Source: Candidatus Nomurabacteria bacterium
GTDB lineage: Bacteria > Patescibacteriota > Minisyncoccia > Phycocordibacterales > UBA9973
Length of the DNA stretch: 39,544 nucleotides
Assembly (NCBI GenBank): GCA_028286485.1
Contig: JAQBRM010000030.1
Span: 1-39,544, forward strand
Direction of reading: 5' to 3'
The notes under the pieces are model-generated. The model was given only the letters and a program-made list of their open reading frames with translations, did no database searches and was not told the DNA's origin. Of the stretch, positions 1 through 39,544 are shown in pieces; the first letter of the stretch is position 1, and the number at the start of each line of letters is the position of its first letter. The translations under genes were made by a program, and so were the position numbers.

Positions 1-34
1 TGCGGCCAGCAATGAACTGGCCCCCAGCACCTCC

Positions 35-81
35 GGAAAAGTTGTTGAAATAACCTACGGTTATTTCAATTCAACTTTTCC
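35..81 (-). repeat. Long stem-loop spanning the rplL stop codon (inverted copy of the rplL 3' end)
   Basis: Left arm GGAAAAGTTGTTGAAATAACC (35-55), loop TAC, right arm GGTTATTTCAATTCAACTTTTCC (59-81). About 21 bp pair, with a 2-nt bulge. Confidence 0.85.
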
Positions 82-453
82 TCCGGCTTCCTCAATGGAT
101 TTCTTGAGGGCTTCTGCTTCGTCTTTCTTCAAACCATCTTTCAATGTTGAAGGAGCTGCATCCACGAGATCCTTGGCTTCCTTGAGCCCAAGACCAAGCG
201 CTTCCTTTACTACTTTCATCACCGCGATTTTCTGTTCGCCGGCTGATGCCAGTACTACGGTGAAGCTGTCTTTTTCTTCCGCTTCACCGGCCGCTGCTGC
301 AGGACCAGCTACTGCTACTGCAGAGGCTGATACACCGAATTTTTCTTCGAACACTTTTACCAGTTCGTTCAGTTCAAGTACGCTTAGCCCTTCGATAGCA
401 CTAACGATGTCCTTGAATTTCTTAGGAACTTCTACGTTGTTATTTTCTTCCAT
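61..453 (-). CDS. rplL: 50S ribosomal protein L7/L12
   Basis: 130 aa ORF with the classic L7/L12 C-terminal domain ([44 protein letters not shown]) and Ala/Gly-rich hinge. Confidence 0.97.
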
Positions 454-484
454 ATGTTTAATTTAAAGTTTATTAATAGAAATG

Positions 485-973
485 CTATGCATTCTTCCTT
501 GCAATTTGATCGAGCGCAATTGCGAACCGCTGAATTGGTGAATTGATGATATTGACGAACATGCCACGAAGCGTTTGCAACGGTGGAATGGTAGCAATAG
601 CCATCATTTCTGTTTGGTTTTTGTATCCTTTTTCAAATACGCCGCCGACAATACTGATGATACCCTTGTTGGTAGTCTGGAAGTCATAGACTTCTCGTGC
701 TGCCGCCAATGGATCGGTACTGTATGCCACAGCCACTTCGCCTTCCAACGGAGGAAGTTCTCCCGTGTAGCCTTGCTCTGCGAGCACGCGCTTCAAGAGG
801 GTTTTCTTCCCTACCTTATACCCTACGTCTGAAGCACGAAGCTTGCGACGGAGTGCATTACTGTTGAGGACAGTTTGCTTGTTGAACTGGACGAATACCA
901 CTGACTCGGCCCCAGTTACAATATCTGAAAAAGAGGACACGATTTCGTGCTTTTTCTCTTTTGAAATTGCCAT
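485..973 (-). CDS. rplJ: 50S ribosomal protein L10
   Basis: 162 aa ORF with L10 character (MAISKEKKHEIV...VVFVQFNKQTVLNSNALRRKLRASDVGYKVGKKTLLKRVL), directly upstream of rplL in the same operon. Confidence 0.95.
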   Translation of the reverse strand: MAISKEKKHEIVSSFSDIVTGAESVVFVQFNKQTVLNSNALRRKLRASDVGYKVGKKTLLKRVLAEQGYTGELPPLEGEVAVAYSTDPLAAAREVYDFQTTNKGIISIVGGVFEKGYKNQTEMMAIATIPPLQTLRGMFVNIINSPIQRFAIALDQIARKNA

Positions 974-1011
974 AATAATTTGTTTAATGAACGTGTAAGT
1001 AAATAGAGTTT

Positions 1012-1083
1012 GACCTCGGCAGGCATTTATTATCCCAGCATCCTTCGCTTGCGCTCAGGACCTGCGGCCTGCTGTCTCTGACC
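1012..1083 (-). ncRNA. Ribosomal protein L10 leader (autoregulatory 5' UTR element)
   Basis: The rplJ 5' UTR, minus strand, reads GGTCAGAGACAGCAGG...CCTGAGCGCAAGCGAAGGATGCTGGGATAATAAATGCCTGCCGAGGTC. It has long-range pairing GGTC/GACC and CAGG/CCTG and the L10-leader-like CCTGCCGAGGTC 3' end. Confidence 0.7.
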
Positions 1084-1123
1084 TACACGCTGTTACTGTA
1101 TCAAAAATGCCCGAAAAGTCAAC

Positions 1124-1152
1124 GGTACCTGAAATAAATGGTACCAGGTACC
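1124..1152. promoter_or_regulatory. Triple GGTACC palindrome / hairpin upstream of hicBA
   Basis: GGTACC at 1124, 1140 and 1147. GGTACCTG...CAGGTACC forms a stem followed by TTTTTAT. Confidence 0.4.
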
Positions 1153-1226
1153 TTTTTATAAAATCTTTAGTATTTCTCCAGCCAGAATTGATATTGAATG
1201 TGTATTATATTATGATGATTTTATAT

Positions 1227-1496
1227 ATGAAGTTACCGCTAACAATTTTTAAGGAAGGGAAACAATTCGTGGCGTATACGCCAGCGTTGGATATTGCTAC
1301 AGCCGGAAAAACCGAGAAGGATGCGCGGAGAATGTTTCGGGAATTGGTTTCCGTTTTCATGGAAGAAATAATAACAACCGGCACGGCAGAAGAAGTACTT
1401 ACAGAGCTTGGCTGGAAGAAAGAGCAGGAAAAATGGAATCCTCCCCAATTGGCATCTTCGGATTTTATTGATATCAATATACCAGCGTTTGCATAA
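1227..1496 (+). CDS. HicB-like antitoxin
   Basis: MKLPLTIFKEGKQFVAYTPALDIATAGKTEKDARRMFRELVSVFMEEI resembles the HicB partial RNase-H fold; it is immediately followed by a HicA-like ORF. The start at 1227 is more plausible than the 1107 ORF start. Confidence 0.7.
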   Translation: MKLPLTIFKEGKQFVAYTPALDIATAGKTEKDARRMFRELVSVFMEEIITTGTAEEVLTELGWKKEQEKWNPPQLASSDFIDINIPAFA

Positions 1497-1499
1497 TCA

Positions 1500-1733
1500 A
1501 TGCCGAAAATACCACTCACGCACTGGAAGGAATTCGAGCGATTTTTGCTATCAGTCGGTTGCGGGTTTAAAAGAGAGAGGGGCGATCATCGTATCTATGG
1601 AAAACCGGGGATTAAAAGGCCGATTGTGATTCCACGAAATAATCCCCTCCCCTTGTTCATTATCTTAAATAATTTAAAAGTATTGGGGATAACAAGAGAG
1701 GAATATATTCAAAAAACTATTGAATGCCGATGA
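1500..1733 (+). CDS. HicA-like mRNA interferase toxin (YcfA family)
   Basis: 77 aa; FERFLLSVGCGFKRERGDHRIYGKPG...VIPRNNPLPLFIILNNLKVLGITREEYI matches the HicA dsRBD-like pattern with the G-[SD]-H catalytic His region. Confidence 0.75.
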   Translation: MPKIPLTHWKEFERFLLSVGCGFKRERGDHRIYGKPGIKRPIVIPRNNPLPLFIILNNLKVLGITREEYIQKTIECR

Positions 1734-2157
1734 TGCCCACGTTGTGGAGTGAGTCACAGCTGACCGGATAGGTGTCGTGGGTACCGAATGATAAAACGAC
1801 ATGGCCGAATGCCCCCACACTATAACTTTGCGCCCCGACGGTAATGGATCGTTGATAGTTGGAACGGTTATCGAACATGATCGTGTCCCCCACCTGTACC
1901 GTCATGGTAGCCGGACTGGCCACGCAATTTTTATCAAACTGCATAATGTTGTTGCTGTATGACTGAGCGATATTTTGTATGGCATCATTTGTTTGCACCG
2001 GGTACGCTTTATTGTCATTAATAAAATGCTGCGGATTGGGTAGGAATACTATCGGACTCTGAAAGTAGACATGCTTACGATAGAGCGTCCACGTTACAGC
2101 AACCGCCAGAATCACCGCAATAGCGATAATGATGACTGTCTTGTGCTTGGCCCACAT
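1717..2157 (-). CDS. Membrane-anchored cupredoxin-like domain protein (paralog 1)
   Basis: N-terminal TM helix; C-terminal MTVQVGDTIMFDNRSNYQRSITVGAQSYSV...YPVSCDSLHNVGIIGIQ resembles a blue-copper fold with degenerate ligands. Confidence 0.5.
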   Translation of the reverse strand: MWAKHKTVIIIAIAVILAVAVTWTLYRKHVYFQSPIVFLPNPQHFINDNKAYPVQTNDAIQNIAQSYSNNIMQFDKNCVASPATMTVQVGDTIMFDNRSNYQRSITVGAQSYSVGAFGHVVLSFGTHDTYPVSCDSLHNVGIIGIQ

Positions 2158-2167
2158 ACGGTGACTA

Positions 2168-2620
2168 CTATTCTACGCCGATATTTGCAACGTTCGGCTT
2201 GTTGTCGCAATTGATAATAGTAGTACCTTTGCCGGTGAGGACGATCGGTCGGTAATGCAATCCAGCCATCGGATATGACCGGCCACTGATCGTAATGGTA
2301 TGTGACACGGTACTGTTGTCCACCAAGAGCACGGTGGTGCCTGCCTTCAATGCTTGTGTAATAGGAGTAGCAGTACAATCAGCGGCAAACGTCACACTCT
2401 GGTTGGCATACTTTTTCAATGTAGCATTCCACGCCATCATGGCTGCAGAAGGAGTGGCGGTGTGTACAGGCTTGGCTGCGACAGGCACAGGGGTGGTCAC
2501 CGTGTCAGTCGTAGGCGCTACGGCTGTTTTTTTGAAATACGGCATAGCCAACGCTAGAATAATGACGACAATAATTGCCAGGCCGGCGTATAATAAATGC
2601 TTATTGTTATTTTGTTCCAT
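2168..2620 (-). CDS. Membrane-anchored cupredoxin-like domain protein (paralog 2)
   Basis: MEQNNNKHLLYAGLAIIVVII TM helix; C-terminal FAADCTATP...VLLVDNSTVSHTITISGRSYPM...TTIINCDNKPNVANIGVE aligns with the neighbouring ORF. Start taken at the internal ATG. Confidence 0.5.
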   Translation of the reverse strand: MEQNNNKHLLYAGLAIIVVIILALAMPYFKKTAVAPTTDTVTTPVPVAAKPVHTATPSAAMMAWNATLKKYANQSVTFAADCTATPITQALKAGTTVLLVDNSTVSHTITISGRSYPMAGLHYRPIVLTGKGTTIINCDNKPNVANIGVE

Positions 2621-2658
2621 ATGGCCATATTGTACCACAAATGGTATATACTGGTTCA

Positions 2659-3939
2659 ATGTTCCAACACCAGCGTTCCATGCTTTTCTTGGGAGACTGT
2701 CTATCGTTATTACTGGCCTTTTGGGCCATGACCCTCCTACGATTTAACATTCATATTGACCATGCCTTTTTACTGCAGCAGGCGCGCCTCTTTGCGTGGC
2801 TGTTCGTCATATGGCTGGTAGTCTTTTTTGTTTTTGATCTGTACAACCTGCGCCGCATCAATCCCAACCCACTGAACATCGGTCTCTTGCTCGCCAGCAC
2901 GGCGGTGAACATCGTGCTCGGCGTGGTCTACTTTTATATTTTTTCCGCTAACAATGGCATCAGCCCGAAGACCAACCTGATCCTCGTGGCAGTATTCTCT
3001 CTCGTCTTGCTCATCATCTGGCGGCGCTTGTTCTACCATCTCTTCACCATGCGCTTCACGCGCTCTATTGCCATCATCGGCACCAGTCCCCTGATTGCCG
3101 AGCTGAAGGCGGAATTCCAAACCCATCCTCACTTTGGCGATTTGGCAACGCATTGGCAGACCAGTGAAGAAGTCAGTACCGAGAGCGACGTGAATATTCT
3201 AATCGCCGAACAGATTGATCCGCAGCTTTTCTTAACACTTGCCCAACAACTCAATGCCGAGCCAATGACCCTGATCGAAAGCTACGAAACATTCTTCGGT
3301 AAGGTACCGCTATCATTGATTGGCAATGAACATGCCACCGCCATCATGACCCGCCATGACAACAAAGCCCTCCATTTCTTCACCCGCGTCGTTGAAATAG
3401 TTTTTGCATCCTTTATTCTGATCATCACTTCCCCTTTTCTGTTGATTGCAATCATCGCGCGATTGATTGAGGACGGAAACCCGATCTTTTACAACCACCA
3501 ACGCGTTGGCAAGAATGGCACACTCTTCACCGTGTACAAACTGCGCTCCATGGTCAAGAAAGCCGAGAAGGAAGGCGCGGTTTGGGCCGATAAGAAAGAC
3601 CTGCGCATTACCCTCGTCGGAAAAATCCTGCGCAAGACCCACCTCGATGAAGTACCGCAAATGATCAATATCATCAAAGGTGATATTGCCCTCGTCGGTC
3701 CCCGCCCCGAACGCCCCGAGTTCGTCTCCCAGCTCGAGCAGCACATCCCCTACTACTTCCTGCGCCACACCATCCGTCCGGGCTTCACCGGCTGGGCCCA
3801 GATCAAATACCGCTACGCCCGCACCGTCGACGACGCCAAGGAGAAATTCGAATATGATTTGTACTATTTGAAAAACCGTACCCTTCTTCTCGATATCGGC
3901 ATCGTATTGAAAACGCTGCAAATAATCTTCACGCATTAA
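2659..3939 (+). CDS. Polyprenyl-phosphate sugar-1-phosphate transferase (exopolysaccharide initiating enzyme)
   Basis: Multi-TM N-terminus and C-terminal bacterial sugar transferase domain (YKLRSMVKKAE...LRKTHLDEVPQMINIIKGDIALVGPRPERPEF...RPGFTGWAQIKYRY). ATG at 2641 is an alternative start. Confidence 0.92.
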   Translation: MFQHQRSMLFLGDCLSLLLAFWAMTLLRFNIHIDHAFLLQQARLFAWLFVIWLVVFFVFDLYNLRRINPNPLNIGLLLASTAVNIVLGVVYFYIFSANNGISPKTNLILVAVFSLVLLIIWRRLFYHLFTMRFTRSIAIIGTSPLIAELKAEFQTHPHFGDLATHWQTSEEVSTESDVNILIAEQIDPQLFLTLAQQLNAEPMTLIESYETFFGKVPLSLIGNEHATAIMTRHDNKALHFFTRVVEIVFASFILIITSPFLLIAIIARLIEDGNPIFYNHQRVGKNGTLFTVYKLRSMVKKAEKEGAVWADKKDLRITLVGKILRKTHLDEVPQMINIIKGDIALVGPRPERPEFVSQLEQHIPYYFLRHTIRPGFTGWAQIKYRYARTVDDAKEKFEYDLYYLKNRTLLLDIGIVLKTLQIIFTH

Positions 3940-3942
3940 TAT

Positions 3943-5388
3943 ATGAATCGTCTAAAAAATTTCTTCTTTAAGAATACCAGTACCAAACAAACAGTTGCTA
4001 AAAATACCGTTTGGCTTTTTCTGGGAGAAATACTGGGTCGTATATTGAAATTAGTCGTCATTGTTTTTGCCACTCGCGTGCTCGGTGTTAATGGCTGGGG
4101 GGCCTTTTCGTATGCTTTGGCCTTTGTCTCCGTTTTTTATGTCTTTGGCGATATTGGTATCAATACGTTTATCACTAAAGAATTATCTCAAGGGGGTGAA
4201 GAAAAATATCAATACCTCACCGCTTCATTAGTGCTTAAATTGGGGCTCTTATTATTGTCACTGGTGGTATCTCTTTTTCTCATTCCTCATCTTGGAACCG
4301 TACCATTAAGTCTTAAAATCGTTTTAGCATTAGCACTGCTTAATTTCTCCGATTCGCTACGAGAATTTGTTTTATCAATCAATCGCGCGCTTGAAAGAAT
4401 GGAACGTGAAGCGTTCATAAAAATTCTAATTAATGCCATCACTACTATCTTGGGCATAATCCTCCTCATTGCTCATCCTTCCCCGCTTTCTTTGGCTGTA
4501 GCGTACGCCACCGGCAGTATCATAGGAAGCATTGCGGCAATATGGATCATTGCCGGTGATCTTAAAAATATACAATGGAAATTCTCCACCAAGACCATCA
4601 GAGTGGTGGTCGACTTTGCATGGCCTTTTGTTGCCACCACACTTTTTTCCGTCGTGATTGCAAACATTGATACTATCATGCTGGGCCAGATGAAATCGGT
4701 TACTGAAGTAGGTTTGTATGCTGCCGCAGAACGCATCGTGCAGTTCTTAGCAATTATTCCCATCTTTGTAGGTCTTTCCACCTTTCCTCTCATGGCAAAA
4801 AATAAAGAGGATCCTATTGCTTCAAAACGTATTTTTGAAAAAATTATGACCATTATTTTGGCGTTGGCGTTTCCTATCGCCATTGGAGGTATGCTGTTGA
4901 GCGGCGCTATTATGACCACTGTCTTTGGTGCTTCTTATACAACCGGATCAACAGTATTGATTATTTTAATGATTTCAGCATTCGTTGATTTTCCCAATCT
5001 TATTCTCAGCAACGCCATCTTTGCGCGAAATTTGCAAAAGAAATTTATTATTGCCACCGCAATCGGTGTCTGTGCCAATGTACTATTAAACCTCTATCTT
5101 ATCCCTCGGTATGGCGCTGTCGGAGCCGCTCTTTCTACTGTTGGCTCGCAACTTTTCATCATGATCATCAATTGGCAAATGCTTAAAAGTTTTTTCTCGT
5201 TCAGCGTGGTGCCGAAACTCGGCAAAATTATCGTCGCGAATATACTGATAGCGGGCGTAATAATTCTGTGTAGCGCACTAAGCATGTATTTCATCATTAC
5301 CATTGTTATTGCTGTCCTGCTATACATGCTCATATTATATGCATTAAAAGAACAGGTGCTGACTGATATCTTCGGCCTCATTTTATAA
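3943..5388 (+). CDS. Polysaccharide flippase (Wzx/MurJ-superfamily)
   Basis: 481 aa, ~12-14 TM; N-terminal VAKNTVWLFLGEILGRILKLVVIVFATRVLGVNGWGAFSYALAF typical of Wzx. Confidence 0.92.
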   Translation: MNRLKNFFFKNTSTKQTVAKNTVWLFLGEILGRILKLVVIVFATRVLGVNGWGAFSYALAFVSVFYVFGDIGINTFITKELSQGGEEKYQYLTASLVLKLGLLLLSLVVSLFLIPHLGTVPLSLKIVLALALLNFSDSLREFVLSINRALERMEREAFIKILINAITTILGIILLIAHPSPLSLAVAYATGSIIGSIAAIWIIAGDLKNIQWKFSTKTIRVVVDFAWPFVATTLFSVVIANIDTIMLGQMKSVTEVGLYAAAERIVQFLAIIPIFVGLSTFPLMAKNKEDPIASKRIFEKIMTIILALAFPIAIGGMLLSGAIMTTVFGASYTTGSTVLIILMISAFVDFPNLILSNAIFARNLQKKFIIATAIGVCANVLLNLYLIPRYGAVGAALSTVGSQLFIMIINWQMLKSFFSFSVVPKLGKIIVANILIAGVIILCSALSMYFIITIVIAVLLYMLILYALKEQVLTDIFGLIL

Positions 5389-5393
5389 TCAGT

Positions 5394-6164
5394 ATGAAAA
5401 AAATAAGTATTTGCATACCAACATATGAAATGAAAGGAAAGGGGCACGTATTCCTCGAGCAAAGCTTCGGCATATTTGCCGAGCAAACATATCAAGATTT
5501 TGATATCGTTATATCGGATCACTCCCAAGATACTGCAATCGAAGATCTGTGTAAAACATATGCTGATAAACTGGATATTTACTACTATCGCAATACGGAA
5601 AATCGCGGCAACTCCTCTGCTAATATCAACAATGCCATTAAAAAAGCTACCGGCCAACTCATTAAGGTGCTTTTCCAGGATGATTTTCTTTTTCATGAAA
5701 AAGCATTGGCGGAAATTGCAAACTGTTTTGATGTGGAAAAGGATCACTGGCTGGTCAGTGGTTGCACTCATACCACAGACGGTACGACTTTTTTCAAACC
5801 GTTTTATCCTCGTCCTGATACCATACATTCCATATGGATAAAAACAGTATACAGCTCACCCTCCACCCTTACTATAAAAAACGATAGCCCGCTGCTTTTT
5901 GACGAGAGTCTGATATGGCTGATGGATAGTGATTATTATCGACGCTGTTATGATAAATTCGGCGAACCAAAAATTTTACATACTATCAATGTGGTAAACC
6001 GCGTCGGGGATCATCAAGTAACTAATACCGTAGCCAGCAGGGCATTGCAAAAAAGAGAGTACACCATGATGCTCGAGCGATATGAAAGAGGTCTCAATTT
6101 CTGGTATTATAGAACCGTCGGCTGCCTGAAAGATTTCATAAAACACATGCTCGGCAAGATATGA
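5394..6164 (+). CDS. Glycosyltransferase family 2
   Basis: ISICIPTYEMKGKGHVFLEQSFGIFAEQTYQDFDIVISDHS...GQLIKVLFQDDFL, GT2 (GT-A) pattern. Confidence 0.88.
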   Translation: MKKISICIPTYEMKGKGHVFLEQSFGIFAEQTYQDFDIVISDHSQDTAIEDLCKTYADKLDIYYYRNTENRGNSSANINNAIKKATGQLIKVLFQDDFLFHEKALAEIANCFDVEKDHWLVSGCTHTTDGTTFFKPFYPRPDTIHSIWIKTVYSSPSTLTIKNDSPLLFDESLIWLMDSDYYRRCYDKFGEPKILHTINVVNRVGDHQVTNTVASRALQKREYTMMLERYERGLNFWYYRTVGCLKDFIKHMLGKI

Positions 6165-8131
6165 TCGTAACTGAATTATACAAAGGCCAAGGGTTGGGCA
6201 ATCAGCTGGCTTGTTATATTTGTACTCGGGTTATCGCCTTGGATAAGGGCTATGCTTTCGGTATCCAGTCTCCTGAAAATTTCAAGGGCGCTGATTTTCT
6301 CGATGTGGATTTTGGAGAAACGGTCATTGGCGGCAGTGGGCCGGAAGGAGGACCCCCTGCCACATTGCCGCAAGGTATTGCTCAGTATTATACAGAACGC
6401 CTGCTCTTTCATCCGGAAAACGGATCCAATATCACCACATATGATCCCCTGTTGGTTAATGTGGCTGATAACACCAAAATCGACGGATTGATGCAAGACG
6501 AGCAATATATCATCCACCGAAAAGATCAGATTAAAAAATGGCTTGCCGTAAAACCGGAATATGAATGTTATGACTATGCCGATGAAAACACCTGCGTTAT
6601 TAATTTCCGCGGCGGCGAATATGCCCGCCATCCAGAATTCTTTTTGAGCAAAAAATACTGGGATGATGCGGTACGTCACATGCTGACCATAAATAAAAAT
6701 TTCAGATTTATCGTCATTACAGATGATGTGTTTACGGCAAAAAAGTTCTTCCCGACCTATGACGTTTTCCATTTTAGTATCGGAAAAGATTACACTATCA
6801 TTAAAAACGCTCACTATCTCATTCTTTCCAACTCAACCTTCGCTTGGTTCCCGGCGTGGACCAGCGACGTATTGAAATTTTGCATTGCCCCGAAATATTT
6901 CGCTCGCCACAACATATCAGACGGGTACTGGAGTTTGGGATATAACATCACCACCCGTTGGAATTACATGGATCGAGAGGGCGTATTGCATGATTATGCT
7001 GCTTGCCTGGTACAGCTGAAGGAATATATGGAAAGCCATGCTGATTTTTACTCCCCCGCTATTGGGATCCCTCCTCGTCCCCTACACAAAAAAAGCGCCC
7101 GCTCTTTTCTGGCGGCCCATACTCCTCCACGAATTAAAAATGTCATAAAATCCATAATAAATGAAAGCAATGATATTTATAATACTATCAAAAGGCCCTT
7201 TGATTTAATAGCGGAAAAAAAGCGACGCCAAGCATGGCTTTCCGCCATCGAGTCGGCCGAATACCGTAAAAAAATAAAAGTGTATGATGTTTTTAATTTT
7301 TTTAATGAACTGGAAACGTTGGATATTCGCTTGAATATCTTGAATGAATATGTTGATTATTTCGTCCTTATCGAATCCACTCTTACGCACTCTGGCATGC
7401 CGAAGGAATTGCTGTATGAAAAAAATAAGCATCTTTTCAAGCCGTTTGAAAACAAAATCATTCACTATGTCATCGATGCTCCATTAAAAGATTTTGACGA
7501 TGCCCGACAAAGGCTGCTGGATCCCGCTACGCCAGCCCTAGAAAAAAGGATTTTAAATGATGCCCTGACTTCCGATAATATTCCGCCGGGAGATGATAAT
7601 TACCTGCGTGATTTCTATGAAAAAGAATCGGTTAAGAAACCTTTGGCGGATCTGGCGGATGATGACATATGCTACATATCCGACTTGGATGAAATCTGGA
7701 ATCCGGAAGCGCCGATTGATTATTCCAAAGATGATATTTATAGATATAAGCAAGATGCGTATGTGTACTATCTTAACAACCGCTCCAATGAGGACTGGAG
7801 AGGATGGACAGGAACCATCGCTACTAAATATAAGAACATAAAGAACAATTGCGTAAATGACTTGCGCACCTTTGGTAAAACCGCATACACTGTTATCCGA
7901 AACGGCGGTTGGCACTTTACCTTCCAAGGAGGAGCGCAAAGGATCAAGGACAAATTGGCTTCTTATAGCTATCATGAGCTCAATACGAAAGATACGCGGG
8001 CACAGGTAGAAAGCCTGCTATCGAAAAACAAGGATATCAAAGGAAGATATATCCGGTTCTGGAAAGATGAAAGCAAATTGCCGAAATACTTGTTGGACAA
8101 TAAGGAGAAATATAAAAGTTTATTTAAATGA
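6161..8131 (+). CDS. Bifunctional glycosyltransferase: N-terminal GT11 (alpha-1,2-fucosyltransferase-like) + C-terminal GT17-like
   Basis: N-terminal GQGLGNQLACYICTRVIALDKGYAFGI...NFRGGEYARHPEF...FIVITDDV...YLILSNSTFAWFPAWTS (GT11). C-terminal KKIKVYDVFNFFNELETLDIRLNILNEYVDYFVLIESTLTHSG...DDDICYISDLDEIWNP (GT17). Confidence 0.82.
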   Translation: MIVTELYKGQGLGNQLACYICTRVIALDKGYAFGIQSPENFKGADFLDVDFGETVIGGSGPEGGPPATLPQGIAQYYTERLLFHPENGSNITTYDPLLVNVADNTKIDGLMQDEQYIIHRKDQIKKWLAVKPEYECYDYADENTCVINFRGGEYARHPEFFLSKKYWDDAVRHMLTINKNFRFIVITDDVFTAKKFFPTYDVFHFSIGKDYTIIKNAHYLILSNSTFAWFPAWTSDVLKFCIAPKYFARHNISDGYWSLGYNITTRWNYMDREGVLHDYAACLVQLKEYMESHADFYSPAIGIPPRPLHKKSARSFLAAHTPPRIKNVIKSIINESNDIYNTIKRPFDLIAEKKRRQAWLSAIESAEYRKKIKVYDVFNFFNELETLDIRLNILNEYVDYFVLIESTLTHSGMPKELLYEKNKHLFKPFENKIIHYVIDAPLKDFDDARQRLLDPATPALEKRILNDALTSDNIPPGDDNYLRDFYEKESVKKPLADLADDDICYISDLDEIWNPEAPIDYSKDDIYRYKQDAYVYYLNNRSNEDWRGWTGTIATKYKNIKNNCVNDLRTFGKTAYTVIRNGGWHFTFQGGAQRIKDKLASYSYHELNTKDTRAQVESLLSKNKDIKGRYIRFWKDESKLPKYLLDNKEKYKSLFK

Positions 8132-8982
8132 CTAAAATAATTAAAAAAATAAAAAAAGCCGTTGCTCGCAGATTACCCGAAAACATAAAAGGAGCGCTGC
8201 GCCCGTTTGTCCGAGCGGTGATCAGGAACGGCAATCCCGCCATCCCGGCAGAAGAATTGAAAGTGTTTGACTTGCTAAAAGCTGATTTTAAAACGGTGTT
8301 TGATATAGGGGCACGGGAAGATTTGTCGTTTTATGAACTGAAAAAAGATTGCTCATATTATTTATTTGAACCGCATACGGCAGCCATTGCGTTATTGAAA
8401 CAAAAAATCGCTTCTCTGGAGAAACCCGACATTACCCTCAATGAGTTCGGGCTATCAGATGAAAACAAGGATGATTGCGTATATTATGAAGACAGTCAAT
8501 CGTTTGCTCCCAATCCTTTTCATAAAAACATCGATAAGGGCCAGCGCTATTCCCTGCGCCCGCTTGATGGGTACGTTGAGCAGCATGGAATCATGCATAT
8601 CGATTTCCTTAAGATCGATGCGGAAGGATTTGATTATAAGATCATTAAGGGCGGTATTTATACCATCACTACCAAGGTAGATTATATTCAATTTGAATAC
8701 TGGGACGGGGTGCAAAAATTCGTCGATATGCTCAGCGATGTGTTTCAGTTGTACCTTATGATGGAACCGCAGCTTTTGGAGGCAATCACGGAAGACCTAT
8801 TTGATTCATTGACGGAAAGCCAAAAAAGCAAGGTGTACACTCTATCAGTGATTCCTTTAGATGCCGATCTTATCGATTTGATTGATCGCGTGCTGATTCC
8901 TGCGGGATGCGGAGGAAATATTTTGGGAGTCAATAAAAATATCCCGGTTTCCCATATCGATGCCATTGTTTTTCCTATATAA
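8128..8982 (+). CDS. FkbM-family methyltransferase
   Basis: FKTVFDIGAREDLSFYEL...CSYYLFEPHTAAIALLKQ...IDFLKIDAEGFDYKIIKGG matches FkbM motifs (FDIGA, FEP, LKIDxEGxD). Confidence 0.88.
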   Translation: MTKIIKKIKKAVARRLPENIKGALRPFVRAVIRNGNPAIPAEELKVFDLLKADFKTVFDIGAREDLSFYELKKDCSYYLFEPHTAAIALLKQKIASLEKPDITLNEFGLSDENKDDCVYYEDSQSFAPNPFHKNIDKGQRYSLRPLDGYVEQHGIMHIDFLKIDAEGFDYKIIKGGIYTITTKVDYIQFEYWDGVQKFVDMLSDVFQLYLMMEPQLLEAITEDLFDSLTESQKSKVYTLSVIPLDADLIDLIDRVLIPAGCGGNILGVNKNIPVSHIDAIVFPI

Positions 8983-8994
8983 TTTTGACGGCAT

Positions 8995-9963
8995 ATGAAA
9001 AATTCCAAAAAAATTTTTGTGACTGGCGCAACGGGATACGTCGGCCGTCATCTTGTGCAAGATCTTATTAAAAAAGGCTATACATTGTATGTATTGACCC
9101 GTAATGACTCATCGATTTTTTCTGATGATCCCGCTATTACCGTCATCACCGGCGATATTACGGGCACTATTGATCTTCCTTCCGATGTATCCACTATTTA
9201 TCATTGTGCGGGGGTTATTTATGATGAAAAAGAAATGGATCGCGTGAATGTGCGGGGTACCAAAAACATTGCGGCATTGGCCTATAAACATGGCTGCAAT
9301 TTGATTCATCTTTCCAGCGCCGGCGTTATCGGCTCCACCGCGGAAACCGTCATTGATGAGCGCACTGCTTGCCATCCCGGCAATGCATATGAAATATCCA
9401 AGTACAAAGCCGAGCAAGTTATTAGCGATGCGGTCAAGCAAGGCCTGCGGGCGCAGATACTTCGTCCCACCAGTATTTTCGGACCACATATCGGCGTGAA
9501 AAAAGACAGCTTTTTTCAGCTGGTAAAAAGCATGCGCAACGGATTATACAAAGCCGTGGGTCACGGCATGTATAATATCGTCCATATTGATGAAGTAATA
9601 AAAGCATTGGAGCTGCTGGATAATCCTCGCCTTCCCTCCGGCAGCATCTATATCGTAAATAACCCAATATCATATGCGAATATGGATGTGTTGGTAAAAA
9701 ACATTCCTCCGGTCATAACGAGAAAAACCGTATCCGTTAGTTATCCTGTGGCGTGGGTCAGTGCCGCCCTGTTGACCGTAGTGTGCCGCATGGCAAACAA
9801 AAAAAATCCCCTGACTTTTTCACGATTGCGGGCATTAACAAGCAGAAAAACATATTCGCAATCCAAGATCGTGGAAACTCTTTCTTTTAAGAATGCATTT
9901 TCCATTGAAACGCATATCAGTAAAACCTGCGAGCAGTATATCGCCGAAGGCCTGCTGTCGTAG
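8995..9963 (+). CDS. NAD-dependent epimerase/dehydratase (SDR family)
   Basis: FVTGATGYVGRHLVQDLIKKGY Rossmann motif, YEISKYKAEQ (YxxxK), LRPTSIFGP. Confidence 0.92.
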   Translation: MKNSKKIFVTGATGYVGRHLVQDLIKKGYTLYVLTRNDSSIFSDDPAITVITGDITGTIDLPSDVSTIYHCAGVIYDEKEMDRVNVRGTKNIAALAYKHGCNLIHLSSAGVIGSTAETVIDERTACHPGNAYEISKYKAEQVISDAVKQGLRAQILRPTSIFGPHIGVKKDSFFQLVKSMRNGLYKAVGHGMYNIVHIDEVIKALELLDNPRLPSGSIYIVNNPISYANMDVLVKNIPPVITRKTVSVSYPVAWVSAALLTVVCRMANKKNPLTFSRLRALTSRKTYSQSKIVETLSFKNAFSIETHISKTCEQYIAEGLLS

Positions 9964-10779
9964 CTATATTTTCTTATGGATCTTTAAGAAAACTCCCTTC
10001 AGTTTTGTCGGCATACGATTGAAAATCGGTGTAAAAAATATTTTTGTCCACCCTATTATTAGGGCGTAGTAATAATGGGGATAAAAATCCTTGTGCTCTT
10101 CTGCGAAGAGCAGGTTCTGCCTGAGACGTAAAATCTTATTCTGCGAATTGTATCCACCGGGACTAAAAAGATATTGGGTGGAATATTCCTGAAGGTTGGT
10201 AAATTTGCCCGTTCTGCCAAGCCGCAGCCATAAGTCGTGGTCTTCCGACATCTTCTCCACGGTATAGCCTCCTATCTTCTTTACGGCCTCTTTCCTATAG
10301 ACCACGCTGGAATGAATGAAGCGGTTTGCCCGCAATATCTTTTTCCTGATTTCCTCATCGGTTTCCGGCATGAGATACCGAGCCAGTTCCCTGCCGGATT
10401 CATCCACCATGATTGCGCCCGTGCCGATCAAGACATAGCCTTTATGATTTTGTAAAAATTCTATCTGCTTTTTCAACTTATCCCTATCAAGCCACTGGTC
10501 ATCCTGGTCGATCTCCGCAATGTATTCGCCGCCGGCCAGCTCCAAGCTGATATTGCGGGTTTTTTGGATTCCCATATTGTGTTCATTTTTGACATAGCGT
10601 ATGCGCGGATCTCGGGCCGCCCATTGCAGGGCGATTTCCTCGCTTGCATCCTTGGACGCATCATTAATGATGATCAATTCAAAATCAGCGAAAGACTGGG
10701 CCAAGGCGCTTTCAATGGCTTTGCTGATCCATTGTGCGCCGTTATATACCGGCAAGACGATGGTTACTAAGGGATCCAT
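9964..10779 (-). CDS. Glycosyltransferase family 2
   Basis: MDPLVTIVLPVYNGAQWISKAIESALAQSFADFELIIINDASKDAS...EIDQDDQWL. Confidence 0.92.
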   Translation of the reverse strand: MDPLVTIVLPVYNGAQWISKAIESALAQSFADFELIIINDASKDASEEIALQWAARDPRIRYVKNEHNMGIQKTRNISLELAGGEYIAEIDQDDQWLDRDKLKKQIEFLQNHKGYVLIGTGAIMVDESGRELARYLMPETDEEIRKKILRANRFIHSSVVYRKEAVKKIGGYTVEKMSEDHDLWLRLGRTGKFTNLQEYSTQYLFSPGGYNSQNKILRLRQNLLFAEEHKDFYPHYYYALIIGWTKIFFTPIFNRMPTKLKGVFLKIHKKI

Positions 10780-12107
10780 TGTTGTAATGATAATGCCAAG
10801 ATTGCCCAAAAACAATAGAGCGACAAGCTGTCATCGAAGGCAATGGCAATGGCTAGCACCAATAATATGCCAAATAGCGCCAGTCCCCTGCGGGTAAATT
10901 GAGATCGTAATTGCCGCACGAGGTTAGTGAACGCGCTTCCCATGATATACAGGAAGCTGAATAATGCTAGCCAACCGCCCCAAAACCATATTTGGATATA
11001 AGTGTTATGCGGGCCGGAACTCAAGGTATCTCCGTTTTTATTGACGAAGTTTGATTGATAATGGGTGTCGGGCCCGATGCCAAAAGGGTGCCGCCATGCC
11101 AACCGTGCATAATATGGCCAGATTTCCAGGCGGGATTCGCCTGCCGACGCAACTGGTACTGAAACAGTGTTCGCGTCATTTACAGAATAACCACCGCTAT
11201 TCCTATTCAAAGAATTTCTCAAGATTGCGCCAAGGGATTCATTTCTAAGCACAGCGGCGGAAGACTGGTTGTTTTCATTGTTCAAAATCCTATCCAACCC
11301 TCTCTGCTTTCTTGAGTAGGGGGTCAAGATGAATCCCAAGGCCAGGATGATGAGGATGATGAGGGCGGTTTGTAAAAGCTTTTTCCATTGAAAATGGTGG
11401 AGTGAATACATCAATCCGATCACCAGCGCCCCGAGCCCCAGACTGAGCAATGCACCGCGGGAAGATATCCAGAACAGAAGGGCTACCAAGCAAACAGCAG
11501 CGAGCATGTAAAGGATTTTATGCCATGCCTTTTGTGAAGGGAATAGTGAGTAAGTTATAAAGAACAGCGCCGGAAGGAGAAGGACTTTCGAAATGATATT
11601 CACGTTATCGGTAAGACCTGTAAAATTCCCGTCCGGCGCCAGCAGGCCGGGAATATGAACAGCAAGTGCAGGCAGCAGGGCAAAGATTCCAAACAGGGCC
11701 GGTACCACCAAGGCGTAGAGATACCTGTCCGCCCAGTACTGATCGTTCTTGGTATAAAACAATATCAATAGAGACGTTACCAATCCGATGCTAAAAGTCC
11801 CGAATTCCAACACCATGTTGAACGTTGATGGAATACCGTATGCGTATACGGCCAAGAGCCAGCCGAACAAAATCGCGATAACCAATATAAAGACTGCTAT
11901 TAAAATTCTTTTCGGTATTGATCTGAAAAAATCAGTGATTTTGCGGAATCGTAGCATGTACACCAACGTTAAGCAGCATAGGATGACAAATGCCATTTCA
12001 TACGGCTTCGGCACGAAAGAATTGTAAAAATGCCCCACTCTGAAAATGAGCAATACCAATGCGACAAAGAAGAGGTTTTTATTAAATTTTTCCAGTGAAA
12101 AATTCAT
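10767..12107 (-). CDS. O-antigen polymerase/ligase (Wzy/WaaL superfamily)
   Basis: 446 aa multi-TM protein; ...ESRLEIWPYYARLAWRHPFGIGPDTHYQSNFV...GPHNTYIQIWFWGGWLALFSFL typical Wzy_C motif. Confidence 0.87.
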   Translation of the reverse strand: MNFSLEKFNKNLFFVALVLLIFRVGHFYNSFVPKPYEMAFVILCCLTLVYMLRFRKITDFFRSIPKRILIAVFILVIAILFGWLLAVYAYGIPSTFNMVLEFGTFSIGLVTSLLILFYTKNDQYWADRYLYALVVPALFGIFALLPALAVHIPGLLAPDGNFTGLTDNVNIISKVLLLPALFFITYSLFPSQKAWHKILYMLAAVCLVALLFWISSRGALLSLGLGALVIGLMYSLHHFQWKKLLQTALIILIILALGFILTPYSRKQRGLDRILNNENNQSSAAVLRNESLGAILRNSLNRNSGGYSVNDANTVSVPVASAGESRLEIWPYYARLAWRHPFGIGPDTHYQSNFVNKNGDTLSSGPHNTYIQIWFWGGWLALFSFLYIMGSAFTNLVRQLRSQFTRRGLALFGILLVLAIAIAFDDSLSLYCFWAILALSLQQWIP

Positions 12108-13000
12108 TATAGCTTATAGAATTTTTTTCGATTGCCGTCGATAATGGCTTTTACTACATAGAGCGGTATGCGCAATGAGCGGTTTCGGTAGGTATGCTTG
12201 GTGCATACATACAAGACATATAGGGTGAAGTACCAGTAGAACAGGTTCGGCTTGAAAAGCTCGTATTTTTTCAAATAATCCTTGACCAGGAACTGGTTCC
12301 TCAATGAGTAATAAAATGCCGTTGGTTTCATTACGGTGCCAAAAGGAATGAGCTTGTTGATAATGGCATCCTTTATGAAAATAACATTGGTATACAACGA
12401 GGCGGAAAAGCCATACATCGTATCATCTCCCCCGATAAAGAACCGCTTATCCGGAAATCCTATTTTTTCAACGATATCCCTGTGGATGAACATCCCCTCA
12501 AAGCAGCCGACGTTTACAAAAGTAAAGTCCTTGCCGTTCTTGAAAGACAGGTTCGGTATGAATGTCACCCGGCCCAAGGCTGTATCGAAAAGCGATTCCC
12601 AGAGGAACTCTTCTCCATTTACATCAAGCTTGCTCGGATGCATGCATTTTGAAATGTGCGAATATTCCAGCATCTTTTCCAAACAATTTGACCGCGGGGA
12701 AACATCATCATCCAAGAACCATATCCAATCCATCCCCTCTTCATAAGCTGCTTTGACGCCCTCATGAAAACCTCCGGCACTGCCGCTATTTTCCGGCAAT
12801 ATCGTATAACTTATTAATGGGTTGTTTTTATACAATTCTTCTACAATTTCTTTGGTGCCGTCAGTGGAAGCATTGTCGATTAAAAAAATGTGGTCTACGG
12901 GACGAGTCTGTTTAAGGATGCCATCCAGACATTTGGGCAACAAATCCTTTCTATTAAACGTGACAACTATTGCCGCAATTTTTTCCGCCTTATTATCCAT
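12107..13000 (-). CDS. Glycosyltransferase family 2, galactofuranosyl-/rhamnosyltransferase-like
   Basis: IAAIVVTFNRKDLLPKCLDGILKQTRPVDHIFLIDNASTDGT...GMDWIWFLDDDVSP (GlfT-like DDDV region); adjacent to glf. Confidence 0.85.
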   Translation of the reverse strand: MDNKAEKIAAIVVTFNRKDLLPKCLDGILKQTRPVDHIFLIDNASTDGTKEIVEELYKNNPLISYTILPENSGSAGGFHEGVKAAYEEGMDWIWFLDDDVSPRSNCLEKMLEYSHISKCMHPSKLDVNGEEFLWESLFDTALGRVTFIPNLSFKNGKDFTFVNVGCFEGMFIHRDIVEKIGFPDKRFFIGGDDTMYGFSASLYTNVIFIKDAIINKLIPFGTVMKPTAFYYSLRNQFLVKDYLKKYELFKPNLFYWYFTLYVLYVCTKHTYRNRSLRIPLYVVKAIIDGNRKKFYKL

Positions 13001-13031
13001 GATGAAATATACTGTATGCTATCATAAAACC

Positions 13032-14177
13032 TTATTTGACACCATTTTCAATGCGATCAAACAAGTCGAGAGCATTTTTGAAGGCCTGATCCATGTTGAA
13101 GTACTTATAGTTTGCTAATCGCCCCACGAAGAAGATATTTTGTTTTTCCAACTCTGTCGCGGCTTGCTGATATTTCTCATATATTATCCTATTACGTTCC
13201 GAAGGAATGGGATAGTACGGCTCCCCTTCAGAAGTTGAGTATTCCCGAGAAATAGTGGTTTTAGGATGAGTCTGTCCGGTCGATCGTTTGTACTCCACGA
13301 TACGCGTATAAGGAACTTCCAAGGAAGGGTAATTTTCTTGCGCATACTGTTGGTACCATTCTTGATCAAGCGTTTCAAATTCAAACCGCAAGGAACGGTA
13401 TTCCAAGCTCCCGTATTTCTCACTGAAATACTGATCGATTTTTCCGGTGAAAAAAAGTTTTTTGATGGAAGATAATTGATTCTTGCACTGATCCCAATCG
13501 GCAGAAAGCATGATGGTAATCAATGGGTTGTCTACCAGCGCCTCACAGAGTTTGGTATACCCATGGAGCGGCACTCCCTGATATGTATCGGTAAAATATC
13601 GATCGTCATCATTAGTGCGGAAAGGAATCCGGTTCGTTACTTCTGCGCCCAAGTCCCGTGGGTCCATACCCCACTGTTTCGTGGTATAGCCCTTAAAAAT
13701 CAATTCATACAATTCTTTCCCCATGCGAGCTAAAACCGCCTCTTCGGCATTTTGAGGTTCTGCAATTGGTATTTTGTGGGTATTAATCCACTCTTCCACC
13801 TCTTTTTCATTTTTTAAGTTCAGATCGAAAGCAGTATTAATAGTAATTCTATTTACCGGTATGGGAAAAGTCTTTCCTATATTGTGACCGACCACCCGGT
13901 GTTCATAGGGATGCCATTGTGAAAAACGGTTGACATATTGCCAGACTTTTTCGTCATTGGTATGAAAATAGTGCGGACCGTATTTTGATACCAGGATTCC
14001 CGCTTCATTGATGAAGTCATGGCAGTTCCCGCCGATATGGTGGCGTTTTTCTATTATCAGTAGCCTTTTACCGATGGATGCATAGCGTTCGGCCAACGTT
14101 AAGCCTGATATTCCCGCCCCTACAATCACAACATCATATTGGTCTTCAAGGGCAATTGTTTGTATATAATTCGCCAT
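13032..14177 (-). CDS. glf: UDP-galactopyranose mutase
   Basis: YDVVIVGAGISGLTLAERYASIGKRLLIIEKRHHIGGNCHDF...YGPHYFHTNDEKVWQYVNRF...KQWGMDPRDL. Confidence 0.97.
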   Translation of the reverse strand: MANYIQTIALEDQYDVVIVGAGISGLTLAERYASIGKRLLIIEKRHHIGGNCHDFINEAGILVSKYGPHYFHTNDEKVWQYVNRFSQWHPYEHRVVGHNIGKTFPIPVNRITINTAFDLNLKNEKEVEEWINTHKIPIAEPQNAEEAVLARMGKELYELIFKGYTTKQWGMDPRDLGAEVTNRIPFRTNDDDRYFTDTYQGVPLHGYTKLCEALVDNPLITIMLSADWDQCKNQLSSIKKLFFTGKIDQYFSEKYGSLEYRSLRFEFETLDQEWYQQYAQENYPSLEVPYTRIVEYKRSTGQTHPKTTISREYSTSEGEPYYPIPSERNRIIYEKYQQAATELEKQNIFFVGRLANYKYFNMDQAFKNALDLFDRIENGVK

Positions 14178-14180
14178 ATT

Positions 14181-15071
14181 TTATAGTCTCATCCAAGTTT
14201 CGGGAATAAGATCGGTGGTATCAATCCTACCACTAAACCACTGTTTCGGAGCAATGACAATTTTATTTGAGGTAGTGGAAAGCCAGGCCGCCCACCATGA
14301 AAAAGTGCTATTGGGAATAATGAAGTGCTTGCAGACAGTCATCAACATGAGATTTTCCTCACCTTTCTGACCGGCATATTCGGGACCGACATAGGTGGTG
14401 GGGAAAGAAAACTGCATATTGTCTTTACACCATGCGATATCATCCGAGAATACATACACCTTTTCTATAGTTTCGTGCAGGGCAATGTATTGCAGCGCCA
14501 CGTCATAGTAGCCCTTCCCTATTGTCCCATGAAAGGACTTGTGGGCAATATCGGAGCGACGGACATGTACACAGACAGAATTGCAGTTTTTTATCTCTAT
14601 CCGAAGTTTTTCGGAAGCTTCCGACAATGGTTTTATCAAAGTGAAATCTTCCAGAAGTGTTGATCGGATAGAATCAAAATATTTATAACTTTGCCAAAAT
14701 CCCGCCAAATAAACATCCGGCCCAAGTGATAGTATACGAGAATCAAACGTAAAGGACTTCTCCCAGCCGCGCAATATTCGCACTTTGCGAAGTAGTGCAT
14801 CGATGACCAGCATTATTTTGCCGGAGAGAATCGGTCGCTGCCACCATTTCATATCATCGGCTGTCGCAATGGTGGCAGCGACCTTGAACACATCCAGATC
14901 ATAATTTCTAAAAACAAAATGCGGGCGTAGCAGTGAAGGAAACGACTCTCGGTGCAATAAAAAGGTCGTATCCAGCTTCAGCGGCACGTTGTATTGCAAT
15001 GACAGCTTCCGCCCCAACGCATATTGAAACATTTGATTGCCCATGCCGCCCGATAGTCGTGAAATAATCAT
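14181..15071 (-). CDS. Alpha-1,2-fucosyltransferase-like GT11
   Basis: GGMGNQMFQYALGRKLSLQYNVPLKLDTTFL...VCVHVRRSDI...YVFSDDIAWCKDNM...FIIPNSTFSWWAAWLS. Confidence 0.94.
   Translation of the reverse strand: MIISRLSGGMGNQMFQYALGRKLSLQYNVPLKLDTTFLLHRESFPSLLRPHFVFRNYDLDVFKVAATIATADDMKWWQRPILSGKIMLVIDALLRKVRILRGWEKSFTFDSRILSLGPDVYLAGFWQSYKYFDSIRSTLLEDFTLIKPLSEASEKLRIEIKNCNSVCVHVRRSDIAHKSFHGTIGKGYYDVALQYIALHETIEKVYVFSDDIAWCKDNMQFSFPTTYVGPEYAGQKGEENLMLMTVCKHFIIPNSTFSWWAAWLSTTSNKIVIAPKQWFSGRIDTTDLIPETWMRL
14833..14883. repeat. 16-bp perfect inverted repeat inside the GT11 gene
   Basis: GGTCGCTGCCACCATT (14833-14848) / AATGGTGGCAGCGACC (14868-14883), 19-nt spacer. Confidence 0.9.
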
Positions 15072-15072
15072 A

Positions 15073-17070
15073 TTACTTCAGTACACTTTTAAATTCCGCC
15101 GCCGCATGATAATCCGGATTTAAGGCCGTGGCTTTATCCAGCAATGCTTTCGCACCAGCCACATTCTTTTCATAGACCAATGTTTGCGCGTAGGTGAAGT
15201 ACAATTCCGGATCAGTAGCAGAAAGCACTACTGCTTGTTTGTAGTATGCATCGGCTTGAGCAAGATATTGAGCATCATTCGTCAGATAGAATTGCAGGTT
15301 ATCCAGCTGCATCAATGAGAGGATCAAGTGGTAGTCGTATCGATTGGTCTGCGCCAATGGGCTGACGGCGGTAAGCAATGATTGGATTTCCGTTGATGCC
15401 ACCTTTTGATAGAGCGGATTGCTTTTCAATATGGTTTTCTGGGCATCGTATGAATAAAACAACGGGGCGGTGAAGAATTCCGGATCGGTATCAATGGCGT
15501 ATGAGCCGGTCGAATGAAAGAGATGTTGGTATTGCTCCGCCCGTTTATCACTGGTCATGTTGGCCACTTGTTGAAATTCCGCCATCTTCTGAGCCGGCCA
15601 ATACACGGCGTAGAGTAATGCCGGAATTGCCAGCACGGTCACTGCTACCGCCCCCACATATCCTATCGGTGCAATAGGAGCAGCCAGCTGGCGACGCTCG
15701 TCGGTGGTATCGAGCAGGCCGGCCACTATCGCGATGACAGAGAAGAACAGGGCATAGCTGACAATGGAGTCATAGATCATTTGCTGCTGCAATATGAATG
15801 CCACGAGCATGCCGATGAATAATACATATGTCTTGCCATCAATCTTATTTCTGCGATAGAGCAGCCAGATGCCGCGGAACAGGCTTAGGAGTACCGCGAG
15901 GTACAGCACAAAGCCGATCACTCCCCCATCTACCAGCACTTCGAGCGTGTTGTTGTGCGGATGCAGTGCATATACTTCATTGCCCCGTCCCGCGCTATAC
16001 ACGATAGGATTGAAATAGCGCTGATACACGGCATGGGAATTTTCAGGGCCCCAGCCCAAAAGAGGTTTCTCTTTAATCCCTTGCAGGGAGGTCTGCCAGT
16101 CTACAATACGATTGCCCGACTCTTTCACAAAGAACGTGTGGGCGGCCGAGATAGGAATAATGATCTGCTGTATACCAATGACTGCTACGATGACCATGGC
16201 AATAATCCCCCCCATCCCTATCAATCGTGCCATCTTCTGATTCGTGCCGATCCACAACCATGTAAAAAGAGTGACAAATAATCCCACGATCAGTGCTCCT
16301 GTTGCCACCCGCGCTTGGCCGATCAAGAAAAATGATGAAGCCTTCAATTGGGCAAACGGCATGCCGGTCCACAAATGCGGATTGAAATAAATCGGTGAAA
16401 AGACGATGACCGCAATACTTACGGCATAGAATACTTTTTTCCATATACGTGATTCATGGCTTGCTAAATAAAGCGCCAAGAAAATACTGAAGATAAAGTA
16501 TGCCCCTGCCAGGAGCAGGTTGCCCATCATGGCTCCGCCGGATGATCCCACCAACATGGGAGACTGGGTAGTGAATACGCCATTCGGACCGGTGAAGAAT
16601 GTTGCTGCTGCCAGGATAACGGATGCAAAAAGCGTGGCCTGCGCAATACGCTTGAAGAAAACCTGCTGCTGCACGCGAATGAATGAGGTAAGAATGCAGG
16701 CCAACAAGAAAACGTGGTACAGCAGCAGCAACCCAGTCCCTGACTCTACCGTAGAGAAAAACGAGGTGGCAGGATCAACCCCCACGATAGCACTTACCGT
16801 TAGCGATACGAGGAATAATTTCAATGGCAGCAGCCACAGTATATTCTGCCGAGTGAGGCGATATCGCCTATCCTTCACCAAAAGCCACACCCACAGCACG
16901 GCCAGTACTTCTACCGCTCCCATCAGGAAGTATTGCTTGGAGGTGACGTAGGCGGCCGGCCAGCTGGAGAAGTACAGCAGCGGCAAGACCACAAATACCA
17001 GCACGATGCCCGCTCCCAGCCATTTCTCCAATGCCGACCTCTTGGTGGTCAATTTTCCTTTCTGGGCCAT
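15073..17070 (-). CDS. O-antigen ligase family protein with C-terminal TPR-like region
   Basis: 665 aa, many TM helices, GIKEKPLLGWGPENSHAVYQRYFN...LHPHNNTLEVLVDGGVIGFVLYL; C-terminal YYKQAVVLSATDPELYFTYAQTLVYEKNVAGAKALLDKATALNPDYHAA is TPR-like. Confidence 0.9.
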   Translation of the reverse strand: MAQKGKLTTKRSALEKWLGAGIVLVFVVLPLLYFSSWPAAYVTSKQYFLMGAVEVLAVLWVWLLVKDRRYRLTRQNILWLLPLKLFLVSLTVSAIVGVDPATSFFSTVESGTGLLLLYHVFLLACILTSFIRVQQQVFFKRIAQATLFASVILAAATFFTGPNGVFTTQSPMLVGSSGGAMMGNLLLAGAYFIFSIFLALYLASHESRIWKKVFYAVSIAVIVFSPIYFNPHLWTGMPFAQLKASSFFLIGQARVATGALIVGLFVTLFTWLWIGTNQKMARLIGMGGIIAMVIVAVIGIQQIIIPISAAHTFFVKESGNRIVDWQTSLQGIKEKPLLGWGPENSHAVYQRYFNPIVYSAGRGNEVYALHPHNNTLEVLVDGGVIGFVLYLAVLLSLFRGIWLLYRRNKIDGKTYVLFIGMLVAFILQQQMIYDSIVSYALFFSVIAIVAGLLDTTDERRQLAAPIAPIGYVGAVAVTVLAIPALLYAVYWPAQKMAEFQQVANMTSDKRAEQYQHLFHSTGSYAIDTDPEFFTAPLFYSYDAQKTILKSNPLYQKVASTEIQSLLTAVSPLAQTNRYDYHLILSLMQLDNLQFYLTNDAQYLAQADAYYKQAVVLSATDPELYFTYAQTLVYEKNVAGAKALLDKATALNPDYHAAAEFKSVLK

Positions 17071-17204
17071 GATAGGAGCATTATACCTATAATTAGAGGA
17101 ACAAAAAACTGATTACGATAGATGAGTGGAGTGAAGAAAATAAGAAAGCTTGATTCACCTTATTTTATAATGGTTTTACAGATTAATTATCTTATTTTCA
17201 ATAC

Positions 17205-18647
17205 CTATGAAAATAGACTGGCGGGTAGACCTTGTCCAGGTTTGTAATAATACATATCTTTTTTAGATCTTCCGTCAGCTTTTTTAAGCAAACCACTCTC
17301 AACCCATTGCTTTAATAAACGTGACATTCGGACTGAGTCTGGTACCCCGGTAATTTTTCTAGCTTGTTCATTTGTAATTCTATAATTTTCTTCTAAAAAA
17401 TTACTTACCGTATCCCAATACTCAATTTTCTGTAAATTATACAAAATCACCATTACCGAATTAGGTAAATAGGTTGGGGGTAAATATATAGGATCATAAA
17501 GATTTTTCTGTCGCATTGCTTTAAACATACGATCCACTCCTTCTCCTATATCAAGATTTGGTGCCGCATCAAACCTATTTAAAGTTCTTTGAATTATAGG
17601 ATTACGCGCAAATCTTTCAGATCGAATATTACTTGGAGTAACATGTCCTGGATAAGTACCGGGACTCTCAATTTCTATATGATCATCAAAAAATCTTACT
17701 TGTATATCATTTTGTATAGAATAATTTCTATGAACAACAGCATTTGTCACGGCTTCTTGAAAAGCTGATTCTGGAATCAATAGAGAAGGTTTGAATGTTG
17801 ATCCGCTTAATTTTGGAGGAGAATTTTTAACAACATCTTTAAAGTAATCTATTGCTTCATTAATTTGATATAGAAGTGGCCCTTCAATTGTAAAAGGTTT
17901 ATGGACCAAATTTGGAGTGCCTGTATAAGTTGCCCTACTTCCAAAAAATCTTGATATTTTTATACCAAATTTTCCGCTCAACAAAACAGAAGGATTTTTG
18001 CCAAAAAGCAACCCCCCTCCTTTGGTCAATAAAAACTTATTTCCTTTCTTTGAAGCTAATCCATTATCTTTCAAAAACTGCCAATCGCTAGTTGGCTTAC
18101 CGCCTGTATCTTTTTTAAATTGTCTTAAAAGATCCTTATCTATATCATTAAAAGTATCTATATTGATGATTTCTGCCTCGAGTTGAATTGATCCTTTTTC
18201 ATATTTAATTCTAGTAATTTCTTTTGCTCCAATTTTTTGATTCTGATTGCCTTTTCTGACAAATGTGTCTCCATTTTTCAGTGAATGGACATCGTCACTT
18301 TTTTCTATTTTCAATAAGATTAATTTATCTTCTTTACCTTCTGAATTTATTATGACTATTTCTTTTTGTGAATAAACAATCAAAGGAGGGTCGATTTCTT
18401 TTGCTAAAAGGGCTAAGAAGCTGGAAACATTATCAAGATTTTCACTTATACCGATTAAACGTTTTTCATCTTTAGCTTTCTTAGGATCTTCTAAACCCAG
18501 TACAATGGTTCCCCCATTAGTATTTGCAAAAGCAACTACTGTTTCTAGTAATTTCGCCGGTTTAATATTCGCCCTTTTACATTCAAAGATTTGCCACTCT
18601 TCAGTGCTAAGTATTATAGAAACTAATTCATCATTATCCTTGCTCAT
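17205..18647 (-). CDS. AlbA_2 (Schlafen-like) DNA-binding domain ATPase, COG2865-like transcriptional regulator
   Basis: EEWQIFECKRANIKPAKLLETVVAFANTNGGTIVLGLEDP (AlbA_2); SAFQEAVTNAVVHRNYS...DHIEIESPGTYPGHV...GEGVDRMF (HATPase_c_4); C-terminal winged helix. Confidence 0.88.
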   Translation of the reverse strand: MSKDNDELVSIILSTEEWQIFECKRANIKPAKLLETVVAFANTNGGTIVLGLEDPKKAKDEKRLIGISENLDNVSSFLALLAKEIDPPLIVYSQKEIVIINSEGKEDKLILLKIEKSDDVHSLKNGDTFVRKGNQNQKIGAKEITRIKYEKGSIQLEAEIINIDTFNDIDKDLLRQFKKDTGGKPTSDWQFLKDNGLASKKGNKFLLTKGGGLLFGKNPSVLLSGKFGIKISRFFGSRATYTGTPNLVHKPFTIEGPLLYQINEAIDYFKDVVKNSPPKLSGSTFKPSLLIPESAFQEAVTNAVVHRNYSIQNDIQVRFFDDHIEIESPGTYPGHVTPSNIRSERFARNPIIQRTLNRFDAAPNLDIGEGVDRMFKAMRQKNLYDPIYLPPTYLPNSVMVILYNLQKIEYWDTVSNFLEENYRITNEQARKITGVPDSVRMSRLLKQWVESGLLKKADGRSKKDMYYYKPGQGLPASLFS

Positions 18648-18688
18648 ATTCTTATATTAACACTTAAAAATCGATACTATGCATGCGA

Positions 18689-18988
18689 TTAAAATGATGT
18701 TACCCGAGAGTGGAACGTCTGAGTGTAACCTTCAGTGCCTGATACGCACTGTTGGATTAAAAAACTGCCTAATTGAAAAGATTTTTGAGCCTCCGTGTAT
18801 GCTTCCATTTCAGAATCATACACGCCCTTTACGGCTTCATCTTTAATAACAAGAAATTTACCTTGATATTGTTGTACCAATTCAGCTTGATGCGCCTTAA
18901 AAAAGGCCAGTTCTTTTTCGAGCATAGGGTCAAACATACGTGAAGGCATTGTAGCAGGATGTGTATTAATTTGAAAGATGGTATTCAT
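18689..18988 (-). CDS. DUF5678-like small protein
   Basis: ELAFFKAHQAELVQQYQGKFLVIKDEAVKGVYDSEMEAYTEAQKSFQLGSFLIQQC...TFHSRV resembles the DUF5678 pattern; start at ATG 18988 (provided ORF uses an upstream TTG). Confidence 0.55.
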   Translation of the reverse strand: MNTIFQINTHPATMPSRMFDPMLEKELAFFKAHQAELVQQYQGKFLVIKDEAVKGVYDSEMEAYTEAQKSFQLGSFLIQQCVSGTEGYTQTFHSRVTSF

Positions 18989-19059
18989 AGAACCCATTAT
19001 ACACAACTACCTTCAATTTAATCCCAACTTTTTCTAAAGAAAATCTAAAGATTTCGTTA

Positions 19060-20085
19060 TTATTTGCTTGCGTCCAGCTGCGCCACACTCTTCCACGCAA
19101 TACCCGAAATATCACTGATCACTTTCTGCAATGAAGGAAAGTCGGTTCCTTTGGTCATGACACAAAGCAAATAGGGATCATTCGGTGCATAGATAATGCC
19201 GCAGTCGTGCAGTTCACGAACTGTTGGTGCACTACTGCCTGATGCAGGCACAATGGTACGTTCCCCGAACTTATGGGCTACCACTGTCCCACTGGGCACT
19301 CCCGCCACTAGCCCTTGCGTGAATGTGGTCTTACTCATTAATTCCAATGCTTGATTGGAAATATCATCAGAAAGATAGGCTCCATTATACAGAGAACGAA
19401 AAACGCGAGAAAACATTTTCGGCGAATACAGATCAATTGAATTTTTTTGATCAGGTGTAGGCATCTGCAAATCGGTATATGTCTTGTTGATAAGAGTTTT
19501 TCCTACAAATGCATCAACCGCGAGTGCAGAATTATTGTCGGAATCAATGATCATATCGGATAACAGTTCTTGAGCGGGATATGATTGACCCACTTGAGCG
19601 GGATGAGCCGGTGGATAGAAATCCTGACTAGTATCACTATTGGTAGTAACCGTAATACTTTTTGATAGTAATGTAGGATCTTTCTGTGCTTCCCGCAGAA
19701 AAGCTACCATAGAAACAACTTTCAGCATACTGGCAGGTGCATACAGTTCATCAGCATTAATACCAACCCAGCGATCGGCATTAAGTTGGCGAAAATAGAC
19801 TGATATGTTGGTAGCGTTATTTTGAGTAGTAGCACTAGCAATATAGTCGGATATATCCTTCTTTAGTGATTGGAATTGAGGGGTGGTCGTATCTTCCGGA
19901 ACCTGTAATAGTAGTACCGGATCAATGAACTTATAGTCTGCGGGATTCTCACGGACGAAGGCAGTGGTGCCGCCTTGCATCGGTTTATGCACATACCATC
20001 CTACTATTCCCCCTAGGGCAAATAATACAAGACTTGTAATAACAATTTTCTTAGTCATATAATATGACAATAGTATACCAGACAA
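19060..20085 (-). CDS. Class A beta-lactamase-like serine hydrolase, membrane anchored
   Basis: YAPASMLKV (SxxK), IDSDNNSAL (SDN), VVAHKFGE (K[TS]G-like); N-terminal TM. Start may be internal (MTKKIVITSLV). Confidence 0.83.
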   Translation of the reverse strand: MSGILLSYYMTKKIVITSLVLFALGGIVGWYVHKPMQGGTTAFVRENPADYKFIDPVLLLQVPEDTTTPQFQSLKKDISDYIASATTQNNATNISVYFRQLNADRWVGINADELYAPASMLKVVSMVAFLREAQKDPTLLSKSITVTTNSDTSQDFYPPAHPAQVGQSYPAQELLSDMIIDSDNNSALAVDAFVGKTLINKTYTDLQMPTPDQKNSIDLYSPKMFSRVFRSLYNGAYLSDDISNQALELMSKTTFTQGLVAGVPSGTVVAHKFGERTIVPASGSSAPTVRELHDCGIIYAPNDPYLLCVMTKGTDFPSLQKVISDISGIAWKSVAQLDASK

Positions 20086-20117
20086 ACAAAAAACCCGCCG
20101 AAGCGGGTTTTTTGTTT
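20084..20117. terminator. Rho-independent (bidirectional-capable) terminator
   Basis: AAACAAAAAACCCGC CGAA GCGGGTTTTTTGTTT; immediately 3' of the minus-strand surface protein gene. Confidence 0.9.
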
Positions 20118-20147
20118 TTACAGTCTAATTACTGTATCAATTCAATA

Positions 20148-22238
20148 TTATTGAGCTGATACGTAGTTAGTCTTGAATGAGTTTGAGTTCAATCCAGCTG
20201 TAAATGTACTGTAGGTAGACGCTGAATCAGTTAGATTCCAGTTCACGTTAACCAATGAAGCACGGTATGAAGCGGCGCCATTAGCTGTGTAAGTGATCTG
20301 AAGCGTAAAGTTCTTTGTCTGACCAGCAGGGATCAAGTAGTTACCATTACCATCAGCAGTAAGGTTATCAGAACCAGCGTAAGTGATTACGCCTGTTCCA
20401 ACTGCCTGACATGCACCGTTTGCATTATCAATACAGAATTGAATTGCATTAGTTGCAGATGCTGTTGCAGATGCTACAGCAGTAGATGGAATGTAAGCGT
20501 TCTGACCAAATGCTGTTACAGAGAAAGGAATTGTGAAGCCAAGCACACTGTGTGACTGTGCTCCACCTACTGAACTAGCAGTAGCTGTTCCCATAGCTGT
20601 AGAAGCTACTTGGATACCATTAACGTATACAGTAACAGTTGAACCAGTTGTAGAACCGATCAAAATGTTTTGGTTAGTGTTGTTCAAAACATTGTTGTTG
20701 CCATCGTATGCTTGCATAGCTGCAGTGTCGTTTGATGTAACATCAATACGAGCACTATCGCCACCAAGAACAGTTGAGCCATCAACAGCGTTGATATCAC
20801 CTTTAACTGTAAGAACTGCTGTAGTTCCTTTCGCGATCTTGAGGTTCAAGTTCTGGAAAGTAACCTGTGCACTAGTAGAAGCACCAACTGTTTCAGTATC
20901 AACCTGAGCTCCGTTTACGTATAGACGAAGAGTGTTAACAAGTACAGATGAGTTGATGATAGTACCAGATGGGTTCTTTACAATGATGTGAACAGGAAGG
21001 CGGTTAACAGATACATCTGAACCCTGAGCAGCCAAATCAATAGTTGCAAGAGTTACGTTTGTAGTGTTTGAACCAGTCTGACCTGCTACAACGTGGTCAT
21101 TGTAGTCATTAGTGTCCTTAGTAACTGTCAAAGTAATATTTTGAGCAGCACTTGCGTTAGCAAAGACAGCGTATGAGTTGATTCCTGCCATACTTGTTCC
21201 TGAAAGAGAACCAGTTCCAATGAAACCGTTTCCAGAAGGAATAGTGTAAGAGAATGAACCAGTACTATCTGTGTAACGAAGAGTATTCAAGTCAAATGCA
21301 AATGCATTACCTGCAAATGTACCTGAGTTGTATCCAAGGTTAGCACTATCGATAACAGGAAGAGCAGTAACAGAAAGCTGCAAGTCGTTTGTAGTAGATG
21401 GGTTAAGAACCGCACCTGATACAGGAACGAATGCTGAGTACTGACTGTTGTATGAAGTGAATGAAGAAGCTGGAAGAGATCCAACCTTAACACCATTCAA
21501 CCATACTGATACTGCTGAAGCGTACTTAGTGAACATGTAGTCACCAAGACCCTTGTTAGCAAAAGTAACGTTTACACCTGTAAGATTAGCTGAGCCACCT
21601 GCACCTGAAACGATGCGAAGATCACCGATAACCTTATCCTGAGAACCTACACCAACTTGGGTGTTAGCGTAACCAGAAATAGGAGTAACGCTGTTGATAC
21701 TGAAAGGACCACTAGTTACAACACCACCTGTTGAAGGTGTGCCTGTAGCACATGATACGCCAGTAGTTGAACTGTAACCAACTGATGATACGCATCCTGC
21801 TGGGTAAACAGTAGTAGATGGAGTTCCAGAACATGGAGCACCACTTACAGTACTGAAGCCAGATGTTGAAGCACATCCTGCTGGAAGACCAACGTTAACA
21901 GTTGTTGAGCCAGATACTGCTGCAAGCTTTGCACCAGTCATAGGACCAACTACGCCGTCAGCGGTAAGGCCGTTAGCAGCTTGGAAACACTTTACAGCCG
22001 CGCGAGTTGCAGGACCGAAGAAGTTTGTTTCGTTGCCAGGAGAACCAGCACCAGATACAGAAACTTTACATGCTGTCATGTTAAGAGTCTGTTGAAGTAC
22101 GATTACCTGCGTACTGTGTACACCGATTTTCAGTGTACCAGTTTGCTGGTAAGAGGAAGCGTTAGCTGAAGCACTTACTACAAGAGTAAGCGCAAGAGCA
22201 GCTACTGCACCTACGATAAATTTTGTAAATTTGTTCAT
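20148..22238 (-). CDS. Secreted surface protein with N-terminal peptidoglycan-binding domain and beta-rich repeats (S-layer-like)
   Basis: Signal peptide (MNKFTKFIVGAVAALALTLVVSASANA), PG_binding_1-like LKIGVHSTQVIVLQQTLNM...FFGPATRAAVKCFQAANGLTADGVVGPMTGAKL, then Cys-containing linker repeats and Thr/Ser/Asn-rich beta domains. Confidence 0.8.
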   Translation of the reverse strand: MNKFTKFIVGAVAALALTLVVSASANASSYQQTGTLKIGVHSTQVIVLQQTLNMTACKVSVSGAGSPGNETNFFGPATRAAVKCFQAANGLTADGVVGPMTGAKLAAVSGSTTVNVGLPAGCASTSGFSTVSGAPCSGTPSTTVYPAGCVSSVGYSSTTGVSCATGTPSTGGVVTSGPFSINSVTPISGYANTQVGVGSQDKVIGDLRIVSGAGGSANLTGVNVTFANKGLGDYMFTKYASAVSVWLNGVKVGSLPASSFTSYNSQYSAFVPVSGAVLNPSTTNDLQLSVTALPVIDSANLGYNSGTFAGNAFAFDLNTLRYTDSTGSFSYTIPSGNGFIGTGSLSGTSMAGINSYAVFANASAAQNITLTVTKDTNDYNDHVVAGQTGSNTTNVTLATIDLAAQGSDVSVNRLPVHIIVKNPSGTIINSSVLVNTLRLYVNGAQVDTETVGASTSAQVTFQNLNLKIAKGTTAVLTVKGDINAVDGSTVLGGDSARIDVTSNDTAAMQAYDGNNNVLNNTNQNILIGSTTGSTVTVYVNGIQVASTAMGTATASSVGGAQSHSVLGFTIPFSVTAFGQNAYIPSTAVASATASATNAIQFCIDNANGACQAVGTGVITYAGSDNLTADGNGNYLIPAGQTKNFTLQITYTANGAASYRASLVNVNWNLTDSASTYSTFTAGLNSNSFKTNYVSAQ

Positions 22239-22751
22239 ATAAGATATTAGTATGTTGTTAATCGTACGAAGTCCATTGCACTATCGACAAATAGTGCGAA
22301 CAACGACGTTTTCTCCGGTGAAAGTGTCTTTATCACACTCGCACAAAAGGATTGTAATTTGCAGATTGCAATGAATTACTGCATTGCGTATCTGCCGTGT
22401 CGACAAGGCCGATATCAAGTCTTCTACGTGAGCAGAAAACAAAAGAACGGTCGCCGAAAATTGTTCTAACGAATTTACATTTGTTATTGAATTTTCAATG
22501 ACCATTCATTTCGTGGTTTCTCGCGTATCCGCGAGACACGTACTCATTGCTGAATATATGTACACGTTTGTCTTCTGCACTCTCCATACTGCCACATTGC
22601 TGAGGTAGTATTTCAAGACAGAAAGACCCTACTATAGTAGCACACTACCCCTAAAAGGAATAGTGGGGAAACCATATCGATACTGAAAAACCACTTATGA
22701 ATAAGACGAGGGAGGGATGAGGATATTACATCAAAATCTCAAGCTAATATA

Positions 22752-23411
22752 CTATTGAATTGATCTACCTTCGCTAACGCTGAGGTAGATGCTCCACCGC
22801 TTCTCTCCCCTCTTGGTGATTTTGCCACTGCTGACCAATGCACCGAGTTCGCGTTGAATTGTCTTCTCACTAGTGTCCGAAAAGAGTGCGGCAATGTCCT
22901 TAATACCGACAGACTTACGCTCATTGATAAAGGACAAAATGGTGTCTTGCCGTTTAGATTTATTATCATGTGAAATAAGCACTTTGGACGGGTTACTGAT
23001 TTTGAGTGGGCGAGCTGGGTAGGGAGGGCGTGAAGTGTTATAGGACAAATTTTGAGTAGTACTGTCGGGAGCACTATCGGACGCAAACAACGCACTGAGG
23101 GTGGTGGTCTCCTCTTTCGCGCTCGTGACATAGTGCCGCAACTCCAGAGAAATAATGGAGGCATTTTTTTCTGAAATCATGCGAGCCATTACCGCTGTTT
23201 GCAGTAATGTTTCAATCGTCTGCGCGAGGGCGGCAATGACGCTCTCTTGATGGGCGATGCTCAGTGTCACGGCATGGGTCCGTAACGTGTTCTTGAGCGG
23301 ATCACTATCGGACAAATGATGGCTGACCAAGTACACTGCGGCAGCAATCTTATGTCCCTTAGTGTTGTCTTTTTTATCAGATCCTTTATTTAAATAATTA
23401 TATGATTCCAT
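22752..23411 (-). CDS. HTH-domain transcriptional regulator (DeoR/winged-helix type C-terminus)
   Basis: C-terminal KRQDTILSFINERKSVGIKDIAALFSDTSEKTIQRELGALVSSGKITKRGEKRWSIY is a wHTH; N-terminal helical region. Confidence 0.72.
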   Translation of the reverse strand: MESYNYLNKGSDKKDNTKGHKIAAAVYLVSHHLSDSDPLKNTLRTHAVTLSIAHQESVIAALAQTIETLLQTAVMARMISEKNASIISLELRHYVTSAKEETTTLSALFASDSAPDSTTQNLSYNTSRPPYPARPLKISNPSKVLISHDNKSKRQDTILSFINERKSVGIKDIAALFSDTSEKTIQRELGALVSSGKITKRGEKRWSIYLSVSEGRSIQ

Positions 23412-23425
23412 TGGGGGTGTAGATT

Positions 23426-23503
23426 TGTCTCTTATATATGTCCTTTTTGTCCTATATAATTTTCCTGAATAAAACGAGTATAGCGTCCTTTACAATAAAG
23501 GAC
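23426..23503. promoter_or_regulatory. Candidate operator cluster (GTCCTTT half sites and inverted repeat) between HTH gene and ftsK
   Basis: GTCCTTTA CAA TAAAGGAC (23485-23503) plus TGTCCTTTTTGTCCTA (23439-) and TTGTCTC. Confidence 0.5.
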
Positions 23504-23588
23504 AAGCGTTCCGGCATGTCACAATAATCCTTGCAATATAATAGTTTTTCAATACTCCGAGTGATATACTGTTACAATATCGACCGCT

Positions 23589-25775
23589 ATGGCAAAGAAA
23601 CAATTCCCCAAGAAACAAGCTCCGCAAAAGAATCCGCCGCGCAACAACCACGTAGTCATCGGGCTACTGCTTATTTTGCTGGGATTGATCACATTAGGAG
23701 GAATCATTGGCACGGCAGGGGTAGCGGGGTTTGTGGTCGCTCAAGGCGCTGATGTGCTTTTGGGTACCGGCAAGTTCATTATTCCCATTATTTTCATTAC
23801 CGCCGGGGTATTAGTCATGCGTAAACGCAGCCTCGATGCGACCACGCGGGAAATCATTACCGGCACACTGGGACTACTGGCATTATTGACGCTACTCTCT
23901 TTATATAATGACAGTTGGGGTGGTTTAGTCGGTCATTTGCTGGCTACACCATTACTGGGTACCTTTGATATCCTCTTTACCACGCTTATCTTGATGTTTA
24001 TTACTGCTACCTCATTTATTCTCTTTTTCGATCGTACACCCAACCTTTTCCCCTTCTTCAGTATGTTGGTGGCCCGTATTCGCGCCCTGTTCACCAAGAA
24101 GGAGCCTTCGTATGAAGTTGAGACCACGATGGATGAACCGACAGAAGACTACCTTCCGGCCACTGCTCCAATGATGCCAGAAAAAAGTGTTGAGCAACCA
24201 AAGACGCCGAAAGAACTGACCGTCAATGATGCCTCAGTTGGTGGTGAGCTCATTATCGATCCCAAGAAGCGCGCCTCATTCGGCACCTATACTCCTCCCC
24301 CCTTGAGCCTGCTTGAAGGTGACCGCGGCAAGGCGAACGTCGGTGATGTCAAAGCCAATGCCAACATTATTCGTCGCACCCTCATGAACTTCGGCATTGA
24401 GGTGGAAATGGATGAAGTCACCATCGGACCGACCGTCACGCGCTATGCCTTGAAGCCCGCTCAAGGAGTGAAGCTGTCCCGTATTGTCGGCTTGCAGAGT
24501 GACTTGGCCTTGGCCTTGGCTGCTCATCCGATCCGTATCGAGGCGCCGATCCCCGGCAAGAGTTTGGTGGGTATTGAAATCCCGAACAAGACCAAAGCAA
24601 CGGTTGGTTTGGCCAGCCTGCTGTCTGACCCTTCATTTGCCCAAGACAAGAAGCCTCTCGTGGCTGCCTTGGGCCGAAATATTGCCGGCAAGCCCGTGTT
24701 GAAAAGCATTGCCAAGATGCCACACTTGCTCATCGCCGGTACGACCGGCTCCGGTAAGTCAGTTACTATTCACGCCATCATTACATCGCTCCTCTATCGC
24801 CATGGGCCGGATCAGCTGCGATTTATTTTTGTGGACCCGAAGCGTGTTGAGCTCACGCTCTACAACTCTATTCCCCACCTCCTCACGCCGGTCATCACTG
24901 AACCGAAGAAAGCCATCCTCGCCTTGAAGTGGGCGGCAACGGAAATGAATCGCCGTTACGATATTCTCGAAGGTGAAAGTGTTCGTGATATTGATTCGTA
25001 TCATAAGTTGTACGAAAAGGAACTAGCAAAGCCTGAAACAACCCAGGACCGCATGCCATACATCGTCATCATCATTGATGAGTTGGCCGATATCATGCAA
25101 GCCTACCCTCGTGAACTCGAAGCCGCTATCGTGCGCTTGGCGCAAATGTCCCGCGCCGTCGGCATTCACCTTATTCTCTCCACCCAACGTCCGGAAGTGA
25201 ATATCATTACCGGCCTTATCAAGGCCAACGTGCCGTCCCGTATCGCCCTTCGTGTGCCGACAGGCATCGACTCCCGTACCATTCTGGATACCACTGGCGC
25301 CGAGAAACTATTGGGTCAAGGAGATATGCTGGCCGTAGTGGGGGGTGACAGCCAGGCAGAACGATTGCAGAGTGCATATATCACTGAAGACGAGGTCAAA
25401 AATGTGGTAAAATACCTCAAGAACGCATTCAAAGATGATGTACGAGATACCATTGAACTGAGCGGTACCGTAGGCGGTGGAGGCGACAAAACCATCTTCG
25501 GAGCCGACATTGGTGACGAAGAAGACGATGAACTGTATGAGGAAGCCCGCACTTGCGTGATGGAAGCCGGCAAAGCCTCAACTTCCTATATTCAACGCAA
25601 GCTGAAAGTCGGCTATGCCCGCGCTGCCCGCCTGATCGACCTGCTCGAAGAACGCGGCATTGTCGGACCGGCTGATGGCGCCAAGCCTCGCGAAGTACTG
25701 ATTGGATCCCGCCCCGCCTCAATGGACACTGCGGGGCACGATTCTGCTGAATCGGACGCATCAGCGAACTACTAA
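23589..25775 (+). CDS. ftsK: DNA translocase FtsK/SpoIIIE
   Basis: N-terminal TM helices, Walker A AGTTGSGKSV, PHLLTPVITEPKKA, C-terminal gamma wHTH (STSYIQRKLKVGYARAARLIDLLEERGIVGP). Confidence 0.97.
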   Translation: MAKKQFPKKQAPQKNPPRNNHVVIGLLLILLGLITLGGIIGTAGVAGFVVAQGADVLLGTGKFIIPIIFITAGVLVMRKRSLDATTREIITGTLGLLALLTLLSLYNDSWGGLVGHLLATPLLGTFDILFTTLILMFITATSFILFFDRTPNLFPFFSMLVARIRALFTKKEPSYEVETTMDEPTEDYLPATAPMMPEKSVEQPKTPKELTVNDASVGGELIIDPKKRASFGTYTPPPLSLLEGDRGKANVGDVKANANIIRRTLMNFGIEVEMDEVTIGPTVTRYALKPAQGVKLSRIVGLQSDLALALAAHPIRIEAPIPGKSLVGIEIPNKTKATVGLASLLSDPSFAQDKKPLVAALGRNIAGKPVLKSIAKMPHLLIAGTTGSGKSVTIHAIITSLLYRHGPDQLRFIFVDPKRVELTLYNSIPHLLTPVITEPKKAILALKWAATEMNRRYDILEGESVRDIDSYHKLYEKELAKPETTQDRMPYIVIIIDELADIMQAYPRELEAAIVRLAQMSRAVGIHLILSTQRPEVNIITGLIKANVPSRIALRVPTGIDSRTILDTTGAEKLLGQGDMLAVVGGDSQAERLQSAYITEDEVKNVVKYLKNAFKDDVRDTIELSGTVGGGGDKTIFGADIGDEEDDELYEEARTCVMEAGKASTSYIQRKLKVGYARAARLIDLLEERGIVGPADGAKPREVLIGSRPASMDTAGHDSAESDASANY
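25711..25759 (+). repeat. In-frame palindromic element, copy 1 (ftsK 3' end)
   Basis: GCCCCGC-CTCAATGGACACT-GCGGGGC-A-CGATTC-TGCT-GAATCG-GACGC; the 21 nt at 25739-25759 are identical to the reverse complement of 32060-32080 in metG. Confidence 0.85.
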
Positions 25776-25778
25776 AAT

Positions 25779-26186
25779 ATGAGAAAAATACAAAAAATGA
25801 TGGGAAAAATTACGCTTACTACTGTCTTGATCGGCACATTGGCTGCGGCTTTTCTTAGCCTCGTGGCCTATAACGTCAAAGATATCGCCTTCGGTACCCC
25901 ATTCACCGTACAAGCGGCCGCTGTCGATGGTGCAACGGTCAACGGCATGTTCATGCCGATCAGCGGCAGCACCAAGCATGCCCAGCAGATCACGATCAAT
26001 GGCCGCACCGTCGGTGTTGATCCTCAGGGCAACTTCAAGGATGGCGTCGTGCTCTCCCCCGGGTATAATATAGTGGAGGTTACAGAACGAGATCAATTTG
26101 GTAAAACAAAAACCGTAGCCTATCACTGGGTAGTAGCACCCTCCGTCTCAGTCGCTCAGAACGATGTCTCCCCTTATCAACGATAA
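25779..26186 (+). CDS. Membrane-anchored protein with glucodextranase-B/Ig-like domain
   Basis: N-terminal [74 protein letters not shown]. Confidence 0.6.
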
Positions 26187-26200
26187 TCCTTTTAAACCGT

Positions 26201-27322
26201 ATGGCAAAAAAATCAACACCGAAAGAACATAACGCTTCCATCGAAGATACGATCAAATCAATTCAAACCAAATTTGGCGAAGGCGCCATCATGAAGCTCG
26301 GCGAAACACCGAAGGTAGCAATCGCGGCTGTCCCTACCGGCTCTATCGGCTTGGACATTGCGCTTGGTATCGGTGGCTTGCCTCGTGGCCGTATCATTGA
26401 AATATTCGGACCGGAATCATCCGGTAAGACGACGCTGGCACTGCACGTCGTGGCAGAAGCCCAAAAGCTGGGTGGTGTCTGTGCCTATATTGATGCAGAA
26501 CACGCCATGGATCCCGACTACGCCGCAAATATTGGCGTCAAAATCAATGAACTGCTCATTTCCCAACCAGACACTGGTGAACAAGGACTTGAGATTACCG
26601 AAAGTTTGGTACGTAGTGGCAAAATTGATGTCATTGTTATTGACTCAGTGGCTGCCCTCACTCCGAAAGATGAAATTGAGGGAGACATGGGTGCACAGCA
26701 CATGGGCAAGCAAGCTCGTCTGATGTCACAAGCCCTTCGTAAGCTGACCGCTATTGTTGCTCGATCAAACACGATTGTGATTTTCATCAACCAAATCCGC
26801 ATGCAGATCGGTGTGATGTTTGGTAATCCCGAAACCACTCCGGGCGGCAAGGCTTTGAAGTTCTACACGTCCGTGCGTTTGGATATTCGTCGTATCGCAC
26901 AAATTAAGAAAGGTGAAGAAGTTGTCGGCTCCCGTACCCGTGTGAAGGTGGTGAAGAACAAAGTCGCTGCCCCATTCAAGCAAACAGAGTTCGATATCAT
27001 CTATGGTGAAGGTATTTCCCTCGAAGGTGAACTCTTGGCATTAGGTGAAAGCCTTGGTGTGATCAAGAAGAGTGGTACTTCCTATTCATACATTCCGACC
27101 AACCCACCGAAAGTATCCGCCGCTAAGCCTGCCAAGAAAGGTAAGGGTGATGAATCCCCTGCTGAAGACGGCGAAGTAGGAGCAGATGGTGAAGTGAAGC
27201 TCGGCCGTGGCTACGATGCCTCCCGTATCTTCATGCGTGAAAATACCAAAATCCGCGACCATATCGAGAAAGATATTCGTAAGCGCATGAAAGAAGTAGT
27301 CATGAGCAGCTCCGTAGAGTAA
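26201..27322 (+). CDS. recA: Recombinase RecA
   Basis: [43 protein letters not shown]...VVIDSVAAL-type motifs, [26 protein letters not shown]. Confidence 0.99.
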
Positions 27323-27342
27323 TCCCCTTCTTTTTATAAGCT

Positions 27343-27386
27343 AAAAAAGCAATACCTCTGTAGAATATTCTGGGTATTGCTTTTTT
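27343..27386 (+). terminator. Rho-independent terminator downstream of recA
   Basis: AAAAAAGCAATACC ... GGTATTGCTTTTTT. Confidence 0.85.
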
Positions 27387-27432
27387 GTTGTTTTGTGTTA
27401 TTGTTATAAAAAATCACAAAAACACATTAATA

Positions 27433-27999
27433 ATGAGAAACGATATGACTGCGGATTTTAAAGCCCGCTACCCTGCTATTGCCCAATATGTTGATATTGT
27501 GTTGGAAACACCACGGGAATTCTACATGTATAACGCCACTGTAACCATTGAAGAGGCGTTCAAAAATGCGCTCATCGAAGACCCTGCAATAGAAGCGTTC
27601 GAGATATCCGCCTTGGGAAGCATTGCCGAATGGTTGGAATGGTTTATCTTCGCTGATAATCTGTCTCATAATGGACGTATTACGTTTGAGATAGAAACAC
27701 TTAAGAAGGAAGAACATGCCGCCTTACGCGCAATCGTGCAAAAGAACAAGGTACGGCGCAATCCTATGAATCAACTGCAAACGTTTTTGCTTGATGAACA
27801 CATAGGAAATCACAGTATTATCATACACGATAACAATCGCCGGCTTTTGGAAAAATTAGTGAAAACTATTACCCCCGAAAAAGGCCACCCTCATAGTGCC
27901 TACGATGAATTCGATAATAAGAGAAAAGTCCATTATGTAGGACTTTTTGCAGCAGTGATCAGAAGTATCTGCCTTGATTACATCAAATCGAAAGAGTAA
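27433..27999 (+). CDS. Hypothetical protein
   Basis: ~188 aa from ATG 27433; no family recognised; bounded by its own terminator. Confidence 0.6.
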   Translation: MRNDMTADFKARYPAIAQYVDIVLETPREFYMYNATVTIEEAFKNALIEDPAIEAFEISALGSIAEWLEWFIFADNLSHNGRITFEIETLKKEEHAALRAIVQKNKVRRNPMNQLQTFLLDEHIGNHSIIIHDNNRRLLEKLVKTITPEKGHPHSAYDEFDNKRKVHYVGLFAAVIRSICLDYIKSKE

Positions 28000-28002
28000 C
28001 AC

Positions 28003-28026
28003 AAAGCCTCCCTTGGGAGGCTTTTT
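28003..28026 (+). terminator. Rho-independent terminator
   Basis: AAAGCCTCCC TT GGGAGGCTTTTTT. Confidence 0.88.
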
Positions 28027-28066
28027 TATTGGACAATTGTCCCCTATTCGGCTACAATCGAGACCT

Positions 28067-28648
28067 ATGGCAATGCTTGAATATAACGAGATCCGCGAAC
28101 GAAAAATCATTCTCTGGGAAGGCGAGCCCTATGAAGTCATTACCAGTCATGTCTTCCGCAAACAGCAGCGCAAGCCGGTCAATGCAACCAAGATCAAGAA
28201 TCTCATCACCGGCCGCGTGGCGGAAATCTCCTTCGGCTCATCCGAAAAGGTGCATGAAGCGGACATGATCAGCCGCCCGGCGATCTTCCTGTACAAAGCC
28301 AAGGGCGAAGTCTGGCTGTGCGATGCCAAGGACAAGAGCCAGCGCTTTTCATTGAAGGAGGATATTGTCGGCGACAAGCTGAAGTACATCAAGGATAACA
28401 GTGAAGTTGACCTGATCATTTTCACCAATGACGATGATGAAGAGCAGGTTATTGGCGTGAAGGTACCGATCAAAGTAGAGTTGGAAATTACCGAAGCTCC
28501 TCCGGTCATCAAAGGTGCCAGTGCCAACACCGGCAACAAGGTGGTCACGCTCGAAAACGGCGCGACCATCAACGCTCCCCTTTTCGTCGCTGCCGGCGAC
28601 CGCATCCGCATCAACACTGAGACAGGTGAGTATGTCGAGCGCGCGTAA
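28067..28648 (+). CDS. efp: Elongation factor P (noncanonical loop)
   Basis: GEPYEVITSHVF...TKIKNLITGRV...EVDLIIF...GDRIRINTETGEYVERA; start ATG 28067 (MAMLEYNEIRERKIIL). Confidence 0.9.
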   Translation: MAMLEYNEIRERKIILWEGEPYEVITSHVFRKQQRKPVNATKIKNLITGRVAEISFGSSEKVHEADMISRPAIFLYKAKGEVWLCDAKDKSQRFSLKEDIVGDKLKYIKDNSEVDLIIFTNDDDEEQVIGVKVPIKVELEITEAPPVIKGASANTGNKVVTLENGATINAPLFVAAGDRIRINTETGEYVERA

Positions 28649-28667
28649 GCTACACTCGTCTAACCCC

Positions 28668-28710
28668 AAAACAAAAAGCCGATTCCCTTTGGGAATCGGC
28701 TTTTTGTTTT
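28668..28710. terminator. Bidirectional terminator between convergent efp and rpsR
   Basis: AAAACAAAAAGCCGATTCCC TTT GGGAATCGGCTTTTTGTTTT. Confidence 0.93.
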
Positions 28711-28711
28711 G

Positions 28712-28912
28712 TTAGTTTACGATAAACGGCAAGAGTGCCATGAATCGTGAGCGCTTTACGGCTTCGGCCAGAGAACGTTGGTTCTTGGCACTGAGACCGG
28801 TGCGGCGACGAGACAGGATACGGCCATTCGGGTTCAAAAACCGTTTAAGGTTTTCTACATCCTTGTAGTCGATAAACTGAATGTTGTTTGAATTAAAGTA
28901 ATCGTTTTTCAT
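28712..28912 (-). CDS. rpsR: 30S ribosomal protein S18
   Basis: [53 protein letters not shown]. Confidence 0.97.
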
Positions 28913-28917
28913 ATGAA

Positions 28918-29394
28918 TTAGAATGGAATGTCTTCAAGGTTTATTTCTTCATCGGGATACTCAATGGTATCAAGATCAGCCGGAGCGCTCTTTTGAGGAG
29001 CCTCTCCGTCACTGATACCGCTGGCGGACTGGGGAGCAGTATTACTGTACCCTCCGGTCGCGCCGCCCGGCTTCGGGCCGAACTGGAATGTATCGATAAC
29101 GATTTCAGTACGGTAGTTTTTCTTGCCGTCCTGGCCATCCCAGCTGCGTGTCTGAATGCGGCCTTCTACGAACAGTGAGCTGCCCTTGCGAGCATACTGA
29201 GCGAGGTTCTCCGCCTGACGTCCAAATGACACAAGGTTGTGGTATTCGGTCGCTTCTTGGCGAGCGCCAGCCTGATCTTTCCAGACGCGGTTGGTAGCAA
29301 GCGCAATGCTGGCTACCTTGCTGCCTGAAGGCAATGCCTTCAATTCAGGATCGCGGGTAAGGTTACCGATGAGAAATACTTTGTTGAGATACAT
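28918..29394 (-). CDS. ssb: Single-stranded DNA-binding protein
   Basis: [38 protein letters not shown]...acidic tail [11 protein letters not shown]. Confidence 0.97.
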
Positions 29395-29437
29395 GGGATA
29401 AATGGGTAATTAGGGTAATAATTCCTATTATAGGATA

Positions 29438-29971
29438 TTACGCTTCGGTTGTCTCGCTAGGTGCTTCGACCGCCATATCCGCTGCCACGTCAGGGAGTTT
29501 TTCGTGGAGTTCCTTCACCTCTTCATGCGTGTCTTCGATGACGTCTTCATTTGCTGCTGCAAGTTCTTCTTCAGAAACTTCCATTTCATCAAATGAAACA
29601 TTGTCGCGCTTCGCTTCAATCTTCGGCTTTTTGAATTGCACCAAGTTTTCCGCGCTGGTCTTGATGAGCATGTAGCGCATCAATTCCAAATTTGCATCAA
29701 GCGCTTTCTTCAATACGGCTTGTGACTCGGGAGCTGCGGTGAATTTCATCCAACCGAAGTATCCTTGCGTCCATTTCATTTTCTTACTCTTCACGTTTTT
29801 TTCGATTCGGTATGCGAGATCGATGAATTCGGTAGTGCCTTCTGCACCAACGGTTCCACCAGCTGCTGCAACAGCAGCTTTCAGTTCAGCAACCTTTTGG
29901 TCTACTTCACTTTCAGGAACAGTGGGTACCAGAATGAATCCGAGTTCGTACGTACGATTTTCTTCTGACAT
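29438..29971 (-). CDS. rpsF: 30S ribosomal protein S6 with acidic C-terminal extension
   Basis: MSEENRTYELGFILVPTVPESEVDQKVAELKAAVAAAGGTVGAEGTTEFIDLAYRIEKNVKSKKMKWTQGYFGWMKF; operon rpsF-ssb-rpsR. Confidence 0.93.
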   Translation of the reverse strand: MSEENRTYELGFILVPTVPESEVDQKVAELKAAVAAAGGTVGAEGTTEFIDLAYRIEKNVKSKKMKWTQGYFGWMKFTAAPESQAVLKKALDANLELMRYMLIKTSAENLVQFKKPKIEAKRDNVSFDEMEVSEEELAAANEDVIEDTHEEVKELHEKLPDVAADMAVEAPSETTEA

Positions 29972-29997
29972 TATTAATGATGAATTACACTTACTCA

Positions 29998-30069
29998 CCA
30001 AAACATATATTTATACTCTGCGGGTTTTCGCCCACTTAGCATGTCCTCGAGTACAAATATATGTTTTGG
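29998..30069 (-). ncRNA. Candidate rpsF leader stem-loop (possible S6:S18 autoregulatory element)
   Basis: mRNA CCAAAACATATATTTGTACTC / GAGTATAAATATATGTTTTGG, 21 bp with one G-U, enclosing GAGGACATGCTAAGTGGGCGAAAACCCGCA; sits in the rpsF 5' UTR. Confidence 0.6.
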
Positions 30070-30187
30070 GTCGTCGTGCAATTCTATTTTATTGCTAAAC
30101 GAGCCCGCTTCGGACCAATGCCCTGCTATTGCAGGGAACGGGGGCTACCGGCACATACTACCTTATAACGGCCGGTTTGTAAAATAA

Positions 30188-30209
30188 AAAGCCCCTATTG
30201 GGGGCTTAG
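30188..30209 (-). terminator. Rho-independent terminator (minus strand)
   Basis: Minus strand AAGCCCCCAATAGGGGCTTTTTATTTT just 3' of the 30213-30629 ORF. Confidence 0.85.
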
Positions 30210-30212
30210 ATT

Positions 30213-30629
30213 TTAGATGGCCTGAGGAACATTTATAGGCTTATAATTAACAGGTTTTGGGAAGGCTTTATACGCAGCGCGGGCCAGGATACGAACTTTC
30301 TTTTGGGGATAACAAGCGACAAGGATACGCATGGCGTCGAGTATGCCACCTTCTCCTTCATACTGCCTCCAAGTACCGGACCTTGCCTGAAGAACGATTC
30401 TGGAGCTGATAAACGGGAGAAAACGCTCCGGATAAAGGCGCATGGCACGAGTAACTATTTTTACTGCGGAATAAAAATTGATGTTTTGCTTCTGATAAAA
30501 AGAGGTATTTTTATCCATTATTCTCCTACTCATATCCTTGATCACTTGTATTGCGAACCAGGGCTCGGGTACATAAGTAATATCACCTATCCTGCCTTCT
30601 TTTTGAGGACTGTTATTTATTTTTGTCAT
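30213..30629 (-). CDS. Hypothetical protein
   Basis: ~138 aa from MTKINNSPQKEGRIGDITYVPEPWFAIQVIKDMSRRI; basic, no recognised family; followed by a terminator. Confidence 0.55.
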   Translation of the reverse strand: MTKINNSPQKEGRIGDITYVPEPWFAIQVIKDMSRRIMDKNTSFYQKQNINFYSAVKIVTRAMRLYPERFLPFISSRIVLQARSGTWRQYEGEGGILDAMRILVACYPQKKVRILARAAYKAFPKPVNYKPINVPQAI

Positions 30630-30679
30630 AACGCTAGTTTTCCGCATACTAGCATCTTGTGTGCTGCTTAGCAACGCAT

Positions 30680-30704
30680 ACTCTTTAGACCCGGTCTAAA
30701 GAGT
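30680..30704 (-). repeat. 12-bp palindrome spanning the tatD stop codon
   Basis: ACTCTTTAGACC C GGTCTAAAGAGT. Confidence 0.88.
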
Positions 30705-31481
30705 GTGGAACAGGGTTTGGGCGTTTTGGAGAAGCTGAGCTTCTACGGTTTCTAGGGGCAAATCCTTTATTTCAGCGATTTTTTTGACTATTTCCACGAC
30801 ATAGGCCGGTTCATTGCGTTTGCCGCGATAGGGAGCAGGGGCGGCAAATGGCGCGTCTGTTTCGCTCAGAATACGGTCTAGGGGCACCATTGCCACAATA
30901 GCCTCATATTCCTTCACAAATGTAATAACGCCCGAGAAAGAAATATAGAAGCCCAGATCAAGAAATTCCTGCGCAATACGCTCATCCCCTGCAAAGAAAT
31001 GCGCGGTACCAGTCAGTTGCGGCGCCGCTGTTTTGTACTCTTTCAGAATGGCGATGGCGTCGTCGTAGGCATCCATAGTGCCGACTTCCGGACGGATGTG
31101 CAGCATCAATGGCAAGCCGCTCTCTATCGCCAATTCTATCTGCCGACGAAAAAGTATTACTTGCTCATTTTTGTACTCGCGCTCCGCTTCACGAAAATAA
31201 TCCAAGCCGCACTCCCCGATCGCCACGACATTTGTTCCTTCCGCCAACGCCGCAAATTCCACCGCATCCCATTCCTGTGACCATTCCGTCGGATGCTGCC
31301 CCACACAAGCCCAGATGTTTTCATTATCCCGGGCAATTTCTATCGCCAGCTTGCTCGTCTCCAAATCAATGCCGATACATATCGTGCCCACTTCCGCCTC
31401 ATTCATGCGTGCAATCGCCACTTCCCGATCTTCATCAAACTGCGCGAGGTTGTAATGCGAATGTGTGTCTATGGTTTTCAT
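30696..31481 (-). CDS. TatD family hydrolase (DNase)
   Basis: IDTHSHYNLAQFDEDR...VGQHPTEW...AIGECGLDYF...LPLMLHIRPE...LSETDAPFAAPAPYRGKRNEPAYV. Confidence 0.95.
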   Translation of the reverse strand: MKTIDTHSHYNLAQFDEDREVAIARMNEAEVGTICIGIDLETSKLAIEIARDNENIWACVGQHPTEWSQEWDAVEFAALAEGTNVVAIGECGLDYFREAEREYKNEQVILFRRQIELAIESGLPLMLHIRPEVGTMDAYDDAIAILKEYKTAAPQLTGTAHFFAGDERIAQEFLDLGFYISFSGVITFVKEYEAIVAMVPLDRILSETDAPFAAPAPYRGKRNEPAYVVEIVKKIAEIKDLPLETVEAQLLQNAQTLFHTL

Positions 31482-31519
31482 AAATTCATAGTAACAGAAA
31501 GTACCTTGTACCTCCAGTA

Positions 31520-31576
31520 TCCACGCTCCGTGGACAATTTAAAAGTCCTTGGCAAGCCGCGGATTTTAAATTGTCC
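31520..31576. repeat. Intergenic long hairpin element between tatD and metG
   Basis: CCACG CTC CGTGG followed by GGACAATTTAAAA-G-TCC TTGGCAAGCCGC GGA-TTTTAAATTGTCC (13 bp perfect + 3 bp). Confidence 0.8.
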
Positions 31577-31764
31577 AGCTCCGCCCAGCTATTGGTGGGA
31601 ATGTAATTGTAAGTGGTATCGGGGTCGTACGTTCTGAAGCACAAGCACCCCATAGAAAGAAAGTATCCCTGCACACCCGGCCGGAAGAATGAAAATTAAA
31701 TGGCAGCTGAATCCTTGGAAGATGACACTTTAATTTTTACTTCTGGAGCATGGGCCACACGGGT

Positions 31765-33297
31765 CTATTTATCCAACCGATTGAATAACGGCTTCTCTGG
31801 ACTCTTTTTTTCTTTCACTAATGTAAGAATGGTCTGGGCAGTATTTGGCATAAATGGTTGGAGGAGGAAGCCGATGATGTATAAACGGATCGCGAGATCT
31901 CCAACAATGCGTTGTGCTTCCGGCATGTCGGTTTTGGCCAGCTTGAACGGTTCCTTGTTTTGAATCAGCCAGTCGAGAGAATTTATTTCCCGCCAAATAT
32001 CATCCATAGCGGACTTCAAATCAAAACTTTCTATTTTCTGCGCAAATCCTTCCGGCACCGCGTCCGATTCAGCAGAATCGCGTCGCGTGGTGTCAATTGA
32101 AACGCGACGTTCTAGTAGGTCTTCATCAGTCGGCAGCAGGTAGGACACTTCATAACTCACCACCATTTTCATGATGCGTGAGACTAGGTTGCCCAGACCA
32201 TTGCAAAGATTTGCCGTATAAGCTTCAGCCAGTGATTCCAATGTCATGTCGGCATCTTCAAAAGAGTTCATGTGTCGTAGCAAGTAGTATCGCAAGACAT
32301 CACTGGCCAAATCCCCCGCCACTGCTTGGTATGCTTCAATAACAGCATAGGGATTGATAACATTACCAATTGACTTGGACATTTTTTCTCCGCCGGAATT
32401 AATGAAGCCGTTCACCACAATATGCGCGCTGTTCGGCAGATCAGCTGCAATGAGCATCGCTTGCCACATGGATGATTGCTGGCGGGTATTATCCTTGCCG
32501 CAGTACTGCACAGGTGTACCATTCGTCCAATACTTTTCAAATGTCTCTGTGTTTTCGGGCCAGCCGAGAGTGGAGATGTAGTTCACCAAGGCATCAAACC
32601 AGACATACATGACCTGCGTCTCATCATCCGGCACCGGTACGCCCCACGGCATCTTTTCCGCCACTCGGGAAATAGAAAAATCATGCAATCCGTTTTTAAG
32701 GAATGATTTCATCTCATTGTATCGAAAGTCCGGAATAATAAAATCGGGATGACTATCATAAAACGCTTGCAGCTTGTCTGCCAGTTTCGAATACGCGAAG
32801 AAGTAATTCTCTTCATTGATGTACTCCACCGGTCGTCCGGTGTGAATCAAACAACAATCGTTCTCATCAACTTCCGAGTCTGTTTTTTCCAATTCACAGC
32901 CCGTACAGTACTTTGTCTGATACTGCTTTTTATAAATGTAGCCATTGTCATTAACCTTTTGCCAGAAGGCTTGCGCGGCTGCCACGTGATGCGTATCAGT
33001 AGTACGGATGAAATGTACTTGTGGTGTGATATTCAATAATTCGGCCAAGCCGCGAAACCTCTCCGCGTATCGATCCACATATTCTTGTACGGGAATACCT
33101 TCTTTTTCAGCCGCTTTGTAGAGCTTGGCACCGTGTTCATCGGTACCGGTATTGAAAAAGACATCATAGCCTTGCAGTATTTTGTATCGTGCCACGACAT
33201 CGGCCCGGATGAACTCCATGGCAAAACCAACGTGCGGATCGGCATTCACGTACGGCAAGGTCGTCGTTATATAAAATGGTTTCTGATTGTCCGGCAT
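31765..33297 (-). CDS. metG: Methionine--tRNA ligase
   Basis: FYITTTLPYVNADPHVGFAMEFIRADVVARYKILQGYDVFFNTGTDEHGAK ... VNGFINSGGEKMSKSIGNVINP (KMSKS). Confidence 0.97.
   Translation of the reverse strand: MPDNQKPFYITTTLPYVNADPHVGFAMEFIRADVVARYKILQGYDVFFNTGTDEHGAKLYKAAEKEGIPVQEYVDRYAERFRGLAELLNITPQVHFIRTTDTHHVAAAQAFWQKVNDNGYIYKKQYQTKYCTGCELEKTDSEVDENDCCLIHTGRPVEYINEENYFFAYSKLADKLQAFYDSHPDFIIPDFRYNEMKSFLKNGLHDFSISRVAEKMPWGVPVPDDETQVMYVWFDALVNYISTLGWPENTETFEKYWTNGTPVQYCGKDNTRQQSSMWQAMLIAADLPNSAHIVVNGFINSGGEKMSKSIGNVINPYAVIEAYQAVAGDLASDVLRYYLLRHMNSFEDADMTLESLAEAYTANLCNGLGNLVSRIMKMVVSYEVSYLLPTDEDLLERRVSIDTTRRDSAESDAVPEGFAQKIESFDLKSAMDDIWREINSLDWLIQNKEPFKLAKTDMPEAQRIVGDLAIRLYIIGFLLQPFMPNTAQTILTLVKEKKSPEKPLFNRLDK
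32060..32109 (-). repeat. In-frame palindromic element, copy 2 (inside metG)
   Basis: Minus strand CGTCGCGT-TTCAATTGACACC-ACGCGACG-CGATTC-TGCT-GAATCG-GACGC; ~40/51 nt match with the ftsK copy including 21 identical nt. Confidence 0.85.
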
Positions 33298-33298
33298 G

Positions 33299-34363
33299 TT
33301 AGTCGAGGGTATTGTTAGTGGTGATAGGCACCAATTTTTCCTTTTCCACATCACTGAGGTATTCCAAAATAAAGACCGCTACCGGAATGGCGATCAGCGC
33401 GCCCCAGAATCCCGCCACCGTAATGCCGAATAAGAATGAGAGCAGCACGACCAATGGTGGAATGCCGACAGTGCGATGCGCCACGACCGGACTGAGCACA
33501 TAGTTCTCGATCTGCTGCGCTACGATATAGAAAATAAATACCTTCAATCCCAGCAATGCTCCTCCATCAATGACAGCAAATAGCACAGCGGGTACAGCGG
33601 CAAAATAAATACCGAACGGCACCAACTCAGCAATCCCGCTGATCACACCGATCAAGAATGCGTACTGCACACCGAGCAATGCCAAGACTACTGTCACAAT
33701 GGCCCCGATGATCAATCCCAGCATCAATTGTCCTTTGAACCACAAGCCAATCTTATGCTGCGTGCGATGCCACAAACTAATGACATAGCGTTCGTGTTTC
33801 AATGGTGTGAGAATGCGGAGAAATGATTCAATACCCTTCTCTTGAATAGACAGATAGAATGACATGACCGTCACCAATACTACATCCACCAAGCCGCCAA
33901 ACGTAGTGCCGATGACCGTTGTCGCTCCTTGCGAAAGATTACCGGTAGCATTTTTTATGCTACCCAAGATATCGGCAAACGAGGCGTGCTGCGTGATGCT
34001 GGCCACGAACTGTGTGGCACTTTGAATGGATTGATTAGTCACCGTCGGCGTATTCGGCAAGTACTGCAAGAGCGCCGTCAGCAACCCCGACAATTCCCGA
34101 ATCATAACCGGTACGAAGGTATAGAAAAGGGTGGCCAAAATCCCCACCACGACCAAGAAAATAAGCGGTACGGACAGTGTGCGGTCAATGCCGTGCTCCT
34201 TGAACATGCGTACCCAGGCCTCCACAAACGATGCAATGACGATGGACACAATGACGAGCAAGAGGATATTGCGGACTTCAAATAGGATAACGACTGCCCC
34301 TATCAGCAAAATACCCCGAATCATGGTATCGGTGCTGATTCTGATTAATCGGGAGTCACTCAT
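33299..34363 (-). CDS. AI-2E family transporter (PerM-like permease)
   Basis: Multi-TM; GTTFGGLVDVVLVTVMSFYLSIQEKGI...LGVQYAFLIGVISGIAELVPFGIYFAAVPAVL...PLVVLLSFLFGITVAGFWGALIAIPVAV. Confidence 0.93.
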   Translation of the reverse strand: MSDSRLIRISTDTMIRGILLIGAVVILFEVRNILLLVIVSIVIASFVEAWVRMFKEHGIDRTLSVPLIFLVVVGILATLFYTFVPVMIRELSGLLTALLQYLPNTPTVTNQSIQSATQFVASITQHASFADILGSIKNATGNLSQGATTVIGTTFGGLVDVVLVTVMSFYLSIQEKGIESFLRILTPLKHERYVISLWHRTQHKIGLWFKGQLMLGLIIGAIVTVVLALLGVQYAFLIGVISGIAELVPFGIYFAAVPAVLFAVIDGGALLGLKVFIFYIVAQQIENYVLSPVVAHRTVGIPPLVVLLSFLFGITVAGFWGALIAIPVAVFILEYLSDVEKEKLVPITTNNTLD

Positions 34364-34392
34364 AGTGCTATGGTACCATTGCCCCGTAAGGG

Positions 34393-35700
34393 TTACAAGG
34401 TAGTGAAAATAGCAGAAGTAACAATGCCCTTTTCAAACGGTCCTACTACGGAGAGATTGGCATTTTTGGCTACAAATAGCTTCCGTGCCACACGCTGAAT
34501 ATCGGCAGGGGTCACCGCCATGTATTCCTTGGTCATTTGCTCCGGTGTCTTATATTCACCCTTCAACAGAAGCTGCATACCATAAAATCCGGCAACGCTA
34601 TCGCTGGATTCCAAACCGAGACGCATCATGCCGACTGATTGTTCCTTGGCTTTGTTAAGTTCTACTGCGGATACCGGCTCATTTTTTATCTTTACCAATT
34701 CCGCAATGATGCTTTCCATGATTTCCGCGAAGCGGGTTTTATCAATACCGGCGGCAATGGAAAAAATACCATGGTCGGTGAATGTTTCCGTCTCGGTATG
34801 CACATAGTACGCCGCGCCCAATTCTTCACGCAATCGCAAAAACAATCGTGAGCTCATTCCCCCGCCCAGCAACGTGCTGAGCAATGATAGCGCCGGTCGA
34901 TCAGGATGGTTCAGCGGCAATGAACGGAAGCCCACTATGAGATGCGCTTGGTCGGTTGCTTTATGAAAGAGCACGCTCTGCGCTTTGATTTGTGTATCGA
35001 TGGTTTTTTTCTTTCCTCGATGCGCCGTAGCTTTAGCGGAGGCGATGCCCGCCTCCGCTCTGACGAGCTTCGGCGCGGTAAAAGCGGTCTTCACTTGCTG
35101 TTGCACCAACTTCGGATCAATGCCGCCCGCCACCATGACAATGGTATTTGCCGGCGTATAGTGCGCGCGCTGGTAGCGAATGAGGTCTTTGCGGGTGAAA
35201 CTATTGACGGTCGCCTTAGGACCAATGACACTCCAGCCGGCCGGCTGATCGCCGTACATCAATGCAAAAAGGTTCTCTCCGGCCTTGTACTGCGGCACAT
35301 CCTCGTACATGTTGATTTCCTCGATCACGACACCTTTCTCTTTGCCGATTTCATTTTCCGGAAATGTCGAGTGCAGATAGATGTCACTGAGAATATCAAT
35401 GAACTGATCGGTGTGGGCCGGATTGCCTTTGGCATAGTAGCCGGTGTACTCCTTATCGGTAAAGGCATTGGAAATGGCGCCCAAACCATCAAACGCTTCG
35501 GCCAAGATTTTGGCAGAGGGCCGACTCTCGGTACCTTTGAAGTACATGTGTTCCAAGAAATGCGATAGACCATTCTCTGTTTTCTTTTCGTATTTTGATC
35601 CCGTTCCTACTAAAATCAGCACGGTAGCGGTGGCTGCATCAGCTTGCGGTGCCATGACCAGTCGCAAGCCATTGGATAGTGTTTTCTGTATTATTTTCAT
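34393..35700 (-). CDS. M16 family zinc peptidase (insulinase-like)
   Basis: GLSHFLEHMYFKGTESRPS (HxxEH), VVIEEINMYEDVP, LLSTLLGGGMSSRLFLRLREELGAAYYVHTE. Confidence 0.95.
   Translation of the reverse strand: MKIIQKTLSNGLRLVMAPQADAATATVLILVGTGSKYEKKTENGLSHFLEHMYFKGTESRPSAKILAEAFDGLGAISNAFTDKEYTGYYAKGNPAHTDQFIDILSDIYLHSTFPENEIGKEKGVVIEEINMYEDVPQYKAGENLFALMYGDQPAGWSVIGPKATVNSFTRKDLIRYQRAHYTPANTIVMVAGGIDPKLVQQQVKTAFTAPKLVRAEAGIASAKATAHRGKKKTIDTQIKAQSVLFHKATDQAHLIVGFRSLPLNHPDRPALSLLSTLLGGGMSSRLFLRLREELGAAYYVHTETETFTDHGIFSIAAGIDKTRFAEIMESIIAELVKIKNEPVSAVELNKAKEQSVGMMRLGLESSDSVAGFYGMQLLLKGEYKTPEQMTKEYMAVTPADIQRVARKLFVAKNANLSVVGPFEKGIVTSAIFTTL
35022..35076 (-). repeat. 55-nt nested palindromic element inside the M16 peptidase gene
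   Basis: GCGCCG..AGCT..AGCGGAGGC GATGCCC GCCTCCGCT..AGCT..CGGCGC. Confidence 0.8.
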
Positions 35701-35791
35701 CCCTTCATTAAAGCGGAAATCGCCGCTTTATGCAAAATTGACAAGATGGAAGGAAAAAAGGTATGGTAAGAAAAAACCAAATCAAAAAAAC

Positions 35792-35887
35792 ATGGAAGCT
35801 ATAAGAAATTGGGCCCTTATACTTTTGGCAGTGTATGGAATATTGTGGCTGATAGCCCTCAAAGACAAACCTTCAAAAGCACCCTAA
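35792..35887 (+). CDS. Small single-TM protein candidate (31 aa)
   Basis: MEAIRNWALILLAVYGILWLIALKDKPSKAP; intergenic, followed by a terminator hairpin. Confidence 0.45.
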   Translation: MEAIRNWALILLAVYGILWLIALKDKPSKAP

Positions 35888-35913
35888 CCGGAAGAAAAAC
35901 AAAAAGTGTAATC

Positions 35914-35942
35914 AAAAAGTTCTCACATAGTGAGAACTTTTT
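35914..35942. terminator. Bidirectional terminator
   Basis: AAAAAGTTCTCAC ATA GTGAGAACTTTTT. Confidence 0.92.
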
Positions 35943-37250
35943 TTATTGCAATTTTTCTTTGAGAAACATTTCCAGATCGCCGATCGCGACACGATCTTGG
36001 GTGGCAGTGTCACGATCGCGAACCGTCACGGTATCATTCTCCAACGTATCGAAATCCACTGTAATACAGTACGGCGTACCGATTTCATCCTGTCGGCGAT
36101 AACGCTTGCCGATATTGCCGTTGTCGTCCCATGTGACATTACCAAATAGTTTTTTTAATCCACTGTAAACTACACGTGCTTTTTCCATCAACTCAGGTTT
36201 ATTGCGAAGCAATGGTGAGACACAGAGTTTGTAGGGCGCGATCGAAGGACGGAATTTCAAGACCACGCGTTTGTCATCCCCTTCTCCTTCTTCATGATAC
36301 GCACTGGCCAAGACAGCCAAGATAGTTCGGTCCACGCCAAATGTCGGTTCAATGCAGTGCGGTACGATTTTCTCACTGGTTTCGTCATCTACAATATAAA
36401 GTGGTACCTTGCTGGCTTCAGCGTGATTATTCAAATCAAAGTTGGTGCGATAGGCCAAACCGTATAATTCCTTTCGTCCGAATGGAAAATCAAATTCAAA
36501 ATCCACTGTACGTTTGGAGTAGTGTGCTAGGTCGTCCGGTGCTACCTCCAGCTCGTGCACTGATGGGCGAGGAATACCTACCAAATCCATCCATTGGTAC
36601 ATAGCATTCATCCAGTCGGCAAAACGTCCCTGCCAATCTTCTTCCTTTACAAAATACTCGATTTCCATCTGCTCGAATTCACGAGAACGGAAAATAAAAT
36701 CACGCGGTGCGATTTCATTGCGAAAGGCCTTACCGATCTGTCCCAAACCAAAAGGTAATTTCGGATGCAAACTATCCACGACATTCTTGAAATTCACAAA
36801 CATACCCTGTGCTGTTTCTGGGCGCAGGTATGCTGTCGCGTCTTCATCTTCCAATGCACCAACTGTGGTTTTGAACATCATATTGAACTGTCGTGCCTCA
36901 CCGAGACTGCCCTGACATTCCGGACAGACTTCGGTATTTTCCAAGTGATCTGCACGAAACCGTCGTTTGCATTTTGTACATTCCACCAATGGATCAGAAA
37001 ATCCTGCCACGTGTCCTGACGCTTTCCAAACATTTTGATTCATCAAAATAGCAGCATCGACACCGAACATGTCTTCGCGGCCGGTGATAAACATATTCCA
37101 CCACGCATTTTGAATATTGCGTTTCAGCTCACTGCCGAGCGGACCGTAGTCCCATGTACCGGCCAAGCCACCATAGATTTCAGATCCTTGAAAGATAAAA
37201 CCGCGGCGTTTGCAGAGACTGATCAATTGTTCCATTGAGACATTAGACAT
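35943..37250 (-). CDS. glyS: Glycine--tRNA ligase (class II, dimeric type)
   Basis: RRGFIFQGSEIYGGLAGTWDYGPLGSELKRNI...ECTKCKRRFRADHLE...LRPETAQGMFVNFKNVV...EPTFGVDRTILAVL...DEIGTPYCITVDFDTLENDTVTVRDRDTATQDRV. The glyS/glyQS naming is ambiguous for this type. Confidence 0.95.
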   Translation of the reverse strand: MSNVSMEQLISLCKRRGFIFQGSEIYGGLAGTWDYGPLGSELKRNIQNAWWNMFITGREDMFGVDAAILMNQNVWKASGHVAGFSDPLVECTKCKRRFRADHLENTEVCPECQGSLGEARQFNMMFKTTVGALEDEDATAYLRPETAQGMFVNFKNVVDSLHPKLPFGLGQIGKAFRNEIAPRDFIFRSREFEQMEIEYFVKEEDWQGRFADWMNAMYQWMDLVGIPRPSVHELEVAPDDLAHYSKRTVDFEFDFPFGRKELYGLAYRTNFDLNNHAEASKVPLYIVDDETSEKIVPHCIEPTFGVDRTILAVLASAYHEEGEGDDKRVVLKFRPSIAPYKLCVSPLLRNKPELMEKARVVYSGLKKLFGNVTWDDNGNIGKRYRRQDEIGTPYCITVDFDTLENDTVTVRDRDTATQDRVAIGDLEMFLKEKLQ

Positions 37251-37261
37251 ATGTTGTAGGG

Positions 37262-39145
37262 CTATGGTACCACACGCTCCTTGCCGGCGCTATAGACCGG
37301 ATCACTGTCGAGCGAGGTGGTCAGCGGTGAGCGGGTAATGGTCAGGGGCGCATTCACTACCGTATCGGTGCCCACGATGGTGGTTTCTCCCAATAATGGC
37401 AAGGACTGTCCGATCTGCGAGGCGGTTGGCTTGGTCGTAAGCTGGAATGAGACGGTCTTGATTTGCGGCACGCTCGTCGCTTTCGGCAACACTCCGACGT
37501 TCCATGTCACCGTGCGCGTGTCAGGACTGTAGTTTACCGGTTCAGATTGCGGAGAGATTACTCCGGCCCATGTCACACCAAGCGGTAGGACTGCACTGGC
37601 AGTAACGTTAGTCAGGGAATTTTCTGATGGTCGGGCAGTCCATGTCACCGTGTAGCTGGTCGTTTGTCCGGCTTTTGGCGGAAACGGTCCGGTATTTTTT
37701 ATCGGTCCGACGGAATAAAATGCTTGTGACGCGAATTGCAGATGCCCGCTGAAGCGTATGGTCTTCACATCAATATCACTGATGGATTGCTGCGCATTAT
37801 TATTGTCTGGGAAGGTGCCTTGTACGGAGAGGTGAACGCCGATATCACTGGTGTCGGCTTTTTTCGGTGAAAAAGAGAATGCTAATTGTCCAGTTTGTCC
37901 CGGTGCCAATGAAGCCAGTGCCGGATTTGAATCGGCCGTCCATGTCATCGTATTACTGGTCGGATCATAGTAGCCATTCGTTGCCGTGACGGTACCAGTA
38001 TCAACACTGGTACCCGCCAATGAAACCGTGAACGTAGGATTCGTAATGGTTAATGCCGAAGTATTGGACCAAGACACGTTACCGGTAATAGCGTCTCCCA
38101 CCGGTATGGCGGCCACGTCAGTCGACTGTCCATTAAGATTGAGCTGAGCCGCAATAAAGGGTTGAGCCAGCGTAAAGGTGTGCAGCGCGGAATTATAGAC
38201 AGTGGCGATAGTGGTATCCGTGGCACTGACCGGCGTACCGACATAGACACGGAACGACTTCTGTTCATTTTCTTGTCCGGCCAGTTTGCCTTTAATGGTA
38301 ATAGTACGATTGGTGCCATTTTCCAAATCGCCCAATGCCCAGACATTGTTGCCGCCGGTGGGAGCAGGGGTAGCTGAAGCAAAGACGAAACCACTCGGAT
38401 ATTCTACACGGGTAATGGCATTACTGAGCGGTGTATCACCGGTAAAGGCATTATTGATCGTCAGCTCAAACGGCTGGTTGGCGGCAATACTATCGGGACC
38501 CGTCACGGTCAAAGCCAAAGGGCTGGAACTAATAGTGACTGCAAAAGTGGTCTGTTTCTGAAATACGGCGCTGGAATTCTGTAAGCTATAGCTCAGTGTC
38601 GCGGTAATAGTTTGAGTCGTGCCTTGCTGGCCGTACAGCATGATGGAAAAATCCTGACTTTTTGTTTGACCGGCCGCAATAGTGCCGATGACTTGTTCGG
38701 TGTGGACCGTATCATTACCATTGGGATCAGTAGCGCCTTTGGGATAATCAATGGCAACCTTGGCATTCAATAAACCGGCGGAGTTGCTGTTGGCGATTTC
38801 CACTTGGAGCGGCAGCGTGCTGCCGGCTGCCACGAACGCATTGCCTAAAATAGAGACGTCCACATTCTTGCTGGATAATGTCAGCGCACCGCGGTAGAAA
38901 CTAAATGCCGCGCCGCCCAATGCGATGAGGAAAAAAATAAATGAGAAAATAAAAAATCGTCGATAGCCGGTGACAGTACCGGCATGATTTTTTTTATCAT
39001 TCGGAATAGTGGTCTCTCCCCATGTCGAAGTGACATTCTGTCGGACCGGCCGCAAAATACCGAATGTTCGTTTCGGTACATTCTCGGGGTCACGGGCATA
39101 CAATCGCTTCTCCAGTTCGGCGATGTGATCGATTTCATCGGGCAT
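37262..39145 (-). CDS. Large membrane-anchored surface protein with DUF11/Ig-like repeats
   Basis: Single TM (FFIFSFIFFLIALGGAAFSFYRGAL) then repeated beta domains (PLQVEIANSNSAGLLNAKVAIDYP; QPFELTINNAFTGDTPLSNAITRVEYPSGF; TSYTVTWTARPSENSLTNVTASAVLPLGV). Confidence 0.75.
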   Translation of the reverse strand: MPDEIDHIAELEKRLYARDPENVPKRTFGILRPVRQNVTSTWGETTIPNDKKNHAGTVTGYRRFFIFSFIFFLIALGGAAFSFYRGALTLSSKNVDVSILGNAFVAAGSTLPLQVEIANSNSAGLLNAKVAIDYPKGATDPNGNDTVHTEQVIGTIAAGQTKSQDFSIMLYGQQGTTQTITATLSYSLQNSSAVFQKQTTFAVTISSSPLALTVTGPDSIAANQPFELTINNAFTGDTPLSNAITRVEYPSGFVFASATPAPTGGNNVWALGDLENGTNRTITIKGKLAGQENEQKSFRVYVGTPVSATDTTIATVYNSALHTFTLAQPFIAAQLNLNGQSTDVAAIPVGDAITGNVSWSNTSALTITNPTFTVSLAGTSVDTGTVTATNGYYDPTSNTMTWTADSNPALASLAPGQTGQLAFSFSPKKADTSDIGVHLSVQGTFPDNNNAQQSISDIDVKTIRFSGHLQFASQAFYSVGPIKNTGPFPPKAGQTTSYTVTWTARPSENSLTNVTASAVLPLGVTWAGVISPQSEPVNYSPDTRTVTWNVGVLPKATSVPQIKTVSFQLTTKPTASQIGQSLPLLGETTIVGTDTVVNAPLTITRSPLTTSLDSDPVYSAGKERVVP

Positions 39146-39157
39146 GCCTATAGTATA

Positions 39158-39544
39158 TCAAAGATGGCTGTAATGTATCGCATCGGTGGCGCTCTGTATC
39201 AATTTTTTAATGCGCCGGTCATCCATCTCTGCCAACGCTTGATCGAGTGGTAACGTGAACAGTATTTCATCTTCGGCCGGCACTGCCACGTAGCCCAACA
39301 ATACCAACACTTTCCACAGCGACAATGCGTCAAACGCGCGCGCGTCTCCCTGCTCGGCTTGTGCGATCAGGCCGCAGGCAATGATGTGATCGAATAATTC
39401 CGGATGAGTGCCTTCGCCGGTCAGGAAACGTTCCAACAGTCCCAAGGTACGGACATACGAGCGCCCCAAAGCACTTCGTGCTTTGGGGCGCAACACCACC
39501 TCCTTGACCCTCGCACTGATCAACCGCCAGGTACTTTTACCCTT
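39158..39544 (-). CDS. recO: DNA repair protein RecO, C-terminal part (truncated by window edge)
   Basis: Frame stays open to the window edge (KGKSTWRLISARVKEVVLR..RTLGLLERFLTGEGTHPELFDHII...FDALSLWKVLVLLGYV), consistent with the RecO OB-fold end + helical C-terminus. Confidence 0.6.
   Translation of the reverse strand, partial: KGKSTWRLISARVKEVVLRPKARSALGRSYVRTLGLLERFLTGEGTHPELFDHIIACGLIAQAEQGDARAFDALSLWKVLVLLGYVAVPAEDEILFTLPLDQALAEMDDRRIKKLIQSATDAIHYSHL
39461..39491. repeat. 14-bp perfect palindrome inside recO-like gene
   Basis: GCGCCCCAAAGCAC TTC GTGCTTTGGGGCGC. Confidence 0.92.

Follow-up and report, generated by a model that had tools for sequence, protein, structure and literature searches.

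How does metG, the gene for an essential tRNA synthetase, come to carry a palindromic DNA element within its coding sequence, and what becomes of that element in the protein? The locus lies in a 39,544-nucleotide stretch of Candidatus Nomurabacteria DNA (contig JAQBRM010000030.1 of assembly GCA_028286485.1), which is called the window here. A sequence-only reading had placed a second copy of a palindromic element inside metG, at 32058-32110, as two hairpins of 8 bp and 6 bp, and had proposed that it is tolerated as peptide.

A two-hairpin element inside metG

Sequence, coordinates, peptide and hairpins all confirmed that a palindromic element is present in metG, and that it is one of two copies in the window (Table 1). 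Its boundaries are tighter than had been suggested, the element proper being 32065-32109 on the minus strand; in that orientation it reads CGTCGCGTTTCAATTGACACCACGCGACGCGATTCTGCTGAATCG, with the two hairpins side by side. The 6-bp second stem is as described, but the first stem has 7 bp and reaches 8 bp only when position 1 pairs with position 29, as is the case here. Folded as a single sequence, the metG copy has an unexceptional energy (z -0.95), so that folding by itself is no evidence, and the significance of the structure derives from repetition and covariation. We observed no Rfam 15 family match up to an E-value of 1 at positions 31900-32300 of the window, and membership of a known Rfam family was rejected for this region. 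The two window copies lie on opposite strands and are 80% complementary over 50 nt. Between two predicted genes elsewhere in the window, positions 28667-28711 form an inverted repeat, perfect over 21 bp and with a 3-nt loop, that resembles a transcription terminator.

Table 1. Features of the two element-bearing genes, in window coordinates
Feature	Positions	Strand	Evidence
ftsK, DNA translocase, host of the second window copy	23589..25775	+	Pfam FtsK_SpoIIIE, FtsK_alpha, FtsK_gamma
Second window copy, in the last codons of ftsK, encoding RPASMDTAGHDSAES; stem 1 GCCCCGC/GCGGGGC	25710..25754	+	Covariance model 61.6 bits, E 2.7e-13 (copy in training set); C-terminus of relatives different and without the element
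metG, methionyl-tRNA synthetase, host gene	31765..33297	-	Pfam tRNA-synt_1g
Palindromic element in metG, encoding RRVSIDTTRRDSAES	32065..32109	-	Covariance model 62.1 bits, E 2e-13 (copy in training set); empty site in five same-genus orthologues
Hairpin 2: CGATTC-TGCT-GAATCG	32065..32080	-	2 of 6 pairs covary (21 and 24 double changes), other 4 invariant
Hairpin 1: stem GTCGCGT/ACGCGAC, 13-nt loop TTCAATTGACACC	32082..32108	-	6 of 7 pairs covary across 51 copies

The metG site is empty in relatives, and the insert is modelled as a loop

MetRS was searched for in 30 relatives, and the comparison was made with the five closest congeners that have sequence across the site. In all five the site is empty: these proteins read DLLEF(D/N)DAVPEDF (DLAEF in one), where the window protein has DLLE-RRVSIDTTRRDSAES-DAVPEGF. 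The corresponding DNA is GAA-TTCGAT-GATGC in the relatives and GAA-[45 nt]-GACGC in the window, an exchange of +45 nt and -6 nt with a net gain of 39 nt, or 13 codons. A clean insertion of about 50 nt, in a multiple of three, had been predicted; the insertion does keep the frame, but it is 45 nt long and replaces 6 nt. A conserved segment of the same length, which would have counted against insertion, is absent from the palindrome-free orthologues, which have two codons there (TTC GAT or similar).

An AlphaFold model of MetRS (25-sequence alignment; mean pLDDT 89.8) places the insert at residues 397-411, and residues 399-411 appear as coil with pLDDT <50 between helices 391-399 and 418-423. 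PDB relatives of MetRS align across this region with gaps. The low-confidence coil and the empty orthologous sites support the idea that the insert is tolerated as peptide, likely in a loop of the anticodon-binding region, and the model supports a disordered loop. The 15-residue peptide is probably kept in the MetRS protein; the predicted tryptic peptide across the junction is DSAESDAVPEGFAQK.

Other copies in this genome, and repeated synthetase sites

Copies in this genome were located through searches and number four: those in metG, ftsK, leuS (contig 18) and ileS (contig 9), which share a single common frame, RRVSxDxTRxDSAES. BLASTN detected the further copies at E-values of 1e-9 to 2e-7. 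The 16-nt hairpin-2 pattern, allowing up to 3 mismatches, gave 12 matches in this genome and 0 for the reversed control; as the pattern is palindromic, each of the four copies is counted twice among the 12. Congeners have no element at the leuS, ileS and ftsK sites either; a few codons are lost next to the insert, and in ftsK the entire C-terminal tail is unlike that of relatives.

Synthetases were entered repeatedly. One congener (G039) carries a copy in a different IleRS loop, and the LeuRS of G035 has a copy shifted in position by a few codons. The IleRS of this genome (G000), of G035 and of G053, the last from another genus, has a copy at almost the identical place, between DIWQ.LK and SVHL, where relatives with an empty site have four or five different residues. 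We read these as probable parallel insertions; a single older insertion that was lost several times, or transfer of the gene, may also account for them. As a separate observation, the IleRS of this genome (L250:976-4458:-, contig 9) has a histidine phosphatase domain embedded in the synthetase (residues 507-689; PF00300, E 5e-32), and this domain is also present in the IleRS of G053 (L342).

A covarying family across Patescibacteria

In an alignment of 51 copies, 99.1% of cells were paired, and 8 of the 13 pairs had changed on both sides (shuffle mean 3.3; 0 of 500 shuffles as high). With the covariance model, copies were found in 56 of the 146 genomes of the same taxonomic family (1 to 17 per genome). 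In a phylum sample, 8 of 380 genomes had copies, strict filters being liable to miss weak ones. Across the order, a looser pattern hit 54 of 397 genomes, some of them probably by chance, with four control matches overall. An exact scan of the species collection yielded 96 loci; among the 80 listed, every named record belongs to Patescibacteria (Nomurabacteria, Yonathbacteria, Taylorbacteria, Kaiserbacteria, Zambryskibacteria, Magasanikbacteria, and others). Viral contigs contained no exact pattern match, and a viral origin of the element was rejected on this ground. The assemblies are metagenomic and partly incomplete. The element is a family spread across Patescibacteria with a patchy distribution. 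At four further loci (L013, L015, L028, L029), hairpin 2 (GATTCTGCTGAATC) is held in common and the neighbouring sequence differs (CCCAGTAGG or similar), which may represent a sister element.

Copies inside genes keep frame, length and orientation

We classified 165 distinct copies, pooled from several searches, by a simple open-frame heuristic on which the classes depend. This gave 32 in-gene candidates: 27 in the main sense frame, 3 antisense, and 2 doubtful ones in other frames. All 27 main-frame sense copies are exactly 45 nt long. Leader and intergenic copies vary between 42 and 49 nt, a difference that would follow if the element is translated without being excised. The antisense copies lie in DnaG, NusA and a sigma factor, and one of the three is 46 nt long. 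Pfam confirmed most in-gene hosts (RecA, FtsK, GatA, UvrB, PGK, FBA, DHFR, CCA-adding enzyme, MsrA, and others), and the host families beyond the four genes of this genome number about 20. Where Pfam recognised the host, about 25 copies are sense and 3 antisense (p 3e-5). The antisense frame that is used also gives a hydrophilic peptide, so stop codons alone do not explain the orientation bias. Among intergenic copies between co-directional genes, 28 are sense and 8 antisense. Scanning 20 loci for RNA genes returned two tRNAs, neither overlapping a copy, and insertion into RNA genes was left unsupported. A PheT-like protein of another genome (G201; L353:294-2717:+) has an NlpC/P60 domain, with the palindromic element near the end of the domain match.

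Many copies stand immediately before start codons

Of the 165 copies, 63 directly precede an ATG, and in 45 of these exactly one nucleotide separates the element from the start codon. Counted by a slightly altered rule, 61 start-codon copies are sense and 0 antisense. The genes behind them, whose N-termini were recognised by eye, include tuf, dnaK, secE, rplK, rplB, rpsS, atpA and atpD. The motif AAGGA is present in the loop of 31 of the 63 start-codon copies and 6 of the 32 in-gene candidates. Among 20 dnaK leaders of one genus, 3 have the element, and the 17 that lack it are A/T-rich with no obvious Shine-Dalgarno sequence. An internal start codon as the cause of the 1-nt spacing was unsupported, as 9 of 11 copies that contain no RTG are spaced likewise, and ATG as a general target motif was rejected, with ATG at that spacing in only 1 of 70 other copies. 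Upstream of the leader copies, the search for a fixed distance to a -10 promoter gave no clear peak. In mainly open-licence literature, we found no prior description of the sense-strand and start-codon preference. Other dnaK leaders, of genus g23 (L364, L365, L362, L373, L376), have unrelated larger palindromes with variable cores, one of which contains GCCGATTCTGCTGAATCGC.

Mobility and Y1 transposases

The Y1 transposase family PF01797 is present in 95 of the 146 genomes of the taxonomic family and at four loci in this genome. Its co-occurrence with the element is weak (43 of 56 element-bearing and 52 of 90 other genomes; odds ratio 2.4, p 0.02, phylogeny uncorrected), and the Y1-positive genomes listed leave out 13 of the 56 that carry the element. 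Three of the four Y1 (IS200/IS605-like) loci of this genome were examined and have no copy nearby. A comparison of filled and empty sites of metG, leuS and ileS revealed no target-site duplication; instead, a variable few codons were removed, a loss that simple transposition does not predict. A GTAG/CGTC tag is not conserved: position 1 varies freely, and positions 2-4, which are in the stem, covary or vary.

Discussion

The element is repeated, its stems covary, its orthologous sites are empty, its frame and length are constrained inside genes, its orientation is biased, and its distribution is patchy. We consider it about 85% probable that it is a non-autonomous mobile palindrome of Patescibacteria, ~45 nt long with two adjacent hairpins, that was inserted in metG and is kept as an in-frame disordered loop. 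In this genome, metG would have received its copy once the lineage had separated from the sampled congeners, and six nucleotides that code for part of a loop would have been replaced. With exactly 15 codons, no stop in the used frame and a hydrophilic peptide, it would keep the synthetase frame, and the insert would form a disordered loop within the anticodon-binding region of MetRS. The element may have moved as DNA by an enzyme encoded elsewhere and acting in trans, and the sense-strand and start-codon bias could come from an RNA-level effect or from transcription-linked insertion.

The closest likeness is to the palindromic elements of Rickettsia and Wolbachia, which also enter unrelated conserved genes in frame, lie between genes as well, and have a patchy copy number. 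Rickettsia palindromic element (RPE) insertions keep the reading frame, and their peptides are reported in solvent-exposed areas (PMC10969869, PMC3767692, PMC2229807). The present element likewise is an in-frame palindrome in unrelated protein genes. Its metG insert is modelled as low-confidence coil between helices. RPEs, however, are ~100-150 bp, which is two to three times the length of this element, and were described in Rickettsia (Rickettsiales) with relatives in Wolbachia; the strong sense bias of the present element and its frequent siting 1 nt before a start codon may set it apart further. We read the element as a separate protein-coding palindrome family of Patescibacteria and not as an RPE member, on the grounds of size and taxon. 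GTAG- and CGTC-tagged REP elements, which bear terminal tags and may use RAYTs (PMC3733652), are likewise short hairpins, often paired and sometimes inside genes, and the CGTC type, as here, has no dedicated transposase; the present element differs in lacking a conserved terminal tetranucleotide tag, in having two unlike hairpins in fixed order with sense bias, and in its absence beside the Y1 loci examined. Bacterial MITEs (Correia/NEMIS, ERIC, RUP; ~100-200 bp) are also small non-autonomous repeats that may be transcribed and fused to genes, but our element is far shorter, has no terminal inverted repeats spanning it, and showed no target-site duplication. Titles and abstracts, mainly of open-licence literature, yielded no earlier account of palindromic repeats, MITEs or REPs in CPR/Parcubacteria/Patescibacteria.

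A palindrome that arose by chance in an ordinary, variable MetRS loop would agree with the usual folding energy, but copies of this 45-nt element, their stems covarying, turn up in unrelated genes and genomes, and orthologues are without it; these repeats and empty sites refute chance or ordinary loop variation, whose probability we take to be negligible. Selection on the peptide, with RRVSxDxTRxDSAES as a functional tag in synthetases and other enzymes, might be suggested by the almost exclusive use of one frame, by the three class I synthetases of this genome that carry it, and by its nearly identical loop position in the IleRS of three genomes, one from another genus. We regard it as very improbable, given that intergenic and leader copies together make up over half of the total, that stem covariation alters amino acids (e.g., GCCCCGC in ftsK), and that most orthologues do without it.

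How the element moves, and what it does before start codons, leave more room for alternatives. A Y1 (HUH) transposase of the IS200/IS605 or RAYT group could mobilise the hairpins, as proposed for REP elements; the two-hairpin anatomy and the frequency of PF01797, with its weak co-occurrence, fit such a mover, but the missing tag, the element-free Y1 neighbourhoods and the element-bearing genomes outside the listed Y1-positive set make it doubtful. A somewhat better case, still short of even odds, can be made for a chiefly functional RNA, that is, a mobile 5'-leader module affecting mRNA stability or translation initiation, with the in-gene copies as side-products. The siting and exclusive sense orientation before ATG, the core genes concerned, the in-gene sense bias and the AAGGA contrast point that way; against it, most dnaK genes of one genus manage without the element, the metG region has no Rfam match, and the AAGGA contrast may stem from subfamilies. 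Within the mobile-palindrome reading, we tentatively propose an RNA-level module that prefers the immediate 5' leader of core genes, 1 nt before the start, and that in genes uses one sense frame to give a disordered 15-residue insert, repeatedly in the same synthetase loops.

In the literature consulted, protein-coding palindromes are known chiefly from Rickettsia and Wolbachia. The wider picture here goes beyond the first reading of the locus: a Patescibacteria-wide family with strong orientation bias and frequent start-codon siting. It offers small genomes, a much smaller element, and enough filled and empty sites for direct tests of frame, orientation and target choice, including the repeated insertions in synthetases, nearly the same IleRS loop in three genomes among them. 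If the start-codon placement is functional, the element would be a mobile leader that changes core-gene expression.
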